Shown one piece after another: positions 1 to 64,000 of a stretch of DNA of 64,000 nt. Source of the DNA: Paraburkholderia flava (GTDB lineage: Bacteria > Pseudomonadota > Gammaproteobacteria > Burkholderiales > Burkholderiaceae). A model generated the notes under the pieces. The model saw nothing but the letters and a program-made list of their open reading frames with translations. It ran no database searches and was not told where the DNA came from. Location: NCBI RefSeq assembly GCF_004359985.1, contig NZ_SMRO01000001.1:1834152-1898151 (forward strand), in the 5' to 3' direction. Every line of letters begins with the position of its first letter. Within the stretch, counting starts at the first letter, position 1. The position numbers and the translations under genes are program-made.

Positions 1-512
1 AACGTCGTGGGGATGATGTTCTGGATCTGCGGGGTGCCCGGCAGCGAATCCATCGTGAACGAGAACGCGCCGAGCGCGATTGCACCGGGCATCAGACGCT
101 TCGGAATGTTGCTTTGCCGGTAGAGTTCGGCCGCGAACGGATAGACCGCGAACACGACGACGAACAGCGACACGCCGCCGTAAGTCAGCAGCGCGCAGAC
201 GGCGACGATCACTGCGTTAGCGCGCGAACGTCCGATATAGCGGATCGCGGCCGCGACGATCGACTCGGAAAAGCCCGACAGCTCGATGACCTTGCCGAAT
301 ACCGCACCGAGCAGGAACACCGGGAAATAGAGCTTCACGAAACCGACCATCTTGTCCATGAAGATGCCGGAGAACACCGGTGCGACTGCTGACGGATCGG
401 TTAGCAATACGGCGCCGAGCGCCGCGATCGGCGCGACGAGAATCACGCTATAGCCGCGATACGCAGCGAACATCAGGAACAGCAAAGCGGCAAGGACGAT
501 CACGAAGGACAT
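1..512 (-). CDS. GntP-family permease (N-terminal part, runs off the window)
   Basis: Only the first 170 codons are present, read on the minus strand from the ATG at 512. The protein is very hydrophobic: a first membrane span from residue 2, then segments such as YFPVFLLGAVFGKVIELSGF and a glycine-rich span TYGGVSLFVVVFAVYPFAAE, and a DSLPGTPQIQNIIPTT stretch typical of the GntP (gluconate/hydroxy-acid:H+ symporter) family. Likely role: inner-membrane uptake of gluconate or another small organic acid; the substrate cannot be read from this fragment. A GGAG-type ribosome site lies just upstream of the ATG (reverse of 514-518). Downstream neighbours lie outside the window. Confidence 0.8.
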   Translation of the reverse strand, partial: MSFVIVLAALLFLMFAAYRGYSVILVAPIAALGAVLLTDPSAVAPVFSGIFMDKMVGFVKLYFPVFLLGAVFGKVIELSGFSESIVAAAIRYIGRSRANAVIVAVCALLTYGGVSLFVVVFAVYPFAAELYRQSNIPKRLMPGAIALGAFSFTMDSLPGTPQIQNIIPTT

Positions 513-988
513 GGAGTCTCCAGACAAAGTGCATTCGGCAAGCAGGCGTTCGATCGTTTCACCTGACACGCCGTTTATATCGCGCAGTTGTTTCCGTTAT
601 TTTTCGAAAGTGTCATGCGAAGAACAGGCGGGCATTGCATCTGCAATAGCCGTCGGCGCCGGTCATCATAACGTTGTCTGCGTGAATGCTGTACGCGACA
701 CGGCACTCAATCGTATTGAGAGACGAGCCTTAATGAGCCGCACGAAATGAACCACCCAAAAGACGGGGCATTAATGTGACACACGCTTTGCATTTTTACG
801 TAACCACGAGGTCGGGCTAAATCTGTAGGGTCGATGAGCTGCAACACACGCTGGCACGAACATGACGCATCGCCCCCTACAAGACGCTTGCCGCATCAGA
901 CTGAATAACTGTCACGCAAGTGTCGATTTGCAACCCGCGCATGGCACAATCTCGTCGTCGAAAAACAAGAAGCCGATCGGGGTTCTTC
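513..988. other. Divergent intergenic region, 476 nt
   Basis: It separates the minus-strand permease from the plus-strand lipoprotein, so it must contain both promoters. It is AT-richer than the flanking genes. Open frames here have no ribosome site or recognisable protein character. No RNA gene or clear operator was seen. Confidence 0.5.
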
Positions 989-1243
989 ATGGAACACAAT
1001 CGTCGTTTATTCCGGGTGGGCGCGATGCTCGCCGTTGCCGGCTGCGTCGCTCTTGCGGGCTGCGGCAGCAGCGCGCCGCTGTTTCTGTCGGACGGCCGGC
1101 CGACCACGCAGGTGCAATGTCCGGACGGCCAGGATTCGTGCGAGCAGCAGGCGCGCGCGGCGTGCGGCGGCGCGTTCGATACCGTGCGCCAGTCCACCGA
1201 CAACGGTCAGCGCTCACTGCTGTACGCGTGCAAGCCGAAGTGA
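989..1243 (+). CDS. Small lipoprotein, 84 aa
   Basis: The ATG at 989 is preferred over an in-frame ATG at 920 because it starts directly with a lipoprotein signal: basic MEHNRRLFR, a hydrophobic stretch, then the lipobox LAGC at about residues 19-22 (Cys22 lipidated). The mature part contains four cysteines (CPDGQDSC, ACGG, YACKPK), suggesting disulfides in the periplasm. Its function is not known. It stands alone between divergent and convergent neighbours, so it is probably monocistronic. The lipoprotein assignment is strong; nothing further can be said about its role. Confidence 0.75.
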   Translation: MEHNRRLFRVGAMLAVAGCVALAGCGSSAPLFLSDGRPTTQVQCPDGQDSCEQQARAACGGAFDTVRQSTDNGQRSLLYACKPK

Positions 1244-1265
1244 CCTACCTAAGCCCGGGTACGAA

Positions 1266-2435
1266 TCAAGTCAGCGCCCCAGGCAGATGCAGCAGCAGCC
1301 GGATCAAATCCGGCTGACGATTCGTCGACGTCTTCTGATAGATCGATTGCAACTGCTTGCGCACGGTGTCGTGCTGGACGCCGACGCGCTCCGCGATTTC
1401 CTTGAGCGACTGACCCTCCGCGAGCCAGTGCGCGACGCGGCATTCGGCCGGCGTCAGATCGAATGCGGCGGCGAGCAGTTCGTCGTCGACCACCGGCGCC
1501 GAGGCCGGGTGGAAGAAGATCAGCATCGCGATCGGCCGCAGACCGAATGCCTCCGATACGTCTCCCGGCACGATCAGGTTGTAGAACGCGTAAAGCGCGG
1601 TTTTGCCGCTTTCGCTGCTTTCGTCCATTTCGTCTGCAATGCGTAACGCCCGGTAGCGCGCGGCCGAGGTTCGCGCCCATGCGTCGGGGATGCGCAAACG
1701 GGCTTCGGTCCGCGCGCAGTCGTCGAGAAAGCCGGCGAGAAACGGTGCGGGCAGGATCAGCGCGCGGCCCGCAACACGTACGAGCGACGTAGATTGCAGC
1801 AACCGCTCAGCCGCGCCGTTCACGCGCAGCACTTCGCCGCCTGTCGTCGTGAGGATCACCGGCTGCCCCCAGCGACTCACGAACGTGTGGCCGACCAGAT
1901 CGTCGGTCGAGAACACGTAGCGCGTAGCCTGCTGCGCGACCGCGCGTGCGAGATGCGGCGTCAGGCGCTCGAGCAACGCGACCGCATCCGTTGCGAGCGG
2001 TCCCTGCTCGGCGCCGCGCAGACACGCGAACATCACCGCGACGCGCTCGTCGTCGATCAGCTTGCACACCGACACATAGCGCCGCCCGAGCGGTAGCAGG
2101 AACCGCTGGAAGAAGCGGTTGCCGCGCACGAACGCATCGTCGAAATGCGTGTGGCAGTGCAGCCACTGCTGCACGGGCTGCGCCCACATCAGCGCGAGCC
2201 GTGGGTCGTTCCGATAATGCCGCTGGATATAGCCGAGCTCGCCCGCTATCGGCAGATTGAAACCGTCGCTGAATGACAGCGTGTCGTGGCCCTTGTCGAA
2301 CGCGAGGACGTGAATGGTTTTTGCGCCAATGGCCTCGGCAATGTCGGCATAGATCGTCTGCCATCCGGCGGGATTGCCGACCGTGTCATAAATACGATGG
2401 ATAAGACGCTCATATTGCTCTTCGTGGGGATTCAC
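1266..2435 (-). CDS. LuxR-type transcriptional regulator, 389 aa
   Basis: The last ~65 residues form a LuxR/GerE helix-turn-helix: LTPAECRVAHWLAEGQSLKE followed by IAERVGVQHDTVRKQLQSIY and KTSTNRQPDLI. The N-terminal ~300 residues look like a PAS/GAF-type sensory region; one segment reads LTTTGGEVLRVNGAAERLLQ, as in a PAS core. This N-terminal plus LuxR layout is common in Burkholderiales orphan regulators that are not quorum-sensing LuxR proteins (no acyl-homoserine-lactone domain signature was recognised). It is transcribed convergently to the lipoprotein and has no obvious partner gene, so the target is unknown. Confidence 0.85.
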   Translation of the reverse strand: MNPHEEQYERLIHRIYDTVGNPAGWQTIYADIAEAIGAKTIHVLAFDKGHDTLSFSDGFNLPIAGELGYIQRHYRNDPRLALMWAQPVQQWLHCHTHFDDAFVRGNRFFQRFLLPLGRRYVSVCKLIDDERVAVMFACLRGAEQGPLATDAVALLERLTPHLARAVAQQATRYVFSTDDLVGHTFVSRWGQPVILTTTGGEVLRVNGAAERLLQSTSLVRVAGRALILPAPFLAGFLDDCARTEARLRIPDAWARTSAARYRALRIADEMDESSESGKTALYAFYNLIVPGDVSEAFGLRPIAMLIFFHPASAPVVDDELLAAAFDLTPAECRVAHWLAEGQSLKEIAERVGVQHDTVRKQLQSIYQKTSTNRQPDLIRLLLHLPGALT

Positions 2436-2775
2436 TGCGGCCTCGGTGATGTCGGAATGTCGGCTACCCGATTGGCCGTCAATGCGGGCCGTTCCGCAAA
2501 TGAGGAATATACAGTCCGATTGGCCAACGTTAGTCTTCCGTTTCTTACGTCAGATTATCTTCAGACGAAGCGCTGCGTTCGGTGCGGCGCCTAACGGAAC
2601 TCCGCAGACCGCGGTTTTACATTTGATTCACGCGGTTTCTAACACTTTCTGTAAATTTTTCCAGACAGCCCAAAGAAGGCAGTCGGATGGCATTTGCTTC
2701 CGCTTTTCAGGTAATCGCACGAGGCATGATTAATGCTTGGCATTAAAAATTGAATGAGAATTCCGGGGAAACACA
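2436..2775. other. Divergent intergenic region, 340 nt
   Basis: AT-rich spacer between the LuxR-type regulator (minus) and the 77-aa gene (plus). It should hold both promoters; a GGGGAAAC stretch just before 2776 may serve ribosome binding. No gene or strong repeat was seen. Confidence 0.45.
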
Positions 2776-3009
2776 ATGAACCACCTCCAGCTCGAAAAAG
2801 ATATTGAACATCTGGAACACGTGATGGCTCGCATCTCGTCATCGGACCGCATACCTTTGTCATACTGGCGCAACCGGATCGAATCGGTGTCGGTGGCGGT
2901 GATCGTGCCGTCGCAGGCGCATCGCGTCAGACGTCTCAACGAAGCGCTGCGCGCGCTCGAAGCGCGCGTGAACGACGTGCGCGGTACGCAGGCGTACCCG
3001 CAAGGTTGA
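2776..3009 (+). CDS. Conserved-looking small hypothetical protein, 77 aa
   Basis: It begins MNHLQLEKDIEHLEHVMAR and is largely alpha-helical and charged (a predicted short coiled coil at residues 3-20 and a helix at 52-70 rich in Arg, Glu and Ala). There is no signal peptide or membrane span. GC3 bias and codon use match the neighbours, supporting real coding. It lies 67 nt before the serine hydrolase and could be co-transcribed with it. The family is not recognised, and no function is offered. Confidence 0.55.
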   Translation: MNHLQLEKDIEHLEHVMARISSSDRIPLSYWRNRIESVSVAVIVPSQAHRVRRLNEALRALEARVNDVRGTQAYPQG

Positions 3010-3076
3010 AGATTGTTCGCCACGACATGGCGGAACGGGAACACGAGTTTCGAAGAACAAGGTGGCAGGATCGACG

Positions 3077-4276
3077 ATGGCGACAGCAGGGTTTTCACCG
3101 GCGCGGCTCGTGCGGGTGACCGACACGATGAAGGCCTATGTCGAGCGCGGCGACGTCGCGGGCGTGGTGACGCTCGCGTGGCGGCGCGGCGAGATCGCGC
3201 AGTTCGACGCGCTGGGTTTGCGCGACGAGATCGACGCGTTGCCGATGGAGCGCGACACATTGTTCCGGATCGCCTCGATGACGAAACCCATCACGAGCGT
3301 GGCCGCGTTGTTACTCATGGAAGAAGACCGGTTGTCGCTCGACGCGCCGGTCGAGCGCTGGTTGCCCGAACTCGCGGACCGGCGCGTGCTGCGCGATCCG
3401 GCCGGGCCGCTCGACGCGACCGACGCCGCGCGCACGCCGCTAACCGTTCTCGATCTGCTCACGCATCGCGCGGGCTTCGCGTATGGCTTCACGTCGATGG
3501 GACCGCTCTCCGACGCGTACATGTCAGTGTTCAACGGCATCGACGGACATGCGAATGCGGATCGCTGGCTCGCGCGTGTCGCGACGTTGCCGCTGATGTT
3601 CCAGCCAGGCACGCGCTGGCACTACGGCATCGCAACCGACGTGCTCGGCGTGCTGATCCAGCGCGCGAGCGGCATGTCGCTCGGCGAGTTTTTTCGCAGC
3701 CGGATCTTCGAGCCGCTCGGCATGCGCGACACGACGTTCTGCATCGAGTCGTCGCAGATCGGACGGCTGTCGACCTCGTGGCGTGTCGACGCAGACAGCC
3801 GGCGACGCGTCGTCGAGGAGCGGGCGGAGGGCAGCCGCTGGACGAATCCGGCGCGCTTCCAGAGCGGCGGCGGCGGGCTCGTATCGACTGCGCACGACTA
3901 TCTGCAGTTCGCGCGGCTACTGCTCGGGCGAGGACGCGTCGATGGTACGCGGCTGCTGTCGCATCGCTCGGTCGATCTGATGCGCAGCAACTTCCTCACG
4001 CGCGATCAGCGGCGCATGCCGGCGATCGGACACGTGAGCTGGGCGGGCCAGGGATTCGGGCTTGGACTGTCGGTGATCGACGATCCGGCACAGCAACTGC
4101 TGCTCGGTTACCGTTCGGTCGGTTCGTTCAGCTGGCCGGGTGCATTCGGCACGAGCTGGTTCGCCGATCCGGTCGAAGAGATGATCGGCATCATGCTGAT
4201 CCAGTTGCGCACGGTCGAGCCATTTCCGATGGTGCTCGACTACGAAAGACGGCTCTACGAAGCATTAGACGATTAA
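3077..4276 (+). CDS. Serine hydrolase of the beta-lactamase/EstB family, 399 aa
   Basis: Class C beta-lactamase-like fold family (Pfam Beta-lactamase), which includes esterases such as EstB and transpeptidase-related hydrolases. The nucleophile motif SxxK is in FRIASMTKPITSV (Ser67, Lys70 counting from the ATG at 3077). The second active-site Tyr is probably Tyr183 in WHYGIATDVLG, a context more typical of esterases than of AmpC (YxN is absent). No signal peptide was seen, so it is probably cytoplasmic. ATG 3077 is chosen because AGGA lies 6 nt upstream; an in-frame GTG at 3062 is the alternative. The natural substrate cannot be told from sequence; antibiotic hydrolysis is unlikely. Confidence 0.85.
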   Translation: MATAGFSPARLVRVTDTMKAYVERGDVAGVVTLAWRRGEIAQFDALGLRDEIDALPMERDTLFRIASMTKPITSVAALLLMEEDRLSLDAPVERWLPELADRRVLRDPAGPLDATDAARTPLTVLDLLTHRAGFAYGFTSMGPLSDAYMSVFNGIDGHANADRWLARVATLPLMFQPGTRWHYGIATDVLGVLIQRASGMSLGEFFRSRIFEPLGMRDTTFCIESSQIGRLSTSWRVDADSRRRVVEERAEGSRWTNPARFQSGGGGLVSTAHDYLQFARLLLGRGRVDGTRLLSHRSVDLMRSNFLTRDQRRMPAIGHVSWAGQGFGLGLSVIDDPAQQLLLGYRSVGSFSWPGAFGTSWFADPVEEMIGIMLIQLRTVEPFPMVLDYERRLYEALDD

Positions 4277-4393
4277 ACGTTTCACCGGCTTGCGAGGCAT
4301 ATCTGGCAAGCCTGAGGCGAAATACGTCTATCCGGCACTTTTTCTATCTGATAGGGTCACAGTCCGTTACCAAACCGATCGGAGACACGTGTC

Positions 4394-4687
4394 ATGGCCA
4401 CCTATAAGCAACTGACAGCACAGCTCGAGAAGCTTCACAGGGACGTGGCCGTCGCGCGCGAGAAAGAGGTGGCGCAGGCGATTGCCGACATCAAGCAGCA
4501 GATTGCCGAGTACGGCATCACTGCCGAGGAGCTTGGCTTCTCGACGAAGCGTCCGACTACTGCGCGCAAGCCGCCGCTGCCGCCGCGCTACCGCAATCCG
4601 AAGAGCGGCGAAACCTGGAGCGGCCGTGGCCGCACGCCGGGCTGGCTGATCGGCAAGAACCGCGAGCGCTTTTTGATCGAAGACTGA
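4394..4687 (+). CDS. H-NS family nucleoid-associated protein, 97 aa
   Basis: It has the short betaproteobacterial H-NS layout: an N-terminal coiled coil for oligomerisation (residues ~5-40), a short linker ending GITAEELGF, and a C-terminal AT-hook-like DNA-binding module YRNPKSGETWSGRGRTPGW (residues 66-84), where the GRGRTPGW core contacts the minor groove. Such proteins bind AT-rich DNA and silence acquired genes. This genome will have several paralogues; a more distant one may be at 20224-20766. The gene is monocistronic, with a hairpin 30 nt after the stop. Confidence 0.92.
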   Translation: MATYKQLTAQLEKLHRDVAVAREKEVAQAIADIKQQIAEYGITAEELGFSTKRPTTARKPPLPPRYRNPKSGETWSGRGRTPGWLIGKNRERFLIED

Positions 4688-4716
4688 CGGACGCTGGCCA
4701 CACGCACGACACCCTT

Positions 4717-4753
4717 CGACGGCCGATGCATTCACGCGATGCATCGGCCGTTG
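4717..4753 (+). terminator. Hairpin after the H-NS-like gene
   Basis: Inverted repeat with arms CGGCCGATGCA (4720-4730) and TGCATCGGCCG (4740-4750), a 9-nt loop, and extra pairs at the base. No good T-run follows, so it may be a bidirectional or weak terminator between this gene and the convergent esterase gene. Confidence 0.6.
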
Positions 4754-5143
4754 GCGTTCAAGGTGACGACGAAACCGAACGGATGCGCACCGTTACGCAA
4801 GTCCCGAAAACGCTCACCTTTAGATTGAACCGGTGAGCGGTGCGATGTTTCTCGATGCACCTGTGTGTCGATGCGAGCGCGAGCGTTTGCGCGAGTGAAG
4901 TGTTGAATATCGTCGCTGCGTGTGTGTGATTCGAGCGTCGTGCAATGATGGCGATACCGCCCGAAAAGCCTTTATCTATAAGCCTCTGCGGGTTTCGTCG
5001 GCAAGCGGTGAGATGATGCGGATGCATACGTTGAACCAGGATGCAGCACGTTGCGATACGCGTCTTCGCTCACATCGAAGCACGCAACACAATCACGCAT
5101 CGATCGCACTTCACGAGCCTTTACTCACCGGTCCCGAAAACTC
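4754..5143. other. Intergenic remainder with a 19-bp direct repeat
   Basis: Spacer between convergent genes. The sequence GTCCCGAAAACNCTCACCT occurs at 4801-4819 (N = G) and again at 5131-5149 (N = T), the second copy overlapping the end of the esterase gene. No gene is seen. Confidence 0.5.
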
Positions 5144-6889
5144 TCACCTATCGCTCATCGACTCGGCGCAGCGGAAATTTTCCGCACGATCGAGACTGCC
5201 ATACCCGACGTAGCGCGGAAAACCAGGGAAGCGGCACAACGGTCGCGAGCGTCCGTATGTCGCCGATGCGAGATCGGTTGCGACGAGCGTTTGCGGCGCG
5301 ACGCCATGCGTGACCCAGTTATCGAGCGCGCCGAGCATGTCGACCGACGGAATGAACGCGCCATTGCCGTGCTGGAATCCTGGGACCATGTAGAGCCGCA
5401 TGAATCCATCGACCTGCGCAGCGCCGTAGCGCGCGACGAGCGCGCGATAGTAGGCGATGGTCTGGTTCGGGCTGATCACTTCGTCGGCGAGTCCTTGCAG
5501 CGTGATCAGCTTGCCGCCGCGCGCGATGAAGCGCGACATGTCCGGGTTCATCGCGCCGATCGTTCCCGACAGATCGACGAGCCTCGGCAGATACGCGCCC
5601 GGATGCTGGACATCGAACTGCAGCGAGTCGACGCTGTTGTCGCGCGTCACGAAGTAGCGGATGTACGCGTCGCCCTGCGCGAACAGATAACCGTTCGGAA
5701 AGAACGCCGGATCGGGCAGACGCTCGGCCGTATGCGCGAGGCCGAGCATGCCGGTGAAGCGCGTCCCCTGGAAGACGTTGTAGCCGCGATAGCGGTTGAC
5801 CTGCCATGCGAGCGTATAGGGCAGCGTGAGCCCGTCGCGCAGCACGGACAACGTCTTGACCTGCGCGGGGCTCAGGCAGCTTTCGTCGTCGCTGTCGGCG
5901 TGCGGGCCGCAACGCATCGAGCGGATCAGTTGCGGTTCGAGCGCGCGGCACGCTTCGATGTTGCCGACGATGCCGTCGGGTGCGCCGTCGAGCATGTCGC
6001 AGGTATCGATCGTGCGGCGATAGACGCGATCGAGCAGCGCCGGTGGAATGAAGCCGCCGACGGTGTGATATTCGGCTTGCCCGACCTTGACGCCGAGCAG
6101 ACGCACGCCGGAAAAATTCAGCGCGGGCGAGTTGGCGATCACGCCGTCGTAGTCGTCGGGGAAGCGCTGGATCGCCGTGTAGCCTTCGCGTCCGCCGGTT
6201 GAGCCGCCCGCGAAATACATGCGCTCCGGCAGCCTGCCGTAGCCGCGCGCGATCAGCGTCAACGCGACGTCGTGCGTCTTCTTCAGATGCGCGTAGCCGA
6301 AGTTGATCACCGCCTCGTCGACGAGTCCGAATGCCGCGACACCCGGATTGCCGACGTGGCCCGAGTCGTCGCCGAACGTCGCGTAGCCGCGCGCGAGCGG
6401 CGGCTTGTCGGGCGAGAACGGCACGGTGCCCGTTCCGCTCACGACCACTCCGCTATAGCCCCCACCGCCGAACTGCAACGCGCGACCATTCCAGCGACGC
6501 GGCAGATTCAGTTCGAAGCGGATATCGGGCGCGCCGATCTTGATCGACTTGATGCTGCCGGTGATCCGGCAATACTCGCCGTCGACGTTGGCCGGCGCGT
6601 TGGCGGGAATCACGGTGGCGTCGTCGATCTGCGCACCGCGTGTCGGCAGACCGATCGCGGCAGGCGGCAGCACGAGCCCGGCGAATTCCGTGCAACGTGG
6701 CGGGACGAGGGGGGCGTGATACGCGTGGGCGGGACGCGCGGTGGTCGCGAGTCCTATACAGAGAAGCGTCGCGAGGACGCGTGCGAGATCGCGACTGCAT
6801 GCGCGTGACTGCGTCGCCGCATGGACATATGCACAGACATACGCATGCGATGCACGAGGCGACGCGACACGCGCGATCCGCGCCGTCAT
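5144..6889 (-). CDS. Tannase/feruloyl-esterase-family exported esterase, 581 aa
   Basis: The alpha/beta-hydrolase of the tannase family (Pfam Tannase) is identified by the nucleophile elbow FAGGSTGGREG (Ser230), a later acid in GLADEVISPNQT (about Asp469) and the catalytic His in PGFQHGNG (about His507), plus paired cysteines (CTEFAGL at 66, CDMLDG at 297) that usually form disulfides next to the active site. The N-terminus is long, with a hydrophobic core VLATLLCIGLATTARPAHA just before residue 57, so it is probably exported; a later start is possible. Its ATG overlaps the opgC stop by ATGA, meaning the two are one operon and likely co-translated. The family hydrolyses esters of gallate, ferulate, or terephthalate-type acids; the actual substrate is unknown. 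Confidence 0.85.
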   Translation of the reverse strand: MTARIARVASPRASHAYVCAYVHAATQSRACSRDLARVLATLLCIGLATTARPAHAYHAPLVPPRCTEFAGLVLPPAAIGLPTRGAQIDDATVIPANAPANVDGEYCRITGSIKSIKIGAPDIRFELNLPRRWNGRALQFGGGGYSGVVVSGTGTVPFSPDKPPLARGYATFGDDSGHVGNPGVAAFGLVDEAVINFGYAHLKKTHDVALTLIARGYGRLPERMYFAGGSTGGREGYTAIQRFPDDYDGVIANSPALNFSGVRLLGVKVGQAEYHTVGGFIPPALLDRVYRRTIDTCDMLDGAPDGIVGNIEACRALEPQLIRSMRCGPHADSDDESCLSPAQVKTLSVLRDGLTLPYTLAWQVNRYRGYNVFQGTRFTGMLGLAHTAERLPDPAFFPNGYLFAQGDAYIRYFVTRDNSVDSLQFDVQHPGAYLPRLVDLSGTIGAMNPDMSRFIARGGKLITLQGLADEVISPNQTIAYYRALVARYGAAQVDGFMRLYMVPGFQHGNGAFIPSVDMLGALDNWVTHGVAPQTLVATDLASATYGRSRPLCRFPGFPRYVGYGSLDRAENFRCAESMSDR

Positions 6890-7992
6890 CCGGCGCGTGC
6901 GCCTTGCACGGCCGCGCGAGTATGCGGGCCACGCCAGTGACGCCAGTATCGGGCGAGCGCGAGCACGGCGGCGATCGCTGCGAAGTCGCCCGCGAGCGCG
7001 GCGACGAAGCCGGCGAGACCGTGCCATCCGTGCGGCGTCGCCGTATCGACGACGAGCGAAATCAGTGTGCCGCCGACGAAGCACACGAGCCCCGTGCGCC
7101 CCACCGTCACGACGGCCGGCAGACGCTGCGCGAGCCGCGCGACCGCGCCGCGCGCAACGAACAGCGAGACGACCCACGCGATGGCGACGAAGTTGACGAC
7201 TCTGACGAACGCTAGATGCTGCTTCATGGCACCGGGCAACGGTTGAACGAGAATAAACAGCCTGACGACGGCGAAGCCGATCACCGCGGCGAGCGCGATG
7301 CGCGACAGCCAGCGTCCGGCCGGCGACGCGAGATGCGCGGAGGTCGGTGGATGCAACCGGCCGATCATGCCGAGCACGAACATCAACTGCCACGCGAACG
7401 GATTGAACGCCCAGCCGGCGACGTCGTCGAGGCTGAAAACCGTGGCGATCAGCGGCGCGAACCACCAGACGCCCAGGCTGCACGCGAGCGCCGCAACCGG
7501 CGAACGACGCACCAGCGGCACCGCGAGCGGCACGAACAGCGCAAATATGACATACATCGGCAGCACGCTCGACAGATACGGCTGTTGCCGCAGCAGGAGG
7601 ATGTCGAACGTCGTGCGCATCGGGTGATTTGCGAACGGCTGCCAGCCCGTCAGATCGACCATCGGATGATTGAGATGCAGCAGCGCCAGCACCGCGCCCG
7701 ACACCAGCGTGAGCAGCGCGGTCAACAGATACGCACGGTAAATTTCCCCGCAGCGCCGGACGAAGCGCGAGCGCGCCGCGACCACGCCGCTGCGCGCGAG
7801 CACCGCCATATACGCGGCCGCCGACGCATAGCCGCCGAGAAACACGAACACCTCCGCCGAGTCGCACAGCGCGTACGCATGCAGCATCAGATGCGAGAGC
7901 AGGCTGCCCGGCATGTGATCGAGCACGATGACGATCAGCACGACACCGCGAAAGAAATCGACTTCGATCGAACGTCCCTGGCGTGATTCCAT
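6886..7992 (-). CDS. opgC: OpgC-family membrane acyltransferase, 368 aa
   Basis: Highly hydrophobic protein with about ten membrane spans. The N-terminus RSIEVDFFRGVVLIVIVLDH followed by MPGSLL is the OpgC/acyltransferase-3 signature, with the conserved Asp-His near the first span. OpgC transfers succinyl groups onto osmoregulated periplasmic glucans at the inner membrane. ATG 7992 is chosen because the protein then begins MESRQGRSIEVDF, matching the family; a longer frame reaches 8106. The last codon overlaps the start of the downstream esterase (ATGA). No opgG/opgH lies nearby, so it could instead modify another exported polymer. Confidence 0.85.
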   Translation of the reverse strand: MESRQGRSIEVDFFRGVVLIVIVLDHMPGSLLSHLMLHAYALCDSAEVFVFLGGYASAAAYMAVLARSGVVAARSRFVRRCGEIYRAYLLTALLTLVSGAVLALLHLNHPMVDLTGWQPFANHPMRTTFDILLLRQQPYLSSVLPMYVIFALFVPLAVPLVRRSPVAALACSLGVWWFAPLIATVFSLDDVAGWAFNPFAWQLMFVLGMIGRLHPPTSAHLASPAGRWLSRIALAAVIGFAVVRLFILVQPLPGAMKQHLAFVRVVNFVAIAWVVSLFVARGAVARLAQRLPAVVTVGRTGLVCFVGGTLISLVVDTATPHGWHGLAGFVAALAGDFAAIAAVLALARYWRHWRGPHTRAAVQGARAG

Positions 7993-8459
7993 TGGATTCT
8001 CGCTGGCTGACAGCTGATGGGAGAAGAGGATGCCGTGCGCGTATCGCCGCAGGCCCGTTCCGCTACGAACCGTGCGCGCGCGCAATGTTCCCGCTCGCGA
8101 AATCATTCTGCGCTTACCGTGTATTTCAGTGCAGCGAAGCGGGCATCCGGACAGCTACGCGTAAGGCGCGATGAGGCGGATCGACAGCCAGGCGCGAGCG
8201 ACGTGCCGACCCGGCAACCCGACCGTTTGGCGACGCTGCCGTCCGCGACGTGTATCATTCGTCCCGGCGCTGTTCTGTGCTGGCGTTTCCAGCATTCCCT
8301 GCCGCTCGTGCTATTTCCGTCGCGCTTGTTTCACACCACGGAGTCGCGCACGATGCGGGCCGGCCCGGACCCTTCCGCAGCCATCGCCGCCGCGTCCGCC
8401 GCTGCGCGTGCGTCCGGCCAGATCCGATTCGCCAGCCGATCCCTAGTTAAGTCCGTTCC
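7993..8459. other. Divergent intergenic region, 467 nt
   Basis: Spacer between opgC (minus) and prfC (plus). It must contain both promoters, but no convincing consensus could be picked by eye. Open frames here lack ribosome sites. No RNA gene is seen. Confidence 0.45.
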
Positions 8460-10061
8460 ATGCCAGTCTCTGAACTCAACCGTCGCCGCACATTCGCGGT
8501 CATTTCCCACCCGGATGCGGGTAAAACCACGCTCACGGAAAAGCTGCTGCTGTTCTCGGGCGCGATCCAGATCGCGGGTACCGTGAAGGGCAGAAAGAGC
8601 AGCCGCTACGCGACGTCGGACTGGATGGAGATCGAAAAGCAGCGCGGCATTTCGGTGGCGAGCTCGGTGATGCAGTTCGAGTACGGCGACGCCGTGATCA
8701 ACCTGCTCGACACGCCGGGCCACGAAGACTTCTCCGAAGACACGTACCGCGTGCTGACCGCCGTCGATGCGGCGGTCATGGTGATCGACGGCGCGAACGG
8801 CGTCGAAGCGCAGACGCTGAAGCTGCTCGAGGTGTGCCGCAGCCGCAAGACGCCGATCGTCACGTTCATCAACAAGCTCGACCGCGAAGTGCGCGAACCG
8901 CTCGATCTGCTCGACGAAATCGAACAGCATCTGGGCGTCGCCGCCGTGCCGTTCACGTGGCCGATCGGGATGGGCAAACAGTTCCAGGGCGTGTACGACA
9001 TCCAGCGCGACCAGGTGCGTGTGTTCCGCGCGGGGCAGGACACCGCAGGCGGTGCGGTCGAAACGCTGCAGGGCTTGAGCGACGAAGCGGGCGAAGCGCG
9101 TTTTGGTCATCCGTGGATCAAGGCCAAGGAAGAAATCGACCTGATCACCGGCGCGACGCCGACGTTCGACCGCGACGCGTTTCTCGCGGGCCAGCAGTCG
9201 CCGGTGCTGTTCGGCTCGGCGATCAACAACTTCGGCGTGAAGGAAATTCTCGACGCACTCGTCGACCTCGCACCGCCGCCGTCCGCGCGGATGACCGTGC
9301 AGCGCGCGGTCGAACCGAACGAGCCCAAATTCACCGGCGTCGTGTTCAAGGTGCAGGCCAACATGGACCTCGCGCACCGCGACCGCGTCGCGTTCATTCG
9401 CGTGTGCTCGGGGCACTTCGAGCGCGGGATGGCATTGAAGGTCACGCGCTCGGGCAAGATGTTCCGCGCGAACAACGTGGTGAGCTTCCTGTCGCAGCGT
9501 CGCGAGACGGTAGCCGAGGCGTACCCCGGCGACATCATCGGTATTCCGAATCACGGCACGCTGAGTCTCGGCGATACGCTGACCGAAGGCGAAGACCTGC
9601 AGTTCGTCGGCCTGCCGTTCTTCGCGCCGGAAATTTTTCAGACTATCGAAGTCGTCGATCCGATGCGCGCGAAGCAGCTCGGCGAAGCGCTGAAGCAGCT
9701 CGGCGAAGAAGGCGCGATCCAGGTGTTCCGGCCGGTGGTCGGCGGCGCGATGATTCTCGGCGCGGTCGGTCAGCTGCAGTTCGAAGTCGTGTCGCACCGC
9801 TTGTCGGCCGAGTACAAGGTCGACGTGCGGATCATGCCCGCGCGTTATCGGATGTCGCGCTGGGTCACCTGCGACGATGCCGCCGAACTGCGCCGCTTCA
9901 CCGATTCGTACGCGGCGCGGATCGCGCTCGATGCATCGAATGCGCCGACGTATCTCGCGTCGCACGTATCGGAAATCGAAGTCGCGCAGAAGGCATGGCC
10001 GAAGATCGTGTTCAACGAACTGCGCGAGCACTCGGGCGCGCCGTTCAAGAAGGCGCTGTAA
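8460..10061 (+). CDS. prfC: Peptide chain release factor 3 (RF3)
   Basis: Translational GTPase of 533 aa, the usual RF3 length. G1 is HPDAGKTTLTEK (residues ~17-28), the switch region includes RGISVASSVMQF, G3 is DTPGHEDFSEDTYR, G4 is NKLDRE. RF3 binds the ribosome after peptide release and uses GTP to eject RF1 or RF2. The C-terminal part (ending FKKAL) continues through domains II and III without interruption. It starts at the ATG at 8460. It is flanked by unrelated genes and appears monocistronic. Confidence 0.97.
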   Translation: MPVSELNRRRTFAVISHPDAGKTTLTEKLLLFSGAIQIAGTVKGRKSSRYATSDWMEIEKQRGISVASSVMQFEYGDAVINLLDTPGHEDFSEDTYRVLTAVDAAVMVIDGANGVEAQTLKLLEVCRSRKTPIVTFINKLDREVREPLDLLDEIEQHLGVAAVPFTWPIGMGKQFQGVYDIQRDQVRVFRAGQDTAGGAVETLQGLSDEAGEARFGHPWIKAKEEIDLITGATPTFDRDAFLAGQQSPVLFGSAINNFGVKEILDALVDLAPPPSARMTVQRAVEPNEPKFTGVVFKVQANMDLAHRDRVAFIRVCSGHFERGMALKVTRSGKMFRANNVVSFLSQRRETVAEAYPGDIIGIPNHGTLSLGDTLTEGEDLQFVGLPFFAPEIFQTIEVVDPMRAKQLGEALKQLGEEGAIQVFRPVVGGAMILGAVGQLQFEVVSHRLSAEYKVDVRIMPARYRMSRWVTCDDAAELRRFTDSYAARIALDASNAPTYLASHVSEIEVAQKAWPKIVFNELREHSGAPFKKAL

Positions 10062-10133
10062 CGCGGCTTGTCTTTTTATCACCGCCGGGCCGCCTCCGAT
10101 GGAGTCGCGGCCGGTGTCCTGTGAAAGATCCAC

Positions 10134-10736
10134 TCAAGGCTGACCAAGCTGGCGCATGACCAGCGCGGCTGCGTTGGCTACCGAACATTGAGTGGTATCG
10201 ATGCGTATGTCGGGCGTGGCCGGTTCCTCATAAGGGGAATCGATACCCGTGAAATTCTTGATCGCTCCCAGTCTAGCCAGCTTGTAAAGCCCTTTGGGAT
10301 CGCGTCGCTCTGCAATGGCGACGGGTACGTGCACGTGTACTTCGATGAATCGATGAGGTCCGGCAATCGCTCGTGCCAGTTGCCGGTCGGCAGCGAAGGG
10401 GGCGATCGCACAGACCAGCACCAGCAGACCGGCATCCGCCATCAGTCGACTGACTTCGCTTGCGCGCCGGATGTTTTCGTGTCGGTGCTCATCGGAAAAG
10501 CCGAGATCCCGACATAATCCGCCGCGCAGCGTGTCGCCATCCAGCAGGAAAGTGTGCTTGCCATTTCTGTGGAGCTGCAGTTCCACGGCGCTCGCGATGG
10601 TGGACTTTCCGGCTCCGGATAGACCCGTGAACCAGACGATGCCGGGCGTTTGTCGCAGCGACCCGGCGCGGTCCGTCGCACTCACTGCAGAAGCATGAGG
10701 GTAAATGTGTTGCGTGCTGTCGATTGGCAGATTCAT
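10134..10736 (-). CDS. cysC: Adenylylsulfate (APS) kinase
   Basis: A 200-aa CysC with Walker A GLSGAGKST (residues 38-46), the following FLLDGDTLRGGLCRDLGF and ENIRRASEVSRLMADAG segments, and the C-terminal RRDPKGLYKLARLGAIKNFT plus GIDSPYEEP motifs that bind APS. It phosphorylates APS at the 3' position to give PAPS, the sulfuryl donor. The usual SISPF segment is changed to CAIAPFAADRQ. No cysD/cysN (ATP sulfurylase) lies beside it; instead a sulfotransferase gene is divergent, which points to PAPS supply for sulfation rather than sulfate assimilation alone. The 5' leader of 26 or so residues before the core is longer than in the minimal enzyme. Confidence 0.93.
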   Translation of the reverse strand: MNLPIDSTQHIYPHASAVSATDRAGSLRQTPGIVWFTGLSGAGKSTIASAVELQLHRNGKHTFLLDGDTLRGGLCRDLGFSDEHRHENIRRASEVSRLMADAGLLVLVCAIAPFAADRQLARAIAGPHRFIEVHVHVPVAIAERRDPKGLYKLARLGAIKNFTGIDSPYEEPATPDIRIDTTQCSVANAAALVMRQLGQP

Positions 10737-11085
10737 TTAACCTCCGCGGCCGGCAGATAGTTTAGTGGGCTACGCCTGCCGGTGTGTTACAGCCGGAGTC
10801 GAAATATTTACGCCACTTTACCGGAGGCAGTCGGACGATCAATCAGAGTGTAAAACGTCGACATCGTATTACCGTTGCTTACGCGCATGACCCCACTGAA
10901 TAAACGGCTCTTCGCCATTTGATCCTCGCCGGTGCTGTTGAAGTATTACGGCGCCTTGCAAGAACGGGGCTCTTGAAGACCGTGGCGGCGCTTCATCCAT
11001 TAGCATTTCGGCCATTGGCGTCACGTCATGCCGGTCCTCGCCGGCATGGGCGAAACGTATGCCATTGCACGGCTTGGGATGATTT
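10737..11085. other. Divergent cysC / sulfotransferase control region, 349 nt
   Basis: It holds the promoters for both genes. A perfect 8-bp inverted repeat CATGCCGG-N6-CCGGCATG lies at 11027-11048, 37 nt before the sulfotransferase start, and could be an operator or an mRNA leader hairpin. The region is less GC-rich than the chromosome around it. Confidence 0.5.
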
Positions 11086-12210
11086 ATGCAAGAGACAGCG
11101 CCAACGATATCCCCGATATTCATACACTCGTTATTCAGATCGGGCAGCACTTACCTGTTCCACAAATTTCGGTCCACGGATAACTTTTATTGTTATCAGG
11201 AACCATGCAACGAAGCCCTCATCGATCTGGACAGAAATCCAGACGGGTTCATGAAATCTCCCGGCTACGACAGCCGTCTACTAAGACATCCCACACTTAC
11301 CGCCCCTTACTTTTACGAGAGTTACTGTATTCGCGATCGTCTAAAAGGGCTGTTCAGAAAAGCCTTTAGCTACGAAGACTATTTCACGGGTCCCACGCTT
11401 CCGGATGATCAAAGGGACTATTTCGCTACCTTGATCGACGCAGCGCCTAAACGACCGTTGCTGCAGTTCTGCCGAAGCGCAGGACGCATCGAAGCACTCA
11501 AGCGGGAATTCGGCGGCGTTCATATTCATCTCTGGCGAGAGCCGCGCGGTCAGTGGTGGTCATACAAAGTGTCCGACTACTTCGATGCCGCTACCCAGGC
11601 AACCTATAACGCGTTCCGGTTGCCGGAAGTGCTGATGAAAATCCGGACGCTCGCGAACATCCACTGCTTCCGGGGACGGTCCGTCAACCGGGAGGTTGGC
11701 TTTTACCGCAGTCATCCAATAGGTTCGCGAGAGAGCTACCTTGCGTTCTTCGGTATGTGGCTTTACTCATTCATCGAGTGCGAGCGACACACGTCTGAAA
11801 CCATCTGCATCAACAAGCTCAACAGCGAGGATTACCGTGCTCAAGTCGTGCATGCGTTGTCGCTCGAGGGCATCGACGGGTTGGCGTTCTGCGATGCCAG
11901 GCTGGCAGGTTCAGTGTTCCCGAAAGCAGAGGCGCGCTTTTACGAAAGTATCGAGGACGAAGTCGCGCAGGTGTTCTGCGAGTGCGGTTATGCCCGATCG
12001 GAGGTCATGTCGGCTCTAGCCGCGGGAAGGTCCGACATGCCGGCCACGTCGGATGTTCCGGGAGATGTCCTGCAGAAGGAGATTTCCCGGCTTCGGGCGC
12101 TGGCATTCACGCATTGGGACACGAAGAAAGCCGGCGAATATCGCGTGTTGCCGATGATCTCGTCGGCATGTCGACGCCTGGTGGAGAACCTGAAGCGACA
12201 CGCCGGGTAA
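11086..12210 (+). CDS. PAPS-dependent sulfotransferase-like protein, 374 aa
   Basis: The N-terminus contains FIHSLFRSGSTYLFHKFR, which has the form of the 5'-phosphosulfate-binding loop of sulfotransferases (R-S-G-S-T at residues ~18-22). A second segment, HIHLWREPRGQWWSYKVSDY (about residues 146-165), fits the 3'-phosphate-binding motif with its conserved Arg and Ser. Both sites needed for PAPS are therefore visible; the acceptor-binding parts are not recognised. The protein is soluble, with no signal peptide. Base composition is visibly more AT-rich than the neighbours, a sign of acquisition. The divergent cysC supplies PAPS. It probably sulfates a sugar, lipid or small metabolite, which remains unknown. 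The ribosome site is weak. Confidence 0.7.
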   Translation: MQETAPTISPIFIHSLFRSGSTYLFHKFRSTDNFYCYQEPCNEALIDLDRNPDGFMKSPGYDSRLLRHPTLTAPYFYESYCIRDRLKGLFRKAFSYEDYFTGPTLPDDQRDYFATLIDAAPKRPLLQFCRSAGRIEALKREFGGVHIHLWREPRGQWWSYKVSDYFDAATQATYNAFRLPEVLMKIRTLANIHCFRGRSVNREVGFYRSHPIGSRESYLAFFGMWLYSFIECERHTSETICINKLNSEDYRAQVVHALSLEGIDGLAFCDARLAGSVFPKAEARFYESIEDEVAQVFCECGYARSEVMSALAAGRSDMPATSDVPGDVLQKEISRLRALAFTHWDTKKAGEYRVLPMISSACRRLVENLKRHAG

Positions 12211-12613
12211 ATTCCATGCGACGTACCCCTGATGATCGCGTCTGCGAAGCGATGACCGCGAAACAGGGCCGACGGTCGTGCCGCACCGGGAAGCCTGTCA
12301 CGCCATCGCCGAAGACATTGAATCTTCGGCAGCAGGCAGCGTAAGCAGGCTGGCTCCGGCTGCCTGGAACCGGCCCCTGCGGCGGAAGCCTGCACGCCTT
12401 AAATCCAGTTGTACTGCACATCCGCGGGCATTTCGTCCGACAAAACACCCCATCGCCATAAAGTTCTGCCCATCGCTGCCGTAGATATTAAACGGGCGCG
12501 GAAAAAGAACGATTCCACCGGCAGATGTATTCCTTCGCATGCCCGACCGTTGCGTAAAACCGCGGGGAGTACACGCGCCGGCGTCGTGCTTGCCAACTGG
12601 AGGGACATTAAAA
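12211..12613. other. Leader of the chemoreceptor gene, 403 nt
   Basis: It contains the sigma-28 promoter described separately and a GGAGGG ribosome site at 12599-12604, 9 nt before the ATG. No other gene is seen. Confidence 0.55.
12459..12485 (+). promoter_or_regulatory. Flagellar sigma-28 (FliA) promoter
   Basis: TAAAGTTC at 12459-12466, exactly 11 nt, then GCCGTAGA at 12478-12485. The consensus is TAAAGTTT-N11-GCCGATAA: the -35 element matches at 7 of 8 positions and the -10 keeps GCCG. It lies 128 nt before a chemoreceptor gene, the classic target of this sigma factor. Confidence 0.72.
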
Positions 12614-14167
12614 ATGCTGAGCAAGCTGTCAATTCGCGCGAGCCTGAGCCTGATCGTCGCGTTCTTCGGCGTCGTGCTGGTGATCGGCGCCGCTGTCGGG
12701 CTGCTGTCGATTCGCGCCGGCAATGCATCGCTGCAACAGATGTACACCGTCAACACGCCGGCCGTCGCCGATCTCGAAGGGAGTGCGGGCCAGTTGCTGC
12801 GTCTGCGGCTCGCGCTTGCGACCTATGCGTCGCTGATCGATCTGAACGACAACGACGGCGCGAAGGCCGTGCTCGGCCGCTTCGACCAGTATCTGAAGAT
12901 TTCGAACGATCGACTTGATCACTATGTGTCGATTGCCGGTTGGGACGACGAGGGCCGGCGCCTCATCAAGGACATGCAGGACAAGCGCAATACGTTTCTG
13001 CACGACGGCGTCGATCTTGCGCTGGCCGCGCTGAAATCGGGCGACCGGAACGGCTTCGAGGAAATCCAGGCGCACAAGCTGCCGTCGCTCTACAACGGCT
13101 ATGAGAAGGCGATGCTCGCGCTGGAGAAGCGGCAGATCGATCACGGCGCGCAGCAGTACCAGGCCGCGCAGGACCGCTTCGTCGCGGTGAGTATCGCGGT
13201 GGTCGTCGGGATGGTGCTCGCGCTGCTCGGCGGATGGCTCGCGCGCGCGGGGCTGATGCGCGCGATCGTGCATCCGGTCGATGCGGCGATCCTGCAGTTT
13301 CAGCGTATTGCGGGCGGCGATCTGACCGAACGCGTCGTGGTCAGAAGCAACAACGAGATGGGCAAGCTGTCGGCGGCGCTGCAGAAGATGCAGGCGTCGT
13401 TGATCACGACGGTCAGCGCGGTGCGCGACGGCACCGAGTCGATCGATACCGGCGTGAGCGAGATTGCATCGGGCAACGCCGATCTGTCGCAGCGTACCGA
13501 GGAGCAGGCCGCGTCGCTCGAGGAAACCGCCGCGAGCATCGAACAGCTGACCTCGACCGTCAAGCAGACCGCAGAAAACGCGTTGCAGGCCAGCTCGCTT
13601 GCACACGATGCGTCGGGCCTCGCCGCGCGCGGTGGCGAACTCACGCGCGAAGTGGTCGGGACGATGCAGCACATCGTCGACGACTCGAAGCAGATTGCCG
13701 ATATCGTCGGCGTGATCGAGGGCATCGCGTTTCAGACTAACATCCTCGCGTTGAACGCGGCGGTCGAAGCCGCGCGCGCTGGCGAGCAGGGTCGCGGCTT
13801 TGCTGTGGTCGCGAGCGAAGTTCGTACGCTCGCGCAGCGTAGCGCGACGGCGGCGAAGGAGATCAAGGAACTGATCGACACGTCAACGACGCGTGTCGAA
13901 ACCGGTGCGAACCTCGTCGAGCGTTCGGGCTCGACGATGCAGGAAATCGTCGGCGCGATTACGCGGGTGAGTTCGATCATGGGCGAGATTGCGTCGGCGG
14001 CGGCTGAGCAGAGCAGCGGCATCGATCAGGTCAATCTTGCGGTCGCGCAGATGGATCAGGTTACGCAGCAGAATGCTGCGCTTGTCGAGCAGGCTACGGC
14101 TGCGGCGGCTTCGTTAGAAGATCAGGCGCATACGTTGCGGGCGGCGATTGCGGTGTTTAGGACTTGA
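12614..14167 (+). CDS. Methyl-accepting chemotaxis protein, 517 aa
   Basis: Transmembrane chemoreceptor. The first span is at residues ~10-32, the second at ~188-210, enclosing a periplasmic helical ligand domain of the four-helix (Tar/4HB) type. A HAMP linker follows ([20 protein letters not shown]), then a long signalling coiled coil with the conserved hairpin tip [20 protein letters not shown] and [20 protein letters not shown]. It controls CheA and thus flagellar rotation. No C-terminal CheR-tethering pentapeptide is present. ATG 12614 is chosen from the GGAGGG upstream and because the earlier in-frame ATG at 12539 gives an unlikely N-terminus. The ligand is unknown. A sigma-28 promoter lies upstream. 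Confidence 0.95.
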
Positions 14168-14475
14168 TGGGGGTAGTAGGGCGCCGAAGTATGTGCGACG
14201 GCCCTACGCCCGCTGTCGTGCGGCGGTTCCCGGCCAACAAGCGACGTTTGTTGGCGGCGACGCCATGACATTCGGGAGGCAGTTCCTGTTCGCAAGCGGT
14301 CATTCGATCACCGAGAGCCGGCGTCGTGTCACTGGCTCACGTCGCGTGCGAGGCCTGATGCCACCTCCGGAGACTTCGCCAAAAGCAGGCGAACAAGCTG
14401 GCCGGCGGCTGAAGTGTCTAGCGATCTGCAATGCTAAAATCCGCAAAGATCTGGCACTTTCTCCACTGGAGGCCC
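14168..14475. other. Left boundary of the AT-richer cassette, 308 nt
   Basis: Spacer between the chemoreceptor and the DUF262 gene. GC content drops from about 14400 onward. A GGAGG ribosome site at 14468-14472 precedes the next ATG. No tRNA, integrase or attachment-type repeat was seen. Confidence 0.45.
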
Positions 14476-15546
14476 ATGAGCAACCTAACAAAAATTGTCC
14501 AGAAGTTCGAGGCAGCGCAAAACGCACTGGTTCTTCAGGCTTCCGACCTTTCTCTGCAAACGATCGCGCAAATGGTGCAGAGCAAAGCGATTGATGTTTC
14601 GCCGAAATACCAGCGGCGCGAGCGATGGAAACCGCTTGCACAAGCAGAACTGATCGAGTCATTCTTGATCAATGTTCCCATTCCACCTGTCTACCTAGCG
14701 GAAGATGACTTTGGCACTTATTCGGTCATTGACGGTAAGCAACGCATCACGACAATTCATCGATTTCTTTTCGACCAGTTTGCCCTAGAGGGTCTTCATA
14801 AATTCCCGGAGGTCAACGGGCTCAAGTTCTCAAACCTGCCGCCGGAACTTTACAACGCTCTGACGATTCGGCCATACGTGCGAGTCGTTACGCTCTTAAA
14901 ACAAACGGATCCCGAACTCAAATACGAAGTGTTCACTCGACTGAACACTGGTGGCGAACCTCTTTTGCCCCAAGAAATTCGTAACGCGCTTTACCGAGGA
15001 TCGTTGAACGACCTGCTTTTTGAATTGGCGGATGCACCGTTCCTTCATCGGCAGTTGAAGATTGTGTCGATGAAAGAGACACCATATAAGGAAATGCAAG
15101 ATGTAGAAGCGGTTTTGCGTTTTCTAAGTTTGAGTTTGAACTGGTCGGACTTTAGCGGAAACATGCGTTACTCGTTGGATGCGTTCGCGGCGGCGAACCG
15201 TGACATCAGTAAGCAAAAGATCTCGGCAGCTAAGAAGAAATTTGAGACTGCTCTTGCGCGTTGCGAACATCTATGGGGAGACGATGCATTCAAACGACAT
15301 CAGGGAGCTGCGTATCGTGACCAGTTCATGTCAGCGATGTTCGATGCGCAGATGATAACTGCATCCGAATTAAGCGAAGCGCGGTACAACGCGCTTTGCA
15401 CCAAAACAACGACGGTTCGAAAAGAGACCTTGAAGCTTTTCAAGGATGATCGTTTCGTTGACGCGATCCGAGTATCTACGAACACACCCAGTAAGGTGCT
15501 GTATCGTATCGACACAATGAAAGAAGCGTTGAAGAATATTGCCTAG
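14476..15546 (+). CDS. DUF262 (GmrSD N-terminal-like) protein, 356 aa
   Basis: DUF262 proteins have a ParB/sulfiredoxin-like fold that in GmrSD-type enzymes binds or hydrolyses nucleotides to drive DNA cleavage. Visible motifs: YQRRERW (residues 45-51), ESFLINVPIPPVYL (61-74), VIDGKQRITTI (84-94, the conserved DGQQR-type motif as DGKQR) and FTRLNTGGEPLLPQEIRNAL (163-182). The HNH-type DUF1524 half found in full GmrSD is missing, so this is a stand-alone DUF262. ATG 14476 is supported by GGAGG 3-8 nt upstream. The stop is 1 nt from the next gene, so the pair is translationally coupled. The gene is AT-richer than its surroundings, suggesting acquisition. Predicted role: defence or toxin-antitoxin partner. 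Confidence 0.85.
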   Translation: MSNLTKIVQKFEAAQNALVLQASDLSLQTIAQMVQSKAIDVSPKYQRRERWKPLAQAELIESFLINVPIPPVYLAEDDFGTYSVIDGKQRITTIHRFLFDQFALEGLHKFPEVNGLKFSNLPPELYNALTIRPYVRVVTLLKQTDPELKYEVFTRLNTGGEPLLPQEIRNALYRGSLNDLLFELADAPFLHRQLKIVSMKETPYKEMQDVEAVLRFLSLSLNWSDFSGNMRYSLDAFAAANRDISKQKISAAKKKFETALARCEHLWGDDAFKRHQGAAYRDQFMSAMFDAQMITASELSEARYNALCTKTTTVRKETLKLFKDDRFVDAIRVSTNTPSKVLYRIDTMKEALKNIA

Positions 15547-15547
15547 C

Positions 15548-16495
15548 ATGAGCGCGAAAAACTCGTTGCTTGCAACATTGACCGTTCTCGGGGACTGCTT
15601 AAAGGACGCCGCGCTGATCGACACGGCTTTGACGGTCGAGCACAATCTACGCGCAAGCATGCTTCGACAAGGCTTGGCGGTGTTAGTCTTTGCGACAATG
15701 GAGTCATTCATCAGAGAGCGAACTGGAGAATTGCTTCGATCCTTCTCCAATCCTCATCTGGCGTTTTCCGACCTACTTCCTTCTTTACAAAAGGCCACTA
15801 CCATCGGGGCGTTAGACGGTATTCGTTTCCGTCTCAAGCTACAGCCAACACCGGACAAAATAAATTGGCTCGTCGGGGCACTGGCCCCCGTTGCGTCCGC
15901 GACGAGCAATCTTGCTCAGCTATCAACGTATTCCTTTGGCCAAGCCGCTTCGAATCTTGTCGAGGACGACGTTGCCGACATTTTGAGAGCATTTGGTGTG
16001 TACAGTCCGTGGGCGCAAATTACCGAACTTAGTAGGAGGTTGGGCGTCGGAACTCTGGATTGCGAAAGCGAATTTGTTACCATCAAGGAGCGCAGACACG
16101 ATTCTGCGCATGCTCTTACGGCGAGCGTCTTGCATCCGGATTTGGAAGGCTCGTTGCGTTCAGCGTTGGCGATTTGCATAGGATTTGACCTATTGCTCTC
16201 CCATGCGCAGCGGCTTTTCAACGATAAGCTCGGACCCAACAAAGACAATCGCCCCGCAATGAAGCACACGGACGTCCAATTGGTGTTCGTGGCCCCGAAG
16301 CCCGGATCAGCAGATCGCTTCATCGTGCGAAAAGAGCAACTGCCGCCGCCCGCGCCCACGCTGAAACGATCGCTCCGTATCTTGCCGGACTATCCTAGTG
16401 CCGTAACTTTCGCCCGTGGTTACGCTGGTTCTCGGAAGATTCAACTGGTCGTTCTAGACAGCACCTCGACGCCGACGGATTGGACGACCTGGTAA
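15548..16495 (+). CDS. HEPN-domain protein, probable RNase partner, 315 aa
   Basis: The mostly helical protein carries KERRHDSAHAL at residues 180-190, in which Arg183 and His188 fit the R-x4-6-H catalytic motif of HEPN ribonucleases. A matching upstream helix (FATMESFIRERTGELL, residues 48-63) is typical of the RiboL-PSP/MAE_28990-like HEPN families that are found next to DUF262 genes. HEPN proteins cut RNA during abortive infection or as toxins. The start follows the upstream stop by 1 nt; the real start is ATG 15548 rather than the TTG at 15539. The C-terminal ~90 residues are not recognised. Family placement is by eye; the R-x4-H motif is direct. Confidence 0.68.
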   Translation: MSAKNSLLATLTVLGDCLKDAALIDTALTVEHNLRASMLRQGLAVLVFATMESFIRERTGELLRSFSNPHLAFSDLLPSLQKATTIGALDGIRFRLKLQPTPDKINWLVGALAPVASATSNLAQLSTYSFGQAASNLVEDDVADILRAFGVYSPWAQITELSRRLGVGTLDCESEFVTIKERRHDSAHALTASVLHPDLEGSLRSALAICIGFDLLLSHAQRLFNDKLGPNKDNRPAMKHTDVQLVFVAPKPGSADRFIVRKEQLPPPAPTLKRSLRILPDYPSAVTFARGYAGSRKIQLVVLDSTSTPTDWTTW

Positions 16496-16997
16496 TTGGC
16501 AGTCTGAAGTTATCGAAAACATGTGTCTAAGCATCTGCCCCCCAGTCATCCTGCATGATTGATCTCTCAGCCATTTTTTGACTCGCCCATGAATGACAAT
16601 TAGGCGACCGACGACAATGTGCGATATTTCTTACTAAGCGAGGGCCTCCACCGCGTTCGAAGGCCGAAAGCCCGTCGGCAACGATATCACTCGCGAGTGA
16701 CCGTGGAACTTTGGAACTCGACGCTCGGCCCGCAACCGGCTGACCGGCCAAGAAGGGTCGTCTACGGACAATCGCATCAGAAAAAATCCTACCGCTTCGG
16801 CGCAGACCTCGGTCGGTCGCAAGAACTTTGATGCATCCGCCCTGGCAATCGTGGCGCGGCTACACGTAAGTCCGTGATTTGTGATCTGCGCCGTCGCGAT
16901 AGCCGCGGCACCCTACGTGCGCATCGGCGTCTCTCGTTACGAGTACGTCCGTCATTTACACTGACCGGATACCGGCTCAAGCAGGACAAGGTGCGAC
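16496..16997. other. Right flank of the cassette, 502 nt
   Basis: Lower GC than chromosomal genes here. Open frames of 60-75 codons have no ribosome site and no recognisable protein. No tRNA end, integrase remnant or direct-repeat boundary was found by eye. The last 20 nt contain AAGG before the DUF1349 start. Confidence 0.4.
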
Positions 16998-17576
16998 ATG
17001 ACGACGTTCAAAGAACTCAAATGGCTTAACGCCCCGGCATCGTCCGAACTTCGATCGGGAGACCTGTGGGTCAAGACCGGCGATCGAACCGACTTCTGGC
17101 GCGGGACGTTCTACGACTTCTGGCGCGACAACGGTCATTTCGGTTACGTCACGGTGTCCGGAGATTTTTCTGCGGAGGTCACCGTCATCGGTCGCTATGA
17201 AGCGCTATACGACCAGGCCGGCTTGATGATCCGCGTGAGCGAGGCTGACTGGATAAAAGCCGGGACCGAGTTTTCCGATGGCGAGGTGTGTATGTCGGTC
17301 GTCGTCACGAACGACCACTCCGACTGGTCGATGCAACGTCTGACGGCTGCGTCCGGTGAACTGCGTTTGCGCGTGACGAGACACGCCGAAGCGGTGCGCG
17401 TGCAATACCTGCGTGAATCGGACAGCCAGTGGCAGATGGTGCGCCTCGCGTATTTGCCGCCGACGGCCAGCGTCGATGTAGGCGTGATGTGTTGCTCGCC
17501 GCAGCGGGAGGGTTTCGAGGTGTTGTTTCGGGATCTGACGATAGGGCCGGCGATTGAGCGTCGGCTGCATGATTGA
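16998..17576 (+). CDS. DUF1349 (concanavalin-like fold) protein, 192 aa
   Basis: The sequence is typical of the DUF1349/YesU family of beta-jellyroll proteins: DRTDFWRGTFYDFWRDNGHF near residues 29-48, YDQAGLMIRVSEADWIKAG around 70-90, CMSVVVTNDHSDWSMQ near 96-112 and the C-terminal EGFEVLFRDLTIG. The family is cytoplasmic, related to glycoside-binding folds, with no known enzyme activity. ATG 16998 has a GGTGCG/AAGG site upstream. It is probably monocistronic. It sits just after the DUF262-HEPN cassette but returns to normal GC-rich codon use, so it is likely part of the resident chromosome. Confidence 0.85.
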   Translation: MTTFKELKWLNAPASSELRSGDLWVKTGDRTDFWRGTFYDFWRDNGHFGYVTVSGDFSAEVTVIGRYEALYDQAGLMIRVSEADWIKAGTEFSDGEVCMSVVVTNDHSDWSMQRLTAASGELRLRVTRHAEAVRVQYLRESDSQWQMVRLAYLPPTASVDVGVMCCSPQREGFEVLFRDLTIGPAIERRLHD

Positions 17577-17836
17577 AGCGGTGTTGCGACTACAGAAAGG
17601 CAGGTGAGTCGCGCACATCGGATTTCGCTGTCGTCGCTACGGAACATCCGCACGTTCATCGTTAAGACGTCGATCAGGCTTCCCAGATTTCGGGCGACGA
17701 TACGACCACAAGGCCGTCCATCGGCTCCGCGCTACACGTCCCTCCCTTCGCTCTCCGACTTCGCCTATCCTGTCGACATACGCGCCCGGCGACTAGCACC
17801 CGCCCCACCGCACGCCCTCCGACACCAGGCCCCCCC

Positions 17837-20206
17837 GTGACTGTCCGCAACCTCGACGCACTCTTCCGTCCGCACTCCGTCGCTGTGATCGGCGCTTCGC
17901 AGCGGCCCGGCAGCGTCGGCGCGATGGTCTGGTCGCGGCTGCTGCAAGGCGGTTTTCCCGGACCGCTGTGGCCCGTCAATCCAAAGCTCGACACACTCGA
18001 CGGCCATCCGGTCGCGGCCAATACCGCCGACCTGCCCGAAGCGCCGACCGTCGCGCTCCTCTGCACGCCACCCGCGACGTGGCCCGGCATCGTGCACGGG
18101 CTGGGCCGGATCGGTACGCGCGCGGCGATCATCGTCGGCGAGGCGCGTAGCGACGCGGACCGTCAGGCCGTGCAGGACGCGCTCGCGGCCGCGCGGCCGC
18201 ATCTGCTGCGGATCGTCGGGCCGGGCAGCCTCGGTGTGATCACGCCCGCGCTGCGCGCGCATCTCGGCGCGCCGTCGTGCACGGTCGCGGCGGGCGGCGT
18301 CGCGTGGGTGTCGCAATCGAATGCGCTGACCAATGCGGTGCTCGGCTGGGCGCATGCGCGTGGGCTCGGTTTCTCGCATGCGGTTGCACTCGGCGGCGAG
18401 GCCGACGTCGATGCGGGCGACGTGCTCGACTATCTCGCGAGCGATCCCGGCACCCGCGCGATCCTGCTCGAACTCGACGCGGTGCGCTCGGCGCGCAAGT
18501 TCATGTCGGCGGCACGCGCGGCTGCGCGCAACAAGCCGGTGCTCGCGCTGCGCTCGGGCCGCGCCGATCCCGACGACGCGTTGTACACCGCAGCGTTCCG
18601 GCGTGCCGGCATGGTGCGCGTCGACGCGCTCGACGATCTGCTCGACGAAATCGAAACGCTCGGCGTGGGCCGTGTCGCCGCGAGCGACAGCGCGACGCTG
18701 ATCGCCAGCGATCGCGGTGTCGCGACGCTTGCGTGCGATGCGTTCGCCGCCGCAGGTGACACGCTCGCGCACTGGCCACTGTCCACCGCCGATGCACTCG
18801 CGCAAACGCTGCCTCATGTCGCATCCGGCAATCCGCTGGTGCTCGGCGACATCGCGCGGCCCGAGCATTTCGGTGCGGCGCTGCGCGCGCTCGCCGATCA
18901 TCGCGCGAGCGGCACCGCGTTCGTCGTGCATGCATCGACGCACAGCGCGCCCGCAGCCGACGTCGCGCGCGTGCTGATCGAACATCAGCGTTACGCGTAC
19001 CGTGGGTTGCTCGCGTGTTTCTTCGGCGGCGTCGATGCAGCGACACGCGATGCGCTGCACGCGCAGGGCATTCCGGTGCACACGACACCGCAGCGCCTCG
19101 CGCGCGCGTTCGCACGGCTCGTCGATTATCGGCTCGGCCGCGAACTGTTGATGCAGACACCCGAAAGCGCGCCAGCCGAAGTTCCCGCGTCGATCGATGC
19201 CGCTCAGGCCGAAGCGCGCGATGCGCTCGCACGAGGCGTGAACGAATTACGCGGCGAGGCGGCCGCGCGGCTCTTCGCGCATTTCGGACTGACGGTCGCG
19301 GCGGCATCGTCTGAGACGAACAACAAAGCCGTCGTCGACATCGCGATCGAACTCCACGACGACGAGAATTTCGGCCCCGTGTTCCACTTCACGACCCCGT
19401 CGCCGGATGACGTCGCGGCGCCGATGCGTGTCTACGGATTGCCACCGCTGAACCCCACACTCGCACGCGACATCGCCGCGACTTCGCCGTACGCGCGCCA
19501 GGTCGCGCCGGAACCGACGCTCGCGGCATTGACCGCGCTGTCGCAGGCGGTCTGCGACATTCGCGAGATCGTTGGCCTGACGTTGACGCTGCGCGTGTTG
19601 AAGGATCGCGTGCAACTCGTCGAGCCGCTAGTGCGTCTCGCCACGACGCGCAGCCGGCTCGCGATCATGCCGTACCCGCGACGCTTCGAAGAAACGCTGG
19701 ACTGGCACGACCTGCGCGTGACCGTGCGGCCGATCAGGCCGGAAGACGAGACTGCGCATCGCGACTTCGTCGGCGCGATGACGCAAGACGATCTGCGGCT
19801 GCGCTTCTTCGGCGCGGTCGGCACGTTCGATCATTCGCAGCTCGCGCGGATGACGCAGATCGATTACGACCGGGAGATGGCTTTCATCGCGACCGTCGCC
19901 GGCGAGAACGGCGCGCCGCGCACGCTCGGCGTCGTACGCGCAATTGCCGATCCGGACAACGATACCGCCGAGTTCGCGCTCGCGATCCGTTCCGACCTGA
20001 AGGGCAACGGACTCGGGCGACTGTTGATGGAGCGGATCATCGCGTACGTGCGCTCGCGCGGCACGCGCTGGCTGGTCGGCGAGGTGCTGCGCGAGAACAC
20101 CGCGATGATCGCGCTCGCGAAGCGCTGCGGCTTCACGATGACGACGACCGAAGATCCGGGCGTCGTCGGCTTCAGAATGGCGCTCGAATCATCCGCGCCA
20201 CGCTGA
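17837..20206 (+). CDS. Acyl-CoA-synthetase-like / GNAT fusion (Pat-type), 789 aa
   Basis: The N-terminus LFRPHSVAVIGASQRPGSVG begins a CoA-binding Rossmann domain (residues ~5-130), followed by a succinyl-CoA-ligase-like flavodoxin region (~145-440), a shortened ATP-grasp remnant (~465-610) and a C-terminal GNAT acetyltransferase (~625-785; acetyl-CoA loop SDLKGNGLGRLLMERII). The architecture is that of Pat protein lysine acetyltransferases, which acetylate and inactivate acetyl-CoA synthetase. Here the protein is about 100 residues shorter than Salmonella Pat (about 886 aa), and the ATP-grasp lacks its usual substrate-binding core, so ligase activity is improbable. It starts at GTG 17837; no ATG is suitable. 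Confidence 0.85.
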   Translation: MTVRNLDALFRPHSVAVIGASQRPGSVGAMVWSRLLQGGFPGPLWPVNPKLDTLDGHPVAANTADLPEAPTVALLCTPPATWPGIVHGLGRIGTRAAIIVGEARSDADRQAVQDALAAARPHLLRIVGPGSLGVITPALRAHLGAPSCTVAAGGVAWVSQSNALTNAVLGWAHARGLGFSHAVALGGEADVDAGDVLDYLASDPGTRAILLELDAVRSARKFMSAARAAARNKPVLALRSGRADPDDALYTAAFRRAGMVRVDALDDLLDEIETLGVGRVAASDSATLIASDRGVATLACDAFAAAGDTLAHWPLSTADALAQTLPHVASGNPLVLGDIARPEHFGAALRALADHRASGTAFVVHASTHSAPAADVARVLIEHQRYAYRGLLACFFGGVDAATRDALHAQGIPVHTTPQRLARAFARLVDYRLGRELLMQTPESAPAEVPASIDAAQAEARDALARGVNELRGEAAARLFAHFGLTVAAASSETNNKAVVDIAIELHDDENFGPVFHFTTPSPDDVAAPMRVYGLPPLNPTLARDIAATSPYARQVAPEPTLAALTALSQAVCDIREIVGLTLTLRVLKDRVQLVEPLVRLATTRSRLAIMPYPRRFEETLDWHDLRVTVRPIRPEDETAHRDFVGAMTQDDLRLRFFGAVGTFDHSQLARMTQIDYDREMAFIATVAGENGAPRTLGVVRAIADPDNDTAEFALAIRSDLKGNGLGRLLMERIIAYVRSRGTRWLVGEVLRENTAMIALAKRCGFTMTTTEDPGVVGFRMALESSAPR

Positions 20207-20223
20207 AGCGGTTTACATAGCGG

Positions 20224-20766
20224 TCAGGCCGCGAGTTTTGCGGCAGCCTCGTCGATCTGGCCGCGCGACACCGCGAGTTCTTCGAGCCACGCGTCCGCAT
20301 ACACGGCACCCGTTTCGCGCTCGAGTCGCGCGATCGTCGCGGCGCAGCGCGCAGCGTCCTTCGGCGTCGCGATGAAGCCCTTCACCGACTGTCCCGCCTT
20401 GAACGCGTCGAACAGCGGATCGCGGACTTCGTCGGGCAGATTGCGGGTCCACTGATACGGCTTGCCGTTGAACGTGATCGACGGCGGCAGCACGCGCTCT
20501 TTCTTCGTCGCGGGGATCAGGCCGTAGGTGCGCGCGGCGTCGCCGATCTGTTCCGGCGAGAACAGCTCGTCGGGCGTGATGTCGAATTGCGCGATGTGCG
20601 TTTCGATCGCCTGCATCGCGGTGGCGCGGTCGTCGCGCTTCTGCTGCGCACGCGCGACGATGTCGCGTAGTTCATCGGCTTCTTCGGCACTGATCGTGAA
20701 GCTTGCCTGCTTCTGCTGAAGATCGGAAAAGCGCTGGAATTCGGTATCGGTCAGAAGTTTCGCCAT
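20224..20766 (-). CDS. H-NS-like hypothetical protein, 180 aa
   Basis: ATG 20766 gives MAKLLTDTEFQRFSDLQQK. Residues ~20-70 are a charged coiled coil, then comes HIAQFDITPDELF, which mirrors the linker of the H-NS-like protein at 4394 (GITAEELGF). The C-terminal part (ITFNGKPYQWTRNLPDEVRD) could be a diverged DNA-binding module but lacks the GRGRxPxW core. I therefore call it only H-NS-like by layout; it could be an unrelated helical protein. It is convergent with the Pat-type gene, 17 nt away, and divergent from the SDR. Confidence 0.55.
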   Translation of the reverse strand: MAKLLTDTEFQRFSDLQQKQASFTISAEEADELRDIVARAQQKRDDRATAMQAIETHIAQFDITPDELFSPEQIGDAARTYGLIPATKKERVLPPSITFNGKPYQWTRNLPDEVRDPLFDAFKAGQSVKGFIATPKDAARCAATIARLERETGAVYADAWLEELAVSRGQIDEAAAKLAA

Positions 20767-21024
20767 GACGGTGTCGAGAGGGAACGGGAAGAAACGCGCA
20801 CGTGCGGCGTGTGTGCGTTTCGGAAGGGCCGCTATTCTAACGTCATGACGCGCACATTCCAATCATGCAGCGGCGTGCTGCACAAATTCGTCGTTCGGCT
20901 GCGTTTGAGCGAACCCATGCACGCCCGCCGCGCATCGACGACAATGACACCGTTCTCTTTCGAGCGGCTGCGTTGAGCACCTATTGCACGCGCTCGCCTC
21001 ACACCCCTTTCTCGCGGAATCGCC

Positions 21025-21792
21025 ATGACCTCTTCGAACTCTTCTCCTTCTTCAACACGCGCAATCGTCACCGGACACACACGCGGCGTCGGTGCTGCGC
21101 TCGCTGCGCAACTGCTCGAACGCGGCATCGCGGTGCTGGGTGTTGCCCGTCGCGGTAACGCGGCGCTTGCCGCCGGCCACGCGGGCCTGTACGAAGAAGT
21201 GACGCTCGATCTCGCCGATCTGGTCGCGACCGCGCAATGGCTCGCGAGCGATGCATTGAAGCGTTTTGTCGGCGGCGCGCAGCGGGTCGTGCTGTTCAAC
21301 AACGCGGGCGTCGTCGAGCCGGTCGGGCCGATCGAGACTCAGGACGTCGCGGCCATCGCGCGCGCGGTGAGTCTGAATGTTGCCGCGCCGCTGATGCTCG
21401 CGAGCGCGCTCATGGCCGCGAGTGCCGATGCGACCGACCGGCGCATCGTGCACATCTCGAGCGGTGCCGCGCGCAACGCGTATCCCGGCTGGAGCGTCTA
21501 CTGCGCGACGAAGGCCGCGCTCGATCATCACGCGCGCGCCGCAGCGCTCGACGCGAATCGCGCTCTGCGCATTTGTAGCGTCGCACCGGGCGTCGTCGAT
21601 ACGGATATGCAGGCTGCGATTCGCAGCACGGACACTGAGCATTTCCCGCTGCGCGAGCGGTTCGACGAAATGAAGCGCAGCGGCAAGCTCGCGACGCCGG
21701 ACGATGCAGCGCGTCAGTTGATCGACTATGCGTTGAGCGATGCGTTCGGCAGCGTGCCGACCGCGGACGTGCGGGAATTGCCGCCGCATTGA
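21025..21792 (+). CDS. Short-chain dehydrogenase/reductase, 255 aa
   Basis: Classical SDR: nucleotide-binding TGHTRGVG (residues 16-23), NNAG (92-95), Ser in HISSGAA (145-147), and the catalytic pair Tyr159 and Lys163 in YCATK. The cofactor loop ends in Arg-Arg (VARRG, 40-44), which favours NADP(H). It resembles sepiapterin-reductase-like or benzil-reductase-type SDRs (a long loop, C-terminal motif GVVDTDMQ). Substrate is unknown. It is monocistronic, with its own start ATG at 21025; the IclR gene is convergent, 30 nt on. Confidence 0.88.
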   Translation: MTSSNSSPSSTRAIVTGHTRGVGAALAAQLLERGIAVLGVARRGNAALAAGHAGLYEEVTLDLADLVATAQWLASDALKRFVGGAQRVVLFNNAGVVEPVGPIETQDVAAIARAVSLNVAAPLMLASALMAASADATDRRIVHISSGAARNAYPGWSVYCATKAALDHHARAAALDANRALRICSVAPGVVDTDMQAAIRSTDTEHFPLRERFDEMKRSGKLATPDDAARQLIDYALSDAFGSVPTADVRELPPH

Positions 21793-21822
21793 GCGGCGCG
21801 CGTAGCGTGAGAACGTAAAACG

Positions 21823-22650
21823 CTACGCGTCCTGCTCACGAAACATCGACAACCCCTCGATCATCTCGCGCAGCAACACCGTCGCCGCTTCAAGCGTCGG
21901 CGCCGCGTATTCGTCGATCCGTCGCAGATACGGACAGGTCAGCACCGCGATCGCCTGACCCGACGGACCGAGAATCGGAAACGTCAGATCGGTCACACCG
22001 AAAATCTGCTGGCTGTCCTTCTGCAGAAAACCGGCCGCACGGATCTTCGCGCACGCGGTTTCGAGCGCACCGTGATCGACGGTTACCTCGCCCTTCACCT
22101 TCGTATGTTCGGCGAGCATGTGCTGGCGCTGCTCTTCGCTCTGAAACGCGAGCATCACGCGACCCGAGCCCGTATCGATCAACCCGACACGCGAGCCGAG
22201 CCGCACCGACATCCCCCACGTACCCGGTCCGTCGACCTGCGCGATCACCAGCAGATTGCCGCGATCGTAGACCACCAGGTGACACGACTGCTCGGCCGCA
22301 TCGGCGAAGCGATGCATGTGCGGCAGCGCTTCGGAGATCAGCCGGTGCGTCGGCGGATGACGATGCGCGAGCGCATACAGCTTCAGACTCAGCGAATAGC
22401 GGTCGCCCCCCGCCGACCGCACGACATACTGCCGCGCGACCAGCCGTTCGAGCATCCGGTACATCTCGCTCGCATTGCGGTTCAGCAGCTTCGTGATTTC
22501 CGCGCGCGTCAGTCCATCCTTCTGCTCGGCGAGCAGTTCGAGAATATCCAGACCTTTATCGAGCGCGGGCGCGCGGTAACGGTCGGCATCGTCTTTTTCT
22601 TCCGCTTCCATCCTGGGCCGTAGGTCTTGTGCAGTTTTTTTCATGGACAT
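21823..22650 (-). CDS. IclR-family regulator of the adjacent sugar operon, 275 aa
   Basis: N-terminal winged helix (residues ~28-85: GLDILELLAEQKDGLTRAEI, then NRNASEMYRMLERLVARQYV) and a C-terminal IclR effector domain (RLGSRVGLIDTGSGRVMLAF, then TDLTFPILGPSGQAIAVLTC). IclR proteins act as dimers that bind a palindrome and respond to a small-molecule effector. It is divergent from the ABC-transporter/deoxy-sugar operon, with a perfect inverted repeat in the shared region, so it is very likely its local repressor or activator. Start is 22650 or 22644 (MSMKK); I use the first. The likely effector is the sugar or an intermediate. Confidence 0.92.
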   Translation of the reverse strand: MSMKKTAQDLRPRMEAEEKDDADRYRAPALDKGLDILELLAEQKDGLTRAEITKLLNRNASEMYRMLERLVARQYVVRSAGGDRYSLSLKLYALAHRHPPTHRLISEALPHMHRFADAAEQSCHLVVYDRGNLLVIAQVDGPGTWGMSVRLGSRVGLIDTGSGRVMLAFQSEEQRQHMLAEHTKVKGEVTVDHGALETACAKIRAAGFLQKDSQQIFGVTDLTFPILGPSGQAIAVLTCPYLRRIDEYAAPTLEAATVLLREMIEGLSMFREQDA

Positions 22651-22746
22651 GGCGCGAGAGTGTAGAGCGTCGCACGCCGCAGAGGGTCGATACCCCTGTC
22701 GACTGGCGGCCAGGGAAAATACCGACGGTCCTGCCGCGCACTTTGC

Positions 22747-22776
22747 TTGACTTCAAAAAGTCCGCATATGAATAAT
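22747..22776 (+). promoter_or_regulatory. Candidate sigma-70 promoter of the sugar operon
   Basis: TTGACT at 22747-22752 as -35 and AATAAT at 22771-22776 as -10, spaced 18 nt. The -10 is imperfect. The position, immediately before the inverted repeat at 22783, is what is expected for a regulated promoter. Confidence 0.45.
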
Positions 22777-22782
22777 ACGTTC

Positions 22783-22806
22783 ATTGGTGAATCGTCGCTC
22801 ACCAAT
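22783..22806. promoter_or_regulatory. Candidate IclR operator (inverted repeat)
   Basis: ATTGGTGA (22783-22790), 8 nt, TCACCAAT (22799-22806): a perfect 8-bp inverted repeat. It lies between the divergent IclR gene and the operon's first gene, just downstream of the candidate promoter. Binding there would block transcription of the operon. It could also form an mRNA hairpin. Confidence 0.55.
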
Positions 22807-22947
22807 ATACAAGAAAGCGCAGGACGATGTGCCGGGGCACTCTTCGCGACCGGTCCAGGCAGTTCAACAACGCAGGTCCCACAACCATCTGGGATGGGAT
22901 CGCAGTCAAAGCCCAAGGCTGACTACGATCTACAAAGGAGACAAGAC

Positions 22948-24000
22948 ATGACGTTCCCCAAAGGGCCGCGCGCGGCCCGTCGCTCGATACTCCGCGCTGC
23001 CGTTCCGGCCGCGTTCGCTGCTGCCTGCGTCGCGAGCCTCGCGATGAGCAGCGTCGCGCACGCCGCCGACGTCGGCAAGGTCGGCCTCGGCCTGCCGCTA
23101 CTCACGTCGCCGTTCTGGGAGTCGTACAACAACTATCTGCCGAAGTACGCGAAGCAGATGGGCATCGACATCCTCGCACCGGTGAACTCGAACAACGATC
23201 CGGCGCAGCAGATCACCGACATGAACAACATGGTGAATCTCGGCGCGAAGGGCATCGTCGTCGGACCGATCGATTCGGCCGCGATCAGCCGCGCGCTCGA
23301 TAGCGCCGCCGCGAAGGGCGTGAAGGTCGTCGCGGTGGACGTTGCGCCGACGCAGGGCAAGGTGGCAATGGTGGTGCGTGCCGACAACCGTGCGTACGGC
23401 TCGAACGCGTGCAAGTACATCGGCGAGCATGTGAAGTCGGGCAAGGTCGTGCAGATCATGGGCGACCTCGCATCGGTGAATGGCCGCGACCGCTCGGAAG
23501 CGTTCCGCGCATGTCTGAAGAATTACCCGAACCTGTCGCTGCTCGAAATTCCGGCCGCATGGAAAGGCGACGTCGCCGCGACCGCGCTCGACAGCCTGCT
23601 CACCGCGAACCCGGACGTGAAGGCGATCTACATGCAGGCGGGCGGCGTGTACCTGTCGCCGACGTTGCAAACGCTGCGTCGCAAGCAGATGCTGTTTCCG
23701 GTCGGCAACGCGAAGCACATCGTGATCGTCAGTAACGACGGCATCCCGCAGGAATACGACGCGATCCGCCGTGGCGACATCGACGCGACCATTTCGCAGC
23801 CCGCCGATCTGTACGCGAAGTATGGCCTCTATTACATCAAGGCCGCGCTCGAAGGGAAGACGTTCAAGCCGGGTCCGACCGATCACGACAGCACGATTGT
23901 TCAACTGTCGCCGGGCGTGCTCGAAGACCAGTTGCCGGCGCCGCTCGTCACCAAGGCGAACGTCGACGACAAGAACCTCTGGGGCAATACCGTCAAATGA
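22948..24000 (+). CDS. Sugar ABC transporter substrate-binding protein, 350 aa
   Basis: Periplasmic-binding-protein-like family (type I fold, ribose/galactose class). ATG 22948 is fixed by AAAGGAG at 22934-22940; an in-frame ATG at 22747 would run through the promoter. A Sec signal peptide ends at AHAADVG (about residue 36). The mature domain begins VGLGLPLLTSPFWESYNNYL; GIVVGPIDSAAISRALDSAA and DVAPTQGKVAMVVRADNRAY are typical hinge and sugar-binding segments. It delivers a sugar, probably L-fucose or a relative, to the permease. Its stop overlaps the next start by ATGA. Confidence 0.92.
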   Translation: MTFPKGPRAARRSILRAAVPAAFAAACVASLAMSSVAHAADVGKVGLGLPLLTSPFWESYNNYLPKYAKQMGIDILAPVNSNNDPAQQITDMNNMVNLGAKGIVVGPIDSAAISRALDSAAAKGVKVVAVDVAPTQGKVAMVVRADNRAYGSNACKYIGEHVKSGKVVQIMGDLASVNGRDRSEAFRACLKNYPNLSLLEIPAAWKGDVAATALDSLLTANPDVKAIYMQAGGVYLSPTLQTLRRKQMLFPVGNAKHIVIVSNDGIPQEYDAIRRGDIDATISQPADLYAKYGLYYIKAALEGKTFKPGPTDHDSTIVQLSPGVLEDQLPAPLVTKANVDDKNLWGNTVK

Positions 24001-25520
24001 ACGAGTCAGTCCGCGAACCGGTCGCGGTGGTCGAAGCGCTGGGTGTGACGAAGCGCTTCGGCTCGACGGCCGCGCTGAAGGACGTGAGCATCCGCGTGAT
24101 GCCCGGCGAGTCGCATGCGCTCGTCGGGCGTAACGGCGCGGGCAAGTCGACGCTGGTGTCGATTCTCACGGGCCTACGCAAGCCCGACGACGGCGAGGTG
24201 CGTTTCGCCGGCACGCCGGCGCCCGCGATCGCGGACCGCGACGCATGGCGCGAGCGCGTGGCATGCGTCTATCAGCATTCGACGATCATCCGCGACCTCA
24301 CGGTCGCGGAGAATCTGTTCATCAACCGCCAGCCGCGCCGGCACGGGATGATCGACTGGCACACGATGCGCCGCGATGCGCGCACGCTGCTCGATCACTG
24401 GAAGATCGACGTGCGCGAAGATGCGCGCGCCGGTGACCTGACTGTCGAAGCGCGTCAGCTGGTCGAGATCGCGCGGGCGCTGTCGTACGGCGCGCGCTTC
24501 ATCATCCTCGACGAACCGACCGCGCAGCTCGATGGCGACGAAATCAAGCGGCTGTTTCGCCGTATCACCGAGCTGCAGCGCGAAGGCGTCACGTTCCTGT
24601 TCATTTCGCACCATCTGCAGGAGGTCTACGAGATCTGCCAGGCGGTGACCGTGCTGCGCGACGCGCGGCATATCGTCAGCGCGCCCGTGTCGGCGTTGCC
24701 GCGCGAGCAGCTGATCGAAGCGATGACCGGCGAACGCGGCGGCCTCGCGGTTGCCGATGCGGCCGATCGCGATGCGCTGCCCGCCGATACGCCGGTCGCG
24801 CTTCAGCTCGACGCACTGTGCGGCTCCGATTACGAAGACGTGTCGTTCACATTGAAGCGCGGCGAAGTCGTCGGGCTCACGGGCGCGACGAGCAGCGGCC
24901 GCACCAGCGTCGCCGAAGCGATCGCCGGGTTGCGCAAATCGCAGCGCGGTGCGATCCGCGTCGGCGGCAAGACGCTGCCGCCGGGCGATGTGCCCGCCGC
25001 GCTCGCGCACGGCATCGGTTGCGTGCCGAAGGATCGCCATCACGAAGGGCTCGTGCTCACGCAGTCGGTCGCGGAAAACGCCTCGATGACGATTGCGCGG
25101 ATGCTCGGCCGCTTCGGCATCGCGCCGCCCGCGAAGAAGAACGCGTTCGGCCGCAAGATGATCGACGCGCTCGGCATCGTTGCACCTGGGCCTGACCACG
25201 TCGTGTCGGGGTTGTCGGGCGGCAATCAGCAGAAGGTCGTGATGGCTCGTGCACTCGCCACCGATCCCGACGTGCTCGTGCTGATCGACCCAACCGCCGG
25301 TGTCGACGTGAAGTCGAAAGAGGCGTTGCTTGCCGTCGTGCATCGCGTGCGCGAAGAGGGCAAGGCGGTGCTCGTCGTATCGGGCGAACTCGACGATCTG
25401 CGTACCTGCGATCGCGTGCTCGTGATGTTCCGTGGCCGCGTCGCGGCCGAATTTCCTGCAGGCTGGCAAGACCACGACCTGATTGCATCCGTTGAAGGAG
25501 TCAGTCTCCATGAAGAATAG
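23997..25520 (+). CDS. Sugar ABC transporter ATP-binding protein (double ABC), 507 aa
   Basis: RbsA/MglA-type ATPase with two ABC modules. The first has Walker A GRNGAGKST (residues 44-52), a Walker B FIILDEPTAQLD and a weakened signature (TVEARQLVEIARAL). The second has a degenerate Walker A (TGATSSGRTS, ~297-306) but a good signature LSGGNQQKVVMARAL and LVLIDPTAGVDV, as usual in this family where one site is impaired. It powers sugar uptake. ATG 23997 overlaps the upstream stop by 4 nt, and the gene overlaps the permease start by 11 nt, so translation is coupled. Confidence 0.94.
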   Translation: MNESVREPVAVVEALGVTKRFGSTAALKDVSIRVMPGESHALVGRNGAGKSTLVSILTGLRKPDDGEVRFAGTPAPAIADRDAWRERVACVYQHSTIIRDLTVAENLFINRQPRRHGMIDWHTMRRDARTLLDHWKIDVREDARAGDLTVEARQLVEIARALSYGARFIILDEPTAQLDGDEIKRLFRRITELQREGVTFLFISHHLQEVYEICQAVTVLRDARHIVSAPVSALPREQLIEAMTGERGGLAVADAADRDALPADTPVALQLDALCGSDYEDVSFTLKRGEVVGLTGATSSGRTSVAEAIAGLRKSQRGAIRVGGKTLPPGDVPAALAHGIGCVPKDRHHEGLVLTQSVAENASMTIARMLGRFGIAPPAKKNAFGRKMIDALGIVAPGPDHVVSGLSGGNQQKVVMARALATDPDVLVLIDPTAGVDVKSKEALLAVVHRVREEGKAVLVVSGELDDLRTCDRVLVMFRGRVAAEFPAGWQDHDLIASVEGVSLHEE

Positions 25521-26550
25521 TGTGCCTAGTCCCGCGTTCGCGGCCGGGCAAGGGCAAGCTGCCCAGGCGGCGGGGCGTGCGCGTCCGCGTATCGAATTCG
25601 CCCGCTTGCGCGATCTCGCGCTAGTGCCCGCGCTGATCCTGCTGATCGTGATCGGCGCGTTCGTGAATCCGAATTTCCTGACGAAGGCGAATCTGATCAG
25701 CGTGCTCGGCGCGTCGGCGGCGCTTGCGCTCGTCGTGCTCGCCGAATCGCTGATCGTGCTGACCGGCAAGTTCGACCTGTCGCTCGAATCGACGGTCGGC
25801 ATTGCACCGGCGATCGGCGCGATGCTCGTGATGCCGGCGGCGTCCGCCGGCTTCGGGTTGCAATGGCCGGCGGCCGCGGGCCTGCTCGCGATCGTCGTGG
25901 TCGGCGCGGTGATCGGTTTCATCAACGGCTTTCTCGTCGTGCGGCTGCGGCTCAACGCGTTCATCGTGACGCTCGCGATGCTGATCGTGCTGCGCGGGAT
26001 GCTGGTCGGCGCGACGAAGGGCGGCACGCTGTTCGACATGCCGCCGTCGTTCTTCGAACTCGCGACCACGATCGTGTTCGGCCTGCCGTTGTCGGTGTGG
26101 CTCGCGGCTGTTGCGTTCGCGATCGCGGCGTTCATGCTGCGCTATCACCGGCTCGGCCGAGCGCTGTACGCGATCGGCGGCAATCCGGAAGCGGCACGCG
26201 CAGCGGGGATTCGCGTGGAGCGCATCACGTGGGGCGTGTTCGTACTCGGCAGCATGCTCGCGTCGCTCGGCGGACTGGTCGTGACCGGCTACGTCGGCGC
26301 GATCAACGCGAACCAGGGCAACGGGATGATCTTCACGGTGTTCGCGGCGGCGGTGATCGGCGGGATTTCACTCGACGGCGGCAAGGGCACGATGCTCGGC
26401 GCGCTGACCGGCGTGCTGCTGCTCGGCGTCGTGCAGAACCTGCTGACGCTCGCGCAGGTGCCGTCGTTCTGGATTCAGGCGATCTACGGCGCGATCATTC
26501 TCGGCTCGCTGATGGTGGCCCGGCTCGCGAGCGGCGAAGGTCAGAACTGA
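25510..26550 (+). CDS. Sugar ABC transporter permease, 346 aa
   Basis: RbsC/BPD_transp_2-type inner-membrane permease with about 8-10 spans. Typical segments: FVNPNFLTKANLISVLGASA near the start, LTGKFDLSLESTVGIAPAIG, and the cytoplasmic EAA-like loop GGNPEAARAAGIRVERITWG that contacts the ATPase. ATG 25510 has AAGGAG at 25495-25500; an in-frame ATG at 25483 is less likely. It overlaps the ATPase gene by 11 nt, and the next gene follows 28 nt later in the same operon. Confidence 0.93.
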   Translation: MKNSVPSPAFAAGQGQAAQAAGRARPRIEFARLRDLALVPALILLIVIGAFVNPNFLTKANLISVLGASAALALVVLAESLIVLTGKFDLSLESTVGIAPAIGAMLVMPAASAGFGLQWPAAAGLLAIVVVGAVIGFINGFLVVRLRLNAFIVTLAMLIVLRGMLVGATKGGTLFDMPPSFFELATTIVFGLPLSVWLAAVAFAIAAFMLRYHRLGRALYAIGGNPEAARAAGIRVERITWGVFVLGSMLASLGGLVVTGYVGAINANQGNGMIFTVFAAAVIGGISLDGGKGTMLGALTGVLLLGVVQNLLTLAQVPSFWIQAIYGAIILGSLMVARLASGEGQN

Positions 26551-26578
26551 AGACAGCAACGAATACCCGGAGAATCCT

Positions 26579-26902
26579 TTGAGCAGTTCATCGAACACCG
26601 ACCCGCGCCTGATCCTGCTGAGCCCGCAGGACAACTGCCTGATCGCAGGGGCGCGGCTCGAAGCGGGCACGGCGCTCGACATCGAAGGCGAACGCGTGAC
26701 GCTCGCGAAGACCATCGATCTCGGTCACAAGGTCGCGCGCCACGCGCTGTCGAAAGACGACAAAGTGCTGCGCTACGGCGCGGTGATCGGCCACGTGACG
26801 GGACCGGTCGCGCGCGGCGAGCATCTGCACACGCACAACCTCGAGAGCGACTATCTGCCCACCTATACGCACGATGCGGGCCACGAGTTCGTGCATCACT
26901 GA
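26579..26902 (+). CDS. UxaA-type dehydratase small (SAF-domain) subunit, 107 aa
   Basis: Corresponds to the N-terminal SAF domain of altronate/galactarate-type dehydratases, here a separate protein: LLSPQDNCLIAGARLEAGTA, VTLAKTIDLGHKVARHALSK, YGAVIGHVTGPVARGEHLHT and HNLESDY. It starts with TTG at 26579: GGAG is 7 nt upstream and no in-frame ATG exists in the leader. It pairs with the following large subunit to dehydrate a sugar acid (predicted L-fuconate) to a 2-keto-3-deoxy acid. The role is inferred from family and operon context. Confidence 0.88.
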   Translation: MSSSSNTDPRLILLSPQDNCLIAGARLEAGTALDIEGERVTLAKTIDLGHKVARHALSKDDKVLRYGAVIGHVTGPVARGEHLHTHNLESDYLPTYTHDAGHEFVHH

Positions 26903-26944
26903 ACGTGCATTACTGAAGCGGCCACGCGCCGTGCTGGAACGATC

Positions 26945-28261
26945 ATGACCGAAACATCCGTAGCAACGCCTGCTGCCGAACCCGTGCTGCAGGGCTGGCT
27001 GCGCAGCGACGGGCGCAAGGGCATCCGCAACGTCGTCGCGGTGGCTTATCTTGTCGAATGCGCGCATCACGTCGCGCGCGAGATCGTCGCGGAGTTCCGC
27101 GAACCGCTCGACGCATTCGATGCACCCGCCGCCGACCGCGAGCCGCCTGTGCATCTGATCGGTTTTCCCGGCTGCTATCCGAACAGCTACGCGGAAAAGA
27201 TGATGCAGCAGCTCGCGACGCATCCGAACGTCGGCGCGGTGCTGTTCGTGTCGCTCGGCTGCGAGAGCATGAACAAACACTTCCTCGTCGATGCCGTGCG
27301 CGCGAGCGGCCGGCCCGTCGAGGTGCTGACCATTCAGGAGAAAGGCGGCACGCGCAGCACGATCCAGTACGGTGTCGACTGGGTGCGCGATGCGCGGCGG
27401 CAACTCGCGGCACAGCCGCGCGTGCCGATGGCGCTCGGCGAACTGGTGATCGGTACGATCTGCGGCGGCTCGGACAGCACCAGCGGGATTACTGCGAATC
27501 CGGCCGTCGGCCGCGCATTCGATCAGTTCATCGACGAGGGCGCGACCTGCATCTTCGAGGAAACCGGCGAACTGGTCGGCTGCGAATTTCACATGAAGAC
27601 GCGTGCAGCGCGGCCCGAACTCGGCGACGAGATCGTCGCGTCTGTTGCGAAGGCGGCGCGTTATTACTCGATTCTCGGACACGGCAGCTTCGCGGTCGGC
27701 AACGCGGATGGCGGGCTCACGACGCAGGAAGAGAAATCGCTCGGCGCGTATGCGAAGAGCGGCGCATCGCCGATCGTCGGCATCGTGAAGCCCGGCGACG
27801 TTCCGCCGACCGGCGGCCTCTATCTGCTCGATGTCGTGCCCGACGGCGAACCACGCTTCGGCTTTCCGAACATCAGCGACAACGCGGAGATCGGCGAGCT
27901 GATCGCGTGCGGCGCGCATGTGATTCTGTTCACGACCGGGCGCGGCTCGGTGGTCGGCTCGGCGATCTCGCCGGTGATCAAGGTGTGCGCGAATCCGGCG
28001 ACGTACCGCAACCTGTCCGGTGACATGGACGTCGACGCGGGGCGGATTCTCGAAGGGCGCGGCACGCTCGACGAAGTGGGTCGCGAGGTGTTCGATCAGA
28101 CCGTCGCGGTCGCGCAGGGTGCGGCGTCGAAATCCGAATCGCTTGGGCACCAGGAATTTATTCTCACGTACAAGACGTTCGAGCCCGTTGGTCCTGCGTG
28201 CTTGCCGTCGAGCGCGGCGCCGCGCGGTGGACATCGCGTCGTGGAGATTGCACCGCATTGA
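26945..28261 (+). CDS. UxaA-family sugar-acid dehydratase large subunit, 438 aa
   Basis: Matches the C-terminal part of altronate dehydratase (UxaA/GarD_C). Conserved cysteines and motifs: GFPGCYPNSYAEKMMQQLAT, VLFVSLGCESMNKHFL, GTICGGSDSTSGITANPAVG, and KVCANPATYRNLSGDMDVDA. These enzymes need Fe2+ and dehydrate uronate-derived acids. With the small subunit just upstream it forms a split dehydratase. In known L-fucose pathways the L-fuconate dehydratase is often of the enolase superfamily; here a UxaA-type enzyme appears to fill that step. Start ATG 26945, 42 nt after the small subunit. Confidence 0.88.
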   Translation: MTETSVATPAAEPVLQGWLRSDGRKGIRNVVAVAYLVECAHHVAREIVAEFREPLDAFDAPAADREPPVHLIGFPGCYPNSYAEKMMQQLATHPNVGAVLFVSLGCESMNKHFLVDAVRASGRPVEVLTIQEKGGTRSTIQYGVDWVRDARRQLAAQPRVPMALGELVIGTICGGSDSTSGITANPAVGRAFDQFIDEGATCIFEETGELVGCEFHMKTRAARPELGDEIVASVAKAARYYSILGHGSFAVGNADGGLTTQEEKSLGAYAKSGASPIVGIVKPGDVPPTGGLYLLDVVPDGEPRFGFPNISDNAEIGELIACGAHVILFTTGRGSVVGSAISPVIKVCANPATYRNLSGDMDVDAGRILEGRGTLDEVGREVFDQTVAVAQGAASKSESLGHQEFILTYKTFEPVGPACLPSSAAPRGGHRVVEIAPH

Positions 28262-28380
28262 GCGGCTTGCATTGAGCCGTCGCGCCGAACACGCGACAAT
28301 AAGCACACGGAACCGAGCGCAACGTACGCCACGGCCGGCCACGAGGCTGGCCGTTACCGTTTCATGATGGAGACAACGGC

Positions 28381-29433
28381 ATGACAGAAGGAGTTCGACC
28401 GGCGGGCTCGTCGCGCGTCGCGCAACGACGCAGCATCGGCACACGCGGGTTGCAGGTGACGGGACTCAGTCTTGGCACCGCGCCGCTCGGCGGGCTGTAT
28501 CGCGACCTGTCCGACGATGAAGCGCAAGCCGCCGTCGACGCCGCGTGGGACGTCGGCGTGCGTTACTTCGACACCGCGCCGCACTACGGTCACACGAAGG
28601 CCGAGCATCGGCTGGGTCATGCGCTGCGCCGCTATCCGCGCAGCGACTACGTGCTGTCGACGAAAGCCGGACGACGCTTCGTGCCGCGCACCACACCGTA
28701 CGACGGCAGCGAAGGCTGGCAGAACCCGCTGCCGTTCGAAGCGCACTACGACTACACGCACGACGGCATCCTGCGCTCGTTCGAAGACAGTCAGCAGCGG
28801 CTCGGCATCGTCGATATCGACATCCTGCTGATTCACGACATCGGCCACGTCACGCACGGCGATCGCAATCCGCACTACTGGAATCAGCTGACCACGGGCG
28901 GCGGCTTTCGCGCGCTCGACGAACTGCGCTCGGCGGGCGCGGTAAAGGCAGTGGGTCTCGGCGTCAACGAAGGCGCGGTGATTCTCGACGCGCTTGCTGA
29001 ATTCGACATCGACTGCGCGTTGCTCGCGGGCCGCTATACGCTGCTCGAACAGGCGACGCTCGACGATCTGCTGCCTGCCTGCACCGCGCGCAACGTCGGC
29101 ATCCTGCTCGGCGGTGCGTTCAATTCGGGGATCCTCGCGCGTGGCGTGCAGGGCGATCTGAAGTTCAACTATGGTGAGGCGCCGCCCGAGATCATCGAGC
29201 GCGTTGGGCGGCTCGAAGCCGTGTGTCGCGCGCACGATGTGCCGCTCGCGGCCGCTGCGTTGCAGTTTCCGTACGCGCATCCGGCGGTCGTCACGGTGCT
29301 GACTGGCGCGCGCAATGCTGACGAACTGAACGAGAACGTCGCGTCGTTCGAACGCGCGATTCCTGCCGCGCTGTGGCGCGCACTGCGCGATGAAGGGCTG
29401 ATCGATTCGCGCGCACCGTTGCCGGAGGCCTGA
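28381..29433 (+). CDS. Aldo/keto reductase, probable L-fucose (D-threo-aldose) 1-dehydrogenase, 350 aa
   Basis: AKR with catalytic tetrad Asp64 and Tyr69 (RYFDTAPHYG), Lys95 (VLSTKAGRR) and His152 (DILLIHDIG). The closest named class is D-threo-aldose 1-dehydrogenase, which oxidises L-fucose and similar pyranoses at C1 to the 1,5-lactone with NAD(P)+. It is fourth among the enzymes of this operon and is followed 2 nt later by the matching lactonase. The sugar specificity is inferred from context. Confidence 0.87.
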   Translation: MTEGVRPAGSSRVAQRRSIGTRGLQVTGLSLGTAPLGGLYRDLSDDEAQAAVDAAWDVGVRYFDTAPHYGHTKAEHRLGHALRRYPRSDYVLSTKAGRRFVPRTTPYDGSEGWQNPLPFEAHYDYTHDGILRSFEDSQQRLGIVDIDILLIHDIGHVTHGDRNPHYWNQLTTGGGFRALDELRSAGAVKAVGLGVNEGAVILDALAEFDIDCALLAGRYTLLEQATLDDLLPACTARNVGILLGGAFNSGILARGVQGDLKFNYGEAPPEIIERVGRLEAVCRAHDVPLAAAALQFPYAHPAVVTVLTGARNADELNENVASFERAIPAALWRALRDEGLIDSRAPLPEA

Positions 29434-29435
29434 AC

Positions 29436-30272
29436 GTGGCGATGCAGATCGATGCGCACCAGCATTTCTGGGACCCCGCACGCGGCGATTACGGCTGGCT
29501 CACGCCGTCGCTTGCGCCGCTCTACCGCACGTTCGGTCCTGCCGATCTCGCGCCGTTGCGCGAACGCGCGGGCATTGCGAAATCGGTTGTTGTGCAGGCG
29601 GCGCCGACCGTCGATGAAACGCGTTATCTGCTCGAACTCGCACGCGACGAAGCGTCGGTGGCGGGTGTGGTCGGCTGGGTGCCGATGCTGCTGCCCGACA
29701 CGCCCGCGCTGATCGGCGAACTCGCCGCGCAGCCGAAGTTCAAGGGCGTGCGGCCGATGCTGCAGGACATCCCCGACGACGACTGGATCGCGAACCCGGA
29801 GCTCGCGCCGGCCATCGACGCGCTGCTCGCGCACGACCTCGCATTCGACGCATTGATTTTCGCGCGCCACGTCGTGCCGTTCGAAACGTTCGCGACGCGC
29901 TTTCCGACGCTGCGCATCGTCGTCGATCACGGCGCGAAGCCGCCGATCCGCGACGGCCGTGCCGGCTGGCAACCGTGGGCCGACGGCATCGCGCGGCTCG
30001 CGCGTCTGCCGAACCTGCACTGCAAGCTGTCGGGGCTCGCGACCGAAGCGTCGGCGGACTGGACCGTCGATACGTTGCAGCCGTATGTCGATCATCTGCT
30101 CGCGTGCTTCGGCGCCGAGCGCTTGATGTGGGGCAGCGACTGGCCGGTGCTGAACCTGAACGGCGACTACGCACAGTGGCACGCGGCAACCGACCGGTTG
30201 CTGCGCGCGCTGCCGGCCTCGCAACGCGACGCGATTTTCGGCGCGAACGCGGCTGCGTTCTATCGTCTGTAA
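29436..30272 (+). CDS. Amidohydrolase, probable L-fucono-1,5-lactonase, 278 aa
   Basis: Amidohydrolase-superfamily TIM barrel of the COG3618 type. The metal-binding HxH is IDAHQHFWD (His8 and His10), with later ligands in DALIFARHVV, RIVVDHGAKPP and the C-terminal Asp in MWGSDWPVLN. COG3618 members include the L-fucono-1,5-lactonase of Burkholderia. It opens the lactone made by the preceding dehydrogenase. GTG 29436 is preferred because GGAGG (29424-29428) is 7 nt upstream; ATG 29442 is 13 nt from it. Confidence 0.88.
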   Translation: MAMQIDAHQHFWDPARGDYGWLTPSLAPLYRTFGPADLAPLRERAGIAKSVVVQAAPTVDETRYLLELARDEASVAGVVGWVPMLLPDTPALIGELAAQPKFKGVRPMLQDIPDDDWIANPELAPAIDALLAHDLAFDALIFARHVVPFETFATRFPTLRIVVDHGAKPPIRDGRAGWQPWADGIARLARLPNLHCKLSGLATEASADWTVDTLQPYVDHLLACFGAERLMWGSDWPVLNLNGDYAQWHAATDRLLRALPASQRDAIFGANAAAFYRL

Positions 30273-30475
30273 TGCAGACGTGTGTTTCTTTTTCTGTTTC
30301 CCCTGTGCGTCGCGTGTCACGCACCGCGCACTTGTGCGAAGCTTTGCGCGATGCCTGTCCGCCTGCTGCAACAGCGGACAGCAACGCCTTCCTTTCGAAC
30401 CGGTAACGGCACACGTATGACGCGCGCGCTGCAATACCGGGTATGACGCAAATGCCATTTCAACTGGAGCCGTAG
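30273..30475. other. Intra-cluster gap, 203 nt
   Basis: A break between the lactonase and the SDR. It holds a perfect 8-bp stem CTGTCCGC / GCGGACAG (30355-30362 and 30374-30381) without a T-run. It might contain a second promoter for the last two genes. A CAACTGGAGC ribosome site precedes the SDR ATG. Confidence 0.45.
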
Positions 30476-31219
30476 ATGATACAAAGACTGGCCGGGAAGA
30501 CGGCCCTGATCACCGCCGCAGGACAAGGCATCGGTCTCGCGACGGCGGAACTGTTCGCGCGGGAAGGCGCGCGCGTGATCGCCACCGACATCCGCATCGA
30601 TGCGCTCGCCGGCAAGCCGGTCGAAGCGCGCAAGCTCGACGTGCGCGACGGCGCGGCAATTACCGCGCTCGCCGCCGAGCTGGGCCCGATCGACGTGCTG
30701 TTCAACTGCGCGGGCTACGTGCACGCAGGCTCGATTCTCGAGGCGAGCGAAGAAGACTGGGACTTCGCGTTCGATCTGAACGCGAAGGCGATGTACCGCA
30801 CCATCCGCGCGTTTTTGCCGGGCATGCTCGAGAAGGGCGGTGGTTCGATCATCAACATGTCGTCGGCGGCATCGAGCGTGAAGGGTGTGCCGAACCGCTT
30901 CGTGTACGGCGCGTCGAAGGCGGCCGTGATCGGATTGACGAAGGCCGTTGCTGCGGACTTCGTTGCGCGTGGTGTACGCTGTAACGCGATTTGCCCGGGC
31001 ACCGTGTCGTCGCCGTCGCTCGAACAGCGGATCGCCGAGCAGGCGGCCGCGCAGAACGCGTCGGTCGACACCGTGCAGGCCGCGTTCGTCGCGCGCCAGC
31101 CGATGGGTCGCGTCGGCAAGCCGGAAGAGATCGCAGCGCTCGCGCTGTATCTCGCCTCCGACGAATCGGGGTTCACGACGGGCCATGCGCATGTGATCGA
31201 CGGCGGCTGGTCGAACTAG
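30476..31219 (+). CDS. SDR, probable 2-keto-3-deoxy-L-fuconate dehydrogenase, 247 aa
   Basis: Classical SDR with TAAGQGIG (residues 13-20), NCAG (77-80) and the catalytic Tyr144/Lys148 pair in YGASK. It closely resembles the 2-keto-3-deoxy-L-fuconate dehydrogenase subgroup (C-terminal FTTGHAHVIDGGWSN, and an Asp after the second strand, ATDIR, indicating NAD). It oxidises the C4 hydroxyl of the keto-deoxy acid, the step before hydrolytic cleavage. A TGGAGC ribosome site is 9 nt before the ATG. Confidence 0.88.
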   Translation: MIQRLAGKTALITAAGQGIGLATAELFAREGARVIATDIRIDALAGKPVEARKLDVRDGAAITALAAELGPIDVLFNCAGYVHAGSILEASEEDWDFAFDLNAKAMYRTIRAFLPGMLEKGGGSIINMSSAASSVKGVPNRFVYGASKAAVIGLTKAVAADFVARGVRCNAICPGTVSSPSLEQRIAEQAAAQNASVDTVQAAFVARQPMGRVGKPEEIAALALYLASDESGFTTGHAHVIDGGWSN

Positions 31220-31276
31220 CCCGCCACGCATTTGTTTTCTTGTTCGAAGGTCATTGGATAAAGAGGAAGTGTCACG

Positions 31277-32125
31277 ATGAAGCTGCTTCGTTATGGACCG
31301 AAAGGTCAGGAAAAGCCGGGCCTGCTCGATGCGCAGGGCAAGATCCGGGATCTGTCGAAGGTGGTGGGCGATATCGACGGCGACGCGCTGACCGATGCGA
31401 GTCTCGCGAAGCTGCGCGCGCTCGACCCGGCATCGCTGCCGGTCGTCGAAGGTAATCCGCGTCTCGGGCCGTGTGTCGGCAAGATCGGCAAGTTCGTCTG
31501 TATCGGTCTGAACTACGCGGACCACGCGGCCGAATCGAATCTGCCAGTGCCGAGCGAACCCGTCGTGTTCAACAAGTGGACGAGCGCGATCACCGGTCCG
31601 AACGACAACGTCGAAATTCCGCGCGGTTCGAAGAAGACCGACTGGGAAGTCGAACTGGGCGTGGTGATCGGCAAGCCGGCGAAGTACGTCGACGAAGCGA
31701 ACGCACTCGATTACGTCGCGGGCTACTGCGTGATCAACGACGTGTCCGAACGCGAATGGCAGATCGAGCGCGCGGGTCAGTGGGACAAGGGCAAGGGTTT
31801 CGATACGTTCGGCCCGATCGGTCCGTGGGTCGTTACGCGCGACGAAGTACCCGATCCGCAGAACCTCGGCCTGTGGCTTGAAGTGGACGGCCACCGCTAC
31901 CAGAACGGCAGCACGAAGACGATGGTGTTCGGCGTTGCGAAGCTCGTGTCGTATCTGTCGCAATGTATGAGCCTGCAACCCGGCGACGTGATCTCGACCG
32001 GCACGCCCCCGGGCGTCGGCATGGGCGTGAAGCCCGCGCCCGTGTACCTGAAGCCGGGTCAGACGATCCGTCTCGGCATCGAAGGCCTGGGCGAGCAGCA
32101 GCAGACGACGTACGCGGCGGAATAA
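31277..32125 (+). CDS. Fumarylacetoacetate-hydrolase-family enzyme, probable 2,4-diketo-3-deoxy-L-fuconate hydrolase, 282 aa
   Basis: FAH fold. Family residues seen: YADHAAES (His83), the metal-binding Glu124 and Glu126 in WEVELGVVIGKP, and Asp155 in CVINDVSERE. The C-terminus ends with VISTGTPPGVGMGVKPAPVY typical of the family. In this pathway the enzyme splits the 2,4-diketo acid into pyruvate and L-lactate. It is the last gene of the operon and is followed by a strong terminator. Alternative: another diketo-acid hydrolase; context favours the deoxy-sugar role. Confidence 0.9.
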   Translation: MKLLRYGPKGQEKPGLLDAQGKIRDLSKVVGDIDGDALTDASLAKLRALDPASLPVVEGNPRLGPCVGKIGKFVCIGLNYADHAAESNLPVPSEPVVFNKWTSAITGPNDNVEIPRGSKKTDWEVELGVVIGKPAKYVDEANALDYVAGYCVINDVSEREWQIERAGQWDKGKGFDTFGPIGPWVVTRDEVPDPQNLGLWLEVDGHRYQNGSTKTMVFGVAKLVSYLSQCMSLQPGDVISTGTPPGVGMGVKPAPVYLKPGQTIRLGIEGLGEQQQTTYAAE

Positions 32126-32156
32126 GCGTTTGCGTAGTTGATAGACGTGTATGTGG

Positions 32157-32187
32157 AACGGGCCGCTCGTGTGAGCGGCCCGTTTTT
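32157..32187 (+). terminator. Rho-independent terminator of the sugar operon
   Basis: A 12-bp perfect stem (AACGGGCCGCTC, 32157-32168, with 32173-32184) and a GTGT tetraloop, followed by T residues to 32187. It ends the operon 31 nt after the FAH stop. Confidence 0.9.
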
Positions 32188-32217
32188 CGTTGTGCGCTTA
32201 TTCACTACGACCCGCCG

Positions 32218-32688
32218 CTACGACTCCCCTTCGCCGTCGCCCTTCGTCGGTGCCCAGCCCGGCGCGCTCGTTTCGGTGCCGTCGCCGATCCGGTTGATCG
32301 TTCCCTGCGCGACCGCGATGAGCCGTTCCTCCCGATCATCCAGCACGAACAGGTTGCACTGGCAGGTCGCGTGATGGCGGCCCGCGTAGATCACGCGGGC
32401 TCGCGCAAGCAGCATGCCGCGCACGGCCGGCCGCAGATAGTTGATCTTGTATTCGCCGGTGACGACCCGCGGGCCGAGCGCGAGCGCTCCCGCGAAGGTC
32501 AGCGCGTTATCCGCGAGATAGCTGAGGACGCCGCCGTGGACGAATCCGTGCTGCTGCTTCAGCTCGTCGCGGATCGGCAGGCAGAGCGTGAGTTCTTCGG
32601 TGCCGACGTGCATCAGTTCCGCGCCGAGCAGCACGCTGAACGGCTGTGCATGCAGCGCGGCGCGCGCCCGATCGAGGAGATCTGTCAT
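32218..32688 (-). CDS. PaaI-type hotdog thioesterase, 156 aa
   Basis: Hotdog-fold acyl-CoA thioesterase of the PaaI/YbgC type. The motif HGFVHGGVLSYLADNA (residues 47-62) holds the conserved His-Gly-Gly and the catalytic Asp60. It hydrolyses acyl-CoA thioesters in the cytoplasm; the acyl group is unknown. The C-terminal tail (PTKGDGEGES) is low complexity. The gene runs opposite to the sugar operon, separated by the terminator at 32157. Confidence 0.88.
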   Translation of the reverse strand: MTDLLDRARAALHAQPFSVLLGAELMHVGTEELTLCLPIRDELKQQHGFVHGGVLSYLADNALTFAGALALGPRVVTGEYKINYLRPAVRGMLLARARVIYAGRHHATCQCNLFVLDDREERLIAVAQGTINRIGDGTETSAPGWAPTKGDGEGES

Positions 32689-32821
32689 CGCCGGCTCCTT
32701 CGGGCTGTGCCCGCACTGGTTGTACCCACTCTAGGAAGTCGCGGCGCGCTGCGTCAAGGTGATTCGAAAAAATCGTCTGAGGATTGGTACGGGGAATGGC
32801 GGGTGGCGGGGGCGGCTGGAC

Positions 32822-32855
32822 AAAGAAAAACCGCCATGCAGGCCCTGCATGGCGG
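32822..32855 (-). terminator. Rho-independent terminator for the 71-aa gene
   Basis: Stem arms CCGCCATGCAG (32831-32841) and CTGCATGGCGG (32845-32855) with a 3-nt loop. On the minus strand it is followed by a T-run (the A-rich 32822-32830). It lies 84 nt downstream of the minus-strand gene at 32939-33154. Confidence 0.88.
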
Positions 32856-32938
32856 TGTGTCGGTTCTGGGTGCTGCTGCGGGGTATTTCGGGAATCGTTT
32901 CGCGATTGATGTCGCGATTGGCTCCGACCCGCTACGGA

Positions 32939-33154
32939 TTACGTCGTCGACGCGTCCGCGTCCGGTGCAGCCGTGTTGTTGTCTGCCTGGTCTTCCTTCT
33001 TCTCGACGAGGCCTTCGACTGCTTCGGCGCCCTTGAAGCCCGCTACTGCCGCGAGACCTTTCGTCAGCAGACCCGCATCCGGATCGACTTTTTCTGCAGC
33101 TTCGACAGCCGCCACCGCGCCTGCAATTTCACCTACCGTGTTCAGGATGCCCAT
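32939..33154 (-). CDS. Small Ala-rich hypothetical protein, 71 aa
   Basis: ATG 33154 is selected because GGAG lies 6 nt upstream; in-frame ATGs at 33160, 33166 and 33199 exist. The protein MGILNTVGEIAGAVAAVEAA is amphipathic and Ala-rich, ending in an acidic, disordered tail. It may be membrane-associated. The family is not recognised. A dedicated terminator downstream supports a real, separately transcribed gene. Confidence 0.65.
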   Translation of the reverse strand: MGILNTVGEIAGAVAAVEAAEKVDPDAGLLTKGLAAVAGFKGAEAVEGLVEKKEDQADNNTAAPDADASTT

Positions 33155-33403
33155 GGTCATCTCCATCGAGGTTGAGAACGTGAGCGGGCATCCTCTCACG
33201 AACGAAAACGCGTAGCTATGTCTATAACAATCGTTAACGCTGCTTACAGCTGAACGTTACAAAAGGCCTGCAAAACAAGGCACAAACGCATCGATCGCAA
33301 CTCCGACTACGAAGCACGAACGTATGAGGGCCTGCGTACCGATGCTACGATGAACTCGCGCCCCACGCGTTATTTTCGATCGGACCCCTGCATAAGGACT
33401 GCC

Positions 33404-34429
33404 ATGAAAATATCGATTGCGATGGCCGCCTACAAAGGTGAACGCTTTATCCGCGAACAGCTGGACAGCATTGGCCGGCAAACGCTTCCACCGTTTGAAC
33501 TCGTCATTACCGACGACAGTCCCGACAGCGGCACGTACGACATCGTGACCGACTTCGCTCGCAGCGTCGCGTTTCCGGTGCGCATCGTCCGGAACGAACA
33601 GCGTCTTGGGTTTCACGAAAATTTCTTCAAGGCGATCTCGCTGTGCAGCGGCGATTTCATCGCGTTCTGCGATCAGGACGACGTGTGGGCCGACAACAAG
33701 CTCGAGCGTGTCGCGAAGGAATTCGAGGATCCCGACGTGATGCTGGTCGTGCACGGCGTGAACGTGGTCGATGCCGGGCTGAACGTGCGCGCCGATCACA
33801 CAGCGGATCACTGGTCGTATCGCGGCGTCCACGATCCGCTGACGACGAACCCGTGGTACGTGCTGTTCGGCATGTCGACGGTGGTGCGACGCTCGATCTA
33901 CGAATACATCGACTGGCGCGAACGTCCCGAGCATCCGGTCGATCCCGGCTATCCGATGTCGCACGATACGTGGGCGTGGTTCGTCGCGACGTCGCTGGGC
34001 AAGATCGCGGCGATCGACGATCCGCTCGTGCTGTATCGACAGCATGGCGACAACAGCTGCGGCGTGGCACCCGATCGCGATCTCGGCGACAAGGTGAAGA
34101 TGGCACGCACCGCTGGCGAGACGCACTATCGCAGGATGGCGACGTCGGCGCTCGCGCGTGCGGAGAAACTGCGCAACGTGTCGGCCGATGCGCCTTCTTC
34201 GATCCGGCAACGCGCTGCGGTGGCCGCGGATTACTATCGACGGCTCGGCGAACGGTTGCAGCGACGCGCGGAGCTATACAACGAGACGACGTCGCGGATC
34301 GGTCGCGCCGATACGGTGCTGCGTCTGTTTGCAGGCGGCGCGTATGGACCGATCGATAGCGGCGGCCTCGGGCATCGCGCGTTGTTGAAGGATGTGCACG
34401 CGACGGTGTTTCATGTCAGTGCGGAGTGA
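33404..34429 (+). CDS. Family 2 glycosyltransferase, 341 aa
   Basis: GT-A fold glycosyltransferase: it begins ISIAMAAYKGERFIREQLDS with a nucleotide-sugar site LVITDDSPDSGTYDIV and the metal-binding acidic motif FCDQDDVW (residues 88-95). A third conserved region is MSHDTWAWFVA. Such enzymes add a sugar to surface polysaccharide or lipid. It has no membrane span and no neighbouring polysaccharide genes, so the acceptor is unknown. ATG 33404 has AAGGA 6 nt upstream and is preferred to an upstream ATG at 33350. Confidence 0.88.
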   Translation: MKISIAMAAYKGERFIREQLDSIGRQTLPPFELVITDDSPDSGTYDIVTDFARSVAFPVRIVRNEQRLGFHENFFKAISLCSGDFIAFCDQDDVWADNKLERVAKEFEDPDVMLVVHGVNVVDAGLNVRADHTADHWSYRGVHDPLTTNPWYVLFGMSTVVRRSIYEYIDWRERPEHPVDPGYPMSHDTWAWFVATSLGKIAAIDDPLVLYRQHGDNSCGVAPDRDLGDKVKMARTAGETHYRRMATSALARAEKLRNVSADAPSSIRQRAAVAADYYRRLGERLQRRAELYNETTSRIGRADTVLRLFAGGAYGPIDSGGLGHRALLKDVHATVFHVSAE

Positions 34430-34490
34430 GCGATAGCCCTGCGTTTAGCGCACGCATGACGCGTGGCAGATCGATGACGTGTCTGCTGCA

Positions 34491-34712
34491 TCACTGCAAT
34501 TCACGCGGATCCGCCGCTCCATCGAGACGCAAACGCCGCAGCAGATCGCGGCCACGCGTCGTCAATTCGAGCGTCGAGCCGCGCGGATCGCGTCCGCGCA
34601 CCTCGACGAGTTCGTAACGGCACAGCGCGAGCATGTCGGAATCGAATTCCTCGAAGCGCAGGTTCGTGTCGCGCAACAGCAGCAGGGTGGCAAGTTCGTG
34701 ATGACTCAGCAT
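34491..34712 (-). CDS. Small hypothetical protein, winged-helix-like, 73 aa
   Basis: MLSHHELATLLLLRDTNLRF then RYELVEVRGRDPRGSTLELT and TRGRDLLRRLRL: a helix, helix, beta-hairpin arrangement like a small winged helix of the MarR/PadR type without its dimerisation part. A GAGG site lies 6 nt before the ATG. DNA-binding is only suggested. It is on its own, between the glycosyltransferase (convergent) and DUF1003. Confidence 0.55.
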   Translation of the reverse strand: MLSHHELATLLLLRDTNLRFEEFDSDMLALCRYELVEVRGRDPRGSTLELTTRGRDLLRRLRLDGAADPRELQ

Positions 34713-34843
34713 GCGAAACCTCGTGACAGCGCAGGCAATACCGACATGCTAGCGACGCTACGCGACCGTTTGGCTACAGCGTTCTTTCGAACCGTTACGC
34801 TGGAAAGATTGTGCGGCGAGCTGCCACGAGTGGCTACAAGTGG

Positions 34844-35386
34844 CTACGAGTTCGCGGCGATGAACTTGCGATGCATGTCGCTCGTCAACACTTCGATGCG
34901 TTCGCTCAGCTGTCGCGTGAGTTCCGTGAGCTTCGTGTTCTGTTCGAGCAACGCGGCGAGTTGTGCGGTCTGTGCGGCCATCTGCACTTCGCGCTGTTCC
35001 GAGGCCTGCGCGAGTTCTTCGCGATGCTGCGCATCCGCGTCGGTGTGCGCCTTGTCACGATCGGCCTGACGTGTTTGCGCGAGCAGGATCAGCGGCGCGG
35101 CGTAGGCCGCTTGCAGGCTGAATGCGAGGTTCAGCAGAATGAACGGATAGATGTCGAATTTCGTCATGCCGGTCACGTTCGCGACGATCCAGATAAACAC
35201 GATCACCGTCTGCGCGATCAGAAACGTCGGTGTACCGAAGAATCGTGCGAACGCTTCGGCTTTCAGTGCGAACCAGTCGTCGCCGAACGGAGATGACAGA
35301 TGTGCGTAAGGCAGATGAAACCGCAGATGACGGACGTGCCGGTGATGCTCATGGGCTTCGGTGGGAGACGGGTTCGGCTCGTTCAT
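34844..35386 (-). CDS. DUF1003 membrane protein, 180 aa
   Basis: ATG 35386 gives MNEPNPSPTEAHEHHRHVRH. The DUF1003 core has two membrane spans (about 52-71 and 79-103) with the typical FDIYPFILLNLAFSLQAAYA AND LILLAQTRQADRD segments, then a long cytoplasmic coiled coil (105-175). The family is widespread in bacteria and of unknown function, sometimes linked to stress. A longer frame to 35659 is not supported by a ribosome site. Confidence 0.88.
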   Translation of the reverse strand: MNEPNPSPTEAHEHHRHVRHLRFHLPYAHLSSPFGDDWFALKAEAFARFFGTPTFLIAQTVIVFIWIVANVTGMTKFDIYPFILLNLAFSLQAAYAAPLILLAQTRQADRDKAHTDADAQHREELAQASEQREVQMAAQTAQLAALLEQNTKLTELTRQLSERIEVLTSDMHRKFIAANS

Positions 35387-35576
35387 GGCGTGGTCCTGTG
35401 GAAGGGAGAACGACGAGGGAAAGCGCACGCCATCGTAGCGCACCGTGCTACGAAATTCATCGTAAAAGCGCGTGTGAAGTGCTTTTGTAATGGGCCGGAT
35501 GGGCGGGGTAAAATGACTTGTCTGGGTACGCGTTGCACTCCGCGACGCGCATCCGTCATCCTCCACCGGTGCCGCG

Positions 35577-35795
35577 ATGAAAACGCCCCCTGTCAAAGAA
35601 CGGACTCGCCGTCGTCCGTCGCCTGTCATGCTGAACGTGCTGACCGCGCTCGTCGGCATCGTGACGCTCGCCGCCGGTATCGGCTGGCTCGTGTATAGCT
35701 GGTTCGTCGATCTCGAAGTGCCTTACTTCGCGATTCCACTCGTGATGTGCGTGCCGGTGATCGTGGCGGTCGCGTTCCGGAATTGCTGGGATTGA
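35577..35795 (+). CDS. Small membrane protein, 72 aa
   Basis: MKTPPVKERTRRRPSPVMLN is basic, followed by two hydrophobic spans (about residues 20-44 and 49-66). The positive-inside rule predicts both ends in the cytoplasm. No known family is recognised, but the frame keeps chromosomal codon bias. It is divergent from DUF1003 with 190 nt between the starts. Confidence 0.6.
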   Translation: MKTPPVKERTRRRPSPVMLNVLTALVGIVTLAAGIGWLVYSWFVDLEVPYFAIPLVMCVPVIVAVAFRNCWD

Positions 35796-36008
35796 AGCGA
35801 CGCGGTTCTGCGATTTGGGTGGCTCGCAAATTTCTCTGCGTCCGCGATCGTTCGATCGTGCGTTAGCGTCGAGTTTTTGAGGGACTGTCTGCAGTGACGC
35901 TGCTGCTCGATGCGAACGGCAATCGCTGCGCTAAACACACGCTAGACGCGCCGCGTATTCAACGAGGAATGCGTCACCGGGTACGTGCATGCAGCACACG
36001 TACCGTCA

Positions 36009-37109
36009 TCACATCGGCAACGCCGCGTACGCAGTAGCGAGATGGTACGGCGTAGTAGACGGCAGATCCGCACGCGCGATCGCACCATCCGGCGTCTTGC
36101 ATTCGAACCAGCCCTGCGGCTGCAGGAAACGCTCGCGAAAGCGCGCGATCTGCTGCGGTAGTGCAGCTTGCACGGTGACGTCGTCGTGCGTCGCGAGCGC
36201 GCGCAGGTATTCGCTCTGTGCCCAGATGCGCTGTGTCGCGTCCTTCACGTTGCCGTCTTCATCGAGTGCCGCGTGCACGGCGCCCGTCGTCGTATCGATC
36301 CCGTGTTGCTGGGCGAACGCGAACGCACGCGTCAATGCAGCATCGAGACCCGTTCGATTAAAGAGCGCGCCCGCACGGCGCACGAGCCAGAACCATTCGA
36401 ACTGATGACCAGGCTCGAGCCGGTTATCCGGTTGCCCTAGCGGTAGCTCGGCAATGCAACCCGTCGGCGCATGCACGAAGGTCCGTTCGATCGACGCGCC
36501 GAGTTGCGCAAGCGCATCGTCGAATGCCGCGTCGCCGGTTGCATCGCGCGCGGCGAGCCACGCTTCGGTGAGGTGCATCAACGGGTTTTGTAGCGGCGTG
36601 CCGGTGACTGTCTTGAACGATGCATCGAGTGCCGCGTTGAGCAGCCCCTCGCGCGCGGCGAAGCGTTCGCCGATCAGCGCGGACGTGCGCTGCACGATGT
36701 CGAGCGCATCGCGATTGCCGCTGCGCGCACCGTATTCCGCACACGCGAACACGACGAACGCATGCGTGTACAGGTCTTTAGTCGTGTCGAGTGGCGCGCC
36801 TTTTTCGTCGACGCTGTAAAACCATCCGCCACGTGCGCTGTCATGAAAGTAGCGGCGCAGTGCATCGAACAACGCATCGGCGTGCGCGGCGTCGCCTGCC
36901 TGCGAAAATACGAATAGCTGGCGCGCACAGGCCATCGCGCGGTAGCGTACGACAGGCATCGGTGCGCGGCCGTCGCCCTGCATCGCTTCGAACGGCAGGC
37001 CGAGCGCGGCGTTGAAGCCGGGGCCGCGCCAGAGCGGCAGCACGACGCGTGCGAAATGTTCGCGCAGCGGCGCGGCGGCGGAAGCGGACGAGGCGGCGGA
37101 TGGGTTCAT
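36009..37109 (-). CDS. AGE-family sugar isomerase/epimerase, 366 aa
   Basis: N-acylglucosamine 2-epimerase / mannose isomerase (YihS-type) alpha-alpha barrel. Family segments: LYTHAFVVFACAEYGAR, NPLMHLTEAWLAARDATGD and EPGHQFEWFWLVRRAG with the catalytic histidines (HLTE, GHQFEW), and RIWAQSEYLRAL. Substrate is likely mannose/fructose or N-acyl-glucosamine; it cannot be decided. ATG 37109 gives MNPSAASSASAA; an in-frame start at 37253 overlaps the MgtC leader and is less likely. It is divergent from MgtC. Confidence 0.87.
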   Translation of the reverse strand: MNPSAASSASAAAPLREHFARVVLPLWRGPGFNAALGLPFEAMQGDGRAPMPVVRYRAMACARQLFVFSQAGDAAHADALFDALRRYFHDSARGGWFYSVDEKGAPLDTTKDLYTHAFVVFACAEYGARSGNRDALDIVQRTSALIGERFAAREGLLNAALDASFKTVTGTPLQNPLMHLTEAWLAARDATGDAAFDDALAQLGASIERTFVHAPTGCIAELPLGQPDNRLEPGHQFEWFWLVRRAGALFNRTGLDAALTRAFAFAQQHGIDTTTGAVHAALDEDGNVKDATQRIWAQSEYLRALATHDDVTVQAALPQQIARFRERFLQPQGWFECKTPDGAIARADLPSTTPYHLATAYAALPM

Positions 37110-37276
37110 GCGGCGGTTCGGGTGTCGACGGGATTCGGAGGTGCACGGAGTGGCGACGTGCGTCAGCCGGCCGGCTTCGCACGTCGAGCCCAAGGATAAA
37201 GCAAACGGCCAACCGTCGCGAGCATCCTGCCGGAAGGGTTGAAGCGGTTTCATCGATATCGATAAGGAGAAAAACC

Positions 37277-37963
37277 ATGCTGGGAAACGTCGAACTCATT
37301 TCCCGACTGATGCTTGCGGCCGCGCTCGGCAGCGTGATCGGCTTCGAGCGCGAACGGCTCTCGTGGGCTGCGGGATTGCGCACGCACATGCTCGTGTCCG
37401 TCGGCTCCGCGCTGATCATGATGGTGTCGGCGTTCGGTTTCGCGGACGTGCTGAACGGCGATCACGTCGTGCTCGATCCGTCGCGGATGGCTGCGCAGGT
37501 CGTGTCGGGCATCGGCTTTCTCGGCGCGGGGTCGATCCTGCTGCGTGGCGAGATCGTGCGCGGACTGACGACGGCCGCGAGTCTGTGGTCGGTCGCGGCG
37601 ATCGGTCTCGCGGTGGGTGGCGGACTGTACACCGCGTCGATTGCGGCGACTGTGATCATCCTGATCATTCTTGCGGGCATCAAGCCGATCGAGCGGCGTT
37701 TCATCACGGTGAGGCAGCGGCGTCAGCTCACCTTGCTGGTCGAGCGCGGCTCGATGACGTTTCACTCGGTGCATGACGCGCTCGGTGCGGCGAGTCCGCG
37801 CGTCAAGCAGTTCGTGATGCAGCAGAGCGACGATGCACCCGATCTCGACGAGGTGATGATCACGCTGCATCGCGTGTCGGCGACCGAGTACGCGGCGATC
37901 TCGCAGCAGCTGCGGCAACTGCCGTGCGTGAAGGAATTTCGCGAGGAAGGCCCGACTCCCTGA
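37277..37963 (+). CDS. MgtC/SapB-family membrane protein, 228 aa
   Basis: MgtC/SapB domain: SVIGFERERLSWAAGLRTHM (residues ~18-37) with the conserved Arg-rich first loop, VSGIGFLGAGSILLRGEIVR and GLTTAASLWSVAAIGLAVGG, and about five spans. The C-terminal 80 residues form a soluble ACT-like domain. MgtC proteins support growth in low Mg2+ and inhibit the F1Fo ATPase in pathogens. ATG 37277 is preceded by AAGGAG at 37264-37269. No Mg2+ leader element is apparent upstream. Confidence 0.9.
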   Translation: MLGNVELISRLMLAAALGSVIGFERERLSWAAGLRTHMLVSVGSALIMMVSAFGFADVLNGDHVVLDPSRMAAQVVSGIGFLGAGSILLRGEIVRGLTTAASLWSVAAIGLAVGGGLYTASIAATVIILIILAGIKPIERRFITVRQRRQLTLLVERGSMTFHSVHDALGAASPRVKQFVMQQSDDAPDLDEVMITLHRVSATEYAAISQQLRQLPCVKEFREEGPTP

Positions 37964-38093
37964 GGCGCGCGCGTGCGGCCGTGCGACAATGCGGTCTTGA
38001 AAAAACCGGCGGCCTCGCGGCGGCGACCGGCGCCTGAGTCCTGGCGACGACCGCTCGCGCAACCGTCACTTCATCGCACCTGTACGTACCCGC

Positions 38094-39338
38094 ATGACAG
38101 ATTCCGCAGATCCCGCAGCATCCCCGACGACCCGTTCGCGCCGCGCCGGCGCAACGCAGGCACAACCGTCGCCTGTCTCGACCGATACCGAAAACAAGCT
38201 CGCGCGCGCGGCCCGTTCCGCGCAGCGTCTCGCACAACTGAGCGACGTCCCCGCCGACGACAGCACGCTCGACCTGTTCCCCGACGATCCCACGCGCGCG
38301 ACGCTGCAGGCGATGAACATCGATGTTCGTCAGGGCACGCTGTCGGGCTTCGAATTGCCCGATGTCGTGCGGGTCGCGGTCGGCGTGTCCGATCACGCGA
38401 CGCCTGGCGTAGACACGAAGACTGCACGTCGTGCGACGCGTCCGGCCAGAACGGAAGACGAGGTGTCGTCGTCCGTGTCGGGTGCAGTTCACGATATGTG
38501 GAATCACGAGCCGGCGGCGCAGACGGCATCGGCTGAAGCGGGTGTAGAGACGGCTTCCGTCGATGATGCGGCTCGTGAGAAGACTGCCGAAGGAGAGGCT
38601 GACGGCGCAACGCCGTCGTCGATGGCGGCGGCGAGCGTCGTGCGCAGTGTGGCTGCGCTGCGGCAGCTGGGTGAGGGCAGTAGTGCGGAGTCCGAGGCGC
38701 CCGCACCTGCGCCGGTTTCAGCCAGCCGAACCACACCGCCACCGCCGCAGCGTTTTGCCGCGACGTTCGCGAAGGCTGCATCCGCGTCGCGTGAAGCAGA
38801 GGAAGCGTCGGCCGGTTCGCGCGACGGCACGCCTGCAGCATCAGAGACGCCTCCCATCCAAACGACGTTTCGCCCGCCCGCGCCCACGGTCTCGCACGAG
38901 ACCACGCGCGACACGCCGGAACTCGATCGCGCCCGCGCTACCGCATTCGCCGATACCGTCGATGCGTTGTACGGCGTGATCGCCGATCAACGACGCGGCG
39001 CACTCGATCACTCGCGCCGGATGAAGTGGATGCTGTCGATCGTGGTGGCGGCGTTGCTCGTCACCGTGGTCGTCGGTATCGCGCAGACGATGCTGCTGAT
39101 GCGCCTCGCGCGCAACACGGCGTTCCAGCAACAGCGCATCGAACAGATGATGCTGAACCAGCAGGCCACGCTCGCGACGCTGCTCGATACCGATTCGGCA
39201 ACCGTGTCGGCACCGGCGGTCACGCCGCCTGCGCCTGCAGCAGCGGCTCCTGCGCCGTCGCATCCGGCCACTGCCACCCGGCACCCGGCGAAGAAGACCG
39301 CGCATTCGCACAAGCCGAAGCCGACGAACGCACACTGA
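38094..39338 (+). CDS. Ala-rich single-span membrane protein of unknown function, 414 aa
   Basis: The first ~300 residues are disordered and Ala, Ser, Pro and Thr rich. One span lies at about 313-335 (WMLSIVVAALLVTVVVGIAQ), then a short helix (RNTAFQQQRIEQMMLNQQAT) and a proline/lysine-rich tail with AHSHKPKPTNAH. This suggests a type II or tail-anchored envelope protein with a long cytoplasmic N-terminus. The family is not recognised. It starts at ATG 38094, 131 nt after MgtC. Confidence 0.7.
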   Translation: MTDSADPAASPTTRSRRAGATQAQPSPVSTDTENKLARAARSAQRLAQLSDVPADDSTLDLFPDDPTRATLQAMNIDVRQGTLSGFELPDVVRVAVGVSDHATPGVDTKTARRATRPARTEDEVSSSVSGAVHDMWNHEPAAQTASAEAGVETASVDDAAREKTAEGEADGATPSSMAAASVVRSVAALRQLGEGSSAESEAPAPAPVSASRTTPPPPQRFAATFAKAASASREAEEASAGSRDGTPAASETPPIQTTFRPPAPTVSHETTRDTPELDRARATAFADTVDALYGVIADQRRGALDHSRRMKWMLSIVVAALLVTVVVGIAQTMLLMRLARNTAFQQQRIEQMMLNQQATLATLLDTDSATVSAPAVTPPAPAAAAPAPSHPATATRHPAKKTAHSHKPKPTNAH

Positions 39339-39796
39339 CTCGCGTGCGTCGCTGCGCACATGGCGTACCGTACCGCGCACGTACTTTCCGATCGTTATCG
39401 AAGTAGCAGAAGTGGCGCGAGGCCTCGCGCCGCTTCCTGCGCGGGCGCCGACGCCGTCGTGCGACCGGGCATATTCCCAACGTATCTCATCGACCCGCCA
39501 CGGACCTTACGGCCGGAACACGCACAACCCTCGGAGATGCCGGCGCGCCCCGTGTGACAGCCATTTCCGGCGCGTTCAGACAGGCCAGCCCGGCACCTCG
39601 CCGCGTCTGTCCTGACGGTCGCGTCGAAAAACAGCTCCAGATAAACCCGTTGCATTGGCGCAACGCACCAACCCCTGTGCAGCCGTGCGACAACCCGTCA
39701 CGCAAAGAAATGCTGCGTCGCACTAGACATTCTATAGGGAAAACCCTATGATGCGTCTTAAGGGAAAACCCTAGCATTCATTAACCGGGAGTCGCC
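39339..39796. other. Intergenic region with repeat boxes, 458 nt
   Basis: It carries an 18-bp perfect palindrome GGCGCGAGGCCTCGCGCC at 39414-39431 and two AGGGAAAACCCT boxes listed separately. No convincing gene was seen. Confidence 0.5.
39734..39774. promoter_or_regulatory. Twin inverted-repeat boxes, candidate operator
   Basis: ATAGGGAAAACCCTAT at 39734-39749 (perfect 6-bp arms around AAAA) and AAGGGAAAACCCTAG around 39760-39774; the shared AGGGAAAACCCTA core recurs at 25-bp spacing. They lie 22-63 nt before the ATG at 39797. This layout fits a dimeric response-regulator site of the NarL/LuxR sort, but the regulator is unknown. Confidence 0.6.
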
Positions 39797-39955
39797 ATGA
39801 GCTTTATCCTCGCACTGTTTCAAAAGGTCAGCGGCCTCTTCGCGTCGCCGCATCTGCCGCTGGACTCGGATTACTCGTACGAAGCGCGCGCACGCGAAAA
39901 CCTGCGTATGCGCCAGTCGCAGTCCACGCTGTTCGGCATTCGCCTGATCGACTAA
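39797..39955 (+). CDS. Small protein, 52 aa
   Basis: It starts MSFILALFQKVSGLFASPHL, an amphipathic/hydrophobic head, and continues with DYSYEARARENLRMRQSQST and LFGIRLID. A CGGGAG site is 7 nt before the ATG, and a strong terminator follows 69 nt after the stop, so a gene of its own is well supported. The length and charge pattern resemble small regulatory proteins of Burkholderiales, but no family is assigned. Twin repeat boxes upstream suggest tight control. Confidence 0.65.
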   Translation: MSFILALFQKVSGLFASPHLPLDSDYSYEARARENLRMRQSQSTLFGIRLID

Positions 39956-40346
39956 GCGTCGGCTATACGGCAGACGCGCTGCGGCCCACGCCGCGCACGT
40001 TGCCGGACACAAAGCCTGACGTTGAAACGCGGCACATCCCCTCAAGGATGTGCCGCGTTTCCGTTTTTGCGCGCCGCGTTTCGTCTTACCCGATATTTCG
40101 AGCGCGAAATGGATGTAACGGCCGCTGACCGGCGCGCCGTCGATGGTCGTTCGGCAATCGCATCCGAAGCCCGCAAAAATACGGCCTTACCCTGTCGCAC
40201 GGTGTTTTCGCTTCCCGTTTATCGTGAAATCTGCTCTTACAAGTCCTCACGTATTCACGATGAATGCGTCGTTAAAGTGGATTTCAAGCGCGGGGTCAAC
40301 GCAACCGACCCCCTCGCGACAAACCTGAAAAAACGGGAGGTGTTCC
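39956..40346. other. Intergenic region, 391 nt
   Basis: Apart from the terminator at 40024-40067, this stretch is AT-rich and must carry the promoter of the 91-aa exported protein. A GGGAGG ribosome site at 40335-40340 precedes its ATG. No other gene was seen. Confidence 0.5.
40024..40067 (+). terminator. Strong rho-independent terminator after the 52-aa gene
   Basis: A 16-bp perfect stem (40024-40039 with 40046-40061), loop CCTCAA, then CG and a run of five T. It is among the strongest hairpins in the window. Confidence 0.92.
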
Positions 40347-40622
40347 ATGAAGACACGCAACAGGATTTCGCAGACGATCATCGCGGCCGCCGTCGCAGGC
40401 AGTGCGCTGCTGGCAGCCGGTAGTGCATTCGCGCAGGCCGGTCCGCCGCCGGCGATGTACGACCAGGCGCGCATGATTCCGGTGGGTGTGCAGGTCAACA
40501 TCGGCTGGCATGGCGACCGCTACTGGGACGGCCATCGCTATTGGGCACACGACGAGTGGATGCACCGTCATCCGCACGATCAGGGTCCGCGCCACGATCA
40601 TCGTCCGCCGCCGCGCTATTGA
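40347..40622 (+). CDS. Exported His-rich small protein, 91 aa
   Basis: A Sec signal peptide (MKTRNRISQTIIAAAVAGSA, core LLAAGSAFAQA, cleavage about residue 30) precedes a 60-residue periplasmic part that is aromatic (WHGDRYWDGHRYWAHDEW) and ends with a His/Asp/Pro-rich tail (MHRHPHDQGPRHDHRPPPRY). The His clusters suggest metal binding, which is unproven. A good GGGAGG ribosome site is 7 nt before the ATG. Short proteins of this sort occur in Burkholderia envelopes and have unknown roles. Confidence 0.75.
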   Translation: MKTRNRISQTIIAAAVAGSALLAAGSAFAQAGPPPAMYDQARMIPVGVQVNIGWHGDRYWDGHRYWAHDEWMHRHPHDQGPRHDHRPPPRY

Positions 40623-40789
40623 GCGGCAGGCCATGAGTAGTGAACCCGACGCGGCGTGGGGCGGTGTCGGGTAGCAGGACCAGCAGGGCTGGCGTCCGCG
40701 AGGATCGCCGGCCCTTGCTGCATCTGGCGTCCGGAAAAGACGCGTTACGCTATGCTTTCAGGTCTTTATCGAAGCGCCGGGAGCGTAGC

Positions 40790-41734
40790 TTGAACAATCA
40801 GAACAATGCCGGCGCCCTTGCGCCGACCACCGTCATCGGTGTGGTGGGCAGCGGGTTGATGGGTGTCGGGATCGCGACGCAAGGCGCGTTGCACGGCTAT
40901 CGCACGTTGGTGCATGACGTCGACGCCGAACGTCTCGCGGGCGTCGAAGCGAAAGCGGCTGCGGTGCTCGACGAACTGATCGACGCGGGCCGCATCGACA
41001 GCGCCGCGAAAACAGCCGCGCTGTCGCGCATCGAAACGCATGTGCAGCTCGATGTGATGTCCGATGCAGACTTCGTGATCGAAGCCGTCCCCGAAGTATT
41101 CGAACTGAAGCAGCGTCTCTACGCGTCGCTCGACGGCCTGCTCGCCGACGACGCGATTTTCGCGAGCAACACCAGCGGCTTTCCGCCCGACCGTCTCGCG
41201 GCCGCGTTGAGCGCGCCCGAGCGTTTTCTGATCGCGCATTTCTGGAATCCGCCGCACATGATCCCGCTCGTCGAAGTCGTGCCCGGCACGGCCACGTCGG
41301 CGGATGTCACGCAGCGCACCGTCGCGCTGATGGAGGCGATCGGCATGGAAGCGGTCGTGCTTGCGAAAGCGATTCCCGGTTTCATCGGCAACCGGCTGCA
41401 GTTCGCGGTGTTGCGCGAGGCGCTGAACATCGTGCGCGCGGGCGTCGCGACGCCGGAGGTCGTCGATCGCGTGATGAAGGCGTCGCTTGGACGCCGCTGG
41501 GGTATCGTCGGGCCGCTCGAAAGCGCGGATCTCGGCGGACTCGATACGCTGTTCAATGTCGGCACGCATCTGCTGCCCGAACTCGCGAAGGATGAAGATG
41601 TGCTCGAACTGCTACGCGAACGGGTCGATGCAGGGAACGTCGGCGTGCGCAGCGGTCAAGGTTTTTACGAATGGGACGACGCGCGCATCGCGCGTGTGAA
41701 GGCGCTGCGCAAGCGCGTAATCGGCGGGGGTTAA
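40790..41734 (+). CDS. 3-hydroxyacyl-CoA dehydrogenase, 314 aa
   Basis: NAD-binding motif VIGVVGSGLMGVGIAT (residues 15-30), then Glu103 and Ser-Asn in FASNTSG (126-127), and the catalytic His150 in AHFWNPPHMIPLVEVVPG. The C-terminal 3HCDH helical domain follows. TTG 40790 is the likely start because GGGAG (40779-40783) is 6 nt away; the upstream ATG at 40640 has no ribosome site. It oxidises 3-hydroxyacyl-CoA or a similar beta-hydroxyacid. It is followed 4 nt later by the flavin reductase-like gene, so they form an operon. Confidence 0.85.
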   Translation: MNNQNNAGALAPTTVIGVVGSGLMGVGIATQGALHGYRTLVHDVDAERLAGVEAKAAAVLDELIDAGRIDSAAKTAALSRIETHVQLDVMSDADFVIEAVPEVFELKQRLYASLDGLLADDAIFASNTSGFPPDRLAAALSAPERFLIAHFWNPPHMIPLVEVVPGTATSADVTQRTVALMEAIGMEAVVLAKAIPGFIGNRLQFAVLREALNIVRAGVATPEVVDRVMKASLGRRWGIVGPLESADLGGLDTLFNVGTHLLPELAKDEDVLELLRERVDAGNVGVRSGQGFYEWDDARIARVKALRKRVIGGG

Positions 41735-41738
41735 TACG

Positions 41739-42356
41739 ATGACGATGTCGCATCATTTCTACGACCCGATGCAAGGGCATGGGCTGCCGCACGATCCGTT
41801 CAAGGCGATCGTCGCGCCGCGCACGATCGGCTGGATTTCGACGTGCGATACCGACGGTCGTCCGAACCTCGCGCCGTACAGTTTCTTCGGCGCGTTCGCG
41901 ACGTTTCCGCCGATCATCGGTTTCTCCAGCGAAGGCTACAAGGACAGCATCCGCAACATCGAGGCGACCGGCGAGTTCGTGTGGAATCTCGTGACGAAGC
42001 CGCTCGCCGAACAGATGAACCGCACGTCGGCGCCGGTCGCGCCCGGCGTCGACGAATTCGCGCTCGCGGGTTTGACTGCCGTGCCCGGCCGCAACGTGAA
42101 CGTGCCGCACGTCGGCGAGACGCCGGCCGCGCTCGAATGCCGGTTGTTGCAGGTGATCCGTCTGAACACGCTCGACGGCACGCCGATGGACAACTTCCTC
42201 GCGCTCGGTCAGGTGGTCGGCGTTCACATCGACAACGCGTATCTGAAGGATGGCCTGTTCGACACGCACGCCGCGCAGCCGGTGATGCGGGCGGGTTATC
42301 GCGCGGACTATGCGGAGATCGGCGCGATGTTTCAGATGTTCCGGCCGACTGCTTGA
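41739..42356 (+). CDS. Flavin reductase-like FMN-binding protein, 205 aa
   Basis: Flavin reductase-like split-barrel domain: APRTIGWISTCDTDGRPNLA, PYSFFGAFATFPPIIGFSSE and GEFVWNLVTKPLAEQMN. Such proteins bind FMN and either supply reduced flavin to oxygenases or act as oxidoreductases. Just downstream of the 3-hydroxyacyl-CoA dehydrogenase, it may serve in the same catabolic route. No oxygenase partner lies in the window. Start ATG 41739; ATG 41745 is also possible. Confidence 0.87.
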   Translation: MTMSHHFYDPMQGHGLPHDPFKAIVAPRTIGWISTCDTDGRPNLAPYSFFGAFATFPPIIGFSSEGYKDSIRNIEATGEFVWNLVTKPLAEQMNRTSAPVAPGVDEFALAGLTAVPGRNVNVPHVGETPAALECRLLQVIRLNTLDGTPMDNFLALGQVVGVHIDNAYLKDGLFDTHAAQPVMRAGYRADYAEIGAMFQMFRPTA

Positions 42357-42404
42357 TCGTTCGACTACGCGCCGCTTTGTCACGAACAGAGCGGCGCGCG
42401 CAAC

Positions 42405-44900
<2,496 letters not shown>

Positions 44901-45017
44901 TGCATGGTTCAGTCGGCTGGCGGCATCTCGCCGTACGATGAACCCAGTATCGACCTTCCCATGATGGGAAGGTCAAGGACACGCGCTAAATTCATGCGGG
45001 CAACGCGTCCAGCCGCG

Positions 45018-45659
45018 CTAGAACGCCGGCGGCGCGTCGCGCATTGCCTGACCGACGGCCTGTTGCGCGTCGCTGTCGCGGGCAATGAGGGTATCGGACG
45101 CGCCGCGGCGGTCGGCGGCTTCCTTGTTCTGGCTCAGCTTCCATTTGCCGACGATCCGCGTCACCTCGATCTCGATCCCGACGATCGCGCCGAGCATCTG
45201 CTGGATGTAATCGGGCGGCGCGTCGCCCATCTTCCACGGTTGCGCTTCGCCGGCTTCCATCTTCCGCGTGAGCCGCGCGACGAGTCCGCGCAGGAACGTC
45301 TCGTCGTCGTGCACGACGATCCGCCCATGCGCATGGACGACCATGTAGTTATAAGTCGGCACCTGGCGATGCGTGGCGTGCTTGCTCGGATACCACGTCG
45401 GCGACACGTACGCGGCGGGGCCCTGGAAGATCACCAGCGCATCCGGTGCGGCCGCCGCTTCCTGCCACACCGGATTCGCACGCGCGACGTGTGCGCGCAG
45501 TGTGCCGTGCGGTCCGCGCGCCGTGTCGAATTCGAACGGCACGTGGTTCGCGTCGAGCCCCTGCGGGCTAACCGTGACCAGCGCGCCGAGCGGCTGATCG
45601 GCGATCAGTGCCTGCAGGACTTCGGGACGGTTCTCTTCGAAGTGGGCGGGGACATACAT
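45018..45659 (-). CDS. PaiB-like FMN-binding protein, 213 aa
   Basis: FMN-binding negative transcriptional regulator family (PaiB-like split barrel): it begins MYVPAHFEENRPEVLQALIA, then LGALVTVSPQGLDANHVPFE and YNYMVVHAHGRIVVHDDETF, ending ARDSDAQQAVGQAMRDAPPA. PaiB in Bacillus affects protease and sporulation genes; in proteobacteria the role is unclear and may be haem- or flavin-related. ATG 45659 with a GGAG site. The frame extends to 45938 but that part is not supported. Confidence 0.87.
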   Translation of the reverse strand: MYVPAHFEENRPEVLQALIADQPLGALVTVSPQGLDANHVPFEFDTARGPHGTLRAHVARANPVWQEAAAAPDALVIFQGPAAYVSPTWYPSKHATHRQVPTYNYMVVHAHGRIVVHDDETFLRGLVARLTRKMEAGEAQPWKMGDAPPDYIQQMLGAIVGIEIEVTRIVGKWKLSQNKEAADRRGASDTLIARDSDAQQAVGQAMRDAPPAF

Positions 45660-46021
45660 GAGGCGCTCCGGGGACGGACGGATGATGGCGAAAAAATCAG
45701 GGTGAAATGCGCTAACAAAAAACGGCCGAAAAAAACAGCCGAAAAAATCGCGGCAATAACAATGAAAGCCAATGAAAGCAGACAGGCGATGCGCGACAGG
45801 TTCACCTGAAAGTACCGCGCAAAAGCCCGAACGTACAGCAAAAACTCGCGGCAACAAGATGACAGCGGCGTGTCCCCACGATCGTACTTGCTTCGCCGCC
45901 ACGGATACGATAAAACCCGTTGTCGGAGTCGGTGGCACGGCGGTTCGCCAATGAGCGGGGGCTCAGCGGGCATGGCCGGCCCGGTCCGCATCATTTCACC
46001 GAACGCCGTGTCACCCATCGA

Positions 46022-47461
46022 ATGATAAAAAATCGCCGAGCTTCATTTTCGCTTCACCGGACCTGCGTGTCGCTCGCAGGCCTTGCGTTCCTCGCCGGCT
46101 GTGCCGCCACACCCGGAACCAGTCCGAAGTCCACTGGCTGGATCAAGGATGAGGTCGCCGACTCGTACGTCTTCGGTTATCCGCTCGTGCTGATGAGCGT
46201 CGCGCGCGACGCTGCAGTCGGCGACGACATCGGTCAGGCGCCGGTCAACACGCTGCGTCACGCACAGGCGTTGCCGCCTGTCGGCGCGTCGAACCCGACC
46301 ACGCCGAGTCTCGACACGCTCGACTCCACCGGCTGGCTCGACGTCGGCAACGAGCCGGTGCTGCTGTCGCTGCCCGACTCGCACGGCCGTTACGTCGACG
46401 CCCGCGCGCTCGATATGTGGACTAACGTCGTGTGGTCGACCGGCGCGCAGACCGTGGTTCGACCTGCGGGTCTGAAGGCGCAAACGATTGCGTTCGTCGG
46501 TCCGGGCTGGCAAGGCGATCTGCCGAAGGGCGTGAAGCGCTTCGACGTGCCGACCCGCAACCTGTGGCTGACTGTGCGCATCCAGTCCGCCGGCACACGC
46601 GATCTCGCGGCCGTGCGCAAGCTGCAGCGCGCGATCCGTCTCGCGCCTTTGAGCGCGTATGTCGCGAGCGACGCACGCACGTCGTCGGCTGCATCGACTG
46701 GTGCAGCATCCGCGCCGCGCGGCGGCAATCCTGCCGATGCCGCGCCGCCCGCGACACCGTCCGCGCAGGTCGCTGCGTTCGACGCGAGCACCTTCTTCAA
46801 CCGGCTCGCCGATGCGCTGCCGGACAACCCGCCGTCGCCCGCCGATCCGCACGCATTGAAGACGCTGTCCGATCTCGGCGTGACGCCCGGCGCACCGGCC
46901 GCACTGCCGACCGGCGCAAGCGATGCGATCGCCGCCGGTCTCGCCGACGGTCACGACCGCGTCGCGACGCCGCCGACGAACCTGCTGAACGCGAACGGCT
47001 GGAGCTGGTTCGGCGACGGTGTCGGCAACTATGGTCCCGACTACGGCCTGCGCGCGTATGCGGCGTTCGCGCAGCCGGGTATCGGCACGAAGGACGACGA
47101 AGTGCGCGCGACCGTATCGCTCGACAGCGACGGCCATCCGCTGAACGGCGCGAACCGTTATCTGATCCACTTCGCGCCGAACCAGCTGCCGCCGGTGCGC
47201 GGCTTCTGGTCGGTGACCGCGTACACGAAGGACGGTGCGCTCGGCGAGAGCGCGCCGGCGCATATCGCGGTCGGCGATCGCAACGGCGTGCGGCGCAATC
47301 GCGACGGTTCGGTCGACGTGACGGTATCGGCGGTGCGCACGAAAGCCGGCAACTGGCTGCCGGCACCGCGCGCCGACTTCCAGTTGATGATGCGTCTGTA
47401 CGCGCCGAAGCCGCAGGCCACCGACGGTTCGTGGTCGCCGCCGGCAGTGGTGCGTCAGTAG
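46022..47461 (+). CDS. DUF1254/DUF1214 lipoprotein, 479 aa
   Basis: A lipoprotein signal (MIKNRRASFSLHRTCVSLAG, core and lipobox LAGC at about residue 27) is followed by DUF1254 (YVFGYPLVLMSVARDAAVGD) and the C-terminal DUF1214 (YLIHFAPNQLPPVRGFWSVT, AYTKDGAL). These proteins are periplasmic, of unknown function, widespread in Burkholderiales. A ~90-residue Ala/Pro-rich insertion (TSSAASTGAASAPRGG) separates the domains. ATG 46022 is preferred over 45920 for the signal peptide. It is probably monocistronic. Confidence 0.88.
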   Translation: MIKNRRASFSLHRTCVSLAGLAFLAGCAATPGTSPKSTGWIKDEVADSYVFGYPLVLMSVARDAAVGDDIGQAPVNTLRHAQALPPVGASNPTTPSLDTLDSTGWLDVGNEPVLLSLPDSHGRYVDARALDMWTNVVWSTGAQTVVRPAGLKAQTIAFVGPGWQGDLPKGVKRFDVPTRNLWLTVRIQSAGTRDLAAVRKLQRAIRLAPLSAYVASDARTSSAASTGAASAPRGGNPADAAPPATPSAQVAAFDASTFFNRLADALPDNPPSPADPHALKTLSDLGVTPGAPAALPTGASDAIAAGLADGHDRVATPPTNLLNANGWSWFGDGVGNYGPDYGLRAYAAFAQPGIGTKDDEVRATVSLDSDGHPLNGANRYLIHFAPNQLPPVRGFWSVTAYTKDGALGESAPAHIAVGDRNGVRRNRDGSVDVTVSAVRTKAGNWLPAPRADFQLMMRLYAPKPQATDGSWSPPAVVRQ

Positions 47462-47738
47462 GGCATCTCGAAGGGTATCGAGTAGTACGCTTTTAATCGT
47501 GCAGTTCGCCCGGCCACGCAAGCGGCCGGGCATGCCGTCTCCGGCGGATGCAGCCTGTCCGGAGCACGGGCACGCCGATGCGCACCACATGGTGCGATGG
47601 CTGTCGCAGTGAAACTGTCGCAGTGAGATTTCTTTCGGTTTGCCTGTCTCGAAATTTCCAGGACGTATACTTCGTCCAGTCTGGACTTTCGTAGTATCGC
47701 GGCGGCGTGGCCGCCGCATCACCGGTGAACGAACACGC

Positions 47739-50700
47739 ATGGCAAGCCTCGATAAAGCAAAGCTCGCTTCTTCCCTTCAGGCTGTGCGCAACGTCGCGCA
47801 CGCTCGCCGCACGCGGCGCATCCTGATCGGCCTGTTGATCTTCCTGGTCCTGTTCGGGCTCTTCGGTTTCTTGGCGGCACCGCCGCTGATCCGTCATATC
47901 GCCGAGCAGCAACTGAGCAAGCAACTCGACCGGCCGGCCACCATCGGCCGCATCGCGCTCAATCCGTACACGCTCAATTTCGAAGCCGATAGCGTGCATA
48001 TCGGCGAGCGGGGCGGTGCCGGCGATTTCGTCGACATTGCGCGGCTGATCGTGCGGCCGTCGTGGTCGTCGCTGTTCCGTGCGGCGCCGATCGTCGATGA
48101 AGTGCAGGTCGATTCGCCGCGTTTCCACATCATTCGCTACGACGCGCAGCGCTTCAATTTCACCGACCTGATCGAGAAGTTCTCGAAACAGCCGTCCACG
48201 CCGTCGAGCAAGCCGACGCTGTTCTCGGTGTCGAACATTCGCGTCGAAAACGGCCGGATCGATTTTGACGACCGCCTGCTCGGCATGAAGCACGTTATCG
48301 ATCAATGGAAGCTCGGCATTCCGTTCATCGCGACGCTGCCGTCGAAGACCGACATCTTCGTGCAGCCGCTGCTGCGCGCGCGTATCGACGGCAGCCCGCT
48401 CGCAATCGACGGCAAGACCAAGCCGTTCGCGGCATCGCGCGAATCGGAAGTGGCGCTGCGCTTCGACGGCCTCGACGTGCCGCAACTGCTGTCGTACGTA
48501 CCGACGAAGCTGCCGGTCACGGTGCGCACCGGCAAATTGTCGAGCGATCTGAAGCTGAACTTCGTGATGTCCGGCGATGCGCCGACGCTGAGCGTCACCG
48601 GCACCGTCGATCTCGCTGACGTCGATGCACGCGATGCGCAGAACGCGCCGTTCGTGTCGGTGCATCAGCTGCACGTCGCAGCGGGGATGCTCGAGCCGTT
48701 GAAGAACGTCTATCGTTTCGACGATATCCGTATCGATGCGCCGACCGTCGCGCTTGCTCGCGATAAGGCCGGGGTGTTGAGCGTGCAGAAGATGTTTGCA
48801 CCGGCGCCGGCAACGGCTGCAGCATCGACACCCGCCGCAGCGTCAGCTCCGGCGAAAGCAGCGGCAGCATCCGGCGCCGCGTCCACACCCGCAGAAGCTA
48901 ACGACGCAGACAAAACCCCCGCCCCGCTCGACCTGTCGATCAAGCGCTTTGAACTCACCGACGGCACCGTGAACTTCCGCGACGACTCGGCTGCGCAGCC
49001 GGTCGCGCTCAACGTCACGCAGATGTCGGCAACGCTCGCCGACTTCGCGATGCTCGCGAAAACGCCCGCGCACTACGCGTTCGCCGCGTCGTTGAAGCAA
49101 GGCGGTTCGGTCGCGGCGTCGGGCTCGTTCACGCTCGCGACGCAAACCGCCGACGCGAAGCTCGACGTGAAGTCGTTGCCGCTGCCGCTCGCGCAACCGT
49201 ACCTCGCGTCGGCGACGTCCGCGCGGATCGCGGACGGCACGGTGTCCGCCGCCGTGAACCTGAACACGAACTGGGGCAAGTCGCCCCTCGACTTGAAGGT
49301 CAGCGACAGCACCGTGACGTTGCAGTCGCTGAAAGTGAACGCGGCCGATTCGAAAGAGCCGGCGCTCGCGCTCGCGCAGGCCGACGCGAAGATCGGCCAG
49401 GTCGATGTGGCTGCGCAGAAGGCAACGGTGTCGAGCGTCGATGTGACGGGGCTCGTCGTGAACGCGCGCCGGATGAAAGACGGCCGCATCGATCTCGCGG
49501 AACTGGCGAACCCGCCGCACGGAGTGGCGGCGCAGCGTGAAGCGCGGCCCGCAGCAAAGGCATCGTCATCGTCGAAAGACGCCGCATGGCATTACACGAT
49601 CGGCGAGCTGAACCTGAAAGACGGCACCGCGAACTTCACCGACGAAACGACGCCGCGTCCGGTGAAACTCGCCGTCACGCCGATCCAGCTGAAAGTGCAG
49701 CAGATCAGCGACGATATGAGCCACCCGCTGCCGATCGATCTGCACGCCACATTGAATCGCAAGGGCACGCTCGGCGTGACCGGCAACGTCACCGCGAGCC
49801 CGCTGAAACTCGCGCTGAAAATCGACGCGAACCGGCTCGACGCGGCGGCGTTCGAACCGTACTTCGGCGGCAAGCTGAACGCGACCATCGCGAGCGCGTT
49901 GCTGAACGCGAGCGGTGACGTCGCGCTTTCGCAGGCGAAGGCGCTGGACGTGACGTATCGCGGCGACGTCGCGCTCGTCGACGTGCGGATGCTCGACAAG
50001 GCGACCTCCGATCCGTTCGCCGGCTGGCGTTCGCTCGCGCTGACGAACCTCAAGGCGCGCTACGACGAACACGGCACCGACGTCGACGCGGGCCGCGTCA
50101 CGTTCTCGAATTTCTACGGACGCGTGTTGCTCGACGCGCAGGGCAAGCTGAACCTGAGCGATGTCGTCGCACACGAAACCGGCGAGGCGCAGTCGCTGAC
50201 GCGCGACAAGAACGCGAAGGGCGAGCCGATTCCGCTGACACCGCAGGCCGCATCGGAAGCGGCCGTCTCGGCGCCCCGTCCCGCATCGGGCCCGGCGCCG
50301 ACGGTGACCGCCGCGACGCCGCCGCAAAGTCCGGTGAAGCTGCATTTCGGCCAGCTGCTGCTGCAGGATGGCCGCGTCACGTACACCGACAACTTCATCA
50401 AGCCGAACTACACGGCGAACCTCGTGAGCATCACCGGCAAGATCGGCGCGTTCGGTACGCAGTCGACGGTGGCTGCACCCGTCGACGTCGCCGCGAAGCT
50501 CGCGGCGAACGGACCGCTGTCGATTCGTGGCACGGTCAACCCGCTGATCGCGAAGCCCGCGCTCGATCTGACCGCAAGCGCACACGACATCGAGCTGACC
50601 AACCTCACGCCGTATGCGGCGAAGTACGCGGGTTATCCGATCACGAAGGGCAAGCTCAACGTCGATCTGCACTACAAGCTCGACAACGACCAGCTGACCG

Positions 50701-51521
50701 CGAACAACCACATCTTCATCGACCAGCTGACGTTCGGCGATCACATCGACAACGACACCGCGACGAAGCTGCCGGTGCGCCTCGCCATTTCGCTGCTGAA
50801 AAACTCACGCGGCGAAATCGACGTGAACATTCCGGTGTCCGGCTCGCTGTCGAACCCCGAGTTCAGCATCGGCGGGCTGATCTGGCATGCGGTGCTGAAC
50901 CTGCTGCAGAAGGCGGTGACCGCACCGTTCTCGCTACTCGCGAACGCGTTCGGCGGCGGTGGCGAAGAACTCGGCTACGTCGAGTTCGATCCGGGCTCGG
51001 CGAAGCTGTCCGATGCGGCGACGAAGAAGCTCGACACGATCGCGAAGGCGCTCGCGGACAAACCGTCGGTGAAGATCGACCTGATCGGCCGCGTCGATCC
51101 GGCCGCCGACGAACCCGCGCTGCGCACCGCGTACGTCGAACGCCTCGTCAAGCAGCAGAAGATCAAGGACACGGTGGGCAATGGCGAAAGCGTCGATACG
51201 TCGTCGGTGACGGTCGATCCGGGCGAGTACGACAAGTACCTCGCGAAGGCGTACAAGTCGGCGGACTTCAAGAAGCCGCGCAACTTCGTCGGCCTGACGA
51301 AAACGCTGCCCGCCGACGAGATGAAGGCCGCGATCGCCGAGCATGCACCGGTCAACGACGCGTCGCTGCGCGACCTCGCGCAACGGCGCGCGCAAAGCGT
51401 GCAGCAGTACTTCGACGGCAAGATCGACAGCAGCCGGATCTTCATCGTCGCGCCGAAGTTGACTGCGGACGGCATCAAGGACAAGGGCGCGGCGACGCGG
51501 GTGGACTTTGGGTTGAAGTGA
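47739..51521 (+). CDS. DUF748 (AsmA-like) envelope protein, 1260 aa
   Basis: One N-terminal membrane anchor (about residues 28-48: LIGLLIFLVLFGLFGFLAAP), then a very long periplasmic beta-rich repeat region of the DUF748/AsmA type, for instance RIDFDDRLLGMKHVIDQWKL, LDLSIKRFELTDGTVNFRDD and YTIGELNLKDGTANFTDETT. Two Ala-rich linkers interrupt it. The C-terminus (YVEFDPGSAKLSDAATKKLD) resembles the OmpA-type start of a peptidoglycan-binding-like module, although it ends with many charged residues. AsmA-like proteins are thought to bridge membranes and carry phospholipid. ATG 47739. Confidence 0.85.
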   Translation: MASLDKAKLASSLQAVRNVAHARRTRRILIGLLIFLVLFGLFGFLAAPPLIRHIAEQQLSKQLDRPATIGRIALNPYTLNFEADSVHIGERGGAGDFVDIARLIVRPSWSSLFRAAPIVDEVQVDSPRFHIIRYDAQRFNFTDLIEKFSKQPSTPSSKPTLFSVSNIRVENGRIDFDDRLLGMKHVIDQWKLGIPFIATLPSKTDIFVQPLLRARIDGSPLAIDGKTKPFAASRESEVALRFDGLDVPQLLSYVPTKLPVTVRTGKLSSDLKLNFVMSGDAPTLSVTGTVDLADVDARDAQNAPFVSVHQLHVAAGMLEPLKNVYRFDDIRIDAPTVALARDKAGVLSVQKMFAPAPATAAASTPAAASAPAKAAAASGAASTPAEANDADKTPAPLDLSIKRFELTDGTVNFRDDSAAQPVALNVTQMSATLADFAMLAKTPAHYAFAASLKQGGSVAASGSFTLATQTADAKLDVKSLPLPLAQPYLASATSARIADGTVSAAVNLNTNWGKSPLDLKVSDSTVTLQSLKVNAADSKEPALALAQADAKIGQVDVAAQKATVSSVDVTGLVVNARRMKDGRIDLAELANPPHGVAAQREARPAAKASSSSKDAAWHYTIGELNLKDGTANFTDETTPRPVKLAVTPIQLKVQQISDDMSHPLPIDLHATLNRKGTLGVTGNVTASPLKLALKIDANRLDAAAFEPYFGGKLNATIASALLNASGDVALSQAKALDVTYRGDVALVDVRMLDKATSDPFAGWRSLALTNLKARYDEHGTDVDAGRVTFSNFYGRVLLDAQGKLNLSDVVAHETGEAQSLTRDKNAKGEPIPLTPQAASEAAVSAPRPASGPAPTVTAATPPQSPVKLHFGQLLLQDGRVTYTDNFIKPNYTANLVSITGKIGAFGTQSTVAAPVDVAAKLAANGPLSIRGTVNPLIAKPALDLTASAHDIELTNLTPYAAKYAGYPITKGKLNVDLHYKLDNDQLTANNHIFIDQLTFGDHIDNDTATKLPVRLAISLLKNSRGEIDVNIPVSGSLSNPEFSIGGLIWHAVLNLLQKAVTAPFSLLANAFGGGGEELGYVEFDPGSAKLSDAATKKLDTIAKALADKPSVKIDLIGRVDPAADEPALRTAYVERLVKQQKIKDTVGNGESVDTSSVTVDPGEYDKYLAKAYKSADFKKPRNFVGLTKTLPADEMKAAIAEHAPVNDASLRDLAQRRAQSVQQYFDGKIDSSRIFIVAPKLTADGIKDKGAATRVDFGLK

Positions 51522-51579
51522 CGGCGGTTCACGCGTGAAGCTTCGTTCGCGGTGGGACGGCAGACAACGGGAGAGCGGT

Positions 51580-51833
51580 ATGCCGGCCAGCGCGCTATGT
51601 CCGACGTTGCAGTTCGTGCCGCTTCCGTTCACCAGGAAGGCGTGGGATGCCGGCGATTGCCATGTGCGACGTCTTGGCCCGCATCGTTTCCGTTCAACGA
51701 GAGGGAGCGGAATGTTCGCCAGCGCCATGCGCGACGTCGTAGCCAGCATCGTTTCCGTTCAGCGGGAGGGCGTGGAATGTCGGCCATCGCCGTGCACGAC
51801 GTCGTAGCCCGTACCGCTTTCGTCGTGCGGGGT
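51580..51833 (+). repeat. Four imperfect 65-bp direct repeats with internal start sites
   Basis: Units begin with ATG at 51580, 51647, 51712 and 51777 (spacing 67, 65 and 65 nt) and the last is cut at 57 nt where the DUF3142 ATG (51834) begins. Units 2 and 3 are nearly identical, e.g. both contain GCATCGTTTCCGTTCA. Each ends in a GGGAG or GGAAG site followed by the next unit's ATG, so every unit brings a ribosome site and start codon, and because 65 is not a multiple of 3 the frame shifts at each unit. Confidence 0.85.
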
Positions 51834-53036
51834 ATGCGGCGTCGGGGCTTCTGGTTTGTCGTCGCATGTGCGTTGCTGGCGCTCACCGGTTGCGGCAAAC
51901 CGGTGCAGCCGCTGCCGAATGACGCATACGTGTGGCAGCGCGTGTGGACCGACGGCGTCGTCGCGGCGATGCGCGAAAGCAGCGGGCTTGTCGGTACGTG
52001 GCATGTGCTGGCCGCGGAACTCGATGCACGCGCCCATTGGAACGACGTGACGCCCGACTGGAACGCGCTCGTGTCTGCGCATACGCAGGTGGTGGCAGTG
52101 GTGCGGATCGACGGCACGCTCGATCGTCTTGACGACGCAGCTTCGATCACTCATATCGCGGTGGTACTCGATGCGTGGAAGCGTCGCGGCGTGAATGTCG
52201 CGGGCGTCGAGATCGATCACGACTGCGCGACCGCCCGGCTCGCCGGTTATCAACGCTTTCTCGCGACGCTGCGCACGCGGCTCGATCCGTCCATCAAGCT
52301 GTCGATCACCGCGCTGCCGACCTGGCTCGACAGTCCCGCTGCGCTCGACGGCGTGCTCGCGCAAACAGACGAAGCGGTGCTACAGGTGCATGCGGTGATG
52401 AATCCGGTGCAGGGTCTGTTCGACGACACGCGTGCGCTCGCGTGGATGCACGCGTTCGCGGGGCACAGTCGTCATCCGTGGCGTGTCGCGTTGCCGACGT
52501 ACGGCACGCGCGTAACGTGGAGCCGCGACGGTCGCGTGACCGGTATCGAAAGCGAGCGGCCGACTTTAGCGTCCGGCGATCTCGCGCACGAACTCGTCGC
52601 GCAGCCCGGAGAGATTTCCGCGTTTGCCGCGCGCATCGCGAAGGAGCGGCCCGACGGGCTCGCGGGCATCGTGTGGTTCCGCCTGCCCACCGACGATGAC
52701 ACGCGCGCATGGAGCCTCGCGACGTGGCGCGCGGTGCTCGCGCACGCGCCGCTGCAACCCGAGTTGACGGTCCGCGCGAATGAAGCAGCCGGTTCGGCGG
52801 CCCGCGATCTCGTGCTCGTGAACGCGGGCAACGCGGATGCGCCGCTGCCGGCACGCATCCGCGTCGATGCAGGCTGCGCTGCCGCCGACGGTATCAACGG
52901 CTACGTGATCGATCGCGATAGCCGAAGTCTGTTTCTCCGACGCGCGCAGGATGGGCTGCTGCGCGCGGGTCGCCAGCGCACGGTCGGCTGGATTCGCTGC
53001 AACCAGGGAACGCCTGCTCTTCATGTCGAACCATAA
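51834..53036 (+). CDS. DUF3142 lipoprotein, 400 aa
   Basis: MRRRGFWFVVACALLALTGC is a lipoprotein signal with lipobox LTGC (Cys20). The mature protein is a DUF3142 TIM-barrel-like domain: DAYVWQRVWTDGVVAAMRES, VVAVVRIDGTLDRL, GVEIDHDCATARLAGYQRFL, a pattern reminiscent of glycoside-hydrolase-type enzymes, although the function is unknown. An in-frame ATG at 51777, with GGAGG 7 nt upstream, gives a 19-residue longer N-terminus, so translation may begin in the repeat. It overlaps the next gene by 14 nt. Confidence 0.82.
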   Translation: MRRRGFWFVVACALLALTGCGKPVQPLPNDAYVWQRVWTDGVVAAMRESSGLVGTWHVLAAELDARAHWNDVTPDWNALVSAHTQVVAVVRIDGTLDRLDDAASITHIAVVLDAWKRRGVNVAGVEIDHDCATARLAGYQRFLATLRTRLDPSIKLSITALPTWLDSPAALDGVLAQTDEAVLQVHAVMNPVQGLFDDTRALAWMHAFAGHSRHPWRVALPTYGTRVTWSRDGRVTGIESERPTLASGDLAHELVAQPGEISAFAARIAKERPDGLAGIVWFRLPTDDDTRAWSLATWRAVLAHAPLQPELTVRANEAAGSAARDLVLVNAGNADAPLPARIRVDAGCAAADGINGYVIDRDSRSLFLRRAQDGLLRAGRQRTVGWIRCNQGTPALHVEP

Positions 53037-55908
53037 GAAACCCGTCGCTCTCGCGATTGCGGCCGCCATCGCTACTGTGGCGATTGTCGTGATGGCGTGC
53101 GGTCCGGAATTCCCGCTGCAACTGCTCGACGATCGCGCGGGCACGTTGAAGAGCACGCCGTCGAACACGTTCGCCTACGAAGCGGCGCATCTCGTGAAGC
53201 CCGCCGACAGTTTGAAGGCGTACGAGGCGACGCCGGCCGCGCTGACTTCTGCAGTCCCCGATCACTCGTCGGATCTGCCAGGCAACGGGACGCTGAACGC
53301 GGCCCAGCTCGCGACGGTCAGCGCGATGCGTGATCTCGGCGACGGCGACGCGGCGTACGCGCGCGGCGAGGGTTTGCCGGAGTCGGTGCGGTTGTACTTC
53401 GCTGGCGTCGTCGATGAGGTGCACGCGGAAGCGCCGTTGCCGGATTGCGATGCGAAAGCGGCGGGAGCAGCGAGCGGGGCTAAAGTCGCTGGCGCGGTGA
53501 ACGCAGCGAGTGCAGCGAATGCGGCGAGCTCAACCGATGCAGCGAGCGAGGCCAGCGTCGCAAGTGCCAGCGTTGCGACAGGTGTCGCCAATGTCGCAAG
53601 CACAGCAAGCTCGACCAGCACGGCAAGCACGCCAAACAGCACGACAACCCCGGCAACAGCAACCCGCGCAGCCGATACATCCAGCAATGCCAGCGCGACT
53701 CACGCAACCAACGCAGCAACGACTACCGCCAACGCGGCCAGTCCCCTCGCCAAACCCACCGCCACCACAAAAGCCGCCTGCCGCGCGGACCGCAAACACG
53801 CGCAGGCCATCGCCGCCGTAGACAAACAAAACGCCCAGCGGCGCTTCCAGGCCGCGCTCGATGTACCCGCCGCGACCGCCGGCCCGGGCGCAGTGTGGGT
53901 CGCGTACGCGCTCGGCGAGATGCATAAGCGCGCGTCGTCCGAAGCCGGCTACGACTTCGCCGACGAGACCCGCGCGGCGCAACGCGCGTTCGCGGTCGCA
54001 CGCGAACGGGCTCGCGCGGGCGCAGCGGACCCGTCGGGACTGGCCGTCTTCAGCTACGGCGAAGAGGCGCTGCTGTTCCTCCGGTCATCCTCCAAAGGGC
54101 AGTGCGACGACACCGACCTGACCGGCCGCACCGCGTGCGTCGACGCGATCGATCCGGCCGACATGAATCGCGCGGTCGGGCTGTATGCGGAGCAGGCGGC
54201 GCGCGGCTCGGCCATCGGGTTCCAGTCGCTGGTGCTGATCGCATCGTGGGCGCTGAGCAGTCCCGCGCGTGCGACGCGTCTGATCGGCAATCCTTTGACG
54301 CAGCGCCTGCTCGTCGCGTACGGGCTCGCGCGTGTCGGCGACGTGGTCAACGACGATCCCTCAAGCACGACCGACTACTACGCGATGCTCGACGTCACCG
54401 GTCATCTGGGCTATGCGGACGTCGCGCGTGGCACGCCGCATGTGAAGCCGAATCCGGTGCTGGAAACGCTCGTCGATGCGATCCGTCAGCAGGGCATCGC
54501 GCAGCCGGCCGGCGCGGACCGGCTGGCTGCGCTCGCGTATCGGACCGGACGCTACGATCTCGCGCGCACGCTGATCGCACACGACAACAGTGCGCTTTCC
54601 AGCTGGGTGCGCGCGAAGCTCGCGTTGCGCGACGGCGACGTGGCCAGCGCGGCGCGTGCGTATGCGGAGGCATCGAAGGCATTTCCGGTGATCGACGGAA
54701 GTCTCGACGCCGGCAGCGTTGCGCTTGTGAAGGGCGAGCAGGGCGTGCTCGCGCTGTCGCGCGGCCAGTACCTGGTAGCGCTCGACCAGCTGTACGCGGC
54801 GACGCAGCGCGCGCGTGCCGGCGTGGTCACTGACGATCCCTATGCCGGCACGGATGGCGGCAGCGTCGGCTATCAGCAGGACATGGCGTACATCGCCGAG
54901 CGCGTGCTGACCACCGACGAACTGAAAACCTGGGTCGACGCGCACGCGCCGGCCACCGCGACCGTGCCGCTACCGGCCGGCTTCGCGGCGTTCACGCCGG
55001 AGCAGTTCTACGCGTGGCGAGCCCAGCACACGCGCACGCTCGCGGACAGCCTGCGCCTGCTGCTTGCGCGACGGCTCGTGCGCGACGGTCGGGTGGACGA
55101 CGCGCTGCCGTACTTCCCCGCCGACGACGACGCGCGTTTCGTCGACGTCGACTATACCGGCAGCGGCAACGGCTACAAGGTCACCGCATGGAAGGTCCGC
55201 GACTGGGCCGCCGCGTACGGCGCGGCGTTGCACGACGCACAGCACGCATGGAGCCGCAACGCGCGGGCGCGCGGCTGGTTCGACGCGGCGACGCTCGCGC
55301 GCGAGCACGGCATGGAAATCATGGGCTACGAACAGGACCCGGATTTCGCGACCTTCGATGGCATGTTCCCGCATGGAGTCGGACGCCGGGGCCCGATGGT
55401 GGCTGCCTACCTGACGAGTGCGTCGGCGCCGCAACCGCCACGCGATACACCCGCGCAGCGCGCCGCCGCCGATCTGCCCGGACCGTTCGTCACCGACGGC
55501 GAACGGCACCGCTACGCATCGAGCGAGGCGAAGCCCAACGAGCGCTTCCACTACCGCGCCATCGCCGCCGACGAAGCGGGTTCCGCCGCCGACCTGCTGC
55601 CGCCTCGCTCACAGGCCTTCGCGGCCGTGCTATGCCACGGCGCGAACTTCGCATCCGACGACGCCGACCGCGCAGCCGCGTTGTACCAGCGCTACGTGAA
55701 GCAGGGCGCGGCCGTGCCGTTCGCCGCGCATTTCGGCCGCGACTGTCCGGCGCCGGATTTCAGTGCCGCCGCGCGCTTCCCTTATGTGCATGCATGGCGG
55801 ATCACGCGCTACTGGGTGCATCGCCATCTGTATGTGCCGGTGGCCGTGCTGTTCATCGGCCTGGCGGGCATCGGCGGATGGTTCTACCGGCGTCGCCGGG
55901 TGGGTTGA
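53023..55908 (+). CDS. Large lipoprotein with C-terminal membrane span, 961 aa
   Basis: It begins with a hydrophobic signal and a lipobox-like VMAC (Cys26, IVVMACGPEF). Residues ~144-253 are low complexity (Ala, Ser, Thr, Asn), perhaps a glycosylated or flexible stalk. The following 600 residues are helical, TPR-like in feel (e.g. AAQRAFAVARERARAGAADP). The C-terminus has a membrane span (LYVPVAVLFIGLAGIGGWFY) and a basic RRRRVG end. The family is not recognised. Start ATG 53023 lies inside the DUF3142 gene (14-nt overlap), so the two are coupled and probably work together at the cell surface. Confidence 0.72.
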   Translation: MSNHKKPVALAIAAAIATVAIVVMACGPEFPLQLLDDRAGTLKSTPSNTFAYEAAHLVKPADSLKAYEATPAALTSAVPDHSSDLPGNGTLNAAQLATVSAMRDLGDGDAAYARGEGLPESVRLYFAGVVDEVHAEAPLPDCDAKAAGAASGAKVAGAVNAASAANAASSTDAASEASVASASVATGVANVASTASSTSTASTPNSTTTPATATRAADTSSNASATHATNAATTTANAASPLAKPTATTKAACRADRKHAQAIAAVDKQNAQRRFQAALDVPAATAGPGAVWVAYALGEMHKRASSEAGYDFADETRAAQRAFAVARERARAGAADPSGLAVFSYGEEALLFLRSSSKGQCDDTDLTGRTACVDAIDPADMNRAVGLYAEQAARGSAIGFQSLVLIASWALSSPARATRLIGNPLTQRLLVAYGLARVGDVVNDDPSSTTDYYAMLDVTGHLGYADVARGTPHVKPNPVLETLVDAIRQQGIAQPAGADRLAALAYRTGRYDLARTLIAHDNSALSSWVRAKLALRDGDVASAARAYAEASKAFPVIDGSLDAGSVALVKGEQGVLALSRGQYLVALDQLYAATQRARAGVVTDDPYAGTDGGSVGYQQDMAYIAERVLTTDELKTWVDAHAPATATVPLPAGFAAFTPEQFYAWRAQHTRTLADSLRLLLARRLVRDGRVDDALPYFPADDDARFVDVDYTGSGNGYKVTAWKVRDWAAAYGAALHDAQHAWSRNARARGWFDAATLAREHGMEIMGYEQDPDFATFDGMFPHGVGRRGPMVAAYLTSASAPQPPRDTPAQRAAADLPGPFVTDGERHRYASSEAKPNERFHYRAIAADEAGSAADLLPPRSQAFAAVLCHGANFASDDADRAAALYQRYVKQGAAVPFAAHFGRDCPAPDFSAAARFPYVHAWRITRYWVHRHLYVPVAVLFIGLAGIGGWFYRRRRVG

Positions 55909-56240
55909 ACGGCGGTCGATCGACGGATAGGACGGGCTCGGCGGCCCTGTCGTGGTTTGACAGTGGCTTGACAGCGACTTCACGGCGGCTTCGCCGTAGC
56001 CCGGCAGTAATCGGCCGGTAGCCGGCCCGCATTCACCCTCCTGGCATGCGGCCGATTGCGCGCTTTTGCAACGAACTCCGATCGAACCCGTTTCAGAGGT
56101 TTTTCCCCGTATGGGGCACCGCCCGCGCGGTGTATCCTCCGCACTGGCGCCCTGTTTAGCGGGTTTTCCGAAACATCCGGTTAGCGGGTGGCGGGCGCTT
56201 CGCGTTTTCCCTTCGTCCTGATTTGAGAGTTCTTCGAAAC
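55909..56240. other. Leader region of the wsp operon, 332 nt
   Basis: It separates the 961-aa gene from wspA and should contain the wsp promoter. TTGACA sequences at about 55958 and 55973 could be -35 elements, but a convincing -10 was not identified. No gene is seen. Confidence 0.4.
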
Positions 56241-57914
56241 ATGGCCAGCACGTCGTCAACTGGAAACAACAAGAATCAGCCCGTCATGTCAGGCGGCCGG
56301 CTGTCGATCGGTAACCGCATCATGTTGGGCTTCGGCATGCTGTTCCTGCTGATGCTCGTGATGGCGGCGGTCTCATACGACCGTCTGCACCAGATCGATG
56401 ACGAGGCCAACAGCATCAGTCGCGACTCGGTGCCCGGACTGTTTCTCGCGACGACGCTGCGTGCGGCGTCGAACGAGAGCTACACGCTGCTCGAACACGC
56501 CGCGTTCGTCGAGCGCGACCCGGCGAAGATCAAGGCGGATCTGGACGCGATTCCCGAATCGCTGCGCAAGTTCGACCAGCTGGCGGCCGACTATCAGGCG
56601 ACCATCTTCGACGACAAGGATCGCGACCGCTTCCGCGCGTTTCGCACCGCGTACGATCGCTACGTGCCGATGCTGAACGACGCGGCCCAGCAGATGCAGA
56701 CGTCGAAGGACGCCGCGCAGACCGCGTTCTTCCAGCTGACGCCCGCATGGAACGAAGTGATTCGCCTCGCCAACGTGCTGGTGACCGAGAACCGTGCAAG
56801 GGCGAAGGAATCGACCGACGTGATCCGCGGCTCGGTGACCGGCGCCGAGATCACGCTCGCCACCGCGCTCGGCATCGTGCTGCTGGTCGCGCTCGGCACC
56901 GGCTATACGCTGTACAAGGCGATTACCGTACCGATGGCGCAGCTCGTCAAGGTGCATGACACGATGCGCACCGGCAATCTGACGCAGCGGCTCGATCTGC
57001 GTCGCAACGACGAATTCGGGCGGCTCGAGGACGGTTTCAACCGGATGTCCGACGAACTCGCGAGTCTCGTGTCGCAGGCGCAGAAGTCGTCGCTGCAGGT
57101 GACGACGTCGGTGGCGGAAATCGCGGCGACGTCGAAGGAACAGCAGGCGACCGCGAGCGAAACCGCCGCGACGACGACCGAGATCGGCGCGACGTCGCGC
57201 GAGATCTTCGCGACGTCGCGTGACCTGGTGCGCACGATGAACGAAGTGTCGAGCGTCGCCGAGCAGTCCGCGACGCTCGCAGGCGAAGGCCACACCGGTC
57301 TGTCGCGGATGGAAGAGACGATGCGCAGCGTGATGGAAGCAGCGGGCTCGGTCAACGCGAAGCTCGCGATCCTCAACGAGAAGGCGATCAACATCAACCA
57401 GGTGGTCGCGACGATCACCAAGGTCGCGGACCAGACCAACCTGCTGTCGCTGAACGCGGCGATCGAAGCCGAGAAGGCCGGCGAGTACGGCCGCGGTTTC
57501 GCGGTCGTTGCCACCGAAATCCGCCGGCTCGCGGATCAGACCGCGGTCGCGACGTATGACATCGAGCAGACGGTGAAGGACATCCAGTCGGCGGTATCGG
57601 CCGGCGTGATGGGCATGGACAAATTCTCGGAGGAAGTGCGGCGCGGCATGCGCGACGTGCATCAGGTGGGCGGCCAGCTGTCGCAGATCATCAACGAAGT
57701 TCAGACGCTCGCGCCGCGTTTCCAGATGGTCAACGAAGGGATGCAGACCCAGGCGAGCGGCGCCGAGCAGATCACGCAGGCGCTGTCGCAGCTGTCGGAG
57801 GCTGCGCAGCAGACCGCGGAATCGCTGCGCCAGTCGTCGCAGGCAATCGACGATCTGACGCTGGTCGCGAACCAGCTGCGCACCGGCGTCTCGCGTTTCA
57901 AGATCGAGGCCTGA
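56241..57914 (+). CDS. wspA: Wsp chemoreceptor (methyl-accepting), 557 aa
   Basis: Methyl-accepting chemoreceptor of the surface-sensing Wsp system. First span at residues ~27-46, second at ~195-216 ([20 protein letters not shown]), then HAMP and a signalling coiled coil containing the tip [20 protein letters not shown] and [20 protein letters not shown], which is the Wsp-class sequence rather than the flagellar one. It relays a surface-contact or pressure signal to WspE. ATG 56241 replaces a TTG at 56223. It is followed by wspB 30 nt on. Gene order and hairpin sequence identify it. Confidence 0.92.
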
Positions 57915-57944
57915 CCGTCGGGCCCGATAGCGCAGGCAACAACG

Positions 57945-58445
57945 ATGCTTTTTCTCCAGTTCGAACTCGACGGCGACCGTTACGCGCTCGACGCCACCCG
58001 CATCGCGCAGGTGCGCGCGTACGCGCTGGCCCGGCCGATTCCCGGCACGCCCGCATGGATCGCCGGCGTGATCGAGCACGACGGCGAGCCGGTGCCGGTT
58101 GTCGACGTCGCGCAGCTCGCGCTCGGCCGGCCTGCGCGTGCGCTGCGCTCGACGCGGCTCGTGCTGGTGCGCTATCGCGTCGGGGACGATCAGGCTGGCG
58201 AAGAAGTCACGCGTCTGCTCGGCCTGATCGTCGAACACGCGACGCGCACCTATCGGATCGACCGCGATGCGTTCGCCGATAGCGGCGTCGCGACGCCGCA
58301 CGCACGGTGGCTCGGTCCGGTGGCAAGCGATGCCGAAGGGCTCGTGCAGTGGGTCGATGTCGCGCAGATGCTCGACGACGATATGAAGGCGCTGCTGTTT
58401 CCGGCCACGTCGGCCACACCCTCCGCACTCTCGGACCCTCCGTGA
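57945..58445 (+). CDS. wspB: Wsp CheW-like coupling protein, 166 aa
   Basis: Single CheW domain: LFLQFELDGDRYALDATRIA and IPGTPAWIAGVIEHDGEPVP, VVDVAQLALGRPARALRSTR. It links WspA to the WspE kinase. Its TGA overlaps the wspC ATG by one base (TGATG), so they are translationally coupled. A C-terminal Ala/Ser tail is short. Confidence 0.9.
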   Translation: MLFLQFELDGDRYALDATRIAQVRAYALARPIPGTPAWIAGVIEHDGEPVPVVDVAQLALGRPARALRSTRLVLVRYRVGDDQAGEEVTRLLGLIVEHATRTYRIDRDAFADSGVATPHARWLGPVASDAEGLVQWVDVAQMLDDDMKALLFPATSATPSALSDPP

Positions 58446-59992
58446 TGCGCCGCTCGCCCACCCTCCCACCGATGCTTCCCGTCGATGCCCGCTTCGAAAC
58501 GTGGCTGTCGACAGAGACGGGTATCGACGCGTCGTCGCTTGGCATCAACACGCTTGCGCGCGTGGTGAACGAGCGGATGCGCGCGACCCAGGGCGACGCA
58601 CTGCAGGGCGGCGCGCTCGACGTTTACTGGCATCTGCTGCACGGCTCGGTGGACGAGCGCCAGGCGCTCGTCGAGGCACTCGTCGTGCCGGAAACCTGGT
58701 TCTTCCGTGACCGCGACGCGTTCGCTGCATTGACGAAGCTCGCGGCGGCGCGCGTTGCCGATGCGCCCGCGCGTGTGCTGCGCGTGCTCAGCGTGCCGTG
58801 TTCGAGCGGCGAGGAGCCGTATTCGGCCGCGATGGCGCTGCTCGATGCGGGCTTCGATCCGTCGCGCTTCGTCATCGACGCGATCGACATCAGCGGTCAG
58901 GCCATCGAACGGGCGCAGCAGGCGTCGTATGGGCGCAATTCGTTTCGCGGCCACGCACTCGAATTTCGCGCGCGTCACTTCACCGAAACCGCCGACGGCT
59001 GGCAGTTGCACGAGCGCGTGCAGCAGGCCGTGCGATTCTCGCGCGGCAATCTGTTCGAGCCGCTGCAACGGACCGACACGCGCTACGACTTCATTTTCTG
59101 TCGCAACGTGCTGATCTATTTTCATCGCGATGCGCAGGATCGCGCGATTCATCTGCTCGACGCGCAGCTCGCGGACGGCGGCACGATTTTCGTCGGTCCG
59201 GCCGAGACCGGACTGATGATGCGGCACGCGATGACGTCGGCGCGTATTCCGCTTGCGTTTGCGTTTCATCGCACTTCGGCTGATGAAGCGGACGGCGTCG
59301 GCGGTATTGCACGCTGGAACGTTGCGGTTCAGGCTCAAGCTTCGGTGCAGACGCAGGCGGTGCGCAGGCCCACTGCCGAATCAGCCGCAGCATTCACCGA
59401 TTCAACCGATCCCACGATGTCGTCCGCGCTGCGCGACGCGTATGCGTCTGCCGCATCGGCAGCGGCTGTGCTGGCGGGCAAACCGGCAGCGCTGTCGGTG
59501 GCGCCGGCGCTGTCCGTCGCGCCGGTTGCCGCTGCGGTATCCTCGGCGGGACGGCCCGCGCTGCCGTTCGCGGCTGCGCATCCGGCGCCGGTGGTGTCGT
59601 CCGCAGTTGAAGTGCTCGCGTCGGAACCGGCTGGTCCTGCGGGTGCAAATCAATCCGCCGGACTCGCGGACGCGCAGCGTCTCGCCGATGCCGGACGTTT
59701 CGACGACGCGCTGCGTATCGTCAGCGATTTCGCGCGTGGCCACGAGCCGGATGCGGAAGCGTTCTATCTGCTCGGCCTGATTGCCGACGCACGCGGCCGC
59801 GCCGACGAAGCCGCCGATTTCTATCGCAAGGCGCTGTATCTCGCGCCGGCCCATTACGAGACCTTGATGCATCTGGCGGCGCTGCTCGACGTGAGCGGCG
59901 ACGTTGCCGGCGCGCAGCAGATGACGCTGCGTGCGCAGCGCGCGATCGCGCGTCAGTCCACGGCCGGTGCCGGCCGCGTGAAGTCTTCATGA
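58445..59992 (+). CDS. wspC: Wsp CheR-type methyltransferase with TPRs, 515 aa
   Basis: An SAM-dependent glutamate methyltransferase (CheR: GSVDERQALVEALVVPETWF, FFRD, VLRVLSVPCSSGEEPYSAAM and DFIFCRNVLIYFHRDAQDRA) is joined by a long Ala-rich linker (~residues 300-400) to C-terminal TPR repeats (LLGLIADARGRADEAADFYR, KALYLAPAHYETLMHLAALL). It methylates WspA and adapts the pathway. Start ATG 58445 overlaps the wspB stop; a later ATG at 58472 is possible. Confidence 0.9.
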   Translation: MRRSPTLPPMLPVDARFETWLSTETGIDASSLGINTLARVVNERMRATQGDALQGGALDVYWHLLHGSVDERQALVEALVVPETWFFRDRDAFAALTKLAAARVADAPARVLRVLSVPCSSGEEPYSAAMALLDAGFDPSRFVIDAIDISGQAIERAQQASYGRNSFRGHALEFRARHFTETADGWQLHERVQQAVRFSRGNLFEPLQRTDTRYDFIFCRNVLIYFHRDAQDRAIHLLDAQLADGGTIFVGPAETGLMMRHAMTSARIPLAFAFHRTSADEADGVGGIARWNVAVQAQASVQTQAVRRPTAESAAAFTDSTDPTMSSALRDAYASAASAAAVLAGKPAALSVAPALSVAPVAAAVSSAGRPALPFAAAHPAPVVSSAVEVLASEPAGPAGANQSAGLADAQRLADAGRFDDALRIVSDFARGHEPDAEAFYLLGLIADARGRADEAADFYRKALYLAPAHYETLMHLAALLDVSGDVAGAQQMTLRAQRAIARQSTAGAGRVKSS

Positions 59993-59999
59993 GGAGCGC

Positions 60000-60761
60000 A
60001 TGACGTCCGTCGCTGCTGACCACACGAGTGCGACCGTACTCGTCGACGATTGCTGGAACCGCATCGGCTCGCGGGGAGACAACTCGTGCCCGCGCCTGCC
60101 GCAGCACGCGCGTTGTCTGAACTGCCCGGTGTTCGAGCGCAACGCATCGCTGCTGCTCGACCGGCCGGTCAGCGACGACGGCGCGCTGCTCGACGAGCCG
60201 GGCATGCCCGACCTCGCGCGCACCGCCGCAGGTGCCGCGTATGCGGCGGCGCGCGAACGCGCGCGTGCGTCGACCGATAGCCCGCTCTCCGATGAAGACC
60301 GCGCGACCATCCAGTCCGCGCTCGTGTTCCGTATCGCCGACGAATGGCTCGCGCTGCCGTCGGCAGCGCTGCGGCAGGTCGAGGAGCCGCGGCCGGTCCA
60401 TTCGCTGCCGCATCGGCGCAATCGCGTGGTGCTCGGTCTGGTGAACATTCGCGGCACGCTGACGGTCGCCGCGTCGCTCGGCGAATTGCTGAATCTCGAT
60501 CACAGCGCGACGCGTCACGCGGGCCGCAACGCATATGCGCGGATGCTGGTCGCCGCGCACCGCAACGAGCCCGCCGTATTCCCGGTCGATGAAGTGGAAG
60601 GCGTGGTGCGGTTCGCTGCGTCCGCGCTGATGCCGGTGCCGCCGACGCTCGCGCAGACCACCGCGCTGCACGCGCGCGGCGTACTCGCGTGGCGCGGCAC
60701 GACGATCGGTCTGCTCGACACCGCGCGTGTGTTCGACTCGCTTGCCCGGAGCCTCCGATGA
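60000..60761 (+). CDS. wspD: Wsp second CheW-like protein, 253 aa
   Basis: It has a C-terminal CheW domain (LVFRIADEWLALPSAALRQV, VLGLVNIRGTLTVAASLGEL) and an N-terminal cysteine-rich segment, DDCWNRIGSRGDNSCPRLPQ followed by HARCLNCPVFERNASLLLDR: Cys18, 30, 39 and 42, a C-x11-C-x8-C-x2-C arrangement that could bind metal. It is the usual second coupling protein of Wsp. It ends in an ATGA overlap with wspE. Confidence 0.9.
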   Translation: MTSVAADHTSATVLVDDCWNRIGSRGDNSCPRLPQHARCLNCPVFERNASLLLDRPVSDDGALLDEPGMPDLARTAAGAAYAAARERARASTDSPLSDEDRATIQSALVFRIADEWLALPSAALRQVEEPRPVHSLPHRRNRVVLGLVNIRGTLTVAASLGELLNLDHSATRHAGRNAYARMLVAAHRNEPAVFPVDEVEGVVRFAASALMPVPPTLAQTTALHARGVLAWRGTTIGLLDTARVFDSLARSLR

Positions 60762-63148
60762 GCCTCGCCGACGATCCGGCCCGCCTGTCGCTGCTCGAAC
60801 TGTTTCGCGAGGAAGCGCGCGCGCAGACGCGCGTGTTGTCCGATGGTCTGCTGCTGCTCGAACACACGCCCGCCGATGCGGCCGCGCTCGAAGCCTGCAT
60901 GCGTGCCGCGCATTCGTTGAAGGGCGCGGCGCGCATCGTCGACGTGCCTGACGGCGTCGACGTCGCACACGCGATGGAGGAGTGTTTCGTCGCCGCGCAG
61001 CACGGCGAACTGCTGCTCACCGCGCAGCATATCGACGAGCTGTTGCGCGGCGCCGACCTGCTGCTGCGCATCGGCGAGGCGAATCCGGCGGCGCCTGTCG
61101 CGCGCGACGAGGTCGACGCGTGGACCGGCGGACTTTCCACGCTCACGGGCGCGCGGGTTCTGCCCGCAGCCGGCGCCGGCAATCTGTTCGCGGAAGCGTC
61201 CGATGCCGACGACGACGCGACGCTGCGCACCGCGATCGCATTGCTGAACGCCCAGGCCGACGCGCTGCCCGCAGAGACGCACAGCGAATCGTTGCCCGCC
61301 GCTGAACCCGCATTGCTCCCGCAAACCACGCTTGCCGCGCAGGACATCGCACCGATTGAACGAACCGAACGCCCGGCGCCGTTTCGCGTCGACGCGCCGC
61401 GCGATCCCGACCGGATGCTGCGCGTGCGCGCCGACAATCTCGACCGGCTGCTGAGTCTGTCGGGCGAATCGCTGGTCGAGGCGCGCTGGTTGAAACCGTT
61501 CGCCGAATCGATGCTGCGCGTGAAGCGCACGCAACGCGACGCGTCGCGCGCGCTCGACACGTTCTACGAAAATCTCGCCGACACGCTCGACGCCGATGCG
61601 CTCGCCGCATTGAACGGCGTGCGCGAAACGCTCGGCAACATGCAGCAGTTGCTCGGCGCGCGGATCGACGAGCTGGACCGCTTCGACCGGCGCAGCGCGC
61701 ACCTCGCGCAGCAGCTGTACGACGAAGCGCTGCTGTGCCGGATGCGGCCGTTCGGCGACGCGGCGCGTGCCTATCCGCGGATCGTGCGCGATCTCGCGCG
61801 CTCGCTCGACAAGCGCGTGCATTTTTCGGTGGTCGGCGAATCGACGCAGGTGGACCGCGACATTCTCGACATGCTCGATGCACCGCTCGGTCATCTGCTG
61901 CGCAATGCGCTCGATCACGGCGTCGAGTCGCCGGAGCAGCGCGTTGCGCGCGGCAAATCCGCCGAAGCGACCGTGACGCTCGAGGCCCGGCACAGCGCGG
62001 GCAAGCTGCTGATCTCCGTCAGCGACGACGGCGCGGGCATCGATCTCGACGGCGTGCGCGCGGCGGTCGTGCGCCGCCGCCTCGCCGACGAAGAGACGGC
62101 CGCGCGCCTCACCGATCACGAGCTGCTCGAATTCCTTTTGCTGCCGGGCTTCTCGATGCGCGATCGCGTGACCGACGTGTCGGGTCGCGGCGTCGGGCTC
62201 GATGCCGTGCACGAGATGGTCAAGGCGGTGCGCGGCACGGTGCGCATCCACAATGAGCCGGGGCAGGGCGTGCGCTTCGTGCTGCAACTGCCGCTGACGC
62301 TGTCGGTGATCCGCAGCCTGCTCGTTGAAGTGGGCGGCGAAGCGTATGCGTTCCCGCTCGCGCACGTGCGGCGCACGCTCGAACTCGCGCGCGACCAGAT
62401 CGACATGCTCGAAGGGCAGCAGCATTTCGGTTTCGAAGGACGGCCGATCGGGCTCGTCACCGCGCATCAGCTGCTCGGCACGCCGGTGCCGGAAGACAGC
62501 CGCAGCGGTGTCGCGGTGGTCGTGATCGGCGACGAGCGCGACCTGTGCGGGATCGCGGTCGACCGGTTTCTCGGCGAGCGGATGCTGGTCGTGCAGCCGC
62601 TCGACAGCCGGCTCGGCAAGGTCAAGGACATCGCTGCCGGCGCGCTGATGGAGAACGGCGAGGCGGTGCTGATCGTCGACGTCGACGATCTGCTGCGCTC
62701 GGTGGACAAGCTCGTGCGCGGCGGCCAGCTCGACAAGGTGCGGCGCGCGCAGGGCGTGACCGTCGAGGCGCGCCGGCACGTGCTGGTGGTCGACGATTCG
62801 CTGACCGTGCGCGAACTCGAACGCAAGCTGCTGGAAAAACGCGGCTACGCGGTGACCGTCGCCGTGGACGGCATGGACGGCTGGAACGCGCTGCGCAACG
62901 GATCGTTCGATCTGGTCGTGACTGACATCGACATGCCGCGCGTCGACGGCATCGAACTCGTCACGTTGATCCGGCGCGACGCCGTACTGAAATCGATACC
63001 CGTGATGATCGTTTCGTATAAGGACCGTGAGGAAGATCGTCGCCGCGGGCTCGACGCCGGCGCGGACTACTATCTCGCGAAGGGGAGTTTTCACGACGAG
63101 GCGCTGCTCGACGCGGTGCGCGATCTGATCGGGGAGGCCCGTTCATGA
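60758..63148 (+). CDS. wspE: Wsp CheA/response-regulator hybrid histidine kinase, 796 aa
   Basis: HPt domain with phospho-His52 (RAAHSLKGAARIVD), a dimerisation region, the HATPase_c module (LRNALDHGVESPEQRVARGK, SDDGAGIDLDGVRAAVV, DVSGRGVGLDAVHEMV), a CheW-like domain and a C-terminal receiver with phospho-Asp about 723 (FDLVVTDIDMPRVDGIELV). It autophosphorylates and passes phosphate to WspR (c-di-GMP synthesis) and WspF. ATG 60758 overlaps wspD by ATGA, and its TGA overlaps wspF by ATGA. Confidence 0.94.
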   Translation: MSLADDPARLSLLELFREEARAQTRVLSDGLLLLEHTPADAAALEACMRAAHSLKGAARIVDVPDGVDVAHAMEECFVAAQHGELLLTAQHIDELLRGADLLLRIGEANPAAPVARDEVDAWTGGLSTLTGARVLPAAGAGNLFAEASDADDDATLRTAIALLNAQADALPAETHSESLPAAEPALLPQTTLAAQDIAPIERTERPAPFRVDAPRDPDRMLRVRADNLDRLLSLSGESLVEARWLKPFAESMLRVKRTQRDASRALDTFYENLADTLDADALAALNGVRETLGNMQQLLGARIDELDRFDRRSAHLAQQLYDEALLCRMRPFGDAARAYPRIVRDLARSLDKRVHFSVVGESTQVDRDILDMLDAPLGHLLRNALDHGVESPEQRVARGKSAEATVTLEARHSAGKLLISVSDDGAGIDLDGVRAAVVRRRLADEETAARLTDHELLEFLLLPGFSMRDRVTDVSGRGVGLDAVHEMVKAVRGTVRIHNEPGQGVRFVLQLPLTLSVIRSLLVEVGGEAYAFPLAHVRRTLELARDQIDMLEGQQHFGFEGRPIGLVTAHQLLGTPVPEDSRSGVAVVVIGDERDLCGIAVDRFLGERMLVVQPLDSRLGKVKDIAAGALMENGEAVLIVDVDDLLRSVDKLVRGGQLDKVRRAQGVTVEARRHVLVVDDSLTVRELERKLLEKRGYAVTVAVDGMDGWNALRNGSFDLVVTDIDMPRVDGIELVTLIRRDAVLKSIPVMIVSYKDREEDRRRGLDAGADYYLAKGSFHDEALLDAVRDLIGEARS

Positions 63149-64000
63149 ACATCGGGATCGTCAACGATATGCCGCTCGCGGTCGAGGCGATGCGTCGCGC
63201 GATCGCGCTGCGGCCCGAGCATCGCGTGCTGTGGGTGGCGACCGACGGCGCGCGCGCGGTCGATTTCTGCGCCGCGCAGCCGCCCGACGTCGTGCTGATG
63301 GATCTCGTGATGCCGATGTTCGACGGCGTCGAGGCGACCCGCCGCATCATGGCGTCGAACACGCCGTGCGCGATCCTGATCGTGACGAGCAGCGTCGGCG
63401 CGAACGCGTGGCGGGTGTACGAGGCGATGGGGGCCGGCGCGCTCGACGCGGTGGATACCCCGACGCTTGCCGACGATACGCTCGCCGATGCGTCGCAACC
63501 GCTGCTCGCGAAAATCGACCAGATCGGCCAGTTGCTGGAACGCCCGAGCGCCCGCCGCACGACCACGCGGCACGGCCATACAGCGGACGCGGCCAATGCA
63601 TCGACGCTGGTGGCGATCGGCGCATCGGCGGGCGGGCCGACCGCGCTGACTGCGGTCCTCGGCCGCCTGCCGGCGACTTTCGGCGGCGGCATCGTGATCG
63701 TGCAGCATGTCGACAAGGCGTTCGCCGACGGCATGGCGCAATGGCTCGACGGCCAGACGCCGCTGAAAGTTCGCGTTGCGCTAAGCGGCGACCGGCCACG
63801 GCGCGGCGAAGTGCTGCTTGCCGCGACCAACGATCATCTACGGCTGACGGCGGGCGGCACGCTCGAGTACACGCGCGAGCCGGCCGATACGCCGTACCGG
63901 CCGTCGGTGGACGTGTTCTTTCATAGCGTCGTGCAGCACTGGCGGACCGATGCGATCGGCGTGCTGCTGACCGGCATGGGCCGCGACGGCGCGATCGGAC
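63145..64000 (+). CDS. wspF: Wsp CheB-type methylesterase (cut by the window end)
   Basis: The 285 codons present contain a receiver domain (phospho-Asp53 in DVVLMDLVMPMFDGVEATRR) and the CheB methylesterase with Ser161 in LVAIGASAGGPTALTAV, His188 (IVIVQHVDKAF) and a terminal Asp in GVLLTGMGRDGAIG. It removes methyl groups from WspA and dampens the pathway; loss-of-function mutants in other genera are hyper-biofilm. The end of the gene and wspR lie outside the window. ATG 63145 overlaps the wspE stop. Confidence 0.93.
   Translation, partial: MNIGIVNDMPLAVEAMRRAIALRPEHRVLWVATDGARAVDFCAAQPPDVVLMDLVMPMFDGVEATRRIMASNTPCAILIVTSSVGANAWRVYEAMGAGALDAVDTPTLADDTLADASQPLLAKIDQIGQLLERPSARRTTTRHGHTADAANASTLVAIGASAGGPTALTAVLGRLPATFGGGIVIVQHVDKAFADGMAQWLDGQTPLKVRVALSGDRPRRGEVLLAATNDHLRLTAGGTLEYTREPADTPYRPSVDVFFHSVVQHWRTDAIGVLLTGMGRDGAIG

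What the first reader, a model, noticed from the sequence alone, without database searches (positions are those of the whole stretch)
14476..16495. Stand-alone DUF262 protein coupled to a HEPN protein: candidate defence or toxin-antitoxin cassette
Seen directly: two genes 1 nt apart, AT-richer than the resident chromosome; the first has the DUF262 motif DGKQR (as in VIDGKQRITTI) but no HNH half; the second has R183-x4-H188 (RHDSAH), the HEPN catalytic pattern. Known: DUF262 is the N-terminal part of GmrSD-type DNA defence enzymes, and HEPN proteins are RNases of toxin and abortive-infection systems; pairs of these families are listed in predicted defence genes. Inference: the two act together, DUF262 sensing a phage nucleotide or modified base and HEPN killing the host or cutting RNA. 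This is the most likely under-described system here.
Basis: partly seen in the sequence, partly recalled or inferred. Interest (0 to 1): 0.78.

Follow-up and report, generated by a model that had tools for sequence, protein, structure and literature searches.

The report
DUF262–HEPN two-gene phage-defence cassette
Two adjacent genes on a probably acquired stretch of a bacterial chromosome look like a small antiviral system, one protein that probably senses invaders by binding nucleotides and one that probably cuts RNA; it is a new, diverged version of a kind already shown to protect E. coli from a phage.

Summary
Gene A (14476-15546, 356 aa) is a stand-alone DUF262/GmrSD_N protein without the HNH half. 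Gene B (15548-16495, 315 aa), 1 nt downstream, has a HEPN fold with invariant R183-x4-H188 plus a C-terminal alpha/beta domain. The pair is the lowest-GC 2-kb stretch of the window and sits in a variable interval between two core genes; 12 of 12 congener regions examined lack it there. Close relatives keep the genes adjacent in three phyla, some in prophage-like, integrase- or restriction-linked contexts. Further DUF262 relatives are followed by either a HEPN protein or an OLD/DUF3696-type ATPase (Menshen). In a DUF262 tree this locus falls with the HEPN-coupled group, which also contains relatives of PD-T4-2, a system shown to protect against T4. The kind is therefore known: the HEPN/'ParB' operon was tabulated in 2013 and a DUF262+HEPN system validated in 2022. 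New is a separate clade whose HEPN partner the PADLOC models miss and which has an extra conserved C-terminal domain. Most likely mechanism (inferred): NTP-gated sensing by DUF262 releases HEPN RNase activity.

The parts
14476..15546 (+). Gene A: stand-alone DUF262 (GmrSD_N) protein, 356 aa; putative NTP-gated sensor
14611..14616 (+). QR motif (Q46-R47)
   Evidence: Invariant in 49 rows; motif named for DUF262 in PMC12137116 (passages)
14731..14745 (+). DGKQR motif (D86-R90)
   Evidence: Invariant in 49 rows; K88 is R in 1 of 26 paired sequences, L013
14932..14946 (+). FxxxN motif (F153-N157)
   Evidence: F153 and N157 invariant in 49 rows
15548..16495 (+). Gene B: HEPN protein, 315 aa; putative RNase effector
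15548..16222 (+). HEPN alpha-helical domain (residues 1-225)
   Evidence: Secondary structure of the model; top matches align within residues 1-221
16094..16111 (+). HEPN motif RHDSAH (R183-x4-H188)
   Evidence: R183, A187, H188 invariant in 43 rows and in 26 of 26 paired sequences
16280..16492 (+). C-terminal alpha/beta domain of B (residues 245-315), function unknown
10062..17836 (.). Variable interval between a prfC-like gene (8460-10061) and a CoA-ligase/acetyltransferase-like gene (17837-20206), both named by eye, in which the pair lies
   Evidence: Both genes found together in 12 of 12 congener regions, 173-3430 bp apart; no tblastn match (E<=1e-20) to A or B in those regions

Best explanation
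A two-gene anti-phage defence cassette of the DUF262-HEPN (PD-T4-2-like) kind. Gene A is a ParB-like NTP-binding sensor with a helical C-terminal part and no nuclease; gene B is the effector, a HEPN RNase. In uninfected cells A holds B inactive. An infection signal, most likely phage DNA or a DNA modification, changes A's nucleotide or oligomeric state and frees B, whose R183/H188 site cuts host or phage RNA and stops the infection, probably through growth arrest or death. Shown here: the two domain families and predicted folds, invariant motifs, recurrent adjacency, correlated divergence, mobile or restriction-linked contexts of relatives, and the place of A in the HEPN-coupled DUF262 group that includes PD-T4-2 relatives. 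Inferred: complex formation, trigger, RNA target, outcome for the cell.
For: Domains and folds. Three DUF262 motifs invariant; arginine mutants meant to stop NTP hydrolysis in the DUF262 domains of GrwA and GrwB abolish anti-phage activity (PMC12137116, passages). HEPN R/H invariant; E52 and N136 align with conserved positions of other HEPN partners. Pairing: 5 of 6 loci; both genomes with B among 399 of the order and both among 59 relatives, the window's genome counted in each. Correlated divergence: r 0.80 for 26 pairs, 0 of 2000 shuffles as high. Tree: HEPN-partnered and PD-T4-2-type DUF262s together, apart from 24 ATPase-partnered ones (SH-aLRT 95 and 97). 3 of 3 PD-T4-2_B loci found sit next to a DUF262. 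Contexts: integrase (L144), serine recombinase and tape-measure-like gene (L143), N-6 methylase and type I specificity genes (L145); plasmids and two P2-like phage genomes. Deleting PD-T4-2 in its native strain greatly raises T4 plaquing (PMC9519451).
Confidence: 0.68

Rival explanations
1. A plain toxin-antitoxin module: B is a constitutively toxic HEPN RNase, A its antitoxin, and the pair persists by addiction rather than by phage sensing.
For: Two-gene arrangement with 1-nt spacing, HEPN toxin-type motif, relatives of such pairs on plasmids and in phage genomes.
Against: A is a 356-aa ParB/BrxU-like protein, not a small DNA-binding antitoxin or an MNT; the same DUF262 family is paired with DUF3696-type ATPases or, once, a RelA/SpoT protein, and in GmrSD/BrxU/SspE goes with a nuclease domain (PMC10952713); PD-T4-2 is a validated defence system. 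TA and defence are not exclusive.
Confidence: 0.15
2. A DNA-targeting direct-immunity system: DUF262 itself binds and acts on modified phage DNA and HEPN is an accessory or regulatory subunit rather than a suicide RNase.
For: DUF262-DUF1524 enzymes act on modified DNA (PMC10952713); restriction genes beside L145 and an N-6 methylase gene upstream of the L017 pair; PMC11980606 treats a stand-alone DUF262 (PtuX) as a possible nuclease (passages).
Against: No nuclease domain was found in A; catalytic R/H of B is invariant in 43 rows, so HEPN catalysis is probably needed.
Confidence: 0.12
3. Ordinary acquired genes with no defence role.
For: Lone pair in a variable interval with unrelated accessory genes.
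Against: Both frames intact, motifs invariant and pairing kept across three phyla and in viral contigs.
Confidence: 0.04

Closest known systems
PD-T4-2 (Vassallo et al. 2022)
   Same: DUF262 plus HEPN; A matched by the PD-T4-2_A model (3.5e-37); both in the HEPN-coupled DUF262 group. Deleting PD-T4-2 in its native strain dramatically raised T4 plaquing (PMC9519451, section 7).
   Different: B not matched by PD-T4-2_B (168 positions), about twice as long, with a C-terminal alpha/beta domain; separate clade in the tree (8 rows, SH-aLRT 100).
Menshen (that NsnA/NsnB are Menshen genes is recalled; DUF262 plus OLD-type partner: PMC10952713)
   Same: Gene A's best PADLOC model is NsnA (1.5e-79); but every DUF262 scanned (9 of 9, whatever its partner) scores NsnA above PD-T4-2_A, so this model does not separate the two.
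   Different: Partner is HEPN, not an NsnB-type ATPase; the ATPase-partnered DUF262s form one side of a branch that excludes A (20 rows, 100/98; 24 rows, SH-aLRT 97).
GmrSD / BrxU / SspE type IV restriction enzymes
   Same: DUF262 with QR, DGxQR, FxxxN motifs; fold match to BrxU and SspE.
   Different: No DUF1524 HNH half.
RiboL-PSP-HEPN and MAE_28990 HEPN families in operon with ParB (Anantharaman et al. 2013)
   Same: Same HEPN family by Pfam and same operon idea (PMC3710099 table, passages).
   Different: 2013 entries are table lines without a tested function; no L-PSP fusion here.
ptuXYZ (PMC11980606)
   Same: Stand-alone DUF262 protein encoded with an RNase (passages).
   Different: There the RNase is BECR-fold and an ATPase gene is added; described as putative defence.

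Membership tests
DUF262 / GmrSD_N (PF03235) | Pfam match above curated cut-off | tested here: met
   88.9 bits against 33.2
DUF262 / GmrSD_N (PF03235) | QR, DGxQR and FxxxN motifs | tested here: met
   Invariant in 49 rows
GmrSD-type IV restriction enzyme | DUF1524 HNH nuclease half in the same or partner protein | tested here: not met
   No DUF1524 match in A or B at E<=10
HEPN superfamily | All-alpha HEPN fold | tested here: met
HEPN superfamily | Conserved R-x4-6-H | tested here: met
   43 of 43 rows
HEPN superfamily | RNase activity | not testable with these tools
   Needs biochemistry
RiboL-PSP-HEPN (PF18735) | Score above gathering cut-off | tested here: inconclusive
   Query 20.7 against 28.4; 42 of 43 members match at E<=0.01, best 1.1e-9
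PD-T4-2 | DUF262 gene followed by HEPN gene | tested here: met
   same order in the three PD-T4-2_B loci
PD-T4-2 | Match to PD-T4-2_A model | tested here: met
   3.5e-37, but NsnA scores higher
PD-T4-2 | Match to PD-T4-2_B model | tested here: not met
   No match in the protein scan or in the own genome
PD-T4-2 | Protection against T4 | not testable with these tools
   Needs a plating assay
Menshen | NsnB-type ATPase gene next to the NsnA-type gene | tested here: not met
   All 4 NsnB matches in the genome lie on contig C2, gene A on C1; the neighbour is HEPN
HEPN-MNT toxin-antitoxin | Minimal nucleotidyltransferase partner | tested here: not met
   Partner is DUF262; no nucleotidyltransferase match in A at E<=10

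The most novel reading that the evidence does not exclude
Stand-alone DUF262 proteins are a general NTP-gated alarm unit onto which different effectors have been plugged (HEPN RNase, OLD/DUF3696 ATPase, possibly a RelA/SpoT alarmone enzyme), and the clade in this window is a distinct defence type in which the HEPN effector carries its own second sensing domain (residues 245-315), so that two inputs are needed to fire it.
Probability: 0.2. Interest if true: 0.6.

Novelty: new variant of a known kind. Interest (0 to 1): 0.36.

Why it matters
DUF262-HEPN pairs turned up often in the scans made here, the papers seen give no mechanism for such a pair, and PADLOC's partner model missed gene B and 10 of 10 other HEPN partners scanned. 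A compact pair with well-predicted folds and invariant catalytic residues would make it directly testable how a ParB-like NTPase switches an RNase, and would widen detection of this defence kind.

Tried and rejected
Menshen membership: rejected after the partner and tree tests. PD-T4-2 membership in the strict sense: not claimed, because the PD-T4-2_B model does not match. The DUF1349-like neighbour (16998-17576) was tried as a synteny anchor; blastn and tblastn found no other neighbour of the window beside its two best congener copies, so the CoA-ligase-like gene was used. Repeats in 10000-18000: none judged to bound the interval. Promoter-like sites 3 against 1.6 (sd 1.3) in shuffles, terminator-like 3 against 2.9 (sd 1.5). 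Rfam: nothing at gathering score in 10000-18000. tRNA: none in the window. Sequence search of the PDB: nothing for B, two weak hits (E 0.75, 0.92) for A. NCBIfam: no match. Gene B in plasmids by tblastn: none. Viral contigs with A alone: none; with the profile of B: none; with the profile of A: 90. Paper search for NsnA/NsnB: 73 papers, the 15 listed unrelated. Plain Foldseek searches did not run. The weak fold match of B's C-terminal domain to AcrIF5 is not used as evidence of function.

Results against the reading, kept in the counts: phylum scan, 19 of 29 inspected relatives of A have an ATPase partner and 1 none; order scan, 9 of 29 have no recognised partner (one of them cut by a contig end), 4 an ATPase, 1 RelA/SpoT; L012 is a truncated A without B; Pfam gave no match for the B homologues of L143 and L145. 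Rows dropped from the tree: L129 (short) and L130 (same gene as L142); 10 of its 74 rows, without a recognised partner, lie outside both the HEPN and the ATPase groups.

Full report
What is in the sequence. Two genes on the + strand: A, 14476-15546 (356 aa), and B, 15548-16495 (315 aa), one base apart. A longer start for A (ATG 14431) exists, but the shorter start gives the length of most listed relatives. GGAGG stands 3 nt before the A start. The pair has GC 0.510 in a window of 0.644; 1 of 620 windows of that size is as low.

The pair is a unit. In the genome-contig scan 5 of 6 loci carry B right after A: Rhodoferax, a Comamonadaceae and a betaproteobacterial MAG, a Symbiobacteriaceae MAG and Nocardioides; the sixth, L012, is a truncated A. 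Among 59 relatives 2 have B (own and G031), both next to A. In 399 genomes of the order 2 have B (own and G698), both next to A. In viral contigs 90 relatives of A were found and 80 kept; I inspected the best 17, several of them near-copies: 16 have an ORF downstream, 16 of 16 with an R-x4-H motif, 5 of them matching the B profile. Of the three closest, Pfam recognises the HEPN of L144 (2.4e-10) but not of L143 or L145, though these match the B profile at 3.7e-60 and 8.2e-57. Distances of 26 A-B pairs correlate (r 0.80; 0 of 2000 shuffles reach it); 18 of those pairs were inferred from equal contig length, and shared descent alone could produce this.

Where it travels. L144 has the pair beside a 480-aa gene without Pfam match and a phage integrase; L145 beside an N-6 methylase and a type I specificity gene; L143 beside a serine recombinase and a tape-measure-like gene (match below its cut-off). 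Of the hits to A in 196 plasmid and 27 phage records I looked at 8 chosen by hand: annotated or Pfam HEPN partners in an Acinetobacter, a Klebsiella, a Bradyrhizobium and a Shewanella plasmid and in two P2-like phage genomes (L016, L021; for L021 the Pfam match is), a DUF3696 protein in a Pantoea plasmid, no clear partner in a Nostoc plasmid.

The site here. The downstream CoA-ligase-like gene has a match at E<=1e-100 in 56 of 58 genomes of the genus. In 12 congener regions fetched, the prfC-like gene and this gene stand together with 173 to 3430 bases between them; at E<=1e-20 none of these regions matches A, B, or the APS-kinase-, sulfotransferase-, chemoreceptor- and DUF1349-like genes of the window's interval (gene names by eye). 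In the window the interval is 7.8 kb. G031, which has a distant A-B pair, has it on another contig (L002), not at this site (L101).

Partner swapping. Around A-like genes in 398 genomes of the phylum (62 with a match) loci were given for 30; of the 29 besides the query, 9 have a HEPN partner (9 of 9 by Pfam), 19 an ATPase (read by motif; L044 checked as NsnB 4.1e-116 and AAA/DUF3696), 1 none. In the order (35 of 399 genomes), of 29 loci besides the query: 11 HEPN by Pfam or profile, 4 more with an R-x4-H motif but no Pfam match, 4 ATPase (2 checked by Pfam), 1 RelA/SpoT, 9 none or other. In the DUF262 trees the ATPase-partnered genes form one side of a branch (20 rows, support 100/98; 24 rows, SH-aLRT 97). 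Gene A lies with the HEPN-partnered genes and the PD-T4-2-type loci (40 rows: 33 HEPN, 4 PD-T4-2-type, 3 without a recognised partner; SH-aLRT 95; quick tree, midpoint root, several long branches); 10 further rows without a recognised partner lie outside both. PD-T4-2_B matched 3 of 398 genomes, each beside a DUF262; L128 was put with them by eye before the tree was built. One of the 4 motif-only partners (L130) is among those three.

How it probably works. PD-T4-2 was shown to defend in its native strain and in E. coli K-12 (PMC9519451, section 7); the review PMC10952713 (passages) lists both DUF262 and PF18735 HEPN in it. DUF262 domains of related systems bind and hydrolyse NTPs and regulate a nuclease (PMC10952713, PMC12137116, passages). 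By analogy A senses an infection signal, probably DNA-linked, and gates B's RNase. The sensing step, RNA target and cell fate are inference. In the passages I saw of seven papers none gives a mechanism for a DUF262-HEPN pair; the searches were in an open-licence library only, and the supplements and figures of PMC9519451 were not seen.

Verdict. A real, probably functional defence cassette of a known kind; a diverged variant, because its HEPN subunit escapes the PD-T4-2_B model, is about twice as long, carries an extra conserved C-terminal domain, and its DUF262 belongs to a clade of its own (8 rows, SH-aLRT 100).

Noticed in passing
L132:57-1091 (G553): A DUF262 gene overlaps a downstream gene with a RelA/SpoT domain (PF04607 3.2e-8): possible DUF262 sensor with an alarmone-synthesising effector.
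   Followed up: no
L127:4-732 (G800): The gene after this DUF262 relative (18 nt away) starts like a protein kinase by eye; not scanned.
   Followed up: no
window 10134-12210: An APS-kinase-like gene (- strand, by eye) stands beside a putative sulfotransferase gene (by eye; no Pfam match at 1e-3) in the same variable interval; could be an acquired sulfation pair.
   Followed up: no
L144:8032-9471: 480-aa gene with no Pfam match at 1e-3 between the DUF262-HEPN pair and a phage integrase; its C-terminal part looks nuclease-like by eye.
   Followed up: no
window 10062-17836: The prfC-like to CoA-ligase-like interval varies from 173 bp to 7.8 kb and holds different genes in congeners, a HipA-like one by eye in L106: a gain-and-loss site.
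   Followed up: partly
L112:2598-3470 (G557): HEPN partner of a DUF262 gene carries a C-terminal helix-hairpin-helix motif (HHH_3 3.3e-13), another C-terminal add-on to the HEPN effector.
   Followed up: no
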